Shown here: positions 1-64,000 of the stretch, piece by piece | Layout of the letters: every line of letters starts with the position of its first letter | Position numbering within the stretch: position 1 is the first letter of the stretch | NCBI RefSeq assembly: GCF_002161445.1 | Contig: NZ_NFHT01000002.1 | Span: 186,001 to 250,000 of the forward strand | Source: Alistipes sp. An66 | Lineage (GTDB): Bacteria; Bacteroidota; Bacteroidia; Bacteroidales; Rikenellaceae | DNA: 64,000 nucleotides | Reading direction: 5' to 3' | Notes under the pieces: generated by a model | Database searches by the model: none | What the model saw: the letters and a program-made list of their open reading frames with translations, nothing else | What the model was told of the DNA's origin: nothing | Position numbers and translations under genes: made by a program

Positions 1-1969
1 GCGCGCGGCGTTCGGCACGCCGCTGGCGCCGCCGCTCGATCCGCTCGATTTCGCGCGCCACCGAAGCATCCCGCCCGGCCGCATCCTCCTTCTCGACCGT
101 ATCCCGGAAGTCGTCCAGCTCCCGACGGGCCAGGCGCGTCAGCTCCTTCTCGGCCTGCGCCTCGCGGATCGTCCGGATCGTATTCTCGATCTGACGGTTG
201 GCGTCGGCGATCAGCTGCTGTGCCTCCTCCTTGGCGCGTTTGAGGATCTCCTGCCGCTCCGCGCGGATCTTCGTGAGCTGCTCCGCGTAGGTCTGCTCCA
301 ACTCCTCGACCTTGCGGTCCGTGAGCCGGATGCGGTCGCGCTTCTGCTCCCAGTAGTGCTTGTCGCGGGCGATCTCGCGCAGCTGCTTCTCGATATTGAT
401 ATGGTCCGACCCGGCCTTCTCGCTGGCCCGGCGGATGATCTCCTCCGGGAGCCCGATCTTGCGGGCGATCTCCACGGCGAACGAACTGCCCGGCTTGCCC
501 ATCTCCAACTTGAAGAGCGGGCGGATATTCTGCACATCGAACATCATCGCTCCGTTGGCGATGCCCTCTGTATTCGACGCATAGTACTTGATGTTGGCAT
601 AGTGGGTCGTGATGACGCCGTAACACCCCTTTTCCAGCAGGCGTTCGAGAATCGCTTCGGCGATCGCCCCGCCGATGATCGGCTCGGTTCCCGACCCGAA
701 CTCGTCGATGAGCACCAGCGTGCGGTCCGACGCCCCGGCCAGCATGTGCTTCATGTTGAGCAGGTGGGACGAATAGGTCGACAGGTCGTTGTCGATCGAC
801 TGCTCGTCGCCGATGTCGATGCAGAGGCTCCCGAAGACCGGCAGCTCGGAGATCTCCGACGCCGGGACCGGGAATCCGCACTGGAACATGTACTGCACGA
901 TGCCGGTGGTTTTCAGACAGACGGACTTCCCGCCGGCATTCGGGCCCGAGATGACGAGGATGTGCTTCCGCCGGTCGAGTTGCAGGTCGAGGGGCACGAT
1001 CTCGCGCCCGGCGGCCCGCAGGGTCTGCTGCAAGAGCGGGTGGCGGGCGTTTTTGAGCACGAGGCGGTCGTCGGTCGAGAGGATGGGCTTCACGCATCCG
1101 TTCTCCGAGGCCCAGCGCCCCTTGGCGCGCAGCATGTCCATCTCGGCCAGATAGTCGCCCGATGCGGCGATCAGCCCGACGTCGGGACGGATCGTCTCGG
1201 TGAACTCCGTGAGGATGCGGACGATCTCGCGCCGCTCGGCATATTCCAGTTCGCGCAGTTCGTTGTTGATCTCCACCACCTCGACGGGTTCGACATAGAA
1301 GGTCTTTCCGGTGGCCGACTCGTCGTGGATGAAGCCGTTGAGTTTGCGTTTGTTCGAGGCCGAGACGGGGATCACGGCCCGTCCGTCGCGGATCGAGATC
1401 TGGGCGTCGCTTTCGACGATTCCGGAGCTCTTGGCGGCGGCGAGCACGGCTTGCAGGCGTTTGGCGGCCTGCCCTTCGCGTTCGCGGATCGCGCGGCGGA
1501 TCTCCTGCAAGGCGGGCGAGGCGTTGTCGCGGACGTTCCCGAAACGGTCGACGATCGTCGCGATGCGCCGCACGATCTCCGGGAAGGCCTCCACGCCGCG
1601 CGTGCGGGCATGCAGCACCGGATAACGCTCCGCGCGGTTGAGCAGGAACTCCACGATGCCGCCGACGGCGGCGAGGGCCCGGCCGAGCGTGACGACCTCC
1701 TCCACGTCGAGGAACGTCCCTTCGACGCGGAGTTTGGCGACGATATGGTCCACATCGGGGTATTCGCCCCCGGGGAAATCGCGCTCCATGTCGAGCACCA
1801 GACGCATTTCGTCGGCCAGCGCCAGACGGTGCTCGATCTCGCGCGGGGAGGTCGAGAATCCCTCGGCGGCGATCCGCTCACGGGCGGCGCGCATCGTACA
1901 CAGCGCGGCGATCTGTTCACGCACACGGTCGAAACCGATTTTCTGCTCGAAAGAGGCTGGATAGATCAT
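1..1969 (-). CDS. mutS2: Endonuclease/ATPase MutS2 (partial, C-terminus outside window)
   Basis: MutS2 binds branched DNA or stalled ribosomes and works in recombination control or ribosome rescue in the cytoplasm. The visible 656 residues start MIYPASFEQKIGFDRV, a typical MutS2 N-terminus. The Walker A motif GPNAGGKS lies near residue 340, and STYSSHLLNMKHML, VLIDEFGSGTEP and TTHYANIKYYA follow as in the MutS ATPase core. A long charged coiled coil fills the last 150 residues. The Smr nuclease domain expected at the end lies beyond base 1. The ATG at 1969 is the first codon that gives the family N-terminus. A TAnnTTTG match lies only a few bases upstream (1975-1982), so a nearly leaderless transcript is possible. 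The gene may also be read from the upstream amidase/MCE operon, although a hairpin (1993-2020) separates them. Confidence 0.93.
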   Translation of the reverse strand, partial: MIYPASFEQKIGFDRVREQIAALCTMRAARERIAAEGFSTSPREIEHRLALADEMRLVLDMERDFPGGEYPDVDHIVAKLRVEGTFLDVEEVVTLGRALAAVGGIVEFLLNRAERYPVLHARTRGVEAFPEIVRRIATIVDRFGNVRDNASPALQEIRRAIREREGQAAKRLQAVLAAAKSSGIVESDAQISIRDGRAVIPVSASNKRKLNGFIHDESATGKTFYVEPVEVVEINNELRELEYAERREIVRILTEFTETIRPDVGLIAASGDYLAEMDMLRAKGRWASENGCVKPILSTDDRLVLKNARHPLLQQTLRAAGREIVPLDLQLDRRKHILVISGPNAGGKSVCLKTTGIVQYMFQCGFPVPASEISELPVFGSLCIDIGDEQSIDNDLSTYSSHLLNMKHMLAGASDRTLVLIDEFGSGTEPIIGGAIAEAILERLLEKGCYGVITTHYANIKYYASNTEGIANGAMMFDVQNIRPLFKLEMGKPGSSFAVEIARKIGLPEEIIRRASEKAGSDHINIEKQLREIARDKHYWEQKRDRIRLTDRKVEELEQTYAEQLTKIRAERQEILKRAKEEAQQLIADANRQIENTIRTIREAQAEKELTRLARRELDDFRDTVEKEDAAGRDASVAREIERIERRRQRRAERRA

Positions 1970-1992
1970 GAATGCAAACGTATCAGACGAAA

Positions 1993-2020
1993 TTCGGCCC
2001 CTTTGCTCTCCGGGGCCGAA
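1993..2020 (-). terminator. Hairpin between the MCE gene and mutS2
   Basis: TTCGGCCCC (1993-2001) pairs perfectly with GGGGCCGAA (2012-2020). Read on the minus strand it follows the MCE gene, but only TTTCG comes after it, so termination is probably incomplete. It could also simply separate two cotranscribed genes. Confidence 0.4.
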
Positions 2021-2040
2021 AGATTTGCCGCTGCCGATGT

Positions 2041-3042
2041 TCAACGCACTTTTTTCAGCGAATCGCGCTCGGCCCGTTCGGCAGCCTTCGCGGCCTTGCG
2101 TTCGGCCTTCGCCTGCATCTTTTCGGGGCTGCGGCCGAAGAGCGAGAAGTGGACATAGCGGCCCGGGTACTGTTCCAGATCGGCCAGCAGCGAGGCCAGG
2201 TTGTCGCTGGCCCTTTCGAGCGACTCGTAGAGCGCCGGATCGTTCAGCAGCCGGCCCACGGTGCCCTCACCCCGGTCGATGCGTTCCAGCAGGGCGTTCA
2301 TCCCGGCGACCGTCTCGGAGAGTTCGCGGGCAAAGCCGGCCTCGGCCAGTTCCGTCGTGATACGGTTCAGATTGCCCATCATGCTGTCGACGCGGGGCGC
2401 GTTCTCACCCAGCATCACGGAGAATTCCGTGAGGTTCTCGACGGCAGCCTGCAAGTTGCGGCGTTCGGAGGCGAGCAGACCGGACAGATCGCCCGTCATC
2501 GTATCGAGGTTTTCGAGTGTTCCGCTGATGTGCTGCGCATTGGTTTCGAGCAGCCGGTTCAGGTTGTCGAGCGTCCGCGCGAGGTTGTCGGTCACCTGCG
2601 AGACTTTCTGCTTGAAGAATTCGAGTTCGGAGCCGGCCATGTCCATCAGATCGCGTTCCCGCACCGAGCGCAGCGTGTCGCCCGATTGGAGATACTCGTC
2701 AGCGGCGCCGTAGATGATCTCGATGGCTTTTCCGCCCATGAGTCCGTCGCTGTAAATCTTGGCTTCGGAGTCGGTCGGGATCCGGTACTGGCGTTTGACG
2801 GTGAATTGCAGGACGACATTCTGGCTTTTCCGGGGGTCGAACGAGATACCGGTGACGGTGCCGATCTTGACACCCTTCATGGTGATGGGCGAGGCGGTCT
2901 GCACGCCGTTGATCTGGTCATAGGCGGCATAGTAGACGGCATTGCGGCTGAAAATGTCGAGTCCTTGCAGGAATCGGATTCCGGCCCAGGCGGCGAAGAT
3001 CATGGCCACCCCGAAAATACCGATTTTGACTTCCCTTTTCAT
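2041..3042 (-). CDS. MlaD/MCE family lipid-transport protein
   Basis: 333 residues. One N-terminal membrane anchor (about residues 6-24, IGIFGVAMIFAAWAGIRFL) is followed by a single MCE domain (about 38-115, with MKGVKIGTVTGI typical of the family). A long coiled-coil periplasmic tail ends in a basic, Ala/Lys-rich segment. MCE proteins carry phospholipids between the two membranes as substrate-binding parts of Mla-like ABC systems; no permease or ATPase gene is nearby. The gene starts 6 bases after the amidase stop codon, so the two are cotranscribed. Amidase followed by MCE is an arrangement I know from other Bacteroidota. The substrate is unknown. Confidence 0.88.
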   Translation of the reverse strand: MKREVKIGIFGVAMIFAAWAGIRFLQGLDIFSRNAVYYAAYDQINGVQTASPITMKGVKIGTVTGISFDPRKSQNVVLQFTVKRQYRIPTDSEAKIYSDGLMGGKAIEIIYGAADEYLQSGDTLRSVRERDLMDMAGSELEFFKQKVSQVTDNLARTLDNLNRLLETNAQHISGTLENLDTMTGDLSGLLASERRNLQAAVENLTEFSVMLGENAPRVDSMMGNLNRITTELAEAGFARELSETVAGMNALLERIDRGEGTVGRLLNDPALYESLERASDNLASLLADLEQYPGRYVHFSLFGRSPEKMQAKAERKAAKAAERAERDSLKKVR

Positions 3043-3048
3043 GGTTTT

Positions 3049-4290
3049 CTATTTGGTTACAATTTGCGTACCCCGACAGGCGACGACGAAGGCGTCGGGG
3101 AAAGTTTTGCGCACGGAGCCGGCGGCCCGCTGCGCTTCGGAGCGGCTCTTGTACTCGCCGACACAGTATTTGTAGGGGAACCGCCCCTCCCCGGTGCACT
3201 GCCGGACCTTTCCGCGGTAGGAGCGGAAGTTCGACGCGTTCACCGACACGGGCTTGTCCGAAGCCAGCACCTGCACCGTATAGCGCAGCGGTTCGGCAGC
3301 GGGCTCCCTTTTCTTTTCCGAAACGGTTGCGGGCGCCGGGCTCTTCGCGGAGGTCTCTCCGGCCGCTTTTCCGGCCGTCGCGGGTTTCTTCTCCGACGGT
3401 TTTGCGGTGTTTTTCCCGGACGCATCCGTCCGGGGGCTCTCCGCAGGCGCGGATTTACCCGTCGCGGGATTCGTCTCCGAAGCGGCGGCATCCTCCTCGG
3501 CACGCCGGGTTTCCAGCACATAGGAGGAGTACTCCTTCACGGCGCGGTAGATCGACGCGGCGATCTCGTTCTGCCCCTTGTCGGACTTCATGTAGGCCAG
3601 CTCCTGCGCATTCGACATGAAGCCGATCTCGGTCAGCGCACCGGGCATGTCCGTGGCGTAGAGCACGCGCAGAAGCTGCCGCTTCACGCCGCGGGAGTTG
3701 CGCCCGGCCTTGGTGTAGCTGGTCTGGATGCAGCGCGCGATGGCCATGCTGTACTCCCCGTAGGTGAATTGCAGGTTCTGGATGTAGGCCCGCACGATCG
3801 CGGCCGTCCGTTCGTCCGACATGTCGATCAGATCCTCGCGGTTGCTTTCGTAGAGGGCGTTCTCGTTGTACCGCTGCTCCTTGGGGGTTTCGCCCATGAT
3901 GAGCGTCTCGACGCCCTTGACGGCCGTGGCGCGCGGCGCGGCATTGGCATGGATCGAGAGGAAGAGGTCGCCGCCGGCGTTGTTGGCGATGTCGGCCCGG
4001 GCCTGAAGGTCCGTGGCGAGATCCGCGCCGAGGGCCTTGTCCGTGGTGCGCGTATAGACCACCTTGACGCCCGGCATTCCCTCCTCGATGAGTTTCCCGA
4101 GTTTCAGGGCCACTTTCAGCGTAATGTCCTTCTCATAGACCCCGCCGTAATGGGCTCCGGGAAATTTCCCGCCGTGCCCGGCGTCGATTACCACGACGCC
4201 GACGCCGTGTGCAATATTCTTTGCGGCAACCGCGTTTGTAAGGACGGCTGCAATCGCAAAAACGAGTGACAGCAAAAGGCGCGTGCGCAT
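3049..4290 (-). CDS. N-acetylmuramoyl-L-alanine amidase with C-terminal SPOR-like domain
   Basis: 413 residues; Amidase_3 family, zinc hydrolases that cut the amide bond between MurNAc and the stem peptide. A signal peptide (residues 1-24) precedes the catalytic domain. Zinc-ligand motifs are VIDAGHGG near residue 35, a glutamate in VYEKDITLK, SIHANAA near 113 and GALTEIGFMSN near 210. A Pro/Ala/Lys linker (about 265-335) joins it to a roughly 75-residue end that resembles SPOR (YTVQVLASDKPV ... AFVVACRGTQIV), which would recruit it to denuded septal glycan. The in-frame TTG at 4305 was rejected because ATG 4290 begins directly with a signal peptide. A promoter at 4407-4414 drives it leftward through the start region of lptD. 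Confidence 0.93.
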   Translation of the reverse strand: MRTRLLLSLVFAIAAVLTNAVAAKNIAHGVGVVVIDAGHGGKFPGAHYGGVYEKDITLKVALKLGKLIEEGMPGVKVVYTRTTDKALGADLATDLQARADIANNAGGDLFLSIHANAAPRATAVKGVETLIMGETPKEQRYNENALYESNREDLIDMSDERTAAIVRAYIQNLQFTYGEYSMAIARCIQTSYTKAGRNSRGVKRQLLRVLYATDMPGALTEIGFMSNAQELAYMKSDKGQNEIAASIYRAVKEYSSYVLETRRAEEDAAASETNPATGKSAPAESPRTDASGKNTAKPSEKKPATAGKAAGETSAKSPAPATVSEKKREPAAEPLRYTVQVLASDKPVSVNASNFRSYRGKVRQCTGEGRFPYKYCVGEYKSRSEAQRAAGSVRKTFPDAFVVACRGTQIVTK

Positions 4291-4331
4291 ATTTAATGGT
4301 GCCAAGTGTAAGCTATCTGTAAATTTTTACC

Positions 4332-4339
4332 TATCTTTG
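4332..4339 (+). promoter_or_regulatory. -7 element for lptD
   Basis: TATCTTTG matches the Bacteroidota consensus TAnnTTTG. No good TTTG is seen at the -33 position. Transcription would start near 4346, which rules out the upstream GTG at 4283 as start of lptD. Confidence 0.5.
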
Positions 4340-4406
4340 TCGGGCCGCAAACGCGGCCGGAGGAGGTTCCGGGAGCCTCCGACGGGTGTTTTTGCCGACT
4401 TGTCGG

Positions 4407-4414
4407 CAAAGGTA
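4407..4414 (-). promoter_or_regulatory. -7 element for the amidase-MCE operon
   Basis: The minus strand reads TACCTTTG here, a full match to TAnnTTTG, about 115 bases ahead of the amidase ATG. The element faces the lptD promoter, so the two leaders overlap. Confidence 0.5.
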
Positions 4415-4432
4415 CGGAAATTTTTCGGAATT

Positions 4433-7348
4433 TTGGACAACAGAAGGGCAAAATATCTCCTATCGGCGGCAGTCGTACTGCTGTTCGCACAGGCCGTATT
4501 GGGCGGCATCACCCCCCGTACGGTCGGGTTCCGGCTTCCGGACGACACCCTGCGGCACGCCGCACCGCCGGAACGGACCGGCTCCGACCCCGACACCCCC
4601 GACGCCCCGACGGGGCCCTCGACATCCGATGCCGCCGCATCCGCAGATCATCCGCTCTCGCGCCGCGAAGCCCGCGCCGCCCGCGAACGGGCGCGCCGCA
4701 ACGCTGCCTTCAACGCGCTGTCGCAGGAGGAGAAGGATTCGCTCTTCTCGGCACAGGTCGACTCGCTCATCTCGCTGAAAGCAGACTCACTCGACCGCCC
4801 GCAGCGCGACTCGCTCGCCGCGGATTCGCTGGCGGCCGACACGATGCGCCGGGATTCGGTCAAAAAACCGCGTCCGGCGGGAGCGTTCCTCGACGACCCG
4901 ATCTCGGGCAAGAACACCGACTCGCTGGTCTACGACGTGCGCAACAAGCTCGTCTACATCTACAACCAGGGCGACGTGACCTACCAGAACAGCAACCTCA
5001 AAGCCGACTTCATGCGCATCGACATGAACTCGAAGCTGGTCCACGCCTACGGCAAGCCGGATTCGCTGGAAGGCAAGCCGATCGTGACGAAACCGGAATT
5101 CTCCGACGGCTCGGCCTCCTACCAGATGGACACGATCACCTACAACCTCGACACGAAGAAGGCGAAGATCAAGGGCGTGGCCACGCAGCAGGGCGACGGA
5201 TGGCTCGTGGGCGGCAGCGTGAAGAAGATGCCCGACAACACGATCAACATCCAGCACGGCAAATACACCACGTGCGACGAGACCGACCATCCGCACTTCT
5301 ACCTGGCGATGACCAAAGCGAAGGTCATTCCGGGCAAGAAGGTTGTCACGGGACCGGCCTACCTGGTCATGGAGGATGTGCCGATCTACTTTCTGGGCAT
5401 TCCCGAGGGCTTCTTCCCGGTCAGCTCGGGTCCGAAGTCGGGACTTCTGATGCCCACCTACGGCGAGGAGTACTCCAAGGGATTCTTCCTGCGCGACCTG
5501 GGCTACTACTTCACGATGGGCGAATACGCCGACCTCGCGGTCCGGGGCGGCATCTACACGCTGGGATCGTGGGAGGCCTCGGCCGCCTCGCGCTACATCA
5601 AGCGCTACAAGTACAGCGGCAGCTTCAACATGCAGTATTCGAGCGTGAAGACCGGCGAAAAGGGCGAACCCGACTACATCAAGCAGAACAACTTCCGCGT
5701 GCAGTGGACCCACTCGCAGGATGCCAAGGCCAATCCGGGCTCGACCTTCTCGGCCTCGGTGAACTTCGCGACGAGCGGTTACAGCAAGTATTCGGCCACG
5801 AACCTCAACGACATTCTGGCCACCCAGACCAACTCCTCGATCTCCTACTCGAAGAGCTGGACGGGCACGCCGTTCTCGCTGTCGGCCAACATGGCCATCT
5901 CGCAGAACTCCCAGAACCAGTCCATTTCGGTGACGCTGCCGACGGTGGTCTTCAACGTTTCGCGCTTCTACCCGTTCAAGCGCAAGGAGAAGACGGGCAA
6001 GGACCGCTGGTACGAGAAGATCTCGATGCAGTACACGGGCAAGATGACCAACTCGGTGACGACCACCGAATCGAAGGTCTTCACGAAGGAGACGCTCGAA
6101 AACATGAAGAACGGCATCGAGCACTCGATCCCGGTCTCGGCGTCGTTCAACCTCTTCAACTACATCAACGTCACGCCGTCGGCCAACTACACGGAGAAGT
6201 GGTACTTCAAGAAGGTGGAGTACGAGTGGAACCCCGTGACGAACAAGACCGACACGCTGCCGACGAACTACGGCTTCTACCGCCTGTACAACTACAATTT
6301 CAGCGTCTCGACCTCGACGACGATCTACGGTATGTTCGACTTCACGAAGAAGCGCCGCGACCGCAAGATCCAGGCCATCCGCCACACGCTGACCCCCTCG
6401 ATCGGCTTCTCCTACGCGCCGGATTTCAGCGACCCGAAATACGGTTACTACCTGACGCGGCAGACCGACTCCACGGGACGCTTCACGACCTACTCGCCCT
6501 ATGCGGTGAACGCCTACGGCGTACCGTCGTCGGGGCGTTCGATGTCGATGAACTTCTCGCTGTCGCAGAACCTCGAAATGAAGGTCCTCTCGAAGCGCGA
6601 CACCTCGGGCGTGAAGAAGATCAAGCTCATCGACGAGCTGCGCGCCAGCGGATCGTACAACTTCCTGGCCGACTCGATGCGGCTGTCGACCATCTCGCTG
6701 TCGTTCCGCACGACGCTCTTCAACAACTTCGGCATCAACCTCTCGGCGACGCTCGACCCCTACCGCGTAACGCCGCAGGGCGTACGCTACGACAAACTCT
6801 TCTTCCCGGGGCGTATCACCTCGACGGGCTGGTCGTTCGGCTACACGTTCAAGTCGCGCGAGGACAAGAGCACTCCGGCGGTGAACGACATCACGTCGAT
6901 CCCTCCGGAATACCAGAACCCCTACTATGACCCCTACGGACAAATGGATCCGGTGTTGCGAAGACAGTACATGGCCCAGGCATATTATGACTTCACGCTG
7001 CCGTGGAACTTCGGCTTCAACTATGCGGTGAACTATTCGATTTCGTACGTCAACAATGGCACGACGGGCTACCGGAAGAACATCACGCAGACGGTGGGAT
7101 TCAACGGTTCGGTGAACCTCACGCCGAAAACGGGCATCACGTTCCAGGGCGGCTACGACATCAAGACGAGGAAACTGACCACCTCATCGGTATCGATCAC
7201 GCGCGACCTGCACTGCTGGCAGATGTCCTTTTCGTGGATTCCGTTCGGCTACCACCGGTCGTGGAGTTTCAACATCGGCGTGAAGGCGGCATCGCTCTCG
7301 GACCTGAAATACGACAAGTCGCAGTCGATGTACGACAACATGTATTAA
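4433..7348 (+). CDS. lptD: LPS-assembly protein LptD-like outer-membrane beta-barrel
   Basis: About 971 residues from the TTG at 4433; the frame is open from a GTG at 4283. LptD inserts lipopolysaccharide into the outer leaflet. A hydrophobic signal segment (LLSAAVVLLFAQAVLGG) is followed by a Pro/Ala/Asp-rich spacer with repeated DSL motifs. An OstA-like N-domain comes next (near YDVRNKLVYIYNQGDVTYQN, with MPDNTINIQHGKYTTCD), then the barrel: alternating aromatic strands, GYYFTMGEYADLAVRGGIYT and a Tyr/Ser-rich C-terminal half. This matches the large Bacteroidota LptD version. The start is uncertain: the promoter at 4332-4339 excludes the GTG, leaving TTG 4400 or TTG 4433. A tandem repeat and a strong terminator follow. 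Confidence 0.87.
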   Translation: MDNRRAKYLLSAAVVLLFAQAVLGGITPRTVGFRLPDDTLRHAAPPERTGSDPDTPDAPTGPSTSDAAASADHPLSRREARAARERARRNAAFNALSQEEKDSLFSAQVDSLISLKADSLDRPQRDSLAADSLAADTMRRDSVKKPRPAGAFLDDPISGKNTDSLVYDVRNKLVYIYNQGDVTYQNSNLKADFMRIDMNSKLVHAYGKPDSLEGKPIVTKPEFSDGSASYQMDTITYNLDTKKAKIKGVATQQGDGWLVGGSVKKMPDNTINIQHGKYTTCDETDHPHFYLAMTKAKVIPGKKVVTGPAYLVMEDVPIYFLGIPEGFFPVSSGPKSGLLMPTYGEEYSKGFFLRDLGYYFTMGEYADLAVRGGIYTLGSWEASAASRYIKRYKYSGSFNMQYSSVKTGEKGEPDYIKQNNFRVQWTHSQDAKANPGSTFSASVNFATSGYSKYSATNLNDILATQTNSSISYSKSWTGTPFSLSANMAISQNSQNQSISVTLPTVVFNVSRFYPFKRKEKTGKDRWYEKISMQYTGKMTNSVTTTESKVFTKETLENMKNGIEHSIPVSASFNLFNYINVTPSANYTEKWYFKKVEYEWNPVTNKTDTLPTNYGFYRLYNYNFSVSTSTTIYGMFDFTKKRRDRKIQAIRHTLTPSIGFSYAPDFSDPKYGYYLTRQTDSTGRFTTYSPYAVNAYGVPSSGRSMSMNFSLSQNLEMKVLSKRDTSGVKKIKLIDELRASGSYNFLADSMRLSTISLSFRTTLFNNFGINLSATLDPYRVTPQGVRYDKLFFPGRITSTGWSFGYTFKSREDKSTPAVNDITSIPPEYQNPYYDPYGQMDPVLRRQYMAQAYYDFTLPWNFGFNYAVNYSISYVNNGTTGYRKNITQTVGFNGSVNLTPKTGITFQGGYDIKTRKLTTSSVSITRDLHCWQMSFSWIPFGYHRSWSFNIGVKAASLSDLKYDKSQSMYDNMY

Positions 7349-7379
7349 GGAGGGGGGGGCCGCAAGAGAGCCGGAAGGG

Positions 7380-7451
7380 CCGGAGGAGCCGCAAGAGCCG
7401 GAGGAGCCGCAAGAGCCGGAGGAGCCGCAAGAGCCGGAGGAGCCGGAGGAG
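7380..7451 (+). repeat. 18-bp tandem repeat, 4 copies
   Basis: The unit CCGGAGGAGCCGCAAGAG occurs at 7380-7397, 7398-7415 and 7416-7433, with a diverged fourth copy at 7434-7451. It lies between the lptD stop codon and its terminator, so it is in the 3' end of that transcript. Confidence 0.9.
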
Positions 7452-7480
7452 CCGGGAAAAACGGCGAAAATACAGATATA

Positions 7481-7511
7481 AAAAGGAGCGGTCGAAAACC
7501 GCTCCTTTTTT
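7481..7511 (+). terminator. Terminator after lptD, possibly bidirectional
   Basis: GGAGCGGT (7485-7492), loop CGAAA, ACCGCTCC (7498-7505), then six T. A run of A before the stem lets it also end the nitroreductase transcript from the other side. Confidence 0.85.
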
Positions 7512-7534
7512 GCATACGCCGGACGACCTCGGGT

Positions 7535-8386
7535 TCAGTTTCTCGGGGCCGGATCGCGGTCGATGTAGTTGGGATAGAGGAACTCGGGCATTCCGAAAGC
7601 CAGAACCGCACCGATGCGGCGTCCCTGCAACCCGAGCATCCGGTTCAACCTCTTGCGGCGATCCTGCCGCACGGCGGTCAGCACGAAGCCCATGTAGATC
7701 TGACTCACGCCCAGCGCTTCGGCCATGAGCGAGGCGTTCTGGCAAGCGAGGTTCGCATCCTCGACGCCGAAACGGCTCGCACGGGGCGCATGGATGAAAA
7801 GCAGGGCCGTGGCACCGCGCAGAATGCGGTCACGGCCTTCGGCATATTCGAGCCGCAGACGCCGGAAAACAGGCAGATAACGGTAGGCTCCCGGCATCAG
7901 ATGCCGCAGCCAGGGCCGGATCAACGGATTCGCAAGCAGACGCTCCAACCTCCGGAAAATCCGCAGCGTATATTCGGTCACCTCACGCAGCCGTTCGGGA
8001 TCGGTGACGAGCGTGTAGCCCAACTCACGGGCATTGCTGGCCGTCGGGGCGCGGTCGGCGGCCGCGATGATGCGGTCGAGCCATTCGGGCGGCACGGGAC
8101 GGTCGGAGAGCGCGCGGTTCGAGCGACGCACGGCCAGCAGCAATTCCACCCGCTCGGGCGTCGGCAGATCGCGGCGGTCAAAGGCATGCACCCGCTCCGG
8201 CGGGAAGCCCTCGTGTGCCACGGAGCCGGTCGGACAGGCCGCGACACAGTGCCCGCAAAGGATGCAGTTCCCGGGTTGGCGGAGCGACACCGCCCCGCGG
8301 GGCTCCTCCTGCACGAAGATCTGCGACGGACAGACCCTTGCGCACCGCCCGCAGCGGATGCAGGACTCCCGGACACGAATCTCCAT
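7535..8386 (-). CDS. Ferredoxin-nitroreductase fusion protein
   Basis: 283 residues. The N-terminus has two [4Fe-4S] motifs, CIRCGRCARVCP (about residues 9-20) and CILCGHCVAACP (about 41-52). The rest is a nitroreductase-like FMN domain, with RRSNRALSDRPVP and APTASNAREL near its start and GVSQIYMGF near its end. Such cytoplasmic proteins pass electrons from iron-sulfur clusters to flavin; the substrate is unknown. A TTG in the same frame at 8395 overlaps the stop of the upstream permease gene, but ATG 8386, five bases past that stop, starts cleanly before the first cluster motif. It is cotranscribed with the permease. Confidence 0.9.
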   Translation of the reverse strand: MEIRVRESCIRCGRCARVCPSQIFVQEEPRGAVSLRQPGNCILCGHCVAACPTGSVAHEGFPPERVHAFDRRDLPTPERVELLLAVRRSNRALSDRPVPPEWLDRIIAAADRAPTASNARELGYTLVTDPERLREVTEYTLRIFRRLERLLANPLIRPWLRHLMPGAYRYLPVFRRLRLEYAEGRDRILRGATALLFIHAPRASRFGVEDANLACQNASLMAEALGVSQIYMGFVLTAVRQDRRKRLNRMLGLQGRRIGAVLAFGMPEFLYPNYIDRDPAPRN

Positions 8387-8391
8387 CCGGA

Positions 8392-9774
8392 TCAATGGCT
8401 GACTTTCCCGAGTGCTTCGGGGTTATGCTTGTAGCGGAAGGCAATGGCGAAGACCACGGCCACCACAAGGGCATATCCGGCGAAGACGAGCCACGTGGCG
8501 GGCCATCCTCCGGCCACACCCTCGCGGGCGACCAGATAGCCGCCCTCCCAGTCGCAGTAATGGGAGACGACCTTGCCGGCGATCCAGGTCCCGACCGAGG
8601 CGCCGATGCCGTTGGTCATCAGCATGAACAGCCCCTGTGCGCTGGCCTGCATGGGTTTCGCGGCCTCCTGCTCGACGAAGAGGGCGCCGGAGACATTGAA
8701 GAAGTCGAACGCCACGCCGTAGACGATGCAGGAGAGGAAGAGCAGGGTTATGCCCATCACGCTCTCCGTCGAACCGACTCCGAAGAATCCGAAACGCAGC
8801 ACCCAGGCGAACATGGCCATCAACATGACGACCTTGATTCCGAACCGTTTGAGGCAGAACGGGATCAGCAGGATGCACAGGGCTTCGGAGACCTGCGAAA
8901 CGGAGACCAGCAGGGTCGGATTCTCGGCGAACCAACTCTTGGACGATGCGGCGAAACTGTTGATATAGGGGGTTGCATATCCGTTCGTGATCTGCAACGA
9001 GACGCCCAGCAGCATGGAGAAGATGAAGAACAGCGCCATCTTCTTCTGCTTGAAGAGCACGAAGGCATCGAGACCGAGACGCTGTGCGAGCGACTTATTC
9101 CCGGCGGCGGCCGACCGATCGATGGGGCAGGCCGGGAGGCTGAACGCATAGAGTCCGAGCATCACGCCGAGGGCGCCGCAGACGATCAGCTGCATGTAGG
9201 TGAACTGCGCGGCCATGGGGACGAGGACAAGCGTCTGGACTCCCTCGCGGAGTTCGGTCTGGACGCCTGCGCCGCCGAATCCGACGAAGTTGACGAACCA
9301 CATGGCGGCGATGAAGCCGACGGTCCCGAAGACGCGGATCGGCGGGAAGTCCTTGACGGTATCGAATCCCCGGTTTTTGAGGATCGAGAAGGCCACGGTG
9401 TTCGAAAGGGCGATCGTCGGCATGTAGAAGGCCACGCTCAAACAGTAGGCCGTGAAGATCGGGACGATGGAGGTCGCCTCTCCGGCGAGGGTCAGCGTCG
9501 TGGCCTGATAGCCGAACCAGGCGGCCACGAGCATGAACGCGGCGGCGGTCAGGTGGGAGATGCCGAGCAGACGCTGCGGCTCGATGAACTTGTCGGCAAT
9601 GGCTCCGATGATCGCAGGCATGAAGATCGACACGACGCCCTGCGCGACATAGAACCAGGAGATGTATTCACCCAGCCCCACGCGGCCCAGGAAGTTGCCG
9701 ATACAGACCAGATAGGATCCCCAAACGGCGAATTGGAGGAAATTCATGACGACGAGTCGGAGTTTGACACCCAT
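8392..9774 (-). CDS. MFS nucleoside permease-like transporter
   Basis: About 460 residues and twelve predicted membrane segments. The N-terminus MGVKLRLVVMNFLQFAVWGSY matches the nucleoside:H+ symporter family (NupG/XapB type), as do the PAIIGAIADKF loop and the DFPPIRVFGTVGFIAAMWFVN segment of the first half. It should import nucleosides by proton symport. An ATG nine codons earlier (9801) is possible, but 9774 gives the family N-terminus. The promoter at 9835-9842 leaves a leader of about 55 bases. The nitroreductase follows directly in the operon; a functional link is not evident. Confidence 0.87.
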   Translation of the reverse strand: MGVKLRLVVMNFLQFAVWGSYLVCIGNFLGRVGLGEYISWFYVAQGVVSIFMPAIIGAIADKFIEPQRLLGISHLTAAAFMLVAAWFGYQATTLTLAGEATSIVPIFTAYCLSVAFYMPTIALSNTVAFSILKNRGFDTVKDFPPIRVFGTVGFIAAMWFVNFVGFGGAGVQTELREGVQTLVLVPMAAQFTYMQLIVCGALGVMLGLYAFSLPACPIDRSAAAGNKSLAQRLGLDAFVLFKQKKMALFFIFSMLLGVSLQITNGYATPYINSFAASSKSWFAENPTLLVSVSQVSEALCILLIPFCLKRFGIKVVMLMAMFAWVLRFGFFGVGSTESVMGITLLFLSCIVYGVAFDFFNVSGALFVEQEAAKPMQASAQGLFMLMTNGIGASVGTWIAGKVVSHYCDWEGGYLVAREGVAGGWPATWLVFAGYALVVAVVFAIAFRYKHNPEALGKVSH

Positions 9775-9834
9775 AATCAACTGATTTAATAGAAGTTTCA
9801 AGTTTCATTCACAATCTCGGCACGGAGATTAAAA

Positions 9835-9842
9835 CAAAAGTA
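9835..9842 (-). promoter_or_regulatory. -7 element for the permease operon
   Basis: The minus strand reads TACTTTTG, a full TAnnTTTG match, about 60 bases ahead of ATG 9774. Confidence 0.5.
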
Positions 9843-9864
9843 CGAATTTTTTTTGGGAAAATTC

Positions 9865-9895
9865 TTTGCAATTGCAAAATAAAGTTCTACTTTTG
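9865..9895 (+). promoter_or_regulatory. Promoter of tRNA-Gln
   Basis: TTTG (9865-9868), 19 bases, TACTTTTG (9888-9895). Both elements and the spacing match the Bacteroidota housekeeping promoter, and the predicted start is about ten bases ahead of the tRNA. Confidence 0.8.
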
Positions 9896-9912
9896 CATCA
9901 CCAAAACGTCAT

Positions 9913-9983
9913 TGAGCTATGGTGTAATGGTAACACAACAGATTCTGGTCCTGTTATTCTTGGTTCGAATCCAGGTAGCTCAA
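9913..9983 (+). tRNA. tRNA-Gln, anticodon CTG
   Basis: Acceptor arms TGAGCTA (9913-9919) and TAGCTCA (9976-9982) pair over 7 bp, with discriminator A. The D-arm is GTGT/ACAC. The anticodon arm is ACAGA-TTCTGGT-CCTGT, giving CTG at positions 34-36; the last stem pair is an A-C mismatch. The T-arm is CTTGG-TTCGAAT-CCAGG. CCA is not encoded. It reads CAG codons. Confidence 0.93.
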
Positions 9984-9988
9984 CACCG

Positions 9989-10019
9989 AAGACCGCTCCG
10001 AAACCCGGGGCGGTCTTTT
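9989..10019 (+). terminator. Terminator of tRNA-Gln
   Basis: AAGACCGC (9989-9996) pairs with GCGGTCTT (10010-10017), followed by TTG. Confidence 0.75.
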
Positions 10020-10107
10020 GTTTGGAGGAGGAAACCGGGCTAAAGGAGGAAATCAAACTGACAGTAGCGCAGCTTTTTGTTGCGCTCCGCCCTGTCCCAA
10101 AAAATCA

Positions 10108-10141
10108 AAAAAGCGATTCCTAATGATTAGGAATCGCTTTA
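10108..10141. terminator. Bidirectional terminator next to the orphan lipoprotein
   Basis: AAGCGATTCCTAA (10111-10123), loop TGA, TTAGGAATCGCTT (10127-10139): a perfect 13-bp stem with A-run before and T-run after. It lies downstream of the minus-strand lipoprotein gene. Confidence 0.8.
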
Positions 10142-10160
10142 ACGTTAAAATTCTTCTATA

Positions 10161-10739
10161 TTAGAAATCAGAAATAGTTTCTTTTGATTTTGCCTCTTTT
10201 TCTGCATTTATTCTTTTGACAATAGGAGCATTTTCATATATCATCAAGCCTGCACTTGTATCAAATTCAACAATCTGATTTTCTTTTATTCTATAAACTT
10301 TCATCGGCAAGTCTTCTGAAAGTTTTAACAATTGCAATCCATAATCATCATGTTTATCACTAAACATCTGTTGAGCCTTAAATATATGTATTGCATCTTC
10401 AAATTTGAAAGAAATTCTATACAGTGAATCGTTGTAGTATTCAGGATAAATATACACTTTACTATCTCCAATAGAAGAGTTGAAAGTATAGTAATAATTA
10501 TCTGACAGATCTATTTTCAGTTTCCCTGCTTTAACTAATTTCCCACAATATGCATATAGTTGCTTGGCAGTCATTCCAAATTCAAAACCCAAAAAGGTAG
10601 CTTTAACCGACTCTTCACTATTTTGGGCTAATTTTATAGCTTCCAAACACTTTGCATTTCTTTCTTCCCTATCTTTTTGTTCAGAATTACATCCTACAAA
10701 AAACAGGGAGACAATAAAGACTAATATTATTTTTTTCAT
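10161..10739 (-). CDS. Hypothetical A+T-rich lipoprotein
   Basis: 192 residues. The signal sequence MKKIILVFIVSLFFVGCNSEQ contains a lipobox (FVGC), so the protein should be lipid-anchored in the envelope. The mature part is acidic and lysine-rich, with FEFGMTAKQLYAYC near residue 55 and a Tyr-rich stretch near 85. I do not recognise the family. The gene is much richer in A and T than its neighbours and uses AAA, TTT and AAT codons freely. It sits beside a tRNA gene, which suggests it arrived by transfer. It has its own terminator and no obvious partner. Confidence 0.75.
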   Translation of the reverse strand: MKKIILVFIVSLFFVGCNSEQKDREERNAKCLEAIKLAQNSEESVKATFLGFEFGMTAKQLYAYCGKLVKAGKLKIDLSDNYYYTFNSSIGDSKVYIYPEYYNDSLYRISFKFEDAIHIFKAQQMFSDKHDDYGLQLLKLSEDLPMKVYRIKENQIVEFDTSAGLMIYENAPIVKRINAEKEAKSKETISDF

Positions 10740-10782
10740 TATTGTCGTTCAATTTGAAAATCTCAATACCCCAAAGCCTGCT

Positions 10783-12900
10783 TTATTTTCCGAGCCCCAT
10801 GCGTTCGATCAACGCCCGGGTTTCGGGCTTGTGGCCGCGGAAACGGACGTAAAGAGTCATCGGATGCTCCGTGCCGCCCTTCGAAAGAACGTTCTCACGG
10901 AACGACGTGGCTACCTCCTGATTGAAGATACCCTTCTCCTTGAAGAGCGAGAAGGCATCGGCATCCAGCACCTCGGCCCACTTGTAGCCGTAATAACCGG
11001 CCGCATAGCCTCCGGAAAAGATGTGCCCGAACGTGGGAGCCACGGCCGTCCCGGGAACAACGGGCAACACCTGCGTGGGCGCCATCGCCTTGACCTCGAA
11101 CGCCTCGACATCCCCCTCGAACGGCTCGGTCAGCGTATGCCAGGCCATGTCGCTGAACCCGAACGAGAGCTGGCGCACGTGGGAATAGGCGGCCAGATAG
11201 TTCTGTGCGGCGATGATGCGGTCGACGATCTCCGCCGGGATCTTCTCCCCGGTCCGGTAATGCACGGCCCACAGGTCAAGGTACTCCTTCTCGGTGGCCC
11301 AGTTCTCCATGAGCTGCGAGGGAAGTTCGACGAAATCGCGGTAGACGTTCGTCCCGGTCAGCGACTCGTACCTGCCTTCGCCCAACATGCCGTGCAGCGA
11401 GTGTCCGAACTCGTGGAGGAAGGTCTCGAACTCACTGAACGTCAACAGCGAAGGGGTCGTAGCGGTGGGTTTCGTGAAGTTCATCACCAGCGATACCAGC
11501 GGACGGGTCTCCACTCCGTCGACGGTCTTCGTGTTGCGGAATTCGGTCATCCACGCACCGGCGGTCTTCGAGGCGCGCGGGAAGAAGTCGAGGTAGAGCA
11601 CCGCCATGAAACGGCCGTCGCGGTCCGTGACGTCGTAGGCCGTGACGTCGGGATGGTAGACGTCGATCTCCCGGTTGGGCGTGAAGTTCAGCCCGTAGAG
11701 CCTGTTGGCCAGCAGGAAGACGCCCTTCTTGACGTTTTCGAGTTCCAGGTAGGGCTTCACCAGCTCGTCGTTCAGCGCATACTTCTCATTTTTGTACTTC
11801 TCGCTGTAATAGGCCCAGTCCCAGGGCATCAGCTCGCCCCGGAATCCGAGCGTGGCGGCATAGTCGCTCACCGTGCGGTAGTCGGCATCGGCCCACGACT
11901 TGGTCGGTTCGAGGAGCTCGTCGAGGAACTGCGTCACGGTTGCCGTGCTGCCGGCCATGCGCTCTTCCAGCACGTAATCGGCATAGCACTTGTAACCCAG
12001 CAGGTTGGCGACTTTGAGCCGCGTATTGACGATCTTGCGGATGATCTCCGTATTGTCGAACTTCCCGCCCAGGCAGCACGAAGTGTTGGCGCGCCAGAGT
12101 TTCTCTTTCAGGGCACGGTTCGTCGAGTAGGTCATGAAGGGAAGGTAGCTCGGGTATTGGAGCGTCACGGTCCACCCCTTCTCTCCGCGGGCAGCAGCCT
12201 CGGCGGCCATTCCCTCCTTGACGAAGCCGGGCAGTTCGGCCACGACCTTCGGGTCGGTGATGTTGAGCGTGAAGGCATTGGTGGCAGCCAGTGAGTTCTG
12301 TCCGAACTGCAAGGTCAGGGCCGAGAGTTCGGTGGTATACTGTCGGTAGAGCTCCTTGTCGGCCGCGGAGAGTGCCGCGCCGTTGCGTGTGAAGCGCTTG
12401 TAGGTCTTTTCGAGGAGCATGCGGTCCTCCTGTCCGAGGCGCCCGGGGTGTTCGTAGACGGCCTTCACGCGCGCGTAGAGCACGGTGTCGAGCGAGATGT
12501 CGTTTTCGAGTTCCGTCAGCTTGGGCTGCACGCGCAGGGCGATCTGCTGCATCTCGTCCGAAGTCTCGGCGCCGAGCATGTTGAAGAAGATCCCCTCGAT
12601 GCGGGCGAGCAGGGCGCCGCTGCGTTCGAGGGCGACGACCGTATTGCCGAAGGTCGGCTTTTTGGGGTTCTCGACGATGGCCTTCACCTCGGCGCGCGAG
12701 CAGGCGATGGCGGCGTCGAAAGCCGGTTCATAGTGTCGGAGTTCGATTTTCGAGAAGGGAGGCGTGGCGTGCGGGGTCTCCCACGCGGCCAGCAGCGGGT
12801 TCGAAAGATCGAGTTCGGGCAGCTGTGCCGTGGGAATCGAGTTGTCGGCACAGCCTGCCGCCATAGCGGAAATGGCCATGATCAGAAATGCTTTTTTCAT
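10783..12900 (-). CDS. M3 family metallopeptidase (Dcp-like), lipoprotein
   Basis: 705 residues, usual length for the dipeptidyl carboxypeptidase/oligopeptidase branch of M3. A lipobox (AMAAGC) follows the signal sequence, so the enzyme is probably membrane-anchored and not cytoplasmic like E. coli Dcp. The zinc site is FLHEFGHSLH near residue 490, with the downstream glutamate supplied by YRDFVELPSQLMENWA. It should trim short peptides in the periplasm. It is the second gene of a pair with a paralogue 46 bases upstream, and the two probably share one transcript. Confidence 0.93.
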   Translation of the reverse strand: MKKAFLIMAISAMAAGCADNSIPTAQLPELDLSNPLLAAWETPHATPPFSKIELRHYEPAFDAAIACSRAEVKAIVENPKKPTFGNTVVALERSGALLARIEGIFFNMLGAETSDEMQQIALRVQPKLTELENDISLDTVLYARVKAVYEHPGRLGQEDRMLLEKTYKRFTRNGAALSAADKELYRQYTTELSALTLQFGQNSLAATNAFTLNITDPKVVAELPGFVKEGMAAEAAARGEKGWTVTLQYPSYLPFMTYSTNRALKEKLWRANTSCCLGGKFDNTEIIRKIVNTRLKVANLLGYKCYADYVLEERMAGSTATVTQFLDELLEPTKSWADADYRTVSDYAATLGFRGELMPWDWAYYSEKYKNEKYALNDELVKPYLELENVKKGVFLLANRLYGLNFTPNREIDVYHPDVTAYDVTDRDGRFMAVLYLDFFPRASKTAGAWMTEFRNTKTVDGVETRPLVSLVMNFTKPTATTPSLLTFSEFETFLHEFGHSLHGMLGEGRYESLTGTNVYRDFVELPSQLMENWATEKEYLDLWAVHYRTGEKIPAEIVDRIIAAQNYLAAYSHVRQLSFGFSDMAWHTLTEPFEGDVEAFEVKAMAPTQVLPVVPGTAVAPTFGHIFSGGYAAGYYGYKWAEVLDADAFSLFKEKGIFNQEVATSFRENVLSKGGTEHPMTLYVRFRGHKPETRALIERMGLGK

Positions 12901-12946
12901 AAACGGGTCTGTGAATTGGTTCGGTTTCTTCTTTCGTCCGGAGGCG

Positions 12947-15130
12947 TCACTTCACCGGGACACTCTCGACGGGAGTCGCTCCGGCGGGTGCAGGCATGAC
13001 AGCCAACGTATCGACGGGATCGGGACCGTTCCAGAGCCCGCGGGCACGGAGCATCGGGCGCTTGTCGGGATCCTTGCCGCGGAAGTCGCGGTAGAGGGTC
13101 ATGCCGTCGGCCGAACCGCCACGGGCCAGCACCTTGCGGCGGAAATCGTCGGCAATGCGCTTGTTGAACAGGTCGCCGCTCTCGCGGAACGCCTCGAAGA
13201 CATCCTTGTCCAGCACCGCGGCCCACGTATAGAAATAGTATCCGGCCGAATAGCCGCCGTCGAAAATGTGCGAGAAATAGGGATAATGATAGCGGGGCTC
13301 GATCTGCGGGATGAGGCCGCGCTTTTCGGTCAGCGCCTCACGCTCGAAGGCCTCGGGATCGAACGGCTCGTATTCGGTCATGGAGTGGATATCCATGTCG
13401 GAGAGCGATGCGGCGATGAGTTCCGTGGTCATGAAGCCCTGATTGAAGAGTTTGCTCTTGCGGAGTTTGTCGACCAGATACTGGGGAATGACCTCGTCCG
13501 AGCGGTAGTTCACGGCGTACTGTTTCAGCATCTCGGGATCGAAGGCCCAGTTCTCCATGAGCTGCGAGGGAAGTTCGACGAAATCCCCTTCGACCTCGGT
13601 CAGACCGCGGTACCGGACGTCGTGGAAGAGGAAGTGCAGGGCGTGTCCGAACTCATGGAAGAGCGTTTCGGCCTCGTCGAGGGTGAGCAGCGCCGGGGCG
13701 TTCGACGTCGGACGGGTGAAGTTGCAGACGACCGAAACCACGGGAGCCACACGCTTTCCGTCCTCATAGGTCTGCTCGACGTAGTTTCCGCACCAGGCGC
13801 CCTGACTCTTCCCGTCGCGGGGGAAATAGTCGAAATAGAGGATGCCGAGGTGCGACTCGTCGGCGTCGAGCACCTCGAAGGCGAGGGCTTCGGGGTGGTA
13901 CAGCGGCACGACGACGGGCCGGAACGTGATGCCGTAGAGGCGGTTGGCCAGGAAGAAGATACCGGTCTGGACGTTTTCCAGCGAGAAATAGGGGCGCAGC
14001 ATCTCCTCGTCGAGGGCGTACTTCTGCTTGCGGAGTTTCTCGGCGTAGTACCACCAGTCCCACGAGGCGAACTCCCCGTCGGGCACATCCTTGCGGAAGA
14101 GCTCCTCCATTTCGGCCAGTTCGCCTTTGGCGCGTTCGAGCGCCGGAGTCCAGACCTCGTCGAGGAGTCCGTAGACGGCCTCGGTCGTGCCGGCCATCTC
14201 GTCATCGACGACATAGGCGGCGTAGGAGGGGTAGCCGAGCAAGTGGGCCTTCTCCGTGCGCAGGCGGATGAAGTCGTTGATGAGCTGTTTGTTGTCGAAC
14301 TCGTCACCGTTGTTGCAGCGGTTGAGATAGGCCTTGTAGATCTCCTCGCGCAGCTCCCGCTTCGAAGAGTAGGTCAGGAAGGGAATCAGGCTCGGCTTGT
14401 GGAGCGTGAAGGCATAACGATCCTTCTTGCCCAGCTGCGCGGCTTTCTCGCGGGCCTGCTCGCGCACGCCGGCCGGGAGTCCGTCCAGCTCCTCGTTGGT
14501 GAGCATCAGCACGTAGTTGTTGGTCTCGGTACGGATGTTGTTGCCGAACTTCACGGCGGCGAGCGACAACTCCTCGTTGATCTCCTTCAACCGGGCCTTC
14601 TGCTCCCCGTCGAGCAGCGCTCCGGCACGCACGAACGCCTTGTAGGTCTTTTCGAGCAACCGCATCTGTTCGGCGTCGAGGTCGAGCGCGGCCCTGCGGT
14701 CGTAGACCTCCTTCACGCGGGCGAAGAGTTTTTCGTTGAGCAGGATACGGTCGGCATGCGCGGCCAGAAGGGGCGCCGCCTGTTCCTGGATTTTTTCCAG
14801 TTCGGGGGTGTTCTCCGCGGCACAGAGCATGCCGAAGATCAGTTCGACCTGCGCGAGCATCTTCCCGGAGTTGTCATAGGCGAGGATGACGTTCTCGAAC
14901 GAGGCCTCGTCGTTGTTCGACGTGATGGCGTCGATCTCGGCGTCGTGGAGCGACATGCCGCGTTCCAGCGCCGGGAGAAAGTGTTCCGGAGCGATCCGGT
15001 CGAAGGGCGGAACGCCGTAGGGGGTATTCCACTCGGAGAAGAAGGGATTTTCCGCGGTGCGTTTTTCGGATTTGCAGCAAACGAGCGTCATGGCCAGAAA
15101 AAGCGTGAATAAACCGACAATACGTTTCAT
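12947..15130 (-). CDS. M3 family metallopeptidase (Dcp-like), lipoprotein, paralogue 2
   Basis: 727 residues. The signal MKRIVGLFTLFLAMTLVCC carries a lipobox-like end. The zinc site is LFHEFGHALHFLF near residue 480, followed by EGDFVELPSQLMENWAF. The frame stays open upstream to 15307, but that extension overlaps the divergent rsmE region and lacks a signal peptide, so ATG 15130 is preferred. It is collinear with the next M3 gene through most of its length, so this is an old tandem duplication. The C-terminal tail ends with a Pro/Ala/Val-rich segment absent from the other copy. Promoter at 15263-15292. Confidence 0.92.
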   Translation of the reverse strand: MKRIVGLFTLFLAMTLVCCKSEKRTAENPFFSEWNTPYGVPPFDRIAPEHFLPALERGMSLHDAEIDAITSNNDEASFENVILAYDNSGKMLAQVELIFGMLCAAENTPELEKIQEQAAPLLAAHADRILLNEKLFARVKEVYDRRAALDLDAEQMRLLEKTYKAFVRAGALLDGEQKARLKEINEELSLAAVKFGNNIRTETNNYVLMLTNEELDGLPAGVREQAREKAAQLGKKDRYAFTLHKPSLIPFLTYSSKRELREEIYKAYLNRCNNGDEFDNKQLINDFIRLRTEKAHLLGYPSYAAYVVDDEMAGTTEAVYGLLDEVWTPALERAKGELAEMEELFRKDVPDGEFASWDWWYYAEKLRKQKYALDEEMLRPYFSLENVQTGIFFLANRLYGITFRPVVVPLYHPEALAFEVLDADESHLGILYFDYFPRDGKSQGAWCGNYVEQTYEDGKRVAPVVSVVCNFTRPTSNAPALLTLDEAETLFHEFGHALHFLFHDVRYRGLTEVEGDFVELPSQLMENWAFDPEMLKQYAVNYRSDEVIPQYLVDKLRKSKLFNQGFMTTELIAASLSDMDIHSMTEYEPFDPEAFEREALTEKRGLIPQIEPRYHYPYFSHIFDGGYSAGYYFYTWAAVLDKDVFEAFRESGDLFNKRIADDFRRKVLARGGSADGMTLYRDFRGKDPDKRPMLRARGLWNGPDPVDTLAVMPAPAGATPVESVPVK

Positions 15131-15148
15131 GAAATGTGTTATTTTGTG

Positions 15149-15156
15149 TAACTTTG
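15149..15156 (+). promoter_or_regulatory. -7 element for the rsmE/Ehr operon
   Basis: TAACTTTG matches TAnnTTTG. A weak TTTC lies 20 bases upstream. The leader to rsmE would be about 140 bases. Confidence 0.45.
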
Positions 15157-15262
15157 CGCGCCGCAATCCGAACGCCGCACGAAAGGGCCCGGAGAGCGTC
15201 CTGACGGAAGAATCCGCCGGCCGCCTCCGCCCCGTCGCAACCGGCGGACGGCTCGGGCAAGA

Positions 15263-15292
15263 CAAAGGTACAATAAAATTCCGTAAATCAAA
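15263..15292 (-). promoter_or_regulatory. Promoter of the M3 peptidase pair
   Basis: On the minus strand TTTG (15292-15289), 18 bases, TACCTTTG (15270-15263). The leader would be about 125 bases and antisense to the rsmE leader. Confidence 0.6.
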
Positions 15293-15305
15293 CAGGGGAC
15301 CCATC

Positions 15306-16037
15306 ATGCAACTCTTCTACGCACCGGACCTCGAACCGCCCTACCATACGCTCGACGAGGAGGAGTCGAAGCACTGCATCCGCGTGCTGCGCCTCGGCGT
15401 CGGGGGGCGGCTACACCTGACGGACGGCCGCGGAAACCTCTACGAAGCCGAGATCACCGATGCCGACCCGCGACGCTGCACGGTGCGGATCGTCGCGACG
15501 CACGCCGAATTCGAGAAGATGCCCTACGCCCTGACGATGGGCGTGGCGCCGACGAAGAACCCCGACCGTTTCGAGTGGTTTCTGGAAAAGGCTACCGAGG
15601 TGGGCGTGACGGAGGTCGTGCCGCTCGAAACGGCCCACAGCGAGCGGCGCACCTTCAAGGCGCAGCGCAGCGAGAAGGTCATCACGGCGGCGATGAAGCA
15701 GTCGTTGAAGGCCTACCGTCCGACACTGCACGAGCTCACGCCGCTGCGGGAGTTCGTCGCACGCCCCTTCGCCGGGCGGAGCTTCATCGCCCACTGCGCC
15801 GCGGCACGCTCGCAGGGCGGCAAGGCCTTTCTGGCCTCCGCGCTCCGCCCCGGAGAGCCGGTGCGGATCCTCATCGGCCCCGAAGGGGACTTCTCGGCCG
15901 AAGAGATCGACTTCGCGCTGGCACACGGCTTCGGGGAGATCACGCTCGGCCCCCAGCGTCTGCGCACCGAAACGGCGGCCCTCACGGCCGTCATCATGGC
16001 CGCAACGGTCAACGGGCCGCTGCTGTGCGGCGAATAG
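15306..16037 (+). CDS. rsmE: 16S rRNA (uracil-1498-N3)-methyltransferase RsmE
   Basis: 243 residues, the usual RsmE size. It methylates U1498 of 16S rRNA with S-adenosylmethionine. Family motifs are visible: HCIRVLRL near residue 25 in the PUA-like domain, then KATEVGVTEVVPL, AMKQSLKAYRP, ILIGPEGDFSAEEIDFA and LGPQRLRTETAALTA of the knotted SPOUT domain. The long upstream extension of the frame overlaps the opposite peptidase gene and is not family-like, so ATG 15306 is chosen. The first Ehr gene starts 30 bases after its stop without a terminator, so rsmE is probably the first gene of that operon. Confidence 0.95.
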   Translation: MQLFYAPDLEPPYHTLDEEESKHCIRVLRLGVGGRLHLTDGRGNLYEAEITDADPRRCTVRIVATHAEFEKMPYALTMGVAPTKNPDRFEWFLEKATEVGVTEVVPLETAHSERRTFKAQRSEKVITAAMKQSLKAYRPTLHELTPLREFVARPFAGRSFIAHCAAARSQGGKAFLASALRPGEPVRILIGPEGDFSAEEIDFALAHGFGEITLGPQRLRTETAALTAVIMAATVNGPLLCGE

Positions 16038-16067
16038 ACCCATTCCCGGAAAATCAAAAAACGCGAT

Positions 16068-18056
16068 ATGCTCTATCTCTACACGTTGTTTTTTCTCGTT
16101 CTGGTCACCGCCGCGATCTTCGCGGCGCCGCTGCGGGCGAAGGCCTGGACGGCTCTCGCGCTGACGGCCGGCGGCGCCCTGTGGGCCTCGGTCCGCGCGA
16201 TCGGAGTGCTCGCCGGAGGAACCGCCGAGGCCCTCTGGGCGGCCCCCGACCCCCTCTTCGGGGGCGACACGGGCTCGATGGACGGACTTTCGGCCCTCTT
16301 CGTCGTGCTGATCTCGATCGGCGCCGTGGCTTCGGTGCTCTACGCGCGCGGCTACCTGGACCACACGCTCGCCGCAAAATCCCCGGCGCACGTCTCGCTG
16401 CACTACACGTCGCTCACCGTCATGTGCTACGCCATGCTGGGCGTGGTCTGCTCCGACGGCGGTTTCTCGTTCCTCTTCTTCTGGGAGCTGATGACCGTGG
16501 CGTCGTTCCTGCTGATCCTCTACGACGCCCAACGCCGCGAAGTGAGCCGCGCGGCGCTGGCCTACCTCATCATGATGCACATCGGCTTCGTGCTGCTCGT
16601 CGTGGGGTTCGTGCGCCTCGACGCCGTCTGCGGCTCGGCGACGTTCGACGCCCTGGGCGAATACTTCCGCACGCAGAAGGCTCTGCCGCTCTTCCTGGTC
16701 TTCCTCGCCGGATTCGGCATGAAGGCCGGCATGTTCCCGATGCACGTCTGGCTCCCGGAAGCACACCCGGCCGCCCCGTCGCACGTCTCGGCGCTGATGT
16801 CGGGCGTGATGATCAAGACGGGCGTCTACGGCATCCTGCGCACGGTGGCGGCGCTGGGCGAACTTCCCGTGCTGCACACCGCCGGGGTCATCCTCCTCGC
16901 GCTGGGGATCGTCACCGGTCTCTGGGGCGTGATCCTCGCCGCAACGCAGAACGACGTGAAACGGCTGCTGGCCTACTCCTCGATCGAGAACATCGGCGTG
17001 ATTCTCCTCGCACTGGGCGTAGCGGCCCTGGGCAAGGCTTCGGGAAACCAGCTCGTGGCGCTCTGCGGCATGGCCGGCGCGCTGCTCCATACGCTCAACC
17101 ACTCGTTCTTCAAGTCGCTGCTCTTCTTCGGCGCCGGAAACATCCTCTCGCAGACCCACACCACATCGCTCGACGCACTGGGCGGGCTCTCGAAGCACAT
17201 GCCCCTGACGTCGCTCCTCTTTCTCGCCGGCACGGCGGCCATCTGCGCCCTGCCGCCGCTGAACGGATTCGTCTCGGAGCTGCTCATCTACCTCGGGCTC
17301 TTCGACGGCATCGCCTCGGGGAGCGGGATTCTCGCCTCGGCGGCCGGACTTGCGGCGCTGGCGCTGATCGGCGGGCTCGTCGTGCTGGCCTTCACGAAAC
17401 TCTACGGCACGGTCTTCCTCGGCGCACCCCGCTCGCACGAGGTCGCCGAAGCCTCCGAAGTCGACAACCTCCGCATCGCCGCCATGGCGCTGCCGCTGGC
17501 CGGAATCCTCTTCGTGGGACTCTTCCCGCGGGCGGCCGTCGCGGGCGTGACGCACGCCGCGGACTTCTTCCTCCGCACGCCGGCCGACGCCGCCGACTGG
17601 CTGCTCTCCCCGACGCTCGCGGCCGTGGGACGCATCGCCTGGGGACTGCTGCTCGGCACGGCGCTGCTGCTGTGGCTCCGCCGCCGCATGCTGCGCGGAC
17701 GCCGCATCGCCCGGGGCCCGACGTGGGGCTGCGGATTCACCGCCCCGAACGTGCGGATGCAGTACACGGGCGAATCCTTCTCCGAGGGGTTGCAGTCCAT
17801 CGCCACGCCCCTGACCCACAACAGCGGCGAAGGCTCCGCCGTGGGCAAGGGCGAGATCTTCCCCGACGCCCACCGCTTCGACATCGGCCACCGCGACCGC
17901 ATCGGACGCCTCTTCTCGGCGTGGTGGGTCGAACTGCTGCGCCTGATCAACCAGCGCATGATGCGCCTGCGCACGGGAAAGATCAACCACTACGTGCTCT
18001 TCGCCCTGGCCTTCCTGGCGCTGGTGTTCCTCCTGTCGATCTGTAACGTAATCTGA
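16068..18056 (+). CDS. Ehr-like complex, HyfB/NuoL-type antiporter-like membrane subunit
   Basis: 662 residues, about 15 membrane segments. It belongs to the proton-conducting antiporter family shared by complex I (NuoL/M/N) and group 4 hydrogenases (HyfB/HycC). FFWELMTVASFLLI holds the expected membrane glutamate. GMKAGMFPMHVWLPEAHP and MSGVMIKTGVYG hold the expected lysines, and AYSSIENIG and LNHSFFKSLLFF follow. The channel machinery therefore looks intact. The C-terminal 130 residues carry the HyfB-type tail (TWGCGFTAPNVRMQYTG). The next gene begins two bases after the stop. It should translocate H+ or Na+ coupled to the peripheral arm of the complex. Confidence 0.9.
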   Translation: MLYLYTLFFLVLVTAAIFAAPLRAKAWTALALTAGGALWASVRAIGVLAGGTAEALWAAPDPLFGGDTGSMDGLSALFVVLISIGAVASVLYARGYLDHTLAAKSPAHVSLHYTSLTVMCYAMLGVVCSDGGFSFLFFWELMTVASFLLILYDAQRREVSRAALAYLIMMHIGFVLLVVGFVRLDAVCGSATFDALGEYFRTQKALPLFLVFLAGFGMKAGMFPMHVWLPEAHPAAPSHVSALMSGVMIKTGVYGILRTVAALGELPVLHTAGVILLALGIVTGLWGVILAATQNDVKRLLAYSSIENIGVILLALGVAALGKASGNQLVALCGMAGALLHTLNHSFFKSLLFFGAGNILSQTHTTSLDALGGLSKHMPLTSLLFLAGTAAICALPPLNGFVSELLIYLGLFDGIASGSGILASAAGLAALALIGGLVVLAFTKLYGTVFLGAPRSHEVAEASEVDNLRIAAMALPLAGILFVGLFPRAAVAGVTHAADFFLRTPADAADWLLSPTLAAVGRIAWGLLLGTALLLWLRRRMLRGRRIARGPTWGCGFTAPNVRMQYTGESFSEGLQSIATPLTHNSGEGSAVGKGEIFPDAHRFDIGHRDRIGRLFSAWWVELLRLINQRMMRLRTGKINHYVLFALAFLALVFLLSICNVI

Positions 18057-18058
18057 CC

Positions 18059-18973
18059 ATGACACTGCTCAATACGCTTCTCGTCGTGCTGGCGGCGATC
18101 TGCATCCCGGGGCTGATCAACCGCACGCGGGCCCGCCTCGCCGGACGCAAGGGCATCCGCTTCACCCAGCACCTCCACGACGTGCGCCTGCTGCTGCGCA
18201 AGGGCGCCGTCTACTCGCCGACGACCACCGTGCTGTTCCGCACGGCACCGTCGGTCATCCTGACGACCTCGCTGCTCGCCGCGCTCTGCATCCCGGTGGG
18301 CGACCTGCGGCCGCTCGTCTCGTTCGACGGCGACCTGGTGGCCTTCGCCTACCTGCTGGCCCTCGGACGCGGGGCGCTGATTCTCGCGGCGATGGATACC
18401 GGCAGCTCGTTCGAGGGGATGGGCGCCAGCCGCGAGGCGCTCTACGGCGCGCTGGTCGAACCGGCGCTGATGCTCACCTTCGGGACGCTGGCGCTGATCT
18501 CGGGCCACACCTCCTTCGCGTCGATCTTCGAGGCCGATGCCACGGGCGACGCGAAACTCATCGTCGTCCTGCTGCTCGCGGCCTACGTGCTGACGAAGAT
18601 CGTCTTCACCGAAAGCGGCCGCATACCGGTCGACGACCCCCGCACGCACCTCGAACTGACGATGATCCACGAGGTGATGTGCCTCGACTACTGCGGCGTC
18701 GATCTGGCCTACGTTAAGATCGGGACGTGGCTCAAAAGCGCCGCACTGTCGATGCTGGCGGCCGACGCCGTGGCGGCGGCAACCTGCCCGCGGTGGTGGT
18801 TCGCGGCACCGCTGGCCCTCCTGCTCACGGGACTCTCGGTGGGGATCGTCGAGTCGACACAGGCCCGCAACAAACTCGTCCGCAATACCACCTTCATACT
18901 CACCATCACGGCACTGGCCGCCCTGGTCTTCTTCACGGGCTACCTGCTGCGACTCAACATCGGACTCCAATGA
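18059..18973 (+). CDS. Ehr-like complex, HyfC/NuoH-type membrane subunit
   Basis: 304 residues, about eight membrane segments. It is the HycD/HyfC/NuoH family protein that docks the peripheral arm on the membrane. The conserved loop IPVDDPRTHLELTMIHEVM (around residue 190) holds the acidic residues typical of this subunit, and GLINRTRARLAGRKG near the start matches the family. The gene overlaps the next one by four bases (ATGA at 18970-18973), so their translation is coupled. Codon use resembles its neighbours, giving no sign of recent transfer. Confidence 0.9.
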   Translation: MTLLNTLLVVLAAICIPGLINRTRARLAGRKGIRFTQHLHDVRLLLRKGAVYSPTTTVLFRTAPSVILTTSLLAALCIPVGDLRPLVSFDGDLVAFAYLLALGRGALILAAMDTGSSFEGMGASREALYGALVEPALMLTFGTLALISGHTSFASIFEADATGDAKLIVVLLLAAYVLTKIVFTESGRIPVDDPRTHLELTMIHEVMCLDYCGVDLAYVKIGTWLKSAALSMLAADAVAAATCPRWWFAAPLALLLTGLSVGIVESTQARNKLVRNTTFILTITALAALVFFTGYLLRLNIGLQ

Positions 18974-19599
18974 TTCTGCCGCTGATTCTGCTCTACGTCG
19001 TAACGCTCGTCTATCTCTCGATCACGGAGCGTTTCCGCAACTTCGCCTCGCTGATCGGCCTGCAAGGATGGCTGTTGTTCGGCATCGCCATCATCCGTCT
19101 GCACGCCTCCAATCCGGCCGAGCTGGCCTTCGTGGCGCTCGAAACCCTGCTCTTCAAAGGCATTCTGGTACCGTGGCTGCTCTTCGCCGTGATCCGCCGC
19201 ACGCGCATCAACCGCGTGAAGCGTTCCGGATCGTCGCAGTCGGGATCGCTGCTGCTCTCGCTCGTGGCGCTGGCCGTGAGCGCCTCGCTGACCTACTGCA
19301 TCGCCGACCCGACGGTCGATCTGGTCTTCTTCGGCGTGGCCCTCTACTCGCTGTTGAGCGGGCTGATCCTGATCGTCCTGCGGCGGCGCATCTTCTCCCA
19401 CATGGTCGGCTTTCTGGTCATCGAGAACGGCGTGTTCCTCTTCTCGACGGCCATCGGCGTGGAGATGCCGCTGCTGATCAACTTCGCCATCCTGCTCGAC
19501 ATCCTCATTTCGGTGCTGATGCTGGGCATCTTCTTCACCAAGATCGACGACAAGCTCCACGCCGACGACGCCGATTCGCTGACCAACGTAAAGGACTGA
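18970..19599 (+). CDS. Ehr-like complex, HyfE-type membrane subunit
   Basis: 209 residues with about six membrane segments. The length, position between the HyfC- and HyfF-like genes, and the segment MVGFLVIENGVFLFSTAIG fit HyfE, whose C-terminal half corresponds to NuoK. The glutamate in that segment matches the membrane glutamate of NuoK-type proteins. The ATG at 18970 overlaps the stop of the previous gene; the next gene starts five bases after the stop. It is likely part of the ion-conducting membrane arm. Confidence 0.85.
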   Translation: MILPLILLYVVTLVYLSITERFRNFASLIGLQGWLLFGIAIIRLHASNPAELAFVALETLLFKGILVPWLLFAVIRRTRINRVKRSGSSQSGSLLLSLVALAVSASLTYCIADPTVDLVFFGVALYSLLSGLILIVLRRRIFSHMVGFLVIENGVFLFSTAIGVEMPLLINFAILLDILISVLMLGIFFTKIDDKLHADDADSLTNVKD

Positions 19600-19603
19600 C
19601 GCC

Positions 19604-21004
19604 ATGATCGCCTATCTCATCGCAAGCCTGCTGATCGCCGCCACGGCCTTCGCCGTGCGCCGCGAACGCCAGCTCTTCCATATCGGAGTGCTCTTCTACG
19701 CCGCACAGGCGGCCTTCGCCGGGATGATCCTCTTCGGAGGGCTCTACGGCGGAAACTCGACGGGCTGGTTCCGCTTCGACGCCCCGGGGACGCTCTTCTA
19801 CGTGCTGCTGTGCATCGTCTCGGCCTTCGCCTACTTCCACTCGGAGGCCTATCTGCGCGCAAACGACCTCTCGCAGACACGCACCTACTCGGCACTGGTG
19901 ATGCTGCTCACGACCGCCATCTCGGGGGCCTACTTCGCCTCGAATCTGGCCGTGACGTGGATCTTCCTCGAAGCCACGACGCTCTGCTCGGCGGGGATCA
20001 TCTACCACCGGCGCACGGCCCAGACGCTCGAAGCGGCCTGGAAATACGTCTTCGTCTGCTCGACGGGCATCGCCATGGCCTATCTGGGGATCCTGCTGCT
20101 GGCTGCCGCCACCGACTGCGAATCGCTCGACTACGGCGTCGTGGCCGCCGCGGCAACCCACGGCAACGCCCTCTACCTGAAAACGGCCTTCGTGCTGATC
20201 CTCTGCGGGTACAGCTGCAAGATGGAGCTCTTCCCGCTCCACACCGTGGGCATCGACGCCAACTTCGCCGCGCCGTCGCCCGCCTCGGCACTGATCTCCA
20301 CGGGGCTGGTCAACGCCGGATTTCTGGCCATTTTCCGCGTCTACAAGCTCCTTGCTTCCACGGAGGTCTTTCCGTGGGTGCGGTCGGTGCTGCTGATCGT
20401 CGGCGTGCTGTCGCTCGCCATCGGGGCGCTCTTCCTGCGGCGCACGAACAACTACAAGCGGTTCCTCTCCTACTCGACCGTCGAGAACATGGGCATCGCC
20501 GCCATCGGACTCGGCATCGGCGGCATCGGCGTCTGGGCCGCGGTGTTCCACGTCGTCTGCCACACGCTCATCAAGAGCAGTCTCTTCCTGCAAATGGCCG
20601 TCGTGCGCCAGGTCTACAACGGCTACCGCATCAACCGCATCGGCGACTACATCCACATCAACCGCGTCGGAGCCGTGGGTCTGCTCACGGGCATGGTCGT
20701 GCTGGTAGCCTTTCCGCCCTCGCCGCTCTTCGTCTCGGAGCTGATGATCCTGCGCGGGACGATCACCGACGGCGCCTGGTGGCTCGTGGCCGGGATGCTG
20801 CTCCTGCTGTGCATCGTCATCTACTCGTTCTGCTCGCGCCTGATCCGCCTCTGCTACCAGCCCAATCAGGACGAACTCCACCCCTCGAAAGCCGACCGGG
20901 CACTGTCGTGGTCGGCCCTCTCGCTGCTGGCCGCGGCCATGGTGCTGGGGCTCTGGCAGCCGGAATTCCTGCGGGAACTGATCGATCAAATCGCAACGCT
21001 ATGA
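19604..21004 (+). CDS. Ehr-like complex, HyfF/NuoN-type antiporter-like membrane subunit
   Basis: 466 residues, about 14 membrane segments; a second antiporter-like subunit. WIFLEATTLCSAG holds the conserved glutamate, GYSCKMELFPLHTVGIDANFA the conserved lysine, and YSTVENMGIAAIGLG and VCHTLIKSSLFLQ are family motifs. In the next helix, where the 16068 gene has MSGVMIKTG, this protein has ISTGLVNAG, so that lysine is absent. The stop codon overlaps the ATG of the large-subunit gene (21001-21004). With the 16068 product this gives the complex two antiporter-like modules, as in Hyf. Confidence 0.9.
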   Translation: MIAYLIASLLIAATAFAVRRERQLFHIGVLFYAAQAAFAGMILFGGLYGGNSTGWFRFDAPGTLFYVLLCIVSAFAYFHSEAYLRANDLSQTRTYSALVMLLTTAISGAYFASNLAVTWIFLEATTLCSAGIIYHRRTAQTLEAAWKYVFVCSTGIAMAYLGILLLAAATDCESLDYGVVAAAATHGNALYLKTAFVLILCGYSCKMELFPLHTVGIDANFAAPSPASALISTGLVNAGFLAIFRVYKLLASTEVFPWVRSVLLIVGVLSLAIGALFLRRTNNYKRFLSYSTVENMGIAAIGLGIGGIGVWAAVFHVVCHTLIKSSLFLQMAVVRQVYNGYRINRIGDYIHINRVGAVGLLTGMVVLVAFPPSPLFVSELMILRGTITDGAWWLVAGMLLLLCIVIYSFCSRLIRLCYQPNQDELHPSKADRALSWSALSLLAAAMVLGLWQPEFLRELIDQIATL

Positions 21005-22530
21005 ATTACCTCGTAACCGACAATACGGCGGGATCCATCCGGCTGGAAGAGATCCCCGAAATCGCCTATGCCGATTTTTACGACCTGCTGAACGGCTGGC
21101 TCGCCGACGAACGCTGCCACGTGGCGCACTACTTCGCGCTGCCGTCGGGCAACCGGATGCGCTTCTACTGCCTGGTGCTGGACGACGCCGAGGGGCGGGT
21201 GCTCATCACCTCCCACGCCACGGGCTACTACGACGAAACGGCGCTTCCGTCGCTCACGGCCCGCTATCCGCAGCTGCACCCCTTCGAGCGGGAGATCGCC
21301 GAACGCTGGGGCATCCGCTTCGACGGGCAGCCGTGGCCCAAGCCGCTGCGCTTCCCCTTCGACCGCTACGACCGCCAGAGTTCGATCGACAACTACCCCT
21401 TCTACACGATGGCGGGCAAGTCGCTCCACGAGGTCAACGTGGGCCCGATCCACGCCGGGATCATCGAGCCGGGAGCTTTCCGCTTCATCTGCAACGGCGA
21501 GCAGGTCCTGCACCTCGAAATCGCGCTGGGATACCAGCACCGGGGTGTCGAGGCGGCCTTCACGGCAACGGAGAACCGCCTGCGTCAGATGTGCCTGGCC
21601 GAGTCCATTGCCGGAGACAGCGCCGTAGCCCATGCCACGGCCTTCGCCGAGGCGATCGAGAAGCTCACGGGCCGTGAGCGCCCCGCCCAGCTGGACCGCG
21701 AACGGGTCGTGGCGCTGGAACTCGAACGCATGGCCATGCAGATCGCCGACACGGGCGCGCTGTCGATGGATACGGGTTATCAGCTGGGGCAGGTGGCCTG
21801 CGAGGCGCTGCGCACGATGACGATCAACACCACGCAGGCGTGGTGCGGCAACCGCTTCGGCAAGGGGCTGATCCGCCCCCACGGCACGGACCATGCGCTG
21901 ACGCCCGAAAAGTCGGCGATGATCCGCCGCAACGTGGCCGAAATCGCCCGCCGTTACGACGAGGTGCGCCGCGACATCGAGTCGTCGCCCTCGTTGCTGG
22001 CGCGCTTCGAGCAGTGCGGCGTGGTGCCGCGCGACGAGATGCGGCGCATCGGCGGCGTGGGTCAGGCGGCGCGCGCCAGCGGCCTGGGGCGCGACATCCG
22101 CGCGACGCACCCCTGGGGATCGTTCGGCAAGTGTCTGTCGCACGAATCGATCGTCGAGGAGGCGGGGGATGTCATGGCGCGCCTCACGGTCCGCAGCCGC
22201 GAGGTGGCACAGTCGGCGCGTTACATCGACCGGCTGCTGTCGATCTACGAACAGAAATACGGTGCGACGGAAAACCCGTGCGGGCGCCCCGACTACACGT
22301 CGCAGTTAGCCCCCTCGTCGCTTGCGTTCGGACTGGTCGAGGGGTGGCGGGGCGAGACGTGCCACGTCGCGGTGACCGATGCGGAGGGGCGTCTGGCGGC
22401 ATACCGCATCAAGGACCCGAGCCTGCACAACTGGCTGGCGCTGGCGCTGGCCGTGCGCGGCGAGGGGATCTCGGACTTCCCGATCTGCAACAAGAGTTTC
22501 AACCTCTCCTACTGCGGCCACGACCTCTGA
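21001..22530 (+). CDS. Ehr-like complex, large subunit (NuoC-NuoD/HyfG type) lacking Ni-Fe ligands
   Basis: 509 residues. The first 115 or so resemble NuoC (HPFEREIAERWGIRFDGQPWPK); the rest resembles NuoD and hydrogenase large subunits (VGPIHAGIIEPGAFRF, LEIALGYQHRGVEA). The first Ni-Fe motif, normally ERVCGIC.FAH, reads ESIAGDSAVAH at 201-211, with Ala204 and Ser207 in place of the cysteines. The last motif, normally DPCxxC, reads FNLSYCGHDL at the very end; Ser503 and Gly506 stand at the ligand positions, with a cysteine at 505. No hydrogenase maturation peptide follows. The protein therefore cannot hold a standard Ni-Fe centre. A strong hairpin follows the gene. Confidence 0.9.
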   Translation: MNYLVTDNTAGSIRLEEIPEIAYADFYDLLNGWLADERCHVAHYFALPSGNRMRFYCLVLDDAEGRVLITSHATGYYDETALPSLTARYPQLHPFEREIAERWGIRFDGQPWPKPLRFPFDRYDRQSSIDNYPFYTMAGKSLHEVNVGPIHAGIIEPGAFRFICNGEQVLHLEIALGYQHRGVEAAFTATENRLRQMCLAESIAGDSAVAHATAFAEAIEKLTGRERPAQLDRERVVALELERMAMQIADTGALSMDTGYQLGQVACEALRTMTINTTQAWCGNRFGKGLIRPHGTDHALTPEKSAMIRRNVAEIARRYDEVRRDIESSPSLLARFEQCGVVPRDEMRRIGGVGQAARASGLGRDIRATHPWGSFGKCLSHESIVEEAGDVMARLTVRSREVAQSARYIDRLLSIYEQKYGATENPCGRPDYTSQLAPSSLAFGLVEGWRGETCHVAVTDAEGRLAAYRIKDPSLHNWLALALAVRGEGISDFPICNKSFNLSYCGHDL

Positions 22531-22555
22531 CCCGACGGCCGCCGTATGAACTTCC

Positions 22556-22594
22556 GGGCCCCTGTTCCGCAACGGAACAGGGGCCCTGCGTTTT
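22556..22594 (+). terminator. Terminator closing the rsmE-Ehr operon
   Basis: Perfect 14-bp stem GGGCCCCTGTTCCG (22556-22569), loop CAA, CGGAACAGGGGCCC (22573-22586), then TGCGTTTT. The T-run is short but the stem is very stable. Confidence 0.75.
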
Positions 22595-22714
22595 CCGGCA
22601 GGAGCCCGTCAAAGGCCAAAACGACAAAAAATCCCGGTTTTTCGCGGAAAAATCCCCTCCGGAGCGTTCCGAAAACCCGAACTTTGCCGAAGAAACCAAA
22701 CACGAACCTGAATC

Positions 22715-23815
22715 ATGAAACCTTTCTACCCCATTGCCGCACTTCTTGCAACGTTGCTGCTCCCGGTTCTTCCGACGGCCTGCGGGTCGGCAGATGACGA
22801 CACGCCCGAACCCTCCGACCCGATCCATACGGTCATCGTGGCCGCCGACGGATCGGGCGACCATACCTCCGTGCAGGAGGCCTTCGACGCCCTTCCGGTC
22901 GACAACAAACCGCATATCGTGCGCCTGCGCCCGGGGACCTATGAAGAAAAGGTCACCCTTTCGTCACGGCATCCCTACGTAACGTTGATCGGCGACGATG
23001 CCGCCACGTGCATCATCACCTGGGACGACTACGCAGGCCGCGACAACGGTGCGGGCGGGACCCTCGGCACATCGGGCTGCCAGACCTTCCTGATCGAGGC
23101 CAACGACTTTACGGCCAGCAACGTCACCATCGCCAACACCTACGTCAACAGCAAGGCGAACATCGCCGCCGACGGGGGAGATTCACAAGGCGTCGCGGTT
23201 CAGGTCCGGGCCGACCGCGCGGCCTTCTACGGATGCCGCATCACGGGCTATCAGGATACGTTCTACGGCCGCGGTACGGGACGCGTCTACCTGCGCGACT
23301 GCTACGTCGAGGGCAACGTCGACTTCATCTTCGGATCGTCGACCATCCTGCTGGACCGCTGCACGCTCCGCATGAACCGCAACAACAGCGTCGTGACGGC
23401 CCCGTCGACCCCCGCCGACCACCGTTACGGCATCGTCTGCACGGACTGCACGATCAGCTTCCCGTCGAGTTCCGAAAAAGATTTCGACGGCGCGGCGTTC
23501 ACCTACTTCCACCTGGGACGCCCGTGGAAAGATGCCCCGCGTGCGGTCTTCCTCCGCTGTGAGGAGCCCGCAGCGCTGAAAGCCGAGGGATGGACCAAAA
23601 TGTCGGCCAACCCGGCGCTCTTCGCCGAATACCGGTGTACGGGCGAGGGAGCCACGGCCGAGCGCCTCGCACAGCGCGCCAACGGCGGGCGCCAGCTCAC
23701 CGATGCCGAGGCTGCGGAGTACACCGTGGCGAAGATCTTTGCCAAAGAGAGCGCCACAGAGTACGCCATCGACTGGCTCCCGGCAGCAACGTTCACCGAT
23801 CCGGGGCGGGAGTGA
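22715..23815 (+). CDS. Pectinesterase (CE8 family) lipoprotein
   Basis: 366 residues. The signal sequence ends in a lipobox-like LPTACGS. The mature protein is a right-handed beta-helix of the pectin methylesterase family, which removes methyl esters from pectin: VAADGSGDHTSVQEAFDALP at the start of the helix, then SQGVAVQVRADRAAFYGC, GYQDTFYG and EGNVDFIFGSS, which hold the expected Gln and two catalytic Asp residues, and FHLGRPWKD near the end. It is probably displayed on the envelope to act on dietary pectin. It sits alone between two parts of the Ehr gene set, fenced by terminators. No other pectin gene is nearby. The promoter is not clear. Confidence 0.93.
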   Translation: MKPFYPIAALLATLLLPVLPTACGSADDDTPEPSDPIHTVIVAADGSGDHTSVQEAFDALPVDNKPHIVRLRPGTYEEKVTLSSRHPYVTLIGDDAATCIITWDDYAGRDNGAGGTLGTSGCQTFLIEANDFTASNVTIANTYVNSKANIAADGGDSQGVAVQVRADRAAFYGCRITGYQDTFYGRGTGRVYLRDCYVEGNVDFIFGSSTILLDRCTLRMNRNNSVVTAPSTPADHRYGIVCTDCTISFPSSSEKDFDGAAFTYFHLGRPWKDAPRAVFLRCEEPAALKAEGWTKMSANPALFAEYRCTGEGATAERLAQRANGGRQLTDAEAAEYTVAKIFAKESATEYAIDWLPAATFTDPGRE

Positions 23816-23899
23816 CGCCGGGCAACCGCTCCGGGGTCGGGAATGACACCGAACAACCGGCTCGAAGCCGGAAGTGACGCCGGGCAGCCGCATTGGGGC
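23807..23899 (+). repeat. 31-bp tandem repeat, 3 copies, across the pectinesterase stop codon
   Basis: Units at 23807-23837, 23838-23868 and 23869-23899 share the frame CGGRARTGACRCCGRRC. The stop codon TGA of the gene is inside the first copy. Copies differ at about a third of positions. Confidence 0.7.
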
Positions 23900-23939
23900 C
23901 GGAATTCGCTCCGTCGGGAGGAGTTCCGGCCCCGGTTTT
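23895..23939 (+). terminator. Terminator after the pectinesterase gene
   Basis: GGGGCCGGAA (23895-23904) pairs with TTCCGGCCCC (23924-23933) around a 19-base loop, followed by GGTTTTG. Confidence 0.7.
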
Positions 23940-23959
23940 GCGTAATTCGCGGAAAAGAG

Positions 23960-23990
23960 TTGTACGATCCGCGGCTTTTCGCTATTTTTG
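23960..23990 (+). promoter_or_regulatory. Promoter of the small-subunit / chromate-transporter operon
   Basis: TTG (23960-23962), 20 bases, TATTTTTG (23983-23990). Transcription should start near 23997, leaving a short leader before ATG 24012. It shows that this gene is expressed separately from the other Ehr subunits. Confidence 0.7.
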
Positions 23991-24011
23991 CGGGATACAA
24001 AACATACGCAG

Positions 24012-24776
24012 ATGATTTTTCCGAAAATACGGGTCCTGCGCAGCCACGGGCGGCAGGCGATTCCGGACCTCGATGCCGTGGAGCTGACTGCGGAGTTCCG
24101 GGGACGCCCCGAACTGACCTTCACGGAGGATCGCGCCGACGCGGAACGCGCCGCGGCGATCTGCCCCACGGGAGCCTTCACGGCCGAACCGCTCTCGCTC
24201 GATCTGGGGCGCTGTCTCTTCTGCGGCGAGTGCGCCCGGGTGGCACCCCGCAACGTGCGCTTCACGAACGACTACCGCATCGGTTCGCCCACGCGCGAAG
24301 GGCTCGTCCTGCACGCCGGAGACACCCGCGTGGCCTTCGATCCGGAGCGGGTGCGCCCCGAAATCCGCCGCTGCTTCAAGCAGGCGTTGCAGCTGCGCGA
24401 GGTCTCGGCCGGCGGCGACGCCTCGGTCGAGATGGAGCTCAACGCCACGGGGAATGTCAACTTCGATCTGGGACGCTTCGGCATCGGATTCACGGCCTCG
24501 CCGCGCCACGCCGACGGCGTGGTCGTCTCGGGCCCGATCTCGGCGAACATGGCCGAAGCACTGGAAATCTGCTACGACGCCGTGGCCGAGCCGAAGATCC
24601 TCGTGATGTGCGGCACGGAGGCGTGCTCGGGAGGTCTCTTCTCCGAGAGCCGGGCCGTCGACCGGCGCTTCCTCGACACCCATACGCCGGACCTCTGGCT
24701 CCCCGGCGCCCCGACCCACCCGATGACCTACATCGACGGACTGCTGACCCTGCTGGGCCGCAAAAAACGCGAATAA
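24012..24776 (+). CDS. Ehr-like complex, small subunit: ferredoxin fused to NuoB/HyfI-like domain
   Basis: 254 residues. Residues 40-85 are a reduced two-cluster ferredoxin: Cys51 (ICPTG) and CLFCGEC (Cys68, 71, 74) remain, while the first CxxCxxC is gone and the last CP reads Ala78-Pro. The remaining four cysteines form exactly one [4Fe-4S] site. Residues 125-250 resemble NuoB/HyfI (GRFGIGFTASPRHADGVVVSG, TPDLWLPGAPTHPMTYIDG). The proximal-cluster ligands are lost: the first pair aligns with Asp136 and Val139, and PGCP reads PGAP (Ala233). The third is displaced, with Cys200 and Cys205 nearby. The GTG/ATG choices upstream are excluded by the promoter. Two transporter genes follow within 12 bases of each other. 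Confidence 0.85.
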   Translation: MIFPKIRVLRSHGRQAIPDLDAVELTAEFRGRPELTFTEDRADAERAAAICPTGAFTAEPLSLDLGRCLFCGECARVAPRNVRFTNDYRIGSPTREGLVLHAGDTRVAFDPERVRPEIRRCFKQALQLREVSAGGDASVEMELNATGNVNFDLGRFGIGFTASPRHADGVVVSGPISANMAEALEICYDAVAEPKILVMCGTEACSGGLFSESRAVDRRFLDTHTPDLWLPGAPTHPMTYIDGLLTLLGRKKRE

Positions 24777-24788
24777 AACCCTGAAACG

Positions 24789-25352
24789 ATGAACCGCCTG
24801 CGCACGATATTCGCCTCGTTCTTCAAGATCGGACTCTTCACCTTCGGCGGGGGCTACGCCATGATCCCCCTGATCGAACGCGAGGTGATCGACAACCGGA
24901 AGTGGGTCGAACGCAAGGAGTTCCTCGACCTGCTGACGCTGGCCCAGTCGGTGCCGGGCCCCATATCGCTCAATACGTCGGTCTTCGTGGGGTACAAGGT
25001 CCGCGGGCTGTGGGGCGCGGCCGCAGCGTTGCTGGGCGTCGTGCTGCCGTCGTTCGTCATCATCCTGGCCATCGCGCTCTTCTTCGCCGACATCCGCCAC
25101 AACCCGATCGTCGACGCCGCCTTCAAGGGGATGCGTCCGGCCGTCGTGGCGCTCATCATCGGGCCCGTGATCTCACTGGCCCGCGGCATGCACTGGTCGA
25201 TGTTCGCGGTCATCGCCGCAGCAGCCCTCGCCGTGTGGGGATTGGGATGGTCGCCGATCTGGGTGCTGGTGATCGCCGCCGCGACAGGCATCGCCTGGGA
25301 ACTGGCCGTCGCCCCGAAGATCGCCAAACGCAACGACAAACCGAAAGCATAA
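24789..25352 (+). CDS. Chromate transporter family protein, first of a pair
   Basis: 187 residues and about five membrane segments, half the size of long ChrA. Family motifs FTFGGGYAMIPLIEREV (residues 17-33), AQSVPGPISLNTSVFVGYKV and KGMRPAVVALI are present. Short ChrA proteins are normally encoded as two adjacent genes and act together as an anion transporter; chromate efflux has been shown for some members, but the natural substrate here is unknown. The gene starts 12 bases after the Ehr small subunit and shares its promoter, which may mean a link in function or only shared transcription. Confidence 0.9.
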   Translation: MNRLRTIFASFFKIGLFTFGGGYAMIPLIEREVIDNRKWVERKEFLDLLTLAQSVPGPISLNTSVFVGYKVRGLWGAAAALLGVVLPSFVIILAIALFFADIRHNPIVDAAFKGMRPAVVALIIGPVISLARGMHWSMFAVIAAAALAVWGLGWSPIWVLVIAAATGIAWELAVAPKIAKRNDKPKA

Positions 25353-25364
25353 CCGCCCTGCGAC

Positions 25365-25940
25365 ATGATCCTCCTCTGGCAACTCTTCGTCTCGTACCTC
25401 AAAATCGGATTCTTCGGATTCGGCGGTGGATACGCCATGCTGTCACTCATCCAGAACGAGGTGGTCGTGCAGCACCAGTGGCTCACCAACGCGCAGTTCG
25501 CCGATATCGTGGCCATCTCGCAGATCACCCCCGGACCCATCGCCATCAACTCGGCCACCTACGTCGGCTATTCGGTGGGGATGCAGACCGGAGCGGTCTG
25601 GTGCGGCGTGCTGGGATCGGTGATCGCCACCTTCGCGGTGTGCCTGCCGTCGCTCACGCTGATGATCCTCGTGGCGCGGTTCTTCATGAAGCTGAAAAAC
25701 AACCGGTGGGTCGAGGGGGCCATGCGGGGGATGCGCCCGGCGGTGATCGGCATGATCGCCGCGGCGGCCCTGCTGCTGATCTTCCCCCACAGCTCGGAGC
25801 CCGACGAGCAGAACTTCATCGACGCGTGGAGCTGGGTGCTCTTCGGCGGGGTCTTCATCGGATCGTGGCGCAAGGTGAACCCGATCCTGCTGATCGTCCT
25901 CTCGGCCGTGGCCGGGATTCTCATCTATCACGTCTTCTGA
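25365..25940 (+). CDS. Chromate transporter family protein, second of a pair
   Basis: 191 residues, about five to six membrane segments. It has FFGFGGGYAMLSLIQNEVV near residue 16, ISQITPGPIAINSATYVGY and GMRPAVIGMIAAAALLL, matching the previous gene in order. It lies 12 bases after that gene, so the two should form one heteromeric carrier. Its divergence from the first copy (different loop sequences, GYS versus GYK) suggests that they are partners and not a recent duplication. Confidence 0.9.
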   Translation: MILLWQLFVSYLKIGFFGFGGGYAMLSLIQNEVVVQHQWLTNAQFADIVAISQITPGPIAINSATYVGYSVGMQTGAVWCGVLGSVIATFAVCLPSLTLMILVARFFMKLKNNRWVEGAMRGMRPAVIGMIAAAALLLIFPHSSEPDEQNFIDAWSWVLFGGVFIGSWRKVNPILLIVLSAVAGILIYHVF

Positions 25941-25952
25941 TTCCCGACCGGA

Positions 25953-26927
25953 CTACCGGGTGAATCGGTAGTAGGTCCCCAGGGGCAGCTCCTTGCCGGC
26001 GCGGTCCGCAAAGCAGAGTTCGCCCCATTGCTCTTCGATCGGGGCGCCGAAGGCCTGCCGCACGGCCGTGCGGGCCAGCGTCGAGGACAAACCCATCGAA
26101 TAGAGATTCAGCACGAGGAACGCCCCGCGGGGTTCGAGCAGTGCGGCGCACGCTTCGAGCATCTCGCCGATCTGGTCCTCGAGGACCCACTTCTCACCAT
26201 TGGCCCCGCGTCCGTAGGCCGGAGGATCGAGGATGATCCCCGCGTAGCGGTTGCCGCGGCGCACCTCGCGGTGCACGAACTTCAAGGCATCCTCGACGAT
26301 CCAGCGCACGCCGTCCAGCCCGCTCGACTCCATGTTCTCGCGGGCCCACGTCACGACCTGCTTCACCGAATCGACGTGCGTCACCTCGGCCCCGGCGGCC
26401 CGCGCCGCGAGGGTCGCACCGCCCGTGTAGGCGAAGAGGTTCAGCACCCGCGGCGCCGCGGAGGGGCGGTCGGCCGCAACCGCGGAAGCGTCTCCGGCGA
26501 GATTCCGAAGACCGCCCTCCGCGGAGCCGGATACGGCGCGGGCCGCCGGGGCCACGCCGCCGAGCCGCCGCACGTTATCGTAAATGAAATTCCAGTTGGC
26601 GGCCTGTTCGGGGAAGATGCCGACGTGCTTGAACGACGTGAGGGCCAGCCGCATGCGCAGCCGCATCTCCCGGCAGGCATAAGTCACCGTCCAGCGGTCG
26701 GGCATCTTCGGCGCCAGGCGCCACACGCCGCGTTCGTCGCTGCGGGCGTCGCGCAGGAACGACGCATCGGCCAGCCGCTGCCACTCCGCTTCGGGGAGCG
26801 TCCGCCGCCAGATGGCCTGCGGTTCGGGGCGCCGCGTCACGAAACGGCCGAAGCGTTCGAGTTTCTCGAAATCGCCCGTGTCGATGAGTTCGTAATCCGG
26901 GAAATCGGGGGTCAGTTGCTGCTGCAT
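25953..26927 (-). CDS. Class I SAM-dependent RNA methyltransferase (RlmI/RsmJ-like group)
   Basis: 324 residues. The SAM-binding motif VLNLFAYTGGATLAARAAGAEVTHVD is read around residue 165 as VLNLFAYTGG and AEVTHVDSV, then ARENMESSGLDGVRWIVEDA and the catalytic-type ILDPPAYGRG. These are typical of 23S rRNA cytosine methyltransferases of the RlmI/K type, but the N-terminal half (DTGDFEKLERFGRFVTRRPEP) is a Bacteroidota form whose exact target is not known to me. ATG 26927 is chosen; ATG 26957 would overlap the upstream U32 gene. It lies 16 bases after that gene, so both RNA-modification genes form one operon. Confidence 0.85.
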   Translation of the reverse strand: MQQQLTPDFPDYELIDTGDFEKLERFGRFVTRRPEPQAIWRRTLPEAEWQRLADASFLRDARSDERGVWRLAPKMPDRWTVTYACREMRLRMRLALTSFKHVGIFPEQAANWNFIYDNVRRLGGVAPAARAVSGSAEGGLRNLAGDASAVAADRPSAAPRVLNLFAYTGGATLAARAAGAEVTHVDSVKQVVTWARENMESSGLDGVRWIVEDALKFVHREVRRGNRYAGIILDPPAYGRGANGEKWVLEDQIGEMLEACAALLEPRGAFLVLNLYSMGLSSTLARTAVRQAFGAPIEEQWGELCFADRAGKELPLGTYYRFTR

Positions 26928-26943
26928 GGTATTTTCGTGGATT

Positions 26944-28803
26944 TTATTTGCGTTCATCGTCTGCGGGAGTCCTCCGGCCGGGACGTGCACCTTCCCGGCG
27001 GGGCTCCTTGACCAGCGACATCTCGCACGCCGCACAGTCGAACACCAGGCGGAAGCGCTCCGCACCGTGTTCGAGGTAGAGGTCGCCGCCCAGGCGCGAA
27101 CCTTCGCGCAGGCACTCGCCGATCTCGCGGCGGATGCAGTAGGCCGAGCGCATCACGGTGTGCCCCACAGCCGAGGCGGCCCGTTCCAGCGGCGGTTCGA
27201 TCTCCCGCACGCCGTGGTCGCGGTAGAAGGCTTCGGCGAGGCGGTTCGTCACGTTCTCCTCGGCCGTCAGCCGCTCTGCCGGGTAGCGTGCCGCGGGGTT
27301 TTCGGGCAGGATCCGATGCGGCAGGGGGCGTTCGGTCCGGACCCGCAGCAGCCCGTCGAGGGCTTCGCGCCGCACCTCGGCGGCCAGCGACGCCGGGACG
27401 AACCATTCGGCGCCCCGCACCTCGACCTCGCGCACCGCAAAGATCGTATCGCCCGACTTCATCGCCTGCGCACGCAGCGCCGCGGCATTGGCTTCGGGAT
27501 TCTTCGCCCGGTCGAGCGGCAGGGGGCGCGATGCCGCGGCCGAAAGACCTTCGCAATCGGTGCAGCGGATCGAAAACTCCCCTTCGGAGACCTCGACCAC
27601 GGCCCGCGCCGGAATCACGCGCCGCATCCGGCTGCGCTCCAACGCCAGCGTGAACCGCCGGTCGCAGTTCCGGAACACCTCCGCACCGGGGACAATCCCC
27701 TCCATGCGGTTCGGGGTGATACGGCGCCCCTCGACGGCATTGACGTTCGTACCCGTCGCGCCGCGGGGCGTCAGCAGGCAGAGTCCGTCGCCCGGGGCGA
27801 GGTCCGCATCGGTGTCGAGCGTGAAACTCCCGCCCGCGACCCGCGCCACGCGGCCGATCCGTTCACCGACCGACTTCGGGGTGTCGAACGACGCCACGCC
27901 GGGGCGTTTGCCGTCCAGGAAGTATTCGGATTCGCCGCGCGTAAAGCTCTTGGCGGGATCCGGCGTAAAATCCGGGACGCTCTCCCCGACCGAGGCGCGG
28001 CACAGGCCCGGACGTGCGGCCAGCACTTCGTCGAGCGCCCGGCGGTAGTAAGCCACGACGTTGCGGATATAACCGGCATCTTTCAAACGCCCCTCGATCT
28101 TGAACGACGCGACGCCGGCATCGACCAGTTCGCCGAGGCGTTGCGAGAGGTTCAGGTCGCGGACCGACAGGAGGTGTTTTCCCGCAATGAGTTTGCGGCC
28201 TTTCGCGTCGGTCAAATCCCAGGGCAGGCGGCAGGGCTGGCTGCACGCCCCGCGGTTGCCGCTGCGCCCGGACATCGTCCGCGAGAGGAAGCAGCGGCCG
28301 CTGTACCCGACGCAGATCGCCCCGTGGACGAAGACCTCGACCTCGGCCGTCGTCGCGGCGCAGATGGCCCGGATCTCGTCAAGCGAGAGGGCCCTTTCGA
28401 GAATAACCCGTGAAAAACCCGCTTCGGCGAGGAACCGTGCCCCCTCGGGCGTGCGGTTCGAGACCTGCGTCGAGGCGTGCAGCTCCACGGGGAGGTTCAT
28501 CCGCCGCAGAGCCATGTCCTGCACGATGAGGGCATCGACCCCGGCGTCGACGAGCTCGCGGGCCTGCCGTTCGGCATCGGCGAGCTCCTCGTCCCAGAGC
28601 AGCGTGTTGAGCGTGGCGTGGACCCGCACGCCGAAGCGGTGGGCATACTCCACGACACGGGCGATCTCTGCCGTGGCGTTTCCGGCGGCCTGCCGCGCCC
28701 CGAAGCGCGCGCCGCCGATGTAGACGGCATCGGCGCCCGCATCCACGGCCACGACGGCCGAGGCGTAATCCCTGGCCGGAGCCAGCAGTTCGACGGTTCT
28801 CAC
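26944..28803 (-). CDS. U32 family protein, RlhA-like (23S rRNA hydroxylation)
   Basis: 619 residues from the GTG at 28803 (MRTVELLAPARD). U32 family marks are GADAVYIGG, ATLNTLLWDEE, VHGAICVGYSGRCFLSRTM and GNRGACSQPCR, whose cysteines bind a cluster in this family. The length and the C-terminal half after residue 380 fit the RlhA branch (E. coli RlhA, 5-hydroxylation of C2501 in 23S rRNA), not the shorter TrhP branch, and not a true protease. A GTG at 28821 is in frame but lies in the -7 element of the promoter, so it cannot be the start. It is cotranscribed with the RNA methyltransferase gene. Confidence 0.87.
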   Translation of the reverse strand: MRTVELLAPARDYASAVVAVDAGADAVYIGGARFGARQAAGNATAEIARVVEYAHRFGVRVHATLNTLLWDEELADAERQARELVDAGVDALIVQDMALRRMNLPVELHASTQVSNRTPEGARFLAEAGFSRVILERALSLDEIRAICAATTAEVEVFVHGAICVGYSGRCFLSRTMSGRSGNRGACSQPCRLPWDLTDAKGRKLIAGKHLLSVRDLNLSQRLGELVDAGVASFKIEGRLKDAGYIRNVVAYYRRALDEVLAARPGLCRASVGESVPDFTPDPAKSFTRGESEYFLDGKRPGVASFDTPKSVGERIGRVARVAGGSFTLDTDADLAPGDGLCLLTPRGATGTNVNAVEGRRITPNRMEGIVPGAEVFRNCDRRFTLALERSRMRRVIPARAVVEVSEGEFSIRCTDCEGLSAAASRPLPLDRAKNPEANAAALRAQAMKSGDTIFAVREVEVRGAEWFVPASLAAEVRREALDGLLRVRTERPLPHRILPENPAARYPAERLTAEENVTNRLAEAFYRDHGVREIEPPLERAASAVGHTVMRSAYCIRREIGECLREGSRLGGDLYLEHGAERFRLVFDCAACEMSLVKEPRREGARPGRRTPADDERK

Positions 28804-28820
28804 ACGGATTGAATTTTGCA

Positions 28821-28828
28821 CAAAAATA
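28821..28828 (-). promoter_or_regulatory. -7 element for the U32/methyltransferase operon
   Basis: The minus strand reads TATTTTTG, a full consensus match. It places the transcript start near 28814, which decides for GTG 28803 as start codon. Confidence 0.55.
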
Positions 28829-28860
28829 CGAAACTATTCCGCCTCTACAACAAAACACCC

Positions 28861-29322
28861 TTATTGTTTATAAAGAATCACCTTATCCGTTGTTTTTGTT
28901 TTTCGGGTAATTCCTCCGTTCTCATCATATTGGGTGGTTGTTATCGTTCCGAATCGGATATTGTCCGAATCCGTGTAGGTATAATCAATTTCCTGCTTGT
29001 AATACAAATATATATCTCCGGATATACTCTTACTGTATACCAATTGTATGGAACCGATCAAACGCCCTGCATCGTCGTATTCATAATCTGTACGATTGGA
29101 TTCCAATCCATTTTCATCATACGAAACAATACTGGCCCATTTCTGACTGCCCCACGCACAGTTGCACGGCGTATCCGAATCATTTCCCGAAGATGGAACA
29201 TCACCGGTTGTAACATCATTTCCAGATTCGATCTTACTTTCGTTTCCACAGGCCTGGATGGCAAGGCTGATAACAGCGCCCAAAACAAAGGCAGCAAACA
29301 ACAAACTCAATTTTTTCAACAT
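28861..29322 (-). CDS. Small lipoprotein with a YD-repeat-like segment
   Basis: 153 residues. The signal sequence ends in a lipobox (SLAIQAC). The mature part is Ser/Asp-rich, then reads SIVSYDENGLESNRTDYEYDDAGRLIG and TTTQYDENGG, like the YD/Rhs-type repeat found in bacterial surface proteins; two or three short copies are visible. The function is unknown. It is A+T-richer than its neighbours. The promoter at 29594-29623 gives it a leader of about 265 bases that contains a structured conserved element (29377-29540). Confidence 0.75.
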   Translation of the reverse strand: MLKKLSLLFAAFVLGAVISLAIQACGNESKIESGNDVTTGDVPSSGNDSDTPCNCAWGSQKWASIVSYDENGLESNRTDYEYDDAGRLIGSIQLVYSKSISGDIYLYYKQEIDYTYTDSDNIRFGTITTTQYDENGGITRKTKTTDKVILYKQ

Positions 29323-29376
29323 AACGCTTCATTTATTTAAGTTAAACAATCTTTCCGTAAAATGGATCGTATGAAT

Positions 29377-29540
29377 GCAAAAAGCGTGGGACAACGCCTG
29401 ATTTGTTTTTGAGGTATCGCCAAACACCCTTACCCAAATAGACAAAGCCCACGCCGTCAGACGCGAGCATCAACCTATTCTCGGGTATTCTTCAATTTGG
29501 CGATTTTCAAAAACGAGAATAAAAGCCAACGCTTTTTATA
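29377..29540 (-). other. Structured conserved intergenic element in the lipoprotein leader
   Basis: The stretch holds three crossing inverted repeats: GCGTGGG (29384-29390) with CCCACGC (29448-29454), ATCGCCAA (29416-29423) with TTGGCGAT (29497-29504), and TATTCTCG (29476-29483) with CGAGAATA (29514-29521). AAAGC/GCTTT at 29524-29537 is a fourth small hairpin. It has no credible start codon, but in one minus-strand frame it reads as KALAFILVFENRQIEEYPRIG up to the last residue before a stop; I recall similar short translations from other gut Bacteroidales, unverified. It may be a dispersed RNA or mobile remnant. Confidence 0.45.
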
Positions 29541-29593
29541 TGTCAATCAAACACCGATTCTTTATACCATAGGCATGAATACGTTTCCTTTTT

Positions 29594-29623
29594 ACAAAGA
29601 TAGTGAAATTCATCGGACCGACA
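29594..29623 (-). promoter_or_regulatory. Promoter of the lipoprotein leader
   Basis: On the minus strand TTG (29623-29621), 19 bases, TATCTTTG (29601-29594). Confidence 0.6.
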
Positions 29624-29676
29624 ACCGCCGGAGAGTTTTTCCCCGATGAAAAAGATACACTTTCACGCATTTTTTG

Positions 29677-29684
29677 TAATTTTG
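29677..29684 (+). promoter_or_regulatory. -7 element of serS
   Basis: TAATTTTG, full consensus match, 38 bases before the serS start. The -33 region is weak. Confidence 0.5.
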
Positions 29685-29722
29685 TCGCTCGTAACGCGAA
29701 AACACAAAAAACTTCCGATACC

Positions 29723-30994
29723 ATGCTTACGATCAAGCAAATCCGCGACGACCGCGAGGCCGCCGTCCGCAAACTCGCCAAAAAGGGCGTCGACGCCGCA
29801 CCCGTCATCGACCGGATCCTCACGCTCGACGACCGCCGCAAGGCCATCCAGCTCGAACTCGACAACACGCTGGCCGCCCAGAACAAGGCCGCCAAGGAGA
29901 TCGGCGCCCTGATGGGTCAGGGACGCCGCGACGAGGCCGAGGAGCGCAAACGCTTCGTGGCGGACCTCAAGGAGAAGTCGACCCGCCTGCAAGCCGAGTC
30001 GAACGACGTACAGCAGGAGTTGCAGGCCGCACTCGTGACGCTGCCGAACTTCCCCGCCGAGATCGTCCCCGAAGGCAAGACGGCCGAGGACAACCTCGTC
30101 GTGAAACTCGTCGAAAGCTACACCGCGCTGCCCGAAAACCCGCTGCCCCACTGGGAGCTGGCCAGGAAGTACGACATCATCGACTTCGACCTCGGCGTGA
30201 AGCTCACCGGAGCCGGATTCCCCGTCTACAAGGGCAAGGGTGCCCGTCTGCAACGCGCGCTGATCAACTACTTCCTCGACTGCAACACCCGCGCCGGGTA
30301 TCTGGAAGTCGAGCCTCCGGTGATGGTCAACGAGGCGTCGGGATTCGGCACGGGACAGCTCCCCGACAAGGAGGGGCAGATGTACCACGCCACGGTCGAC
30401 AACTTCTACCTCGTGCCGACGGCCGAAGTCCCCGTGACGAACATCTACCGCGACGTGATCCTCGAAGAGAAGGATTTCCCCGTCAAGATGACCGCCTACA
30501 CCCCCTGCTTCCGCCGCGAAGCCGGCTCCTACGGCAAGGACGTGCGCGGCCTGAACCGCCTGCACCAGTTCGACAAGGTCGAGATCGTGCAGCTGTCGCT
30601 GCCCGAGGTGTCGTACGAGGCGCTCGACGGCATGGTGGCCCATGTCGAGGGAATCGTCAAGTCGCTCGGACTCCCCTACCGCATCCTGCGGCTCTGCGGC
30701 GGTGACATGTCCTTCACCTCGGCGCTGACCTACGACTTCGAGGTCTACTCCGAGGCACAGAAGCGCTGGTTGGAGGTCTCGTCGGTCTCGAACTTCGAGT
30801 CGTTCCAGGCCAACCGTCTGAAACTCCGCTACCGCGACGCCGAAAAGAAGACCCGCCTGGCCCACACGCTCAACGGTTCGTCGCTCGCCCTGCCCCGCAT
30901 CGTGGCGGCGCTGCTCGAAAACTTCCAGACCCCCGAAGGGATCCGCATCCCCGAGGTGCTGATTCCCTACACGGGTTTTGATATTATCAAATAA
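29723..30994 (+). CDS. serS: Serine--tRNA ligase
   Basis: 423 residues, standard bacterial length. It charges tRNA-Ser. The N-terminal coiled-coil arm (about residues 25-110) that grips the long variable arm of tRNA-Ser is present, rich in Lys/Glu/Ala. Class II motifs follow: GTGQLPDKEGQMYH, FRREAGSYGKDVRGLNRLHQFDKVE as motif 2 and NGSSLALPRIVAALLEN as motif 3. The frame extends 40 codons upstream, but ATG 29723 gives the family start MLTIKQIRDD and sits after the promoter. Confidence 0.97.
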   Translation: MLTIKQIRDDREAAVRKLAKKGVDAAPVIDRILTLDDRRKAIQLELDNTLAAQNKAAKEIGALMGQGRRDEAEERKRFVADLKEKSTRLQAESNDVQQELQAALVTLPNFPAEIVPEGKTAEDNLVVKLVESYTALPENPLPHWELARKYDIIDFDLGVKLTGAGFPVYKGKGARLQRALINYFLDCNTRAGYLEVEPPVMVNEASGFGTGQLPDKEGQMYHATVDNFYLVPTAEVPVTNIYRDVILEEKDFPVKMTAYTPCFRREAGSYGKDVRGLNRLHQFDKVEIVQLSLPEVSYEALDGMVAHVEGIVKSLGLPYRILRLCGGDMSFTSALTYDFEVYSEAQKRWLEVSSVSNFESFQANRLKLRYRDAEKKTRLAHTLNGSSLALPRIVAALLENFQTPEGIRIPEVLIPYTGFDIIK

Positions 30995-31007
30995 GTTTCT
31001 ATATTTG
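30977..31007 (+). promoter_or_regulatory. Promoter of the small ferredoxin gene
   Basis: TTTG (30977-30980), 19 bases, TATATTTG (31000-31007): an exact Bacteroidota promoter overlapping the serS stop codon. Confidence 0.8.
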
Positions 31008-31039
31008 CATACACACATTAACCATAAACACGCAAAAAA

Positions 31040-31207
31040 ATGGCTTACAAAATCACTGATTCCTGCGTAGCATGCGGGACCTGCATCGGCGAGTGTCCGG
31101 TAGAGGCCATCTCGGCCGGCGACATCTATGTCATCGACCCCGACAAGTGCATCGACTGTGGCACCTGCGCAGGCGTTTGCCCGAGCGAAGCGATCGTTTC
31201 GGAGTAA
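31040..31207 (+). CDS. 2[4Fe-4S] ferredoxin
   Basis: 55 residues, too short for most ORF filters. Two complete cluster motifs, CVACGTCIGECP (residues 9-20) and CIDCGTCAGVCP (37-48), form the classic clostridial-type ferredoxin, a soluble low-potential electron carrier. ATG 31040 follows an A-rich leader, and the promoter and a terminator make the gene a single transcription unit, so it is probably strongly expressed. It could supply electrons to any of the iron-sulfur enzymes here, including the Ehr-like complex, but nothing in the sequence proves this. Confidence 0.95.
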   Translation: MAYKITDSCVACGTCIGECPVEAISAGDIYVIDPDKCIDCGTCAGVCPSEAIVSE

Positions 31208-31228
31208 CGAACGGATATAACCGTAAAC

Positions 31229-31262
31229 CACGCCTCGGGAGCCTTTCCGGGGCGTGTTTTTT
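31229..31262 (+). terminator. Terminator of the ferredoxin gene
   Basis: CACGCC (31229-31234) pairs with GGCGTG (31251-31256), extended by CGG/CCG inside, followed by seven T. Confidence 0.8.
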
Positions 31263-31273
31263 GTCTGCAAACC

Positions 31274-31861
31274 ATGAACGATCTCGAAAAGATGCGCACG
31301 GGGCGCTGGCTCCACGCCGTGACGCCCGAAATCGGTGCCGCACTGCTCCGCGCCGAGGAGCTCTGCTTCCGGCTGAACCAGCTGCCGCCCTCCCGCCGCG
31401 AGGAGCGCGAGGCGATCATCCGGCAGCTCTTCGCCCACGTCGGCGAGGCGCCCTGCCTCCACAGTCCGTTCCACTGCGACTTCGGGGAGCAGATCTCCGT
31501 GGGCGACCACTTCGTCGGGAACTTCAACCTCACGATCCTCGACGAGGCGCCCGTGACGATCGGCAGCCACGTCTACATCGGCCCCAACGTGGGGATCTAC
31601 ACCGTGCACCACGCCCTGCTGGCCGACCAGCGCAACGAGGGGATCATGCAGTCGCTGTCCGTCGTGATCAGCGACAACGTCTGGATCGGCGGCAACGCGG
31701 TCATCCTGCGCGGGGTGACGATCGGCGAGGGGACCGTGATCGGTGCCGGGAGCGTCGTTTCGCGCGACATCCCGCCGCGGGTCATCGCCGCAGGGAACCC
31801 CTGCCGCGTGCTGCGTCCCCTGACCGAGGCCGACCGGATCGCGGCATCGGAGATCGACTGA
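31274..31861 (+). CDS. Maa/LacA-type sugar O-acetyltransferase
   Basis: 195 residues. The N-terminal Mac domain (MNDLEKMRTGRWLHAVTPE) precedes a left-handed beta-helix made of hexapeptide repeats (VTIGSHVYIGPNVGIYTVHHAL, ISDNVWIGGNAVILRGVTIGEGTVIGAGSVV). The catalytic histidine lies in TVHHAL, and AAGNPCRVLRPL is the usual family ending. It moves acetyl from acetyl-CoA to a sugar hydroxyl in the cytoplasm. It starts 67 bases after the ferredoxin gene behind a terminator; no promoter of its own is clear. Confidence 0.92.
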   Translation: MNDLEKMRTGRWLHAVTPEIGAALLRAEELCFRLNQLPPSRREEREAIIRQLFAHVGEAPCLHSPFHCDFGEQISVGDHFVGNFNLTILDEAPVTIGSHVYIGPNVGIYTVHHALLADQRNEGIMQSLSVVISDNVWIGGNAVILRGVTIGEGTVIGAGSVVSRDIPPRVIAAGNPCRVLRPLTEADRIAASEID

Positions 31862-31911
31862 CCCTCCGTCCGGGCCGGGAACAGCCCGGTCCGGGGCGGA
31901 TCCGCAAAAAA

Positions 31912-31949
31912 AAAGCGATACCACCCTCCTCGGGTCGTATCGCCTTTCT
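31912..31949. terminator. Terminator between the acetyltransferase and namZ
   Basis: GCGATAC (31915-31921) and GTATCGC (31937-31943) flanked by A-run and CTTTCTTT; it lies between convergent genes and may serve both. Confidence 0.75.
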
Positions 31950-31965
31950 TTGTCGGAGGCCGTGA

Positions 31966-33288
31966 CTATTCGTAAAGAAGGTACTTCGCCCTCCGCGTGC
32001 GGAAGGCCTCGGCTTCGGGTTTCCAACGGGTCCGGATCTCTTCGGCCGTAGCCCCGTCGAGGATCATCTCCCGGATCCACCCCACGCCGACCAGTTTCTC
32101 GAACATCGGCGTGAAAAAACCATCGCCCAGCCCGAGATCGGCATAAGCGTCAATCACATACTGCAACGAAAAGCCCGTCGCGCGGGCCTCGCCAAGCGGC
32201 AGGCGGCTCAAATCTTCACCCCGGCACAGGCGGCCTTCGAGCGGCGGATGCTTGGCTCCGGGGGTCGGGCGCGGCATGAAGGTGAAGGCGCGGCCCGTCA
32301 GATCGGGGTGTCCGTAGATTTCGAACGGCTTGTCGGTGCCGCGCCCGAGGCTCACGACCGTTCCCTCGAAGGGGCACAGCGCCGCATAGAGGTAGACGGC
32401 CCGCTGTGTCGGAAGGTTCGGGGACGGCGCCACGGGAAGCACGTACTCCGTGGCGCGGGTGTAGTTGCGGCACGGGACGACGGTCAGGTCGCACCGCCGG
32501 GCCCACCCCTCGCCCACGGCCATGCGGGCGATCTCGCCCATCGTCAGTCCGTGCAGCACGGGGATCGGCAGCGCCCCGACGCCCGACTTGTAACGCATGT
32601 CGAGCAGCGGGCCCTCGACCTTGTCGCCGTTGGGATTCGGGCGGTCGAGCACGATGACCGGGCGGCCGAATTCGGCGCAGGCATCCATCATCCGCAGCAT
32701 TGAAATATAGTAGGTGTAGAAGCGCAGCCCGACGTCCTGCATATCCACGACCAGCACGTCGAACGAACGCATCGTCTCGTCCGAGGGGCGCAGCGTGCGT
32801 CCGTCGTAGAGCGAGCGGATCGGAATGCCCGTGCGGGCGTCGACCGAACCGGCGACCGTCTCCCCGGCATCGGCCGTGCCGCGGAATCCGTGTTCGGGCG
32901 AGAAGATCGCCTCGACGTCGAAACCGCTCTCGTGCAGCAGGTCGACAAGGTGCACGCGCCCCGCTCCGTCGGTCGTCACGGCCGCGCCCGAAGCGCCCCG
33001 CACCCCGGGCAGCTCCGCCACGGAGGTCTGGTTCGCCAGCACGGCCACCCGCTGTCCGCGCAGCATCGGGAAATAGGCCGCCGTATCGGTCATGCCGACC
33101 CGCACGCCGGAGCCTGCCGGAAGCGGCGAAGAGGATTTTTCCGGGGAGACCTCCGAAAGGGGAGACAACAAACGCTTGTCTGCGTCAGTGCTCCCGCCAA
33201 AGGGATGAGCCACGGCAAGACCGGTCCACAGCACCCCGGCCAGCAGAGCAGTCCACCCGCCGCCCCCTCGAAGAATGCCCCTACGCAT
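31966..33288 (-). CDS. namZ: Exo-beta-N-acetylmuramidase NamZ-like (DUF1343)
   Basis: 440 residues. A signal peptide (LLAGVLWTGLAVAHPFG) is followed by the DUF1343 domain: VAVLANQTSV, IFSPEHGFRGTADAGE, SLYDGRTLRPSDE, VVDMQDVGLRFYTYYISM, VLDRPNPNG and GRGTDKPFEIYGHPDL. Characterised members (GH171) remove terminal N-acetylmuramic acid from peptidoglycan fragments in wall recycling, which fits the export signal. It is the last gene of the MATE / kinase-like / prfB operon; its ATG overlaps the prfB stop by eight bases, which suggests translational coupling. Confidence 0.9.
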   Translation of the reverse strand: MRRGILRGGGGWTALLAGVLWTGLAVAHPFGGSTDADKRLLSPLSEVSPEKSSSPLPAGSGVRVGMTDTAAYFPMLRGQRVAVLANQTSVAELPGVRGASGAAVTTDGAGRVHLVDLLHESGFDVEAIFSPEHGFRGTADAGETVAGSVDARTGIPIRSLYDGRTLRPSDETMRSFDVLVVDMQDVGLRFYTYYISMLRMMDACAEFGRPVIVLDRPNPNGDKVEGPLLDMRYKSGVGALPIPVLHGLTMGEIARMAVGEGWARRCDLTVVPCRNYTRATEYVLPVAPSPNLPTQRAVYLYAALCPFEGTVVSLGRGTDKPFEIYGHPDLTGRAFTFMPRPTPGAKHPPLEGRLCRGEDLSRLPLGEARATGFSLQYVIDAYADLGLGDGFFTPMFEKLVGVGWIREMILDGATAEEIRTRWKPEAEAFRTRRAKYLLYE

Positions 33289-34393
33289 TGGCTCCGAACT
33301 CCATGAGGTAGGCCTTGATGAATTCGTCCAGATCGCCGTCCATCACCGCCTCCACGGCCGAGGTCTGGACCCCCGTGCGGTGGTCCTTCACGCGGCGGTC
33401 GTCGAAGACGTACGAGCGGATCTGCGAACCCCACTCGATCTTCTTCTTCGAGGCTTCCAGCGCCTGCTGCGTGGCCATGCGCTTGTCCAGCTCCCGCTGG
33501 TAGAGCTTCGACCGCAGGATCCGCATCGCATTCTCGCGGTTCATCAGCTGCGAGCGCGTCTCCATGTTCTCGATCAGGTACTCGATCGGTTCGCCCGTAT
33601 CGGGGTCCTTGCCGTGGTAGCGCAGCCGCACGGCCGTCTCCACCTTGTTGACGTTCTGACCCCCGGCTCCCGACGAGCGGAACGTGTCCCACTCGATGTC
33701 CGCCGGGTTGATCGTGATCTCGATCGTGTCGTCGACGGCCGGCGAAACGAAGACCGACGCAAAGGTCGTCTGCCGCTTGTTGTTGGCGTTGAACGGCGAG
33801 AGGCGAACCATGCGGTGCACGCCGTTCTCGCTTTTGAGGTAGCCGTAGGCGTACTCGCCCTCGAATTCGATCGTGCACGACTTCACGCCCACCTCGTCCC
33901 CGGCCTGGTAGTCCAGCACCTTGACCTTGTAGCCGTGGGCCTCGCCCCAGCGCGTGTACATGCGCAGCAGCATCGACGCCCAGTCCAGCGCTTCGGTGCC
34001 GCCCGCTCCGGCGTTGATGTCCATAATGGCGCCGAGTTTGTCCTCGTCGCGGCGCAGCATGTTGCGCAGTTCGAGCTTCTCGACCTTTTCGAGCGTCGCG
34101 GCGTAGTGCGCATCCATCTCCTCCTCGCTCACGACCCCCTCCTTCACGAAATCGGGCATCAGCGCGAGGTCCTCGACATCCTTGCGGATCGCGTCGTAGT
34201 CCTCGACCCACGCCTTGATCCCCGCCACCTTGCGCAGCTGCTCCCGCGCCCGGTCGGGGTCGTCCCAGAAGTTCGGCTCCTGGGTCTTCTCCTCCTCGTT
34301 GCGCAGGTCGATGCGCTTCTGTTCGATGTCCAGGCAGCGCTCCAACGCCTCGCGGCGCGTTTCGAGTTCCTTGATCTGTTCGGATAATACCAT
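33281..34393 (-). CDS. prfB: Peptide chain release factor 2
   Basis: 370 residues. RF2 releases the chain at UGA and UAA. The GGQ motif lies in SSGAGGQNVNKVETAVRL and the RF2 tripeptide SPF in VRLSPFNANNK. Many bacteria control prfB by a +1 frameshift at CUU-UGA-C near codon 25. Here the matching place reads CTG GAC (in RCLDIEQK), with the frame unbroken from ATG 34393, so this control is absent. It is the third gene of a four-gene operon, 13 bases after the kinase-like gene. Confidence 0.96.
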   Translation of the reverse strand: MVLSEQIKELETRREALERCLDIEQKRIDLRNEEEKTQEPNFWDDPDRAREQLRKVAGIKAWVEDYDAIRKDVEDLALMPDFVKEGVVSEEEMDAHYAATLEKVEKLELRNMLRRDEDKLGAIMDINAGAGGTEALDWASMLLRMYTRWGEAHGYKVKVLDYQAGDEVGVKSCTIEFEGEYAYGYLKSENGVHRMVRLSPFNANNKRQTTFASVFVSPAVDDTIEITINPADIEWDTFRSSGAGGQNVNKVETAVRLRYHGKDPDTGEPIEYLIENMETRSQLMNRENAMRILRSKLYQRELDKRMATQQALEASKKKIEWGSQIRSYVFDDRRVKDHRTGVQTSAVEAVMDGDLDEFIKAYLMEFGANA

Positions 34394-34406
34394 ATCTCTC
34401 TTCCGT

Positions 34407-35048
34407 CTAAAATTGCTCGTGGAGTTTCCGCGCGGCGAAGTCCAGAATGAAATCCGCCGTGCCCTCGTCGCCCAGCGTCGAGGAGTTCACGCACAGGTGG
34501 TAGGTCGCCGCCTCGCCCCACGTCCGCGAACTGTAATAATTGTAGTACGAGGCCCGCTGGCTGTCCACCCGCTCCATCATCGAGTGCGCCTCCTGCTCCG
34601 TGCAGCCCAGCCGCTCGCAGAGACGCGCACAGCGGGACTTCTCGTCGGCCGTGATGAAGACGTTCACACACCGCGGGTGGTCGCGCAGGATGTAGTCCGC
34701 ACAGCGCCCCACGAAGATCGCCGACTCGCGCGAGGCGATCTCGCGGATCACGTCGCTCTGGATCCGGAACAGCGACTCGTTGGCCAGAATGTTGTTCGAA
34801 TTGCCGCCCTCATAGCCCGTGAACGGCGCCCGCAGGTAGCCCACCAGCGTCGCCAGCACCCCTTTGCGGCCCCGTTCGTCGGCCTGCTCGAAGCACTCCG
34901 GGCAGAGCCCGCTCTCGCGGGCCGCCAGATTGATCAGCTCCTTGTCGTAGAGTTTGATCCCCAGCCGCCGGGCAATGATCTCTCCGACGATCTTGCCGCC
35001 GCTGCCGAGCTGGCGGCCGATATTGATGACGAATTTTTCACGTTCCAT
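34407..35048 (-). CDS. Cytidylate-kinase-like family protein
   Basis: 213 residues. The N-terminus INIGRQLGSGGKIVGEIIARRLG holds a P-loop of the cytidylate-kinase-like family, followed by YDKELI and IFVGRCADYIL, which fit the P-loop NTPase fold. The lid and substrate residues differ from true Cmk, so the acceptor is unknown; calling it a CMP kinase would be too specific. A Cys-rich spot (LCPECFEQAD) is unusual. It lies three bases after the MATE gene and 13 before prfB, so it is cotranscribed with both. Confidence 0.85.
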   Translation of the reverse strand: MEREKFVINIGRQLGSGGKIVGEIIARRLGIKLYDKELINLAARESGLCPECFEQADERGRKGVLATLVGYLRAPFTGYEGGNSNNILANESLFRIQSDVIREIASRESAIFVGRCADYILRDHPRCVNVFITADEKSRCARLCERLGCTEQEAHSMMERVDSQRASYYNYYSSRTWGEAATYHLCVNSSTLGDEGTADFILDFAARKLHEQF

Positions 35049-35051
35049 AGG

Positions 35052-36452
35052 TCATTGCGGATTTTCGGCGGAAACCGAGGGCTTCATGGCCCGGAATTTC
35101 CGCAGTTGGTAAGTCAGCATGAAGAAGGCCACGATCGAGGCCAGCAGGTCCGACAGCGGCATCGAGCACCAGACCCCCCAGCTGCCGTCCCACGGCGTGT
35201 GCGCATCGAAGATGTGCGGCAGGAAGATCAGGAACGGCATGAGGAACAGCAGCTGCCGCGACAGCGACAGGAAGATCGCCTTCGAGGCCATGCCGATGCT
35301 CATGAAGAAGTTCGTGGCCACCATCTGGAAGCCGATGATCGGGTAGCAGATGAAGACGATGCGCATGCCCTCGACGGCCAGCCGGATCAGCTCCTCGTCG
35401 GTGGTGAAGAGCCCCACGGCCAGGCGCGGGCAGAGTTCGCCGATCAGGAAGCCGGTCGTCGTGATGCACGTCGCGCCGATCATCGTGAGTTTCAGCACCC
35501 GCAGCACGCGGTCGAACTGCCGCGCGCCGTAGTTGTATCCGGCGATGGGCTGCATCCCCTGGTTGATGCCCATGACGATCATCACGAAGAAGAACCCGAG
35601 GCGGTTGACGATGCCGTAGGCGCCGATCATCAGGTCGCCGCCGAACTCTTTCAGCCCCTTGTTGATCAGAATCACGATGAAGCACGCCGCGAGGTTCATC
35701 AGGAAGGGCGACATGCCGATGGCCAGGATGTCGCGCACGATCTTGCGCCGCAGACGGTAGATGCCGCGCCGGAAATGGAGCAGCTCCTCGCGGTTCGAGA
35801 GGATCCGGAACTGCCACATCAAGGAGATGATCTGCGCCAGCACCGTCGCGATGGCCGCGCCGCGGATGCCCCAGTCGAACCAGAAGATGAAGATCGGGTC
35901 GAGGATGGCATTGATGATCACCGTGTTGATCGTGGCGTACATCGACTTGCGGGGGTGTCCCGCAGCGCGCAGGATGGCGTTCAGGCCCAGGTAGAGGTGC
36001 GTGACGACGTTGCCCAGCAGGATGATGATCATGTATTCGCGGGCGTAGCCGATCGTGGCCTCGCTGGCCCCGAAGAAGTAGAGGATCGGATCGAGAAACA
36101 GCAGCGCAAGGAGGCCGAATCCGATGCCGATGATGCAGTTGAGCACCACGACGTTGCCCAGCACCCGCTGGGCCGTTTCATAGTCCCGCTGTCCGAGGCG
36201 CATCGACACCAGGGTCGCGGCGCCCACGCCGACCAGCGAACCGAACGCTGCGGCGAGGTTCATCAGCGGGAAGGTCAGCGCCAGGCCCGAGATGGCCAGG
36301 GGTCCGACGCCATGGCCGATGAAGATACTGTCGACCATGTTGTAAAGCGACGATGCCGTCATGGCGATGATCGCCGGCACGGCATACTGGATCAGCAGCT
36401 TGCGGATTCGTTCGGTCCCGAGTTCCAAAGCCGCCACTTTAAGTTCCGCCAT
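35052..36452 (-). CDS. MATE family efflux transporter
   Basis: 466 residues, twelve membrane segments. The family signature is seen in MTASSLYNMVDSIFIGHGVGPLAISG at the start and in QGMQPIAGYNYGARQFDRV after the middle, one per half. It exports drugs or cationic metabolites by Na+ or H+ antiport; MepA-like members are closest in general look. It is the first gene of the operon with the kinase-like gene, prfB and namZ. No consensus promoter is seen in the 275 bases upstream (36453-36727), which otherwise hold nothing I can name. Confidence 0.92.
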   Translation of the reverse strand: MAELKVAALELGTERIRKLLIQYAVPAIIAMTASSLYNMVDSIFIGHGVGPLAISGLALTFPLMNLAAAFGSLVGVGAATLVSMRLGQRDYETAQRVLGNVVVLNCIIGIGFGLLALLFLDPILYFFGASEATIGYAREYMIIILLGNVVTHLYLGLNAILRAAGHPRKSMYATINTVIINAILDPIFIFWFDWGIRGAAIATVLAQIISLMWQFRILSNREELLHFRRGIYRLRRKIVRDILAIGMSPFLMNLAACFIVILINKGLKEFGGDLMIGAYGIVNRLGFFFVMIVMGINQGMQPIAGYNYGARQFDRVLRVLKLTMIGATCITTTGFLIGELCPRLAVGLFTTDEELIRLAVEGMRIVFICYPIIGFQMVATNFFMSIGMASKAIFLSLSRQLLFLMPFLIFLPHIFDAHTPWDGSWGVWCSMPLSDLLASIVAFFMLTYQLRKFRAMKPSVSAENPQ

Positions 36453-36727
36453 AAATTCTATTGCTTGTTGCTTACAGGTTCTTCATTGTGTTTTTGCATT
36501 CATGTTCCCGAGCTCCCCTTCCGGGTTCGGAATTCATTGCGGACGAATGCAGGGAGTACCGTGCAGCACCCGGGCCGATTCCGGGACCGGCGTTCGGGTT
36601 TCGGTGCAGACGGCGCAGGGCGCATGCCCCTTCCGCGCGGAGACGACCGGGCCCCGGCAACCCGTTACGGGCGATCGCAATGCCTCAATCCGCACTCCGG
36701 CGGTATCATCGCATCCGGCCGCCCCTC

Positions 36728-37318
36728 CTACCGCGGTACGGCACGGTCGAGCCGTTCGAACCACGAGCGGTAGATCTCCGGATCGGTCGAGAGACCCAGC
36801 TCCTCGGTCGTGAAAACCGAGGAATCGCCCGAATACCACTGGCGCGAGACGTAGACCGTCAGCCGCACCTCACTGGTGAGATGTGCCGGCTGTACGAGGA
36901 AGCTCAAATGCCGGATCTCCCCGGCCATCGGCACCACGGTCATCCCTTCGGCCGGCAGCACCTGTCGCGCCACGACGAGTCCCGAAGCCTTGTCGGCGCT
37001 CTCGATCAGGCAGCCTTCGCCGAGCAGCACGCCGAGCAGCAGGTCGTAGCACTCCCCGGCGCCGACCGTCATCCGGTGGCGGCAGAGGGTGTCCAACTGC
37101 CGGGCATCGGGTATTCCCTCGGAGACCGACGTCCGTTTGCGGGCCTGCAAATAGACATTCGACGAACAGCCCGCCAGAAGCATCGCGACGACCGCCGCCA
37201 GGCACGCCGCCGTCCTCCGGCGAACGCCCCGGAGGTTGCCCCGGAAATTGCCCCAGAAGTTGCCCCGGAAGTTGCCCCCGGCCCCGGCGCCGTTTTTCGT
37301 GCTCTTCCCCGCTTTCAT
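36728..37318 (-). CDS. Hypothetical lipoprotein with N-terminal GNFR repeats
   Basis: 196 residues. A basic 37-residue lead (MKAGKSTKNGAG, then four GNFR-like units) comes before a signal helix and a lipobox (MLLAGCSS). Such a long lead before a signal is unusual, but no later start codon exists ahead of the helix. The mature 145 residues are not a family I recognise; VRLTVYVSRQWYSGDSSVFTTEEL suggests a small beta-rich domain. The gene begins nine bases after cysS and is probably cotranscribed with it. The 12-bp repeat that encodes the GNFR units could vary in copy number. Confidence 0.7.
   Translation of the reverse strand: MKAGKSTKNGAGAGGNFRGNFWGNFRGNLRGVRRRTAACLAAVVAMLLAGCSSNVYLQARKRTSVSEGIPDARQLDTLCRHRMTVGAGECYDLLLGVLLGEGCLIESADKASGLVVARQVLPAEGMTVVPMAGEIRHLSFLVQPAHLTSEVRLTVYVSRQWYSGDSSVFTTEELGLSTDPEIYRSWFERLDRAVPR
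37229..37276 (-). repeat. 12-bp tandem repeat, 4 copies, inside a lipoprotein gene
   Basis: CCGGAGGTTGCC, CCGGAAATTGCC, CCAGAAGTTGCC and CCGGAAGTTGCC (plus strand) stand end to end; on the coding strand each gives Gly-Asn-Phe/Leu-Arg/Trp. Confidence 0.85.
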
Positions 37319-37327
37319 GCTCCGCGT

Positions 37328-38803
37328 CTATTCGAGTTCCCAGTCCGAGCCGTCCTTGCGGTCCTTGACGCGGATACCGGCGGCGGCGAGTCCGTCGCGG
37401 ATGCGGTCCGACGTCGCCCAGTCCTTCGCGGCGCGCGCTTTCAGGCGCTCGTCGAGCAGCATCTCCACGAGCGGCGTCACATAGTCGCGTCCCGAGGCCG
37501 CACCGGCGGCCTTCTCGTCGCGCAGGCCCAGGATATCGAAGGCGTAGCGATGCACGGTATTTTTCAGCGTTTCGAGGTCCGCGGCCGTGATCGTCTCCTT
37601 GCCGTCGGCGAGCTGGTTGATCGTACGCACCCAGTCGAACAGGGCCGAGATCACCATCGGCGAATTCAGATCGTCGTCCATCGCCGCACGGCAGCGCTCC
37701 TCCAATTCGGCCGGCGAGACCGTCGACGCGGCCGCGGGCCGGATCTTGTCCAGCGTCTCGATGCCCTTCATCAGGCGGTCGAGCCCCTTCTCGGCGGCCT
37801 GCAACGCCTCGTTCGAGAAGTCGAGCGTCGAACGGTAGTGCGCCTGCAAGACGAAGAAGCGGATCGTCATCGGCGAATAGGCCTGGGCCAGCAGCCGGTG
37901 CCGCCCGGTGAAGAGCTCTTCGAGGGTGATGAAGTTGCCGAGCGACTTGCCCATCTTCTGGCCGTTGATCGTGATCATGTTGTTGTGCACCCAGTAGCGG
38001 GCCGAGTCGTGGCCCAGCGCGGCGGTCGACTGCGCGATCTCGCACTCGTGGTGCGGGAACATCAGGTCCATGCCGCCGCCGTGGATGTCGAACCGCTCGC
38101 CGAGGTAGCGCGTCGACATGGCCGAGCACTCCATGTGCCAGCCGGGGAAGCCGTCGCTCCACGGCGAGGGCCACCGCATGATGTGCTCCGGCGAGGCCTT
38201 CTTCCACAACGCGAAGTCATACGAATGGCGCTTGTCGGACTGTCCGTCCAATTCGCGCGTGTTGGTCACGATGTCGTCGAGGTTGCGGCCCGACAGACGT
38301 CCGTAGTTGTATTTTTCGTTGTACTTCTCGACGTCGAAGTAGACCGAGCCGTTCGACTCGTAGGCGAAACCCTCGTCGAGGATCCGCTTCACGAAGGCGA
38401 TCTGCTCGATGATGTGCCCCGAAGCGTAGGGTTCGATCGAGGGCGACTCGACGTTCAGGGCGTCCATCGCGCGGTGGTAGCGCTCCGTATAGTAGTGGGC
38501 CACCTCCATGGGCTCCAACTGTTCGAGACGGGCCTTCTTGGCGATCTTGTCCTCGCCCTCGTCAGCGTCGTGTTCGAGGTGCCCCACGTCGGTGACGTTG
38601 CGCACGTAGCGCACCTTGTAGCCCGAAGCTTTGAGGTAGCGGAACAGCAGGTCGAAGGTCACCGCCGGACGCGCATGGCCCAGATGGGGGTCTCCATAGA
38701 CCGTCGGTCCGCAGACATACATCCCGACCCGCCCCTCGACGAGCGGCTCGAACTCCTCCTTGCGGCGGGTGAGCGTATTGTAAATCACGAGTTTCGATTC
38801 CAT
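37328..38803 (-). CDS. cysS: Cysteine--tRNA ligase
   Basis: 491 residues. It charges tRNA-Cys. Zinc and active-site parts are visible: [19 protein letters not shown] (HIGH-type motif), [27 protein letters not shown] and [11 protein letters not shown], a KMGKS variant of KMSKS. The C-terminal DALR region and tail ([20 protein letters not shown]) complete the bacterial form. A -7-like element at 38836-38843 precedes it, back to back with that of the helicase gene. Confidence 0.97.
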
Positions 38804-38835
38804 AATATTCTCGGTTTATCGGCGTTTTGAACGGG

Positions 38836-38843
38836 TAAAGATA
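38836..38843 (-). promoter_or_regulatory. -7-like element for cysS
   Basis: The minus strand reads TATCTTTA, one base off TAnnTTTG, about 33 bases ahead of ATG 38803. Confidence 0.4.
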
Positions 38844-38875
38844 CGAATTTTATGCGTTATCCCGAAAAATTATCG

Positions 38876-38883
38876 TACCTTTA
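38876..38883 (+). promoter_or_regulatory. -7-like element for the DEAD-box helicase
   Basis: TACCTTTA, one base off TAnnTTTG, only ten bases before ATG 38893, so the leader would be nearly absent. Confidence 0.35.
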
Positions 38884-38892
38884 CCCCGATTT

Positions 38893-40986
<2,094 letters not shown>

Positions 40987-41002
40987 TTAGGAACAGACCG
41001 AT

Positions 41003-44000
41003 ATGCAGCTTTTCAAACGTTGGAACAACCTCGTCGGATGGGGCGTCTTCGCCATCGCGGCCGTCGTCTATCTGATGACCATGGAACCCGTGTCGAGCCT
41101 CTGGGACTGCTCGGAGTTCATCGCCACCTCCTACAAACTCGAAGTCGGACACCCGCCCGGAGCCCCGCTCTTCATGATGCTCGCCCGCCTGGCCACACTC
41201 TTCGCCTTCGGGAACCCCGACTACGTGGGCATGACCGTCAATGCCATGAACTCGCTGGCCAGCGCCTTCTGCATCCTCTTCCTCTTCTGGACGATCACCC
41301 ACCTGGCCCGCCGTCTGGCCACGCGCCGCGGCGAGGAGCTCACCCCGCGCAGCATCATCGCCATCCTCGGCGCCGGAGCCGTCGGAGCCCTGGCCTACAC
41401 CTTCACCGACACCTTCTGGTTCTCGGCCATCGAAGGCGAGGTCTACGCCCTCTCGTCGATGTTCACGGCACTGGTCGTCTGGCTCATGCTCAAATGGGAG
41501 GAGCAGGCAGACCAGCCCCACGCCTCGCGCTGGATCGTCCTGATCGCCTACCTCATGGGACTCTCGATCGGCGTCCACATCCTCAACCTGCTCTGCATCC
41601 CCGCACTGGTCTTCATCTACTACTTCCGCAAGACAGAGCACATCACCTGGCGGGGCGTCATCGGCACCACCCTGCTGGCCGGCGCGCTGATCATCTTCCT
41701 GAACAACATCATCATCCCCTATACCGTCTGGCTCGGAGCACAGGTCGACACGCTCTTCGTCAACACGTTCGGACTGCCCGTCAACTCGGGCATGGTGCTC
41801 TTCGCCCTGGCACTGATCCTCGGGCTGGGCTGGGCCGCCTGGAAGGCCCACCAGAAGGGCCGCGTCGTGCTGAACCTCTTCCTGCTCTCGACCACGATGG
41901 TGCTCGTCGGATTCTCCTCCTACGCCTCGATGACCATCCGCGCCGCAGCCAATCCGCCGATGAACTCCAACAACCCGAACAATCCCCACGCGCTGCTCTC
42001 GGTGCTCAACCGCGACCAGTACGGCAGCCGCCCGCTCGTCTACGGAGCCCAGTATTCGGCGCCCCCCGAGGATGTCACGGAGAAGAACGTCTGGTACCTC
42101 GACGAGGACGGCAGGTACAAACGCGCCTCCGTGCTGACGGGATACACCCATTCGCCGGAGTTCAGGACCCTCTTCCCGCGGATGTGGAACTACGCCAAGG
42201 GCGAGAAGGAGTACAAGCAGTGGGCCGCCTACCGCACGAAGACCGAAACGCTGCGCGACGAGAACGGCGAGGTGCTGCGCGACGAACAGGGACGCCCGAT
42301 GCGCGGCGAGGTGCTCGACTACGGACGCAAGCACTACTACACGGATGCCTACGGCGAAACGCACAGCATCGTGGAGCCGACCTTCGGCGAAAACCTCTAC
42401 TTCTTCTTCAACTACCAGCTCTCGTACATGTACTGGCGCTATTTCCTGTGGAACTTCGTCGGACGCCAGAGCGACATCCAGCCCTCCCGGACGACGATCA
42501 CCGACGGAAACTGGCTCTCGGGAATCGACTGGATCGACGAAATGTACCTCGGACCGCAGGACAACCTGCCGCGCGAAATCGCCGAAAACAAGGGACGCAA
42601 CACCTACTATTTCCTCCCCTTCCTGCTGGGGCTGATCGGGCTGGTCTACCAGCTGAACCGCGACCCGCGCAACTTCTCGATCGTCATGTGGCTCTTCATC
42701 ATGATGGGCGTGGCGCTGGTCTTCTACTTCAACACCTCGCCCGGCGAGCCCCGTGAGCGCGACTACGTTTACGCCGGATCGTTCTACGCCTTCTCGATCT
42801 GGATCGGATTCGGCGTGCTGGCCCTGCGCGACCTCTTCGAGTGGATCGCCAAACGCCGCACGACGGCCGTCGCCGTCGCCGCCACCGTCGTCTCGATGGG
42901 TGTCCCGGCAATCCTCGCCGCACAGAACTGGGACGACCACGACCGTTCGCACCGAACCATGGCCCGCGACATCGGCTGGAACTACCTCCAATCGACGCTC
43001 CCCAACTCGATCATCCTCAACTACGGCGACAACGACACCTTCCCGCTGTGGAACAACCAGGAGGTCTACGGCGTGCGGCCCGACGTGCGGATCATGAACA
43101 CGTCGTACCTCGGCGGCGAGTGGTACATCGACGAGATGAAGACCCGCGCCAACGAGGCCCCCGGAGTCCCCTTCTCGCTGCCCAAACACAAGTACACCTA
43201 CACGAACGATCTGGTGCCGGTGATCGACAAGCAGCTCGATCGCATCCCGGAGATCCGCGAGGTGATCGACTTCGTGCGCAGCGACGACCCCCGCAGCCAG
43301 GTCAAGCTCTCCGACGGAACGATGTCCGACTACATACCCGCGAAGCGCATCGCCCTGCCCGTGAACAAGGAGAACGCCATCGCTTCGGGCATCGTCGCCG
43401 AGAAGGACCGCGACAAGATGGTCGACACGGTCTACCTCAACATCCGCCGCAATTCGGTGGACAAGAGCCAGCTGATGATTCTCGACATGCTGGCCCACTT
43501 CGACTGGAAGCGTCCGCTCTACTTCACGCAGGTCTACATCCTGCAAGACCTCGGGCTGATGGACTACCTCCAATTCGACGGCTATGCCTACCGTTTCGTC
43601 CCGATCCTCACGCCGGTGCAGAATCCTTACGAGATCGGACGCATCGACACCGACTATGCAGCTCCTCTGCTCAAAGAGACCTTCCGCTACGGAAACCTCA
43701 ACGACCCGCGGGTTTACGTCGATTACTTCATCCAGTACAACCTCTCGGCCTCGCATGCCCGCGACGCCTTCGCCCGCGTGGCCAAGGAGCTGCTGCGTGA
43801 AGACAAGGTCGACGAAGCCGTCGAACTGCTCGACCTGGGCCTCGAAAAACTGCCGACGTCGCAGATCCGCTTCACCGACTCGAACACCTATCCCTTCCTC
43901 GAAGCCTACTACGCCGCATCGGCCATGGGTGCCGAGGGGGCGGCCGAGAAGGGCGATGCCCTGCTGCTGGAATATGCCCACACGCTGATCGAGTACATCG

Positions 44001-44218
44001 AGTACTACCTCCGTTTCGACGGGGCGCAGGGCGACATGGTTTCGGACCTGATCGACGAGAAGCTCGACCAGCTGGGCGACGTCTACTATCTGGCCAGCTA
44101 TGCCGGGCGCCGCAACGTGGTGGCCGAGCTGAACGACTACTACCGCTCGCTGGGTGTTTCGGAGGAGAACCTCATCGACGTAGGCGACAGACCCGAGCCG
44201 ATTGATTCGGCACACTGA
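41003..44218 (+). CDS. DUF2723 membrane protein (protein O-mannosyltransferase-like, GT117 group)
   Basis: 1071 residues. The N-terminal half has about 12 membrane segments with the family start [35 protein letters not shown]; its acidic residues and the GHPPGAP loop resemble the catalytic loop of GT-C mannosyltransferases. A long soluble part (about 560-1071) includes [32 protein letters not shown] and helical repeats near the end. Bacteroidota glycosylate many exported proteins on Ser/Thr in the periplasm, and this family is a candidate for that or for another surface glycan step; the role is inferred only. Confidence 0.88.
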   Translation: [1071 protein letters not shown]

Positions 44219-44314
44219 ATCGGTCGGGCGAAGAGCAGTAACATTCCGCCGCAGAAGCCACCAAAACCACAAAAGCAAAGGGGCGAGCACCGTGTGGACG
44301 GAGCTCTGCTCACG

Positions 44315-44349
44315 AAAAATCCTCTCCGGAATTCCGGGGAGGATTTTTC
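44315..44349. terminator. Terminator after the DUF2723 gene
   Basis: AAAAATCCTCTCCGG (44315-44329) and CCGGGGAGGATTTTT (44333-44347) form a 15-bp stem with one G-T pair. Confidence 0.8.
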
Positions 44350-44389
44350 ATGGGAGGGAGGGGGAGGGCCGGACTGCCGGAGGGCCCCG

Positions 44390-44633
44390 GCGGGAGCGCG
44401 AAAGCGGGACAGAGAGAAGAGGTGTGGAAACGCGGGGATGCGGGGTCGGAGGGCCCAGGCGGGAGCGCGGAAGCGGGACAGAGAGAAGAGGTGCGGAAAC
44501 GCGGGGATGCGGGGTCGGAGGACCCCGGCGGGGACGCAGGAGCGAGGACAGAGAGAAGAGGTGCGGAAGCGCGGGGATACGGGGTCGGATGGTCCCCGGC
44601 GGGAGCGCAGGAGCGAGGACAGCGGCAGAATGG
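44390..44633 (+). repeat. 69-bp tandem repeat, about 3.5 copies, in a 697-base gene-free stretch
   Basis: Units start at 44390, 44459, 44528 and 44599 with GCGGGAGCGC; spacing 69, 69 and 71. Each holds GGACAGAGAGAAGAGGTG. The plus strand is strongly purine-rich. Frames stay open across it because 69 is a multiple of three; I do not count these as genes. The rest of 44219-44915 holds the terminator, an orphan minus-strand -7 element and the XRE upstream region. Confidence 0.9.
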
Positions 44634-44840
44634 CAGATAGAGAACAGCGACGGGAGCGGCAGGACAGCGGATTGAAACCCGGGAGCACATGATAAAAAAC
44701 AGCGGAGAAGAGAAGGTTTTGAAGAATTCAAATTGAATGTGACGCAACTCACCCTTCTCTTGCTCCGCCGTATCGCACTCCGACCGGAAATTCCCCGCAA
44801 AACCGGCTCGGGAATCTCCCATCGGAATCTTTTCCGGAAG

Positions 44841-44848
44841 CAAAGATA
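44841..44848 (-). promoter_or_regulatory. Orphan -7 element facing the 69-bp repeat
   Basis: The minus strand reads TATCTTTG. No credible minus-strand gene lies ahead of it; a transcript would run into the repeat and the terminator at 44315-44349. Confidence 0.3.
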
Positions 44849-44856
44849 AGAAAAAA

Positions 44857-44868
44857 ATCATTAATGAT
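44857..44868. promoter_or_regulatory. Candidate operator: perfect palindrome ATCATTAATGAT
   Basis: A 12-bp perfect palindrome 48 bases ahead of the XRE gene, with a half-site AAATCATT repeated at 44873-44880. Small XRE regulators often bind such sites near their own gene; this is a guess from position. Confidence 0.35.
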
Positions 44869-44915
44869 GTATAAATCATTACAAAAAGATTCAAAGCGGA
44901 TGTTTCTTTGTTCTA

Positions 44916-45149
44916 ATGAAGCAACCGTGGCGAGATACAAACCTTTTGGAGGCCATTGCCTGCCGGCTCAAAGTACTGCGGGCAGGCAAGGGTGTGTCGC
45001 AGGAGGTAGTCTACGAAGATACGGGCATACACATCGGGAAAATAGAAACGGCTAAATACAACATCACCGTCAGCACCCTCTCCCGGCTGTGCAATTACTA
45101 CGGGACCACGCTGAAAGAGTTTTTCGACACCCTCGAACTCCCCGAATAG
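44916..45149 (+). CDS. Small XRE-family HTH regulator
   Basis: 77 residues, almost wholly one helix-turn-helix domain: LKVLRAGKGVSQEVVYEDTG then HIGKIETAKYNITVSTLSRL, the usual XRE order. It has no sensor domain, so it is probably a DNA-binding switch or an antitoxin-like protein; no toxin gene is adjacent. The gene stands between two purine-rich repeats and a bidirectional terminator. A palindrome upstream (44857-44868) may be its operator. It ends IKEFF-like, with the acidic tail FFDTLELPE seen in many Bacteroidota homologues. Confidence 0.87.
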   Translation: MKQPWRDTNLLEAIACRLKVLRAGKGVSQEVVYEDTGIHIGKIETAKYNITVSTLSRLCNYYGTTLKEFFDTLELPE

Positions 45150-45204
45150 CCGGAGTGGCCTGCAACCGGAAGGAGCGGTCAGAAGCAGGAGGGGGGCAGT
45201 GAAG

Positions 45205-45291
45205 CCGGAGGAGCAAGGAAAGCCGGAGGTGCAAGGAAAACCGGGGAGCAAGGAAAACCGGGGAGCAAGGAAAACCGGGGAGCAAGGAAAA
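45205..45291 (+). repeat. 17-18-bp tandem repeat, 5 copies
   Basis: Three identical CCGGGGAGCAAGGAAAA units (45241-45291) follow two diverged 18-base copies, CCGGAGGAGCAAGGAAAG and CCGGAGGTGCAAGGAAAA. They lie between the XRE stop codon and the terminator. Confidence 0.9.
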
Positions 45292-45326
45292 CCGAAAATA
45301 CCGAAAACAGCAGGAACATAGCGATC

Positions 45327-45369
45327 AAAACAAGAGACCGCACCGTTGATCGGTGCGGTCTCTTGTTTT
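45327..45369. terminator. Bidirectional terminator between the XRE and acyl-CoA ligase genes
   Basis: AAAACAAGAGACCGCACCG (45327-45345), loop TTGAT, and its exact complement (45351-45369): a 19-bp perfect stem serving two convergent genes. Confidence 0.88.
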
Positions 45370-45420
45370 CCGATTCTCCCCCGATTCTCTCTCGGTCTCC
45401 CCCGGTCTTCCCCCCCCGGG

Positions 45421-47172
45421 TCAGGAGCGCCCGGCGACGGGACGCTCCGAAGCGTCAGGAACCGACGATCCGGAATCCAAAACCGAAGCGGCCGAAGCCG
45501 TCGAAGAGTCCTCCGGATCCCCGGACTTCCCCTTCGCATCCTTCGCCGTATTCTTGTTGTAGAGGAATCGCTTGATCTTCTGCGTCGGCGTCTTCACGAA
45601 CTCCTCCTTCTCCTCCACGACCTCCGAAATCCGCGAGAACCGGCTCACCTTCGCATTCACGAAATCCATGATCTCCTTCTTCAACTGCTCGGTCTTCGCC
45701 TCCCACGCCTCCTTCTTCGTCGCCCACTCCTCGCGCCAGTCGTCGATCATCGATTCGATCTCCTCCCGGTTGAAGTGAACCAGCGCCACCAGGCGCCCCT
45801 CCTGCTCCGTGACGATCGAATCCGCAATGCAGACGTGCGAGTTCAGCACACTCTCGATATCCTCCGGATAGATGTTCTCCCCGCCGGGTCCCACGATCAT
45901 GTTTTTCAGACGCCCCTTGATGTAGAGCCAGCCCTCCTTGTCGAACTCCCCGAGATCGCCCGTGCGGAACCAGCCGTCCGCCGTGAAGGCCTCGGCCGTC
46001 GCTTCGGGGTTCTTGTAGTAGCCCAGCATGATGCTCGGCGTCAGCGCCACGATCTCGCCCTGGCGGGTTTCGGAATTCACGTTTTCCAGTCGCAACTGCA
46101 CGCCCGGCGCCTGCGGCCCCGTCGAGCCCAGACGCACCTGCGAGGGAGCTGCACCCGCCAGCAGCGGTGCCGTCTCGGTGAGTCCGTAGCCGATGGCGTA
46201 GGGAACCTTTGCTTCCAGCAGGAAACGCTCGGCGCCCCGATCGAGTTTCGAGCCCCCGATGCCGAGGAACCGCAGCCGGCGGCCGAAGAGTTTCATCAGT
46301 TTCTTGCCCGCCACGCGGTGCAGGTAGCGCCGCATGAACCCGATGCGGTAGAGCGTGCGCCAGAAATTGTTCGACTGGAACTTCGCAAGGACCTGATGCC
46401 GGTAGATCTTCTCGATCACCAGCGGGACGATCAGCATCACCGTAGGCCGCACGCTCCGCAGGGCCGGCATCAGCGCCGACGCCGTGGGCGGACGGTCCAT
46501 GTAGACCACACGCGCCCCCTCCGAGAAGGGATAGATCATGCCGATCGAACACTCGTAGGTGTGCGACAGCGGAAGCACCGAAAGGAACGTATCGTCGCCG
46601 TGCACCGGAAAGATCGACATCGAAATGTCGACCTGCCGGCACAGCGCCCGGTGGGTCAGCATCACGCCTTTCGGCTTGGAGGTCGTACCCGACGTATAGA
46701 TGATGACGGCCAGATCGTCGGGCTGCGGAATGCCCGTCGAGCCCTGTTCGCGCGTATGCTGTGCGATGACGCCCAGATTCTTCGTGCGGACGACGACGTT
46801 CAGCCGGTCGATGGTCTGCCGCGAGAGTTTCGTGAAAAGGCGGTCCGAGACGAGCAGCGCCCGGGCCTCCGAATGTTCGATGATCATGTCGAGCTCCTCG
46901 CTCGAAAAGTCCGGAAGGATGGGAACGACGACCATTCCCGCCGAAGTGACGGCAAAATAACAGATCCCCCAGTTGGGCATGTTGCTGCTCAACAGGGCGA
47001 CCTTGTCTCCGGGACGGAGCCCCGAAGAGACCAGAATATCCTGAACCTTCGCAATACGACGACCCGCCTCGGCATAGGTTACGTCCTCGCCGTCGAACAT
47101 CGAATAGGCGATTCGGGACGCAAACGTCTCGACACTGTGGCGGACCAACTCGTAAAGTGTATTTATAGTCAT
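45421..47172 (-). CDS. AMP-binding long-chain acyl-CoA synthetase-like protein
   Basis: 583 residues. The ANL-superfamily motifs are in order: YTSGTTSKPKGVMLTHRAL (ATP/AMP binding), GYGLTETAPLL, DGWFRTGDLGEFDKEGWLYIKGR and the region KNMIVGPGGENIYPEDIE that holds the hinge. It activates a carboxylic acid, most likely a fatty acid, to acyl-CoA or acyl-AMP. The C-terminus has an insert rich in Glu/Lys (about 490-545) before KTPTQKIKRFLY, which holds the active-site lysine, and a Ser/Asp-rich tail of 40 residues that looks disordered. It is a single gene with its own promoter at 47216-47223. Confidence 0.9.
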   Translation of the reverse strand: MTINTLYELVRHSVETFASRIAYSMFDGEDVTYAEAGRRIAKVQDILVSSGLRPGDKVALLSSNMPNWGICYFAVTSAGMVVVPILPDFSSEELDMIIEHSEARALLVSDRLFTKLSRQTIDRLNVVVRTKNLGVIAQHTREQGSTGIPQPDDLAVIIYTSGTTSKPKGVMLTHRALCRQVDISMSIFPVHGDDTFLSVLPLSHTYECSIGMIYPFSEGARVVYMDRPPTASALMPALRSVRPTVMLIVPLVIEKIYRHQVLAKFQSNNFWRTLYRIGFMRRYLHRVAGKKLMKLFGRRLRFLGIGGSKLDRGAERFLLEAKVPYAIGYGLTETAPLLAGAAPSQVRLGSTGPQAPGVQLRLENVNSETRQGEIVALTPSIMLGYYKNPEATAEAFTADGWFRTGDLGEFDKEGWLYIKGRLKNMIVGPGGENIYPEDIESVLNSHVCIADSIVTEQEGRLVALVHFNREEIESMIDDWREEWATKKEAWEAKTEQLKKEIMDFVNAKVSRFSRISEVVEEKEEFVKTPTQKIKRFLYNKNTAKDAKGKSGDPEDSSTASAASVLDSGSSVPDASERPVAGRS

Positions 47173-47215
47173 TCCGTAATCTTTGTTGTCCGTTACAATA
47201 ACGCAATTTCCGGGA

Positions 47216-47223
47216 CAAAATTA
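47216..47223 (-). promoter_or_regulatory. -7 element of the acyl-CoA synthetase gene
   Basis: The minus strand reads TAATTTTG, a full consensus match, 44 bases before ATG 47172. Confidence 0.5.
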
Positions 47224-47245
47224 CGAATTTCCGGTCAAAAAACAC

Positions 47246-47253
47246 TATTTTTA
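47246..47253 (+). promoter_or_regulatory. -7-like element of queG
   Basis: TATTTTTA, one base off the consensus, 15 bases before ATG 47269. Confidence 0.35.
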
Positions 47254-47268
47254 GCGCAAATTATCAGC

Positions 47269-48240
47269 ATGCTCGACCATTCCCACATCAAGAAATGCGC
47301 GGCCGCAGCCGGATTCGACCTCTGCGGGATTGCCCCCTGCCGCCGTCTGGATGACGGAGAGAAACGCTTCCGCGAATGGATCGCACGCGGATACCACTCC
47401 TCGCTCGGATACCTCGAACGCAACGCCGAAAAACGCTTCGACCCCCGCCTGCTGGTCGACGGCGCCCGAACGGCCGTCGTCTGCGCCGTGGCCTACAAGA
47501 ATCGGGCAAGCGACGGATACCCCGACGGACATCGCACGAAGATCGCATCCTACGCCTGTGCCGAGGATTACCACACGTCGCTGCGGAGAATGCTCCGCGA
47601 ACTCTTCGAGCGGTTGAAGAGCGCAACCCCCGGCCTCCGCGGACGCGCCTTCGTCGACACGGCCCCCCTGACCGAGAAACTGCTGGCTCGGGAGGCCGGG
47701 CTGGGATGGATCGGACGGCAGTCGCTGCTCATTACGCCGCAGTTCGGGAGTTTCGTGGTGCTCGGAGAGCTGATCCTCACCGAAGAGACGGACCGTTACG
47801 ACACCCCCTTCGAGGAATCGCACTGCGGGAGTTGCCGTGCCTGCGTGGAGCATTGTCCCACGGGGGCCGTCATGCCCGGACGCGGCATCGACACGGCCCG
47901 CTGCATCGCCTGCCACACCATCGAGCGAAAACCCGACACGGAGATCGACCTCGACGGCTGGATCTTCGGATGCGACGCCTGCCAGAGCTGCTGTCCCTGG
48001 AACCGGCGCGCACCGCAGCACCGGAACCGGACCTTCGACCCGCTGTTCGATCCCTCGGCGATGGATGCCGCAGCGTGGCAGGCAATGGACGGAGAGCAAT
48101 TCGGGCTGTTGTGCGGACGGACTCCCCTCACCCGCAGCGGACTGGAACGCATCCGCGGCAACATCCGGGAACGCAGAGCAACCGACGGCTGGAAGAGCGG
48201 AGCGGATGCCGAAGAACGGCAGACGCCCTCTTTGCACTGA
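47269..48240 (+). CDS. queG: Epoxyqueuosine reductase QueG
   Basis: 323 residues. QueG reduces epoxyqueuosine to queuosine in tRNA using cobalamin and two [4Fe-4S] clusters. Motifs: GFDLCGIAPC at the start, FVDTAPLTEKLLAREAGLGWIG, then cluster motifs CGSCRACVEHCPTGA and GCDACQSCCPWN with CIACHTIE between. The frame is open far upstream, but that part runs antisense to the acyl-CoA synthetase gene; ATG 47269 begins with a family-like helix. The C-terminus is shorter than E. coli QueG, without the HEAT-like extension. The stop codon is inside a hairpin (48225-48250). Confidence 0.94.
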   Translation: MLDHSHIKKCAAAAGFDLCGIAPCRRLDDGEKRFREWIARGYHSSLGYLERNAEKRFDPRLLVDGARTAVVCAVAYKNRASDGYPDGHRTKIASYACAEDYHTSLRRMLRELFERLKSATPGLRGRAFVDTAPLTEKLLAREAGLGWIGRQSLLITPQFGSFVVLGELILTEETDRYDTPFEESHCGSCRACVEHCPTGAVMPGRGIDTARCIACHTIERKPDTEIDLDGWIFGCDACQSCCPWNRRAPQHRNRTFDPLFDPSAMDAAAWQAMDGEQFGLLCGRTPLTRSGLERIRGNIRERRATDGWKSGADAEERQTPSLH

Positions 48241-48250
48241 CAAAGAGGGC
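48225..48250. terminator. Hairpin overlapping the queG stop codon
   Basis: GCCCTCTTTG (48225-48234) pairs with CAAAGAGGGC (48241-48250). No T-run follows, so it may stabilise the 3' end instead of ending transcription. Confidence 0.4.
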
Positions 48251-48317
48251 GTTCGCCATATCGGAGAAGATCTGTCCGCGGTCCGGGGCTCCGTCACCGG
48301 CCGTACGCCGCAGAAGG

Positions 48318-50459
48318 TCAATCCCGCTGGCAGCGGATCGGAAGCCCGAAACCGCGCGGATCGGAATAACATTCGTAAACCGTGGCCGAAGTCAACCCGA
48401 AGGTCCACGCCCCGAACGAATCGGACGAGGCCGGAGAGCTGGTCCAGTAATATCCCGACGGTGTGAAGAAAAAGACCCCGTATTCATCGTAACGGTACCC
48501 GACACCCGGATAGTAGGTCGTCGAAGAGCCGTCGTAGACAAAGTTCCAGCCCTGGACGAACGTCCCCGAAACCTCCACGCCGCCGCTCGACACCGAAGTC
48601 GTGGCACCCGTCTGGGTGAACCCGCTGAAAACGTAGGGATGCGGAACCTTCCAGCCCGGAGGGCACGGGTCGAACAGGGTCTTGGTCGTCTCCTGACCGA
48701 CGGTCGTGCCGTTCGGATTCCCCCACAGCGAATTGTTCCGGTAGTCCGAGGTCGTACCCTGTCCCCCGCCCCAGTACCAGTCGTAGGAGGAGCCGGGAAC
48801 CGTGGCGATGAACGTGTCGGGATGCGCCGTGGCGTACCACGTGTTGCCCGTATAGCCGACGTATTGCCCCGGAGAGCCCGTCGCCTGGACTGCCGTCCAC
48901 TCCGAAAGGTAGTTGTAGGGATTGCTGTCGGCATCGTAGACCACATCGCCCCACGGGAAGGGATCCTTCCGCCCCCACTGGTAGAGCGATGCCCGGAACG
49001 ACCGCGCATAAGGTCCGTCCTCCTTGTAAATGGCCCCCAGGTTGCGGTCCATCATCTGCGCCGAGCCCGCACCGTAGGCCGTTTCGTAGGTCGAATACAT
49101 CGTATAGGTCTCGGCCGCCGCCTGCAACTCCTCGTTCGTCTGGTCCGTCACCCAGATGTGCCAGCTCCACAGCGCCTCGTCCGACGACGCATCCGTATAG
49201 AGCCCGATCACGGCATTCCCGCCCAAGGCCGTGGGACGCTCCGTCAGGGAGAAGGTGATTTGCCCGTCGGCATAGGCGATGCTCCCCGGCTCGATCAGCC
49301 ACGGCTGGCTCTGCCACAGCAGCTTCGCATACCCGCCGCCCGTAATCTGGGCCGACAGCGTGCGCCCCTCGAAGCGTTGGACGGCCGCCAGCAGATCGTC
49401 CGTGATGACGCCGTTCCCGGCCACCGTGGCATCGAACGAGTAGCTCTGCGAAGGCGTCGAAACCACATAGCAGTTCGCCGTCTCGGCCGACGACGAAAGA
49501 CTGACGGTCGGCCCGGTCGCCACTCCCGTCGAGACATCCTGCGTGATGACCGGCATCTGCGCCGGCGAAATCACGATCCCCGGCATCGACCACGTCGACG
49601 TATAGCCGTCCGTCGTGCTCACCACGACGTAGACCACGCCGCCGCCCTGCGAATAATCCGCCGGATTGACCGTCAGATAGGCCTTCACCGGCTGCGTGCC
49701 GAGCGTCGGAGGCTCCGCGAAGGTAACGCCGCAATAGTTGATCTGCGCCTCCCCGCCCGCATAGGTTGCCGAGGCATTCGACGTCGCCGTGAGGTCGAAC
49801 GTGAATCCGCCCGTCATGTTGGCCGTCCCCGAAAGCGTCCCCGACGAGGAGACCGTCGCGGCATCCGTCCCGAAAAGCATCACCGACTCGACGCTCTTCC
49901 CGGCCATCGTCCCCGACCCCGTGAGGTCGACCTCCACCACGGCGAAGGCGTGGCTGAACGTCAGCGGTCCGAAGTCGCCCGTGGCGCTCGTCACGGCCCC
50001 GGCCACCAGAAAATCGCTGTCGCCCAGATGCGACGAATCCCCCGCCGTCGTCTGCGTCTGCTGCGCCGAGAGCGTGAAGGCGACGTTCGTCGGCTCCGCG
50101 GAACTCTCGGCCGAATAGGGATAATAGGCATAGAGCGTATAGGAGGAGGCCCCTTCGGTGAGGGTGATCTCCCCGCTGAACGTCCCGCCGGAGGAGGGAG
50201 CCGACCCCTCGAAGGTCAGCGGCGCATTGGACGTCGTAACCGTACCGCCGCTCTCGACATAGACCCCGATCCGGTCGCCGGGGCTCCACAGCACGTTGTA
50301 TCCGTCGCCGGCCAGCTCCGTCCGGGTACCGGGCGCGGCAGCCTCGATCCGCACGCGGCGTGTCACCGTCTGCTGCCCGACCGGGTCCCCGGTCCGATCA
50401 TCCGTGCAGGCACACGCCAGCCCGCAGCCGATCACGGTAGCCATCATCCATCGTTTCAT
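48318..50459 (-). CDS. Fimbrillin-like lipoprotein with FISUMP-type C-terminal region
   Basis: 713 residues from ATG 50459. The signal MKRWMMATVIGCGLACACTDD carries a lipobox. Residues 30-330 look like a fimbrillin/Mfa-type beta-sandwich (WSPGDRIGVYVESGG, SGEITLTEGASSYTLYAYYPYSAES, FSHAFAVVEVDLTGSG), as in Bacteroidota pilus or adhesin proteins. The C-terminal 250 residues read like paralogous surface proteins (MYSTYETAYGAGSAQMMDRNLGA, TLFDPCPPGWKVPHPY, GLPIRCQRD). An ATG two codons earlier is possible, but 50459 overlaps the stop of a 40-residue ORF as ATGA, which suggests coupled translation. It probably sits on the outer membrane; ligand unknown. Confidence 0.82.
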   Translation of the reverse strand: MKRWMMATVIGCGLACACTDDRTGDPVGQQTVTRRVRIEAAAPGTRTELAGDGYNVLWSPGDRIGVYVESGGTVTTSNAPLTFEGSAPSSGGTFSGEITLTEGASSYTLYAYYPYSAESSAEPTNVAFTLSAQQTQTTAGDSSHLGDSDFLVAGAVTSATGDFGPLTFSHAFAVVEVDLTGSGTMAGKSVESVMLFGTDAATVSSSGTLSGTANMTGGFTFDLTATSNASATYAGGEAQINYCGVTFAEPPTLGTQPVKAYLTVNPADYSQGGGVVYVVVSTTDGYTSTWSMPGIVISPAQMPVITQDVSTGVATGPTVSLSSSAETANCYVVSTPSQSYSFDATVAGNGVITDDLLAAVQRFEGRTLSAQITGGGYAKLLWQSQPWLIEPGSIAYADGQITFSLTERPTALGGNAVIGLYTDASSDEALWSWHIWVTDQTNEELQAAAETYTMYSTYETAYGAGSAQMMDRNLGAIYKEDGPYARSFRASLYQWGRKDPFPWGDVVYDADSNPYNYLSEWTAVQATGSPGQYVGYTGNTWYATAHPDTFIATVPGSSYDWYWGGGQGTTSDYRNNSLWGNPNGTTVGQETTKTLFDPCPPGWKVPHPYVFSGFTQTGATTSVSSGGVEVSGTFVQGWNFVYDGSSTTYYPGVGYRYDEYGVFFFTPSGYYWTSSPASSDSFGAWTFGLTSATVYECYSDPRGFGLPIRCQRD

Positions 50460-50578
50460 GCCCATTCGTCCCGATCAAAACCCTCGATATCGCCGTCCAC
50501 GTCGGAGACGGCAAATCCCCGTTCGATACAGACCTCGATCACCTCGACCTCTGGTCTCTCGTATGTTTCCTTTTCCAT
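50456..50578 (-). CDS. Small 40-residue acidic ORF ahead of the fimbrillin-like gene
   Basis: The reading MEKETYERPEVEVIEVCIER continues GFAVSDVDGDIEGFDRDEWA, then stops. Its layout (basic/Tyr start, PEVEVIEV-type beta strand, GFA, then an acidic end) resembles short proteins that I recall beside surface lipoprotein genes in Bacteroidota; this memory is unchecked. Its TGA overlaps the ATG of the lipoprotein gene by four bases (ATGA at 50459-50456). It has no signal peptide. It could be a coupling leader or a genuine small protein. The ORF is too short for default gene finders. Confidence 0.6.
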   Translation of the reverse strand: MEKETYERPEVEVIEVCIERGFAVSDVDGDIEGFDRDEWA

Positions 50579-50698
50579 GGTTCGGTTTGCAACAGTTCCG
50601 CATGATGCACACACATATCGTACCAAAACGGAATACCGGGACCGGCGGACAAAAGGAACGCAAACAGGCGATGTCGGCGGCAGGAGGAGCAGGCACGC

Positions 50699-50737
50699 AA
50701 AAAACCGCTCCGGCGCAGAACGTCGGAGCGGTTTTCA
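50699..50737 (-). terminator. Terminator of the TPR gene
   Basis: AAAACCGCTCCG (50701-50712) and CGGAGCGGTTTT (50724-50735); on the minus strand the stem is followed by TTTTTTG. Confidence 0.82.
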
Positions 50738-50822
50738 AGGGATTTCTTCGGGAACTGCCGGGCCCTTCGTTTTCCGGAGAGGGGCTTTCCCGGATTTTGT
50801 CAGGAGGGGTGTGCCCGGGCCG

Positions 50823-51764
50823 TTATTTCTGCAACTCGGCCAGAGCAGCCCTGGCATTCTCGGCAGCCTCGCCGGCGGTCACCTTCTGGAAAGCGGCAAT
50901 GGCCTGATCGCGCATCTCACGGGCGTTGTAGGCCGCACCCAGCACGTAGTACATCAGGCTGCGGTCCTCCTCGTCGGTCTGGGCGTCGGCAGCGGCCTGA
51001 CCCAGTTCGATCACCTTCGCGTAGTCCTTCTTGCCGGAATAAGCCTGCAAGCGAACCTTCTGGAACAGCGCACTTGCGGGATTCTTTTCAAGCTGGGCAT
51101 CCGCCATCGTGATGATGCCGTCGAAATCCCCGGCCTGCTGCATCCCGGCGACCTTGTTGTTCGTGTAGAGCGCCATCATCTCCTTCGCCTGGGCCACATC
51201 CTCGGCATATTTCGGGTGCGTCTTGGCGGCAATGGCCTCGTAGATGTCCATGCCCTTCTCGTACTCGCCCATCTCGCAGTAGCTCATCGCCAGGTTCAGC
51301 GCCATGCCCGTGTTGTCGGGATCGGCCTTGTAGCCCTTCTCGAAGACCGATGCGGCCGTCACATAATCCTTGTTGTTGAAGGCATCGCCGCCCTGGATCT
51401 GGTAGATCTTGGCCACCCAGCCGTTCGATTTCGACATCTGGGTCATGTCACCGTAAAGCTCGGCCAGCTCGGCAGACCTGCTGAACTGCTTCAACGCTTC
51501 GTCGTAGTTCTGCGACTTGATCGCTGCGCCGCCCAGATAGTAGTAGCATTTGGGAAGCGTCGCCTTGGCGGTCGCCACCTGCGATGCCACCTCGTCGTTG
51601 TCGATACCCAGGTCGATCACCTGCTCGAACTTGGCGGCAGCCCCGGCGAAGTCCTTGGCGTTGAACGCCGCACCGGCTTCGTTGAAAATCGTCGTAACAT
51701 CCTCCTGTGCCGAAAGCGTCAGTGCTGCCATCAGCGCTACGGCCGAAACAAAGATCTTTTTCAT
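50823..51764 (-). CDS. Exported TPR-repeat protein
   Basis: 313 residues. A signal peptide (MKKIFVSAVALMAALTLSAQ, cleavage after AQ) is followed by about six tetratricopeptide repeats (AGAAFNAKDFAGAAAKFEQV, GAAIKSQNYDEALKQFSRSA, GDAFNNKDYVTAASVFEKGYKADPDN, LNLAMSYCEMGEYEKGMDI). It should be a periplasmic scaffold that binds other proteins; no catalytic motif is visible. The gene has its own promoter (52085-52117), an unusually long leader of about 315 bases that includes a 37-bp tandem repeat, and its own terminator. Confidence 0.88.
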   Translation of the reverse strand: MKKIFVSAVALMAALTLSAQEDVTTIFNEAGAAFNAKDFAGAAAKFEQVIDLGIDNDEVASQVATAKATLPKCYYYLGGAAIKSQNYDEALKQFSRSAELAELYGDMTQMSKSNGWVAKIYQIQGGDAFNNKDYVTAASVFEKGYKADPDNTGMALNLAMSYCEMGEYEKGMDIYEAIAAKTHPKYAEDVAQAKEMMALYTNNKVAGMQQAGDFDGIITMADAQLEKNPASALFQKVRLQAYSGKKDYAKVIELGQAAADAQTDEEDRSLMYYVLGAAYNAREMRDQAIAAFQKVTAGEAAENARAALAELQK

Positions 51765-51898
51765 GGTTTTCTATGTTTTACGTTTTTTGAGGTTCCGTTT
51801 GCATCCGCACTCCGGACGGGCGACAGCCCGCGGCCCGGAATCCCCGCTCCCCCGTGCCCTTCTCTCCCTGCCCCTCTCACTCTCTCTAATTCTCCCTG

Positions 51899-52023
51899 CC
51901 CATTCTCACTCTCCGCACCCTTCTCTTTCTCCGCCCCCATTCTCACTCTCCGCACCCTTCTCTTTCTCCGCACCCATTCTCACTCTCCGCACCCTTCTCT
52001 TTCTTCGCACCCATTCTCACTCA
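51899..52023 (-). repeat. 37-bp tandem repeat, 3.4 copies, in the leader of the TPR gene
   Basis: Units start at 51899, 51936, 51973 and 52010 (partial) with CCCATTCTCACTCTCCGC. The stretch 51765-52118 has no gene; it holds this repeat, more CT-rich sequence before it, and the promoter at 52085-52117. The transcribed strand would be purine-rich. Confidence 0.9.
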
Positions 52024-52084
52024 CCCCCCCCCTCACTCTCCGCACCCCGCCGGCATACGCCAGGCCGGACAGACACGTTGGGGA

Positions 52085-52117
52085 CAAAAATACGAAAAAT
52101 TTTCCACTTCCGCCAAA
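52085..52117 (-). promoter_or_regulatory. Promoter of the TPR gene
   Basis: On the minus strand TTTG (52117-52114), 21 bases, TATTTTTG (52092-52085). Transcription would start near 52078, just past the tadA stop codon. Confidence 0.65.
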
Positions 52118-52118
52118 T

Positions 52119-52565
52119 CTATTCCCGCAAACCCGCGAAAAAAGAGGTCATCAATGCCTCGCACTCCGCGGCGAGAACACCCGACACCACCTCCGTCTTC
52201 GGATGAAAAACCGACCCGCTGTAACGCCGGAAACCCTTCTTCGGATCGTCGGCACCCCAGACCACCCGTCCGACCTGCGCCCAGCCGATCGCCCCGGCAC
52301 ACATGATGCACGGCTCCACGGTGACGTACAACGTGCTCTTCGGCAGATACTTGCCGCCGAGCGTCGCGGCCGCAGCCGTCAGGGCCTGCATCTCCGCGTG
52401 CGCCGTCGGGTCCGCCAGCGTTTCCACGAGGTTGTGCCCCCGGCCGACCACCGCGCCTCCGGCTACGACCACCGCCCCGATGGGTACCTCCTGTTCATGC
52501 AACGCTTTTCGGGCCTCGTTTAGTGCGAGCCGCATGAATTTTTCATCGATTTGTCGCTGATCCAT
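52119..52565 (-). CDS. tadA: tRNA adenosine(34) deaminase TadA
   Basis: 148 residues. It converts A34 of tRNA-Arg(ACG) to inosine. The zinc site is complete: PTAHAEMQAL (His and catalytic Glu) and VEPCIMCAGAI (PCxxC). VPIGAVVV near the start and GADDPKKGF near the end fit TadA; a plain cytosine or guanine deaminase is less likely. The C-terminus FAGLRE is short but usual. Divergent from aspS; no consensus promoter is seen for it. Confidence 0.93.
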   Translation of the reverse strand: MDQRQIDEKFMRLALNEARKALHEQEVPIGAVVVAGGAVVGRGHNLVETLADPTAHAEMQALTAAAATLGGKYLPKSTLYVTVEPCIMCAGAIGWAQVGRVVWGADDPKKGFRRYSGSVFHPKTEVVSGVLAAECEALMTSFFAGLRE

Positions 52566-52694
52566 GTCGATTTTTTCGCAAAAAACGCGATTTTTCCCCG
52601 GATTTCCAAATCCCCGGCCCGGCTCCCCCGCAGAAACCCCGGCGCCGGAAACCGTTTTTTTCAGCCCCGACGCCTTTTTATCCGTAAAAGTTAT

Positions 52695-52702
52695 TAACTT
52701 TG
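52695..52702 (+). promoter_or_regulatory. -7 element of aspS
   Basis: TAACTTTG, full consensus match, 31 bases before ATG 52734; the -33 region is only T-rich. Confidence 0.5.
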
Positions 52703-52733
52703 TGGGTTAAAAAAACAACAAACCTACATCGTC

Positions 52734-54491
52734 ATGTACAGAACGCATACTTGCGGGTGCCTGCGTGCCTGCAACGTCCATGAAACCGTCACCCTCGCCG
52801 GGTGGGTGCAGAAGATCAGAAACCTCGGCGCCATGACCTTCATCGACCTGCGCGACCGATACGGGCTGACGCAGATCGTCGTCGAGGAGCACTCCCCCGC
52901 CGAAGCCCGCGAAACCGCCGCACGCCTCGGCCGCGAATGGGTCATCCAGGTCGAGGGCCAGGTCGTCGAACGCGAGGCCAAGAACCCCAAGATGCCCACC
53001 GGCGAGATCGAAGTCTCGGCAAGCCGCATCACGGTACTCCACGAGGCCGAAGTCCCGCCCTTCACCATCGAAGAGGTCTCCGACGGCGGCGACGACCTGC
53101 GCATGAAGTACCGCTACCTCGACCTGCGGCGCCCGCCCCTGCAACGCAACCTGATCCTGCGCCACAAGATGGCCCAGGAGATCCGGAGGTTCCTCTCCGA
53201 CGAGGGATTCCTCGAAATCGAGACCCCCTATCTGGTCAACTCCACACCCGAAGGCGCCCGCGACTTCGTGGTCCCGAGCCGCATGTCCCCGAACCAGTTC
53301 TACGCACTGCCGCAGTCGCCCCAGACGCTGAAACAGCTCCTGATGGTCGCCGGCTACGACCGCTACTTCCAGATCGTGCGCTGCTTCCGCGACGAGGACC
53401 TGCGCGCCGACCGTCAGCCAGAATTCACGCAGATCGACTGCGAGATGTCGTTCGTCGAGCAGGAGGACGTGCTCGGAATCTTCGAACGCTGGGCCAAGCA
53501 CATGTTCAAGACCGTGCTGGGTATCGAGTTTCCCGAGCCGCTGCGCCGCATGCCGTGGATCGAGGCCATGGAGAAGTACGGTTCGGACAAGCCCGACCTG
53601 CGTTTCGGCATGGAGTTTTCCGATATGACCGACCTGGCCAAGGGGCATGGGTTCAGCGTTTTCGACGACGCCGAGTACATCACCGGATTCGCCGCCCCGG
53701 GCTGCGCCTCCTACACGCGCAAGCAGATCGACGCCCTCACGGAGTTCGTCAAGCGGCAGCAGATCGGCGCCAAGGGGCTCATCTGGATCCGCATGGAGGC
53801 CGAAGGCGGCGTGAAGTCCTCCATCGACAAGTTCTACGCGCCCGACGAGGTGCGTGCCATGGCCGAGCGCTGCGGCGCCCAGGCCGGCGACATGGTCTTC
53901 ATCCTCTGCGGCAAGAAGTTCAAGACGCTGACGCAGCTCTGCGCCCTGCGCCTCGAAGTGGCCCAGCAGCTGGGGCTGCGCGACCCGAAGAAGTTCGCTC
54001 CGCTGTGGGTCGTCGACTTCCCCCTGTTCGAGTGGGACGACGAGACGCAGCGTTACTACGCCGTACACCACCCCTTCACCTCGCCCAAACCCGAGGACAT
54101 CGCCTACCTCGACAGCGACCCGGGCCGCGTGCGGGCCAACGCCTACGACTTCGTCTGCAACGGCACGGAGATCGGCGGCGGCTCGATCCGTATCCACGAC
54201 TCGAAGTTGCAGGAGAAGATGTTCGAACTGCTGGGATTCACGCCCGACGAGGCACAGGCCCGTTTCGGCTTCCTGATGAACGCCTTCAAGTACGGCGCTC
54301 CCCCTCACGGAGGTCTGGCCTTCGGTTTCGACCGTCTGTGCTCGTTGTTCGGCGGCTCGGAGTCGATCCGCGACTACATCGCCTTCCCGAAGAACAACGC
54401 CGGGCGCGACATGATGCTCGACGCCCCGGGTTATATCGACCAGGCACAGCTGGACGAGCTCTGTCTCGAACTGCGCAAGCCCGAGGCATAG
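52734..54491 (+). CDS. aspS: Aspartate--tRNA ligase
   Basis: 585 residues, the bacterial type with an insertion (GAD) domain. It charges tRNA-Asp. The N-terminal OB fold ([29 protein letters not shown]) binds the anticodon; class II motifs are [18 protein letters not shown] (motif 2) and [10 protein letters not shown] (motif 3), with the specificity region [14 protein letters not shown]. Start ATG 52734 follows a promoter and a short leader. Sequence alone does not settle whether it is discriminating or also charges tRNA-Asn. Confidence 0.97.
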
Positions 54492-54517
54492 CGCGGAGAC
54501 GGCCATACGGCCACAAG

Positions 54518-54550
54518 AAAAACGGTCCGGAAATTCCGGACCGTTTTTTT
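54518..54550 (+). terminator. Terminator of aspS
   Basis: AAACGGTCCGG (54520-54530), loop AAATT, CCGGACCGTTT (54536-54546), then more T. Downstream (54553-54647) is a degenerate repeat of the type ATCAGGCCATCGGGG. Confidence 0.87.
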
Positions 54551-54647
54551 ATCGGGTTATCGGGGGGGGGTACCGGGCCATCGGGTGATCAGACCATCGG
54601 ATTTATCAGGCTATCGGGGTGATCAGGGCCATCGGGGCATCCGCGAC

Positions 54648-55031
54648 TCACGGAATCACCCCCGGCAGGTTGCGCACCACCCACCAGACGACGAACAGCA
54701 CGCAATAGGCCCAGGCCAGCCAGCGGTGCTGCACGATCGGGCGGAGCCGCCGGGCCGCCGGGCCGTCGTCGAGCGAGGTCCACGCCACGGCCAGCAGATA
54801 GGGAACCGCCACGACCAGAAAGGGATTGAAGCGCAGCGCCTCGCCGAAGCGTCCGTGGAGCAGGCTGTGCAGGGCCCGCTGTCCGCCGCAGGCCGGGCAG
54901 TCCCAGCCCGTCAGTGCATGGAACGGGCAGCGGGGCAGCCATACGTCGTGCGACGGATCGACCGCATAGTAGAGCGCCGCCATCCCCGCCACGGCGATCG
55001 GGAGGACGATCCAGAGTCTTTTCCGCGTCAA
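54648..55031 (-). CDS. DUF2752 membrane protein
   Basis: 127 residues. Two or three membrane helices and the family motif CPFHALTGWDCPACGGQRALHSLLHG, read around residue 35 as CPFHALTGWDCPACGGQR. The function of the family is unknown. The start is a TTG directly after the TGA of the upstream CD225 gene; no earlier ATG is available, so translation probably reinitiates there. It is paired with the dispanin-like gene, an arrangement I know from Bacteroidota. Confidence 0.85.
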   Translation of the reverse strand: MTRKRLWIVLPIAVAGMAALYYAVDPSHDVWLPRCPFHALTGWDCPACGGQRALHSLLHGRFGEALRFNPFLVVAVPYLLAVAWTSLDDGPAARRLRPIVQHRWLAWAYCVLFVVWWVVRNLPGVIP

Positions 55032-55376
55032 TCAGAGATCGAACAGGGGCAGCGAAACCGCCGCCGCGAAGACAAACACGAGGAGCAGGTAGACGAGCCA
55101 GCAGAAAGCCGCCACTCCGACCGAGACCCACGTCCACGTCCGGGCCCTTTTCGAGGAACGCCGGGCGGCTTCATGGTCGCCGGCAAACCAATAGGTATCC
55201 ACCTGCGAGGCATAGACGATGGCCACGATGCCGAACGGCAGGCAGCAGAGAATCGTGCTGACGATGGCCCACGCCAGATAATTGTCCGGTTTCACCGCAT
55301 CGGGCCGCGATGCGGAGGCGGTCGAAGCGGTCTGGGATGCCGCCCCGGAGGTCGGCTGGGGGTCGATGATTTCCAT
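55032..55376 (-). CDS. CD225/dispanin family membrane protein
   Basis: 114 residues. An N-terminal polar, Ser/Pro/Thr-rich part (1-28) precedes the dispanin fold: PDNYLAWAIVSTILCCLPFGIVAIVYASQVD, a re-entrant helix with CC, then ARRSSKRARTWTWVSVGVAAFCWLVYLLL, a membrane helix. Bacterial members have unknown roles; animal ones include interferon-induced IFITM proteins. The frame is open far upstream through purine repeats, but ATG 55376 follows a consensus -7 element and starts the family pattern. Confidence 0.88.
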   Translation of the reverse strand: MEIIDPQPTSGAASQTASTASASRPDAVKPDNYLAWAIVSTILCCLPFGIVAIVYASQVDTYWFAGDHEAARRSSKRARTWTWVSVGVAAFCWLVYLLLVFVFAAAVSLPLFDL

Positions 55377-55406
55377 CTGAACGTAATTTTTCGGGTTCAA
55401 CGAATA

Positions 55407-55414
55407 CAAAGATA
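55407..55414 (-). promoter_or_regulatory. -7 element of the CD225/DUF2752 pair
   Basis: The minus strand reads TATCTTTG, a full consensus match, 31 bases ahead of ATG 55376. Confidence 0.5.
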
Positions 55415-55458
55415 CGATTTTTTCACAGAATCCCGCACTCTGCGGTATTTCATCAGCA

Positions 55459-55735
55459 CATCGGGCCGCCGGAAGAGCGGGGAGGAGCGGAAAGGGCGGG
55501 AGGAGCGGAAGGATCGGAAAGACCGGGAGAGCCGGGAGGAGCGGGAAGGAGCGGGAAGGAGCGGGAAGGAGTGGGAAGGAGTGGGAAGGAGTGGGAAGGG
55601 CGGGAGAACCGGAAGGATCGGGAGGAGCGGAAGAATCGGGAAGACCGGGAGAACCGGAAGGATCGGAAGGGCCGGAAGGGCCGGAAGGAGCGAAAGGGCC
55701 GGAAGGAGCGAAAGGGCCGGGGCGCGTCCCGGTCC
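55459..55735 (+). repeat. Purine-rich minisatellite of 9-10-bp units
   Basis: About 275 bases of nearly pure G/A with C, made of units such as GGGAAGGAGC, GGGAAGGAGT (three each, side by side) and CCGGAAGGG. It fills most of the 460-base gap between the CD225 gene and the next lipoprotein gene; nothing else is seen there beyond the promoter at 55407-55414. Confidence 0.85.
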
Positions 55736-55838
55736 GGCCATACATAAACCGACCGGGGACCTTTCCACGGCAGGAAGGCTCCCGGTCGATCCGCAGTGCC
55801 CACTCGCGGCATCCACTCGCGGCATCCATTCGCGGCTT

Positions 55839-56312
55839 CTATTCGCGGCGGGACCGCCGGCAGGCATCGAGTCGGCGAAACCACTCCCCGGCATCGGGTT
55901 CGAGCGCCTCCCAGGACGGTGGATAGGAACGGTAGATGAAAGGCATCACGGCGTCGTTGAACCGCCGCGACAACCGCTCCCGCAGGGCTATGCACACCGC
56001 GAGACGCCCCACCGTCCGTCGGTCGCAGAAACGCACCATGCGGTCGAGCAGGCGCCCGGCCTCGTCGTCGAGCGAATCGAGCAGATCGAAAGTCCCGTCG
56101 CGCAGATAACCGGCATGCAGGGAACCGAAGCGTTCGGAACCGTGGGCCGCATAGGAGGAGAGCACTTCGTAAAGCACCTCGGATTGCAGGTCGGTCACGC
56201 GGCGGAATTCCCGTTCGGCCAAGTCGAATTGCAGCTGTCGGTCGCATCCCGTCGGGAGCAGCATCGTCAGAAGCACTCCCAGAAGAGTAAAGAGAAATTG
56301 CCGTTTTTCCAT
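55839..56312 (-). CDS. Hypothetical lipoprotein
   Basis: 157 residues. The signal MEKRQFLFTLLGVLLTMLLPTGC ends in a lipobox (LPTGC). The mature part is helical and acidic/basic mixed: DLAEREFRRVTDLQSEVLYEVLSSY, then LLDSLDDEAGRLLDRMVRFCDRRT. The ending is strongly basic. I do not recognise the family. The gene is preceded by a promoter, a structured leader and a terminator-like hairpin (56374-56402), so its expression may need read-through. Confidence 0.72.
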   Translation of the reverse strand: MEKRQFLFTLLGVLLTMLLPTGCDRQLQFDLAEREFRRVTDLQSEVLYEVLSSYAAHGSERFGSLHAGYLRDGTFDLLDSLDDEAGRLLDRMVRFCDRRTVGRLAVCIALRERLSRRFNDAVMPFIYRSYPPSWEALEPDAGEWFRRLDACRRSRRE

Positions 56313-56373
56313 AAAAAATGCACGGGTCAGTTATTTACCGGCTAACAAGGTAGACCAATACCCATGCGATCGA

Positions 56374-56511
56374 CAAATAAAAGCCCGCGCAAACGCGCGA
56401 GCATTACATTTATCGTTCCTTCGCAACTGAATTTTTGGTCTTTTTGTTAGCGAGAACAATAACGTAACGCTTACGTTAAACAACAATGTCATGCGGCGGA
56501 CGCACCCGCCG
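56374..56511 (-). ncRNA. Candidate small RNA or attenuated leader
   Basis: A full promoter (56518-56548) would start an RNA near 56511. It holds hairpins GGCGG/CCGCC and AACGTAA-GCG-TTACGTT, and ends in GCTCGCGC/GCGCGGGC (56402-56383) followed by TTTTATTTG, a proper terminator. The product is about 135 bases. The ATG of the next gene is 62 bases further, so this may be a separate RNA or a regulated leader. Any ORF in it crosses the terminator and is not convincing. Confidence 0.5.
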
Positions 56512-56517
56512 ACAAGA

Positions 56518-56548
56518 CAAAGATAGGAATTTTCGGGCAAAAATCAAA
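56518..56548 (-). promoter_or_regulatory. Promoter of the candidate small RNA
   Basis: On the minus strand TTTG (56548-56545), 19 bases, TATCTTTG (56525-56518); exact consensus. Confidence 0.75.
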
Positions 56549-56688
56549 TCTTTTTCATCGGTCGAAGAGCGGAACAGCTTCGATAGTCGTATGCGGGTAA
56601 AAGGTCCGGAAACCCCACGAAGGCCCCGCAGCCCATAGAAGCGGTTTCTTAAACCGCTTTGGATCGGCAGAAATACGCGATTTTTTCC

Positions 56689-56696
56689 TATCTTTA
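56689..56696 (+). promoter_or_regulatory. -7-like element of rarA
   Basis: TATCTTTA, one base off the consensus, 20 bases before ATG 56717. A short hairpin AAGCGGTTT/AAACCGCTT (56639-56659) lies upstream. The rest of 56549-56688 shows nothing I can name. Confidence 0.4.
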
Positions 56697-56716
56697 CACC
56701 GTAAATCCGTAATGCC

Positions 56717-57994
56717 ATGCCCAATATTCCCCTGGCCGAACGTCTCCGCCCCCGCTCCCTCGATGAATACATCGGGCAGGAGCATCTCGTGGGCCCGAAA
56801 GGCGTCTTCCGCAAATTCTTCGAAACGGGAAACGTCCCCTCGTTCATCCTCTGGGGGCCTCCGGGCGTCGGCAAGACCACCCTCGCCAGGATCGTCGCCT
56901 CGCAGCTCGACCGACCCTTCTTCACCCTCTCGGCCGTTACATCCGGAGTCAAGGAGGTCCGCGAAGTGATCGAATCGGCTCGAAAACAGCGCTTTTTCGA
57001 CCAAAAATCACCCTTCCTCTTCATCGACGAGATACACCGCTTCAACAAGTCCCAGCAGGACTCCCTGCTCGGGGCCGTCGAGCAGGGAATCGTCACGCTC
57101 ATCGGCGCCACAACCGAAAACCCCTCCTTCGAGGTGATCTCCCCGCTGTTGAGCCGCTGTCAGGTCTACATCCTCCGCGCCCTCGAAGACAAGGACCTCC
57201 AAACGCTCCTCGACCGCGCCCTGCACACCGACATCGAACTGCGTGAACGGGAGATCGAAGTGCGGGAAACCGCAGCGCTGTTCCGCTTCGCGGGTGGCGA
57301 CGCCCGGAAACTCCTCAACATCCTCGACATCATCATCGGAGCCACCGACGGAAAGGTCATCATCACCGACCAATACGTACAGGAGTGTCTTCAAGAAAAC
57401 ATCGTCCTCTACGACAAAAACGGCGAACAGCACTACGACGTCATCTCGGCCTTCATCAAGTCGGTGCGCGGCAGCGACCCCAACGCCGCCGTCTACTACC
57501 TCGCCCGCATGCTCGCCGGAGGCGAGGAGCCGAGGTTCATCGCCCGGCGGCTGGTGATCCTCGCCTCGGAGGACATCGGACTCGCGAACCCCAACGCCCT
57601 GCTGCTGGCAAACGCCTGTTTCGATACCGTCCACAAGATCGGCATGCCCGAAGCCCGCATCCCGCTGGCCGAGGCAACCATCTATCTGGCCACCTCGCCC
57701 AAGAGCAATTCGGCATACATGGCCATCGGAAAAGCACTCTCGCTCGTGGAGCACGACACGACGAACCGTCCCGTCCCGCTCCACCTGCGCAACGCCCCGA
57801 CCAAACTCATGAAACAGGCCGGATACGCCGAAGGATACAAGTACGCCCACGACTACGAGGGGCATTTCGCCGAAATGGAGTTCCTCCCCGAGTCGCTCTC
57901 GGGAACGAAATTCTACGAACCCGACACGCAGAACGCCGCCGAAGCCAAGATCGCCGAACGCATCGCCCGGCTCTGGAAGGACAAGTACAAATAG
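56717..57994 (+). CDS. rarA: Replication-associated recombination protein A (RarA/MgsA), AAA+ ATPase
   Basis: 425 residues. RarA acts at stalled replication forks as a clamp-loader-like tetramer. Walker A is GPPGVGKTTLARIVA near residue 48; Walker B and sensor parts are FLFIDEIHRFNKSQQD and TLIGATTENPSFE. The C-terminal part has SAFIKSVRGSDPNAAVYYLARM and ILASEDIGLANPNAL, both typical of the family, and NAPTKLMKQAGYAEGYKY. Start ATG 56717 gives MPNIPLAERLRPRSLDEYIGQ. Downstream is a 44-bp repeat before the phosphodiesterase gene. Confidence 0.96.
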   Translation: MPNIPLAERLRPRSLDEYIGQEHLVGPKGVFRKFFETGNVPSFILWGPPGVGKTTLARIVASQLDRPFFTLSAVTSGVKEVREVIESARKQRFFDQKSPFLFIDEIHRFNKSQQDSLLGAVEQGIVTLIGATTENPSFEVISPLLSRCQVYILRALEDKDLQTLLDRALHTDIELREREIEVRETAALFRFAGGDARKLLNILDIIIGATDGKVIITDQYVQECLQENIVLYDKNGEQHYDVISAFIKSVRGSDPNAAVYYLARMLAGGEEPRFIARRLVILASEDIGLANPNALLLANACFDTVHKIGMPEARIPLAEATIYLATSPKSNSAYMAIGKALSLVEHDTTNRPVPLHLRNAPTKLMKQAGYAEGYKYAHDYEGHFAEMEFLPESLSGTKFYEPDTQNAAEAKIAERIARLWKDKYK

Positions 57995-58032
57995 AGGAGG
58001 GGGCCGGGAGCGGCCGGAAAGGTCGGAAAGGT

Positions 58033-58164
58033 CGGGAGCGGCAAAAACGACTGACGACCGGAACGGCAGAAAAGGTCGGGAACGGCAAAAACGACTGACG
58101 ACCGGAACGGAAGAAAAGGCCGGGAACGGCAAAAACGACAGACGACCGGAACGGCAGAAAAGGC
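58033..58164 (+). repeat. 44-bp tandem repeat, 3 copies
   Basis: Units at 58033-58076, 58077-58120 and 58121-58164 start CGGGARCGGCAAAAACGACW and differ at only four or five positions, so the array is young. It fills the space between rarA and the next gene. Confidence 0.93.
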
Positions 58165-58211
58165 CGGAAGCAGCAGGCCGCGGCCATCCGGCAACACACA
58201 ACGCAAAAGTC

Positions 58212-58715
58212 ATGAAAAAAATAGGCATCATCTCCGACACGCACGGATGCTTCGACGAGCGGCTCCGCGAATTCCTCAAAGAGGTCGACGAAATCTGGCA
58301 CGCCGGAGACATCGGCTCGCTCGAACTGGCCGACCGCATCGCCGCCTTCAAACCCCTGCGCGCCGTATGCGGGAATATCGACGGCGGCATGACCCGGCGG
58401 GTTTACCCGCCCTTCCTCTCGTTCGAGTGCGAAGGCGTGCGGGTGCTGATGACCCACATCGGCGGCTATCCCCGCCGCTACGACCCCCGCGCCGTGCAGC
58501 AGATTCAGACGCTGCATCCGAAGCTCTTCATCTCGGGCCATTCGCACATCCTCAAAGTAATGTACGACCCCGTCTACGAACTGCTGGCCGTCAACCCGGG
58601 GGCGGCCGGCGAATACGGATTCCACAAGGTCCGCACCGCCATCCGGATGGTCTTCGACCGGGGCGGAATGCACGACATGGAGGTCGGCGAATGGCCCCGG
58701 CAGTCAGTCGGATAG
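58212..58715 (+). CDS. YfcE/MJ0936-type metallophosphoesterase
   Basis: 167 residues. The calcineurin-like metal site is seen in ISDTHGCFD, WHAGDIG, VCGNIDGG, LMTHIGGYP and ISGHSH. Enzymes of this size (YfcE, MJ0936) cut phosphodiesters in the cytoplasm; the substrate is not predictable. It lies 47 bases after the 44-bp repeat and 100 bases before the ClpC-like gene. No promoter is clear, so it may be read from rarA through the repeat. Confidence 0.92.
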   Translation: MKKIGIISDTHGCFDERLREFLKEVDEIWHAGDIGSLELADRIAAFKPLRAVCGNIDGGMTRRVYPPFLSFECEGVRVLMTHIGGYPRRYDPRAVQQIQTLHPKLFISGHSHILKVMYDPVYELLAVNPGAAGEYGFHKVRTAIRMVFDRGGMHDMEVGEWPRQSVG

Positions 58716-58815
58716 GCCCTCCGCAGGGCGGCAGCCCGAAAAGTAAACAATAAAGGCCGCATAATAACCGGAAGCGTCCGTCCGTTAGTAGGGCGAATTC
58801 TAACGACGACGCAAC

Positions 58816-61266
<2,451 letters not shown>

Positions 61267-61303
61267 CACCGGCGGGAACGCCCCGGCCGACAACGCCCGA
61301 GAA

Positions 61304-61341
61304 AGAGGGAGGGTCTTTTTGAAAAGATCCTCCCTTTGTTT
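61304..61341 (+). terminator. Terminator of the clpC-like gene
   Basis: AGGGAGGGTCTTT (61306-61318) pairs with AAAGATCCTCCCT (61323-61335) with one G-T pair, then TTGTTT. Confidence 0.75.
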
Positions 61342-61362
61342 CGTTTCCGGAGAAGATTTTCG

Positions 61363-61370
61363 TACCTTTG
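61363..61370 (+). promoter_or_regulatory. -7 element of the second MATE gene
   Basis: TACCTTTG, full consensus match, 20 bases before ATG 61391; this rules out the in-frame TTG at 61319. Confidence 0.5.
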
Positions 61371-61390
61371 CGGGCCATAAAAGAGAGCCT

Positions 61391-62752
61391 ATGTACCATT
61401 TCTCGACATACAGGGAGCAATACAAGCAGAACCTGCGACTGGCGCTGCCCGTCGTACTCACCCAGCTGGGGCAGATCCTCACACAGCTGGCCGACAACCT
61501 CATGGTCGGACAATACGGAGGCAACGACCCACTGCCGCTGGCCGCCACGTCATTCGGCGGCACGGTCTTCTTCATCCTCTTCATCGCCTCGATCGGCCTG
61601 GCCCTCGGCATGACGCCCCTCATCGGCGAACTCTATGCGCAGGGCGACCGCGAAAAATCCGCCGGACTGCTGCAAAACGGAATCCTCTTCTACGGCCTGC
61701 TCGGCGTGGTCATGTCCGCCGTGCAATATGCCGTCATCCCGCTCATGTACCACCTCAACCAACCCGCCGAGGTGGTCGACGCCGCCATCCCCTACTACAA
61801 GATGCTCGTGTACAGCATGCCCGCCGTCATGCTCTTCTTCGCCTTCAAGCAGTTCCTCGAAGGCGTCGGAAACACCCGGGCCGAAATGTACGCCACGATC
61901 ATCGCCAACGGCGCAAACATCGTCTTCAACTGGATCTTCATCTACGGACGCTGGGGAATACCCGAAATGGGCGCCGAAGGAGCCGGTCTCGGCACGCTCC
62001 TCGCCCGCGTGATCGGCATGATCGTCATCATCGGATACTTCCTCTCGCGCAGCCGCTACCGCCTCTACCTGAAAAGCTTCTCGCCGGCGAAGTTCTCCCG
62101 GGCCGATGTCCGGCAGCTGCTCCACATGGGAGGCCCGATCTCGTTGCAGATGTTCCTCGAAGCCTCGGCCTTCGTCGGTACGAGCATCATGATGGGCTGG
62201 TTCGGGACCGGCGTCACCATCAGCGCCAACCAGATCGCCATGACGATCGGAAACTGCGCCTTCATGATCGTCATGTCCATCGGCGCCGCCACCACGATCC
62301 GCATATCCCACTGTTACGGCGCACGCAACATCGGCGAGCTCTCGCTGGCCGCCAGAGCCTCGTACCACCTCGTGCTGGCCTGGAACGCCTTCGCCGCGCT
62401 GGTCTTCATCACCCTGCGGCACTTCATCCCCACGCTCTTCACCTCCAACGCCGAGGTCATCGCCATCGCCTCGCAGCTGCTGGCCTTCGCCGCCCTCTAC
62501 CAGCTCTCGGACGGCATTCAGAACGTCTCGGTCGGTATCCTGCGCGGCATTCAGGACGTACGGATCATCATGCCCATCGCCCTGGTCTCCTACTGGCTGC
62601 TGAACCTCCCCGTCGGGTATCTCCTCGGATTCTCGCTCGGGATGGGACCCTCGGGACTCTACGTCGGCTTCTCGTTCGGGCTCTCGTGCGCCGCCCTGCT
62701 GATGATTCTGCGCATCCGGCGAAGCGTCCGACGACTTCACGCAAGGAAATAA
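61391..62752 (+). CDS. MATE family efflux transporter
   Basis: 453 residues, twelve membrane segments. Signature parts are LPVVLTQLGQILTQLADNLMVGQYGG in the first half and FGTGVTISANQIAMTIGNCAFM and SIGAATTIRISHCYGARN in the second, the NorM-like order. It should export cationic compounds by ion antiport. The start MYHFSTYREQYKQN follows the promoter directly. It is clearly different from the MATE gene at 35052-36452 (MepA-like), so the two are not recent copies. A ricT-like gene follows 36 bases later with its own -7-like element. Confidence 0.92.
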   Translation: MYHFSTYREQYKQNLRLALPVVLTQLGQILTQLADNLMVGQYGGNDPLPLAATSFGGTVFFILFIASIGLALGMTPLIGELYAQGDREKSAGLLQNGILFYGLLGVVMSAVQYAVIPLMYHLNQPAEVVDAAIPYYKMLVYSMPAVMLFFAFKQFLEGVGNTRAEMYATIIANGANIVFNWIFIYGRWGIPEMGAEGAGLGTLLARVIGMIVIIGYFLSRSRYRLYLKSFSPAKFSRADVRQLLHMGGPISLQMFLEASAFVGTSIMMGWFGTGVTISANQIAMTIGNCAFMIVMSIGAATTIRISHCYGARNIGELSLAARASYHLVLAWNAFAALVFITLRHFIPTLFTSNAEVIAIASQLLAFAALYQLSDGIQNVSVGILRGIQDVRIIMPIALVSYWLLNLPVGYLLGFSLGMGPSGLYVGFSFGLSCAALLMILRIRRSVRRLHARK

Positions 62753-62763
62753 AAAAATTTTCG

Positions 62764-62771
62764 TATCTTTA
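62764..62771 (+). promoter_or_regulatory. -7-like element of the ricT-like gene
   Basis: TATCTTTA, one base off the consensus, 17 bases before ATG 62789. Confidence 0.4.
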
Positions 62772-62788
62772 CGCAAATTATACCCGAA

Positions 62789-64000
62789 ATGGAGATCGAA
62801 AAACAACATAACGGCGACTGCAAACCCCAGGTGGGGCGCGGATGCGCCTTCTGCAACGGCGGAGCGGAACCCGAAGCCATGCTCTGCGAAGGGTGTTTCA
62901 AGCTCCACGAAACCCCCTGGCTCGACGAATTCCCCGTCAACGAACCCTCGGACATCGTCGAGGTGCGGTTCAAGAACACCCGGCGCTCGTTCTATCAGAA
63001 TGTCAATCACCTCGACCTCAAACGCGGCGATATCGTCGCCGTCGAGGCCGCGCCCGGACACGACATCGGAATCGTCTCGCTGACCGGCGACCTCGTCGCC
63101 CGCCAGATGCGGCGCACGGGATTCAACCCCTACAACGGCGAATTCAAGAAGATCTACCGCAAGGCCAAACCTTACGACATCGAACGCTGGCAGGAGGCCA
63201 TCGCCCTCGAACACGAAACGATGATCGCCGCACGCCAGATCGCCGCAGACATGGGCCTCAACATGAAAATCGGCGACGTCGAGTATCAGGGCGACAAGAT
63301 CAAGGCCATCTTCTACTACATCGCCGACGAGCGTGTCGACTTCCGCGAGCTGATCAAGGTCTTCGCCGAGCGGTTCCACATCCGCATCGAGATGAAGCAG
63401 ATCGGCGCCCGGCAGGAGGCCGGACGCATCGGCGGACTCGGCGCCTGCGGCCGCGAGCTGTGCTGCGCCTCGTGGATGTCGAGCTTTTCGAGCGTCACCA
63501 CAGGCGCCGCCCGCGTGCAGGACATCTCGCTCAACCCCCAGAAGCTCGCCGGGCAGTGCTCGAAGCTCAAATGCTGCATGATGTACGAGTACGACACCTA
63601 TGTCGACGCCCGCAAGGAGTTCCCGCGGCTGCGCGAGCCGTTGCAGACCGTCGACGGGGAGTGGTTCCTGGTCAAGAGCGACGTGCTCGCCGGGACGATG
63701 ACCTTCTCGTCGTCGAAAGAGACGATGGCCAATGTCACGACGCTTCCCGTCTCGCGCGTGAAGGAGATCCTCGCGCTGAACCGGCAGGGCAAGAAGGTCG
63801 AGCAGTTGCAGCACGAGGACGACATCCGTCCAGCGGTCGAGGAGCCGACCTACCGTTCCGAAGAGGACAGCATCACGCGCTTCGACCAGGCCAAGCGCCG
63901 CAAGCGCGGAGGCAAGAACCGCAACCGCAACAACGGCGGACAGAACGCCCAGAATGCGCAGAACAACAACGGAGCACAGAACAACGGAGCACAGAATGCG
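62789..64000 (+). CDS. ricT: PSP1-domain RicT-like protein (partial, C-terminus outside window)
   Basis: 404 residues are visible. The N-terminus has four cysteines in a zinc-finger-like spacing (GCAFCNGG, CEGCFKLH). The PSP1 domain follows (VEVRFKNTRRSFYQN, GDIVAVEAAPGHDIGIVSLTGDLV), with GRIGGLGACGRELCCASWM and GQCSKLKCCMMYEYDTYVD, the cysteine sets that bind clusters in RicT/YaaT. RicT works with RicA and RicF in RNA-processing control in Firmicutes; in Bacteroidota the partners differ and the role is open. The visible end is Asn/Gln-rich (NNGGQNAQNAQNNNGAQN), a disordered repeat running off the window. Confidence 0.9.
   Translation, partial: MEIEKQHNGDCKPQVGRGCAFCNGGAEPEAMLCEGCFKLHETPWLDEFPVNEPSDIVEVRFKNTRRSFYQNVNHLDLKRGDIVAVEAAPGHDIGIVSLTGDLVARQMRRTGFNPYNGEFKKIYRKAKPYDIERWQEAIALEHETMIAARQIAADMGLNMKIGDVEYQGDKIKAIFYYIADERVDFRELIKVFAERFHIRIEMKQIGARQEAGRIGGLGACGRELCCASWMSSFSSVTTGAARVQDISLNPQKLAGQCSKLKCCMMYEYDTYVDARKEFPRLREPLQTVDGEWFLVKSDVLAGTMTFSSSKETMANVTTLPVSRVKEILALNRQGKKVEQLQHEDDIRPAVEEPTYRSEEDSITRFDQAKRRKRGGKNRNRNNGGQNAQNAQNNNGAQNNGAQNA

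Follow-up and report, generated by a model that had tools for sequence, protein, structure and literature searches.

The window analyzed here is a stretch of 64,000 nucleotides from Alistipes sp. An66 (contig NZ_NFHT01000002.1, positions 186,001 to 250,000), and between serS and the gene for a U32-type peptidase (region 28822-29724) it holds a promoter-leader-lipoprotein unit of about 820 bp. Read along the minus strand, this unit has a -7 promoter box, a GCCTATG motif with a minimal ORF, an element of about 160 nt that ends in CCCACGCTTTTT, and a lipoprotein-type gene whose product has no Pfam match. The element is a leader RNA and is one copy of a folded-RNA family that is so far without a name. 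If the in-frame ATG at 29574-29576 is used, the minimal ORF at this locus would read M-P-M-V-stop. The window carries a second copy of the leader, which is divergent from a rarA-like gene at 56717-57994. The features of both copies are listed in Table 1.

Table 1. Features of the two leader copies in the window
Feature	Position	Strand	Remarks
Inverted repeat GCGTGGG/CCCACGC	29384-29390/29448-29454		3:4 pseudoknot
Inverted repeat ATCGCCAAA/TTTGGCGAT	29416-29424/29496-29504		Kissing helix K
Inverted repeat ATTCTCG/CGAGAAT	pair 29476/29521		1:2 helix Q
-7 promoter box TATCTTTG, Bacteroidota type, of leader transcript	29595..29602	-	Direct sequence and TAnnTTTG enrichment
Minimal ORF ATG GTA TAA in GCCTATG motif	29562..29570	-	
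Leader RNA core	29380..29536	-	Covariance-model match, 120 bits
P0 5' strand AAAAAGCG	29530..29538	-	Partner CGCUUUUU at 29379-29386
Segment 1 (Q5, GGCUUUUAUUCUCG)	29514..29527	-	Pairs with segment 2
P1 5' strand GUUUUUGA	29507..29514	-	3' strand UCAAAAAC at 29405-29412
Loop L6 strand of kissing helix K (AUCGCCAAA)	29496..29504	-	
Loop L5 strand of kissing helix K (UUUGGCGAU)	29416..29424	-	Inside hairpin P5 (GGU/ACC)
Segment 2 (CGAGAAUAGG...GCUCGCGUC)	29460..29483	-	Partner is segment 1 (Q) or segment 3 (P3b and P4)
Segment 3 (GGCGUGGGCUUUGUCUAUUUG)	29435..29455	-	Partner is segment 2 (P4/P3b) or segment 4 (PK-long)
Segment 4, 3' tail CAAAUCAGGCGUUGUCCCACGC	29384..29405	-	Arm-tail pairing in MFE
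U-run directly after segment 4, terminator-like	29379..29383	-	
Downstream lipoprotein-type gene	28861..29322	-	153 aa, lipobox IQAC
Second leader RNA copy	56316..56474	-	75.9 bits
-7 box TATCTTTG of second copy	56518..56525	-	
Lipoprotein-type gene behind second copy	55839..56312	-	ATG 3 nt after U-run

The initial annotation had claimed that three inverted repeats cross each other at this locus, and all three were read directly from the sequence at the positions it had given. They are far beyond chance, as the homologous pairings are kept with compensatory changes in about 200 copies. Its claim of a pseudoknot or alternative folds also held, as there is support for alternative folds as well as for a pseudoknot formed by kissing loops. 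The same is true of the good promoter placed at 29594-29623, in which the -7 box lies, and of the leader of 265 bases, the distance to the ATG of the lipoprotein gene at 29322 being about 265 nt. The short minus-strand peptide that was remembered from other records is an accidental translation of the RNA (frame 0: ...GVGFVYLGKGVWRYLKNKSGVVPRF). The second window copy, the minimal ORF, and the mutual exclusivity of the helices had been missed, and neither the four-segment logic of a putative attenuator nor a multicopy regulon had been foreseen.

When the element was searched with BLASTN, homologues were found outside this locus, namely a second copy within the host genome and copies in 25 of 101 relatives. 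A DNA pattern search gave at least 118 matching stretches of named genomes, nearly all of them from Bacteroidales and from genera that include Alistipes, Prevotella, Bacteroides, Dysgonomonas, Tannerella, Odoribacter, and Symbiothrix; two of the pattern matches outside Bacteroidales, in Elusimicrobia and Tissierella, do not resemble the element. With a covariance model (R1) built from 65 copies, 18 places were matched in the host genome, the second window copy included, and 16 of these were at E < 3e-4, which gives a total of 16-18 copies. Matches to this model were present in all 40 searched genomes of the genus, at 1-25 per genome (median 6), in at least 71 of 295 sampled genomes of the class, which is about a quarter, and, at a stricter cut, in at least 32 of 296 genomes of the phylum, three of which are outside the class. 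The class and phylum counts are lower bounds because few candidates were scored per genome. A separate observation was made in Candidatus Symbiothrix sp. Hs463_bin62, where at least 15 copies (loci L039, L040, L064, L075, L084, L090, L095, L109, L113, L118, L121, L131, L140, L142, and L155) have near-identical flanks and are mostly followed, in place of a gene, by shared repeats and a very small ORF (MQNKS...). It is possible that these copies were amplified as a repeat.

Strong covariation was found among the homologues, and it shows a compact core that consists of P1, P3, and the hairpins P5 and P6 joined by kissing helix K of 7-9 bp. In the first alignment 30 pairs were predicted by RNAalifold, of which 23 had changes on both sides. 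After the kissing region had been brought into register, column pairs were ranked by APC-corrected G, and of the 14,028 pairs the top 18 all fell within P1, P3, and K, with P1 pairs at ranks 4, 5, 10, 13, 14, and 18 and K pairs at ranks 8-17. In the core of K, 87-95 of 95 sequences were paired at each of seven positions. Since the 7-9 pairs of K connect loop L6 to loop L5, this helix crosses hairpin P5, which was paired in 91-101 of 103 sequences. An independent count gave 730 cells with changes on both sides compared to 208 in shuffles, and 94.1% of the cells were paired compared to 36-50% with slid partners. The alternative set, made up of Q, PK, and inner P3, was 88.1% paired compared to 38-53% with slid partners; part of this signal comes from the inner P3 pairs, which are common to both states, and therefore it is mainly the swap tests described below that support Q and PK in their own right. 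The column-pair analysis gave no support for a basal extension of P1, and an extended P0 outside the core (GACATA/UAUGUC) was supported only weakly (z -3.6).

Four segments of the leader can pair in more than one way. There is complementarity between segment 1 (GCUUUUAUUCUUG) and segment 2 (CAAGAGUAAAG), between segment 3 (CGUGGGCUUUACU...AUUUG) and segment 2 taken together with the 5' arm of P4, and between segment 3 and segment 4 (CAAAUAAAGUUAxAGUCCCACG), after which the U-run follows. The pairings are thus 1:2 (Q), 2:3 (P3b and P4), and 3:4 (PK-long), and neighbouring pairings exclude each other. In the swap test, the duplex energies of true partners were compared to those of swapped partners in 172 copies with bulges allowed. 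Over all copies the z values were -14.7 for Q, -19.4 for P3b, -18.2 for P4, -24.6 for PK-long, and -12.6 for P0. Because these all-copy values are inflated by relatedness, the comparison was also made among the 17 paralogues from the host genome alone, which lessens the inflation but does not remove it. Within this genome z was -5.2 for Q and -4.9 for P0, and the cognate value was reached in none of 1000 permutations for any helix tested. The 34 copies from other orders of the class gave the same outcome as the test over all copies, with z for Q at -9.1. Negative-control pairs of segments that are not expected to pair gave no signal in the direction of co-variation; the row 'P4a x armL', which is listed among these controls, is not a control because armL contains the partner of P4. 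The Symbiothrix paralogues gave no co-evolution signal in the swap test because segments 1-4 hardly vary there and are too invariant to be tested. Helix Q, P3b/P4, and PK-long all co-evolve although adjacent pairings are exclusive, and these data show that the leader RNA is conserved, bistable, and multicopy, that it has undergone strong compensatory evolution, and that it lies between a promoter and a gene.

The 3' end of the leader is terminator-like. When the stretch with segments 3 and 4 was folded in isolation, the arm-tail pairing was in the MFE structure of 170 of the 172 copies, and a T-run of at least 5 was found in 152 of them. The 3:4 helix is GC-rich and is directly followed by the U-run. 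In one host copy (L199) the predicted energies of the 2-3 fold and the 3-4 fold were nearly equal (-44.5 and -43.6 kcal/mol, respectively). A fifth segment of 6 nt, in the interval between the U-run and the gene, is complementary to segment 4 in 66 of 170 copies compared to 19 when swapped. Three features required of an attenuator are present, namely exclusive antiterminator and terminator helices, a helix with a U-run, and a position between promoter and gene. Since there are two exclusive shapes and one of them resembles a transcription stop signal, the leader is probably an on/off switch; termination itself is inferred from the helix and the U-run without transcript data.

At the 5' end, TAnnTTTG was found within 140 nt upstream in 154 of 199 copies compared to 9.6% of random windows, and this box is mostly 50-85 nt before the element. 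The GCC[TA]ATG motif was not found in any of the 34 copies from other orders of the class and was present in 81 of the 165 other copies. The mini-ORF was therefore added in Bacteroidales and does not belong to the core switch. In all 69 non-redundant GCC[TA]ATG copies there is an in-frame stop after 0-4 codons, 12 of these being of the start-stop form, compared to 23.5 ± 3.8 expected by shuffling and to 14 and 24 in the other two frames. From the end of the mini-ORF to the closed RNA domain there are 18-113 nt, mostly 18-78 (113 once). Some copies have long spacers, with 64-78 nt between the mini-ORF stop and the RNA core. An additional GC-rich hairpin (GTGCCG...CGGCAC) is often found in such spacers, and the effective distance from mini-ORF to core may therefore be kept constant.

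When the genes after each copy were examined, it was found that the leader precedes same-strand genes at a median gap of 55 nt. By inspection, a same-strand ORF lies within 140 nt in 18 of 18 host copies, and where copies were first counted as having no ORF, it was mostly because the ORF ran off the fetched stretch or began further away. As judged by a crude signal classifier, 109 of 144 downstream proteins look exported or membrane-bound compared to 212 of 742 background ORFs, and a lipobox is present in 34% of them compared to 7% of the background. The downstream proteins fall into 104 sequence clusters, mostly of lipoprotein or secreted type; no common pathway was found among their genes and no metabolite or ligand was indicated by them. 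The leader has been kept across genera by DUF6567-like lipoproteins, a PEGA-like lipoprotein, and a small XRE-type protein, the last being a helix-turn-helix protein (RSVSWLAxxLxCDRxN motif) seen directly behind the leader at five loci in several genera. Host copies also precede a DNA-methyltransferase-like gene (L199:4317-4988) and a LemA family gene (L202:4558-5196), and thus the regulon is not made up only of lipoproteins. In one family of another order the next ORF is 230-580 nt from the copy (six loci), and it is conceivable that such copies act partly as free RNAs. An association with defence systems was rejected, as a PADLOC scan of 96 downstream proteins gave scattered single matches only, and so was an association with phages (two matches in 2.9 million viral contigs). 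As for the window locus, serS and the U32-type peptidase gene are direct divergent neighbours in about 22 congeners, with a gap of 80 nt in the two closest, and among the congeners inspected this junction holds the leader-lipoprotein unit only in the window genome. The unit has therefore been gained or lost as a whole, and no clear terminal repeats and no clean target duplication were seen at the junction.

A protein-coding element was rejected: any frame is open through the element in just 36 of 200 copies and the lengths of the copies are evenly spread modulo 3, and therefore the element is not coding. Together with the strong covariation this bears out the claim that the DNA is conserved for its structure and not its protein; the outcomes that would have refuted it, namely no matches elsewhere, no covariation, and intact coding frames, were examined and none was met. 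A search of Rfam 15 gave no family above the gathering threshold for the window or for 38 other loci, a permissive Rfam search of the element gave chance-level matches only, and no tested copy reached the gathering score of Flavo-1 (RF01705). In the literature searched on start-stop ORFs, Bacteroides leaders, and attenuators no description of this leader was found. The family is thus new in that it is neither in Rfam 15 nor described in the literature found, with the reservation that two papers on motifs of the human microbiome (PMC8040213, PMC6429828), which name no such motif in their text, hold thousands of unnamed candidates that might include it.

The reading we favor, with a probability of about 0.62, is that these are a Bacteroidota-wide family of cis-acting leader RNAs that act as conditional terminators (attenuators), termination being inferred from the sequence. 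In this view, when segments 1 and 2 are paired segment 3 would be free for segment 4, and the resulting intrinsic terminator would stop transcription before the gene. When the 1:2 pairing is prevented, 2:3 would form as an antiterminator and the gene would be transcribed. In this read-through state the U-run would be occupied by P0 and, in some copies, segment 4 by the downstream segment. The signal may be a ligand or protein that is bound by the kissing-loop core, or it may be the behaviour of ribosomes at the start-stop-like mini-ORF. What speaks against a terminator is that the loop of the 3:4 hairpin is long (about 30 nt, partly structured) and that the U-run is shared with P0. The helix could for these reasons act in the control of translation or in RNA stability and not in termination. 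Moreover, segment 1 overlaps P1 and is about 30-90 nt past the mini-ORF stop, so masking by a ribosome in the manner of trp is not obvious.

The alternative that survives best, though we consider it unlikely, is a translational switch or mRNA stabiliser in which the folds control access of ribosomes or attack by RNases. A ribosome on the mini-ORF near the 5' end would then be a stabiliser, or a donor for re-initiation past the folded domain, which is functionally like ribosome shunting. This is supported by the invariable 0-4 codons of the mini-ORF in all motif copies, before a closed domain, by the complement of the tail before the gene, which could sequester the initiation region, and by some genes that begin 3 nt past the U-run. 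Against it, the 3:4 helix ends exactly at the U-run in most copies, which a purely translational device does not need, and in the 34 copies of other orders the switch co-evolves even though none of them has the mini-ORF motif. Less probable still is a family of trans-acting small RNAs (like FopS or 6S) that end at the U-run and are before genes by chance. The leader does have its own promoter, a terminator-like end, many copies, and a product of about 200-260 nt, and for some copies the next gene is far away. However, nearly all copies have a close same-strand gene, downstream genes are strongly enriched for exported proteins, and recurring gene families retain the leader across genera. A mobile or MITE-like DNA repeat, or an attC-like site of single-stranded DNA recombination, with palindromes that serve DNA mobility, is likewise very unlikely, for although the element is dispersed and multicopy, the unit is missing at the serS/U32 junction of congeners, and the Symbiothrix copies have near-identical flanks, RNA is indicated by compensatory changes in a kissing loop and in helices that are exclusive and not nested, the orientation to promoter and gene is fixed, the junction has no clear terminal repeats or target duplication, and viral contigs gave almost no matches.

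Bacteroidota dominate the gut and many other habitats, and few of their RNA regulators are known. With up to 25 copies per genome before genes for lipoproteins and secreted proteins, the conditional terminator that we propose would control one of the largest RNA regulons known in the phylum, and this is directly testable. Helices that are exclusive and yet co-evolve within a single genome make this an unusually clear case of a bistable RNA from sequence alone. A bolder reading, which is no more than a possibility, is that horizontally gained envelope genes form a phylum-wide regulon gated by one switchable leader RNA, which would sense a second messenger or the state of ribosomes (initiation or termination at the start-stop minigene) and would arrive with new genes as a ready-made promoter-leader unit.

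When the leader is compared to known systems, likenesses and differences are found with each. Flavo-1 and the other Bacteroidetes motifs of Weinberg 2010 are computational, with several matches in 5' transcribed regions (PMC9723704, PMC2864571), and the leader is likewise a computationally found RNA motif in Bacteroidetes. FopS/GibS of Bacteroides thetaiotaomicron are trans-acting RNAs of about 65-70 nt with a single-stranded seed and one terminator hairpin (PMC11697453). The leader resembles them as a multicopy RNA family with the same promoter type, but it is about 160 nt, cis-positioned, and multiply folded, and identity with FopS was ruled out by size and fold. Cyclic-di-GMP riboswitches are multicopy and purine riboswitches have kissing-loop aptamers. 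The leader is similar to riboswitches in its compact kissing-loop junction, its 3' part that looks like an expression platform, and its many copies before surface-protein genes; unlike them, it has no known ligand and no sequence or model match to Rfam riboswitches, and its core helices vary freely in sequence. Attenuators of the trp type (E. coli trpL; Bacteroid-trp motif RF01692) pair 1:2, 2:3, and 3:4, and by analogy the leader has the same three pairings, a U-run after 3:4, and a short ORF upstream. It differs in that its mini-ORF has only 0-4 sense codons, which specify no constant amino acid, and does not occur outside Bacteroidales, that a large kissing-loop core lies between segments 1 and 4, and that it precedes many unrelated genes and not a biosynthetic operon, again without an Rfam match. 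A trp-like leader-peptide attenuator was rejected as no ORF with regulatory codons overlaps segment 1; the leader does not belong to this class, given that its mini-ORF is too short and too distant and is absent from copies outside Bacteroidales. Finally, minimal ORFs are known from the lambda bar minigenes, the AUG-stop elements of eukaryotic leaders, and the short ORF before a stem in caulimoviruses, and by analogy the mini-ORF of the leader is also an AUG near the 5' end with a stop at once or after a few codons. Unlike those ORFs, it is conserved across an order within a multicopy RNA leader, and as a rare bacterial case of a conserved ORF of 0-4 codons, start-stop forms included, it makes the function of minimal ORFs testable.
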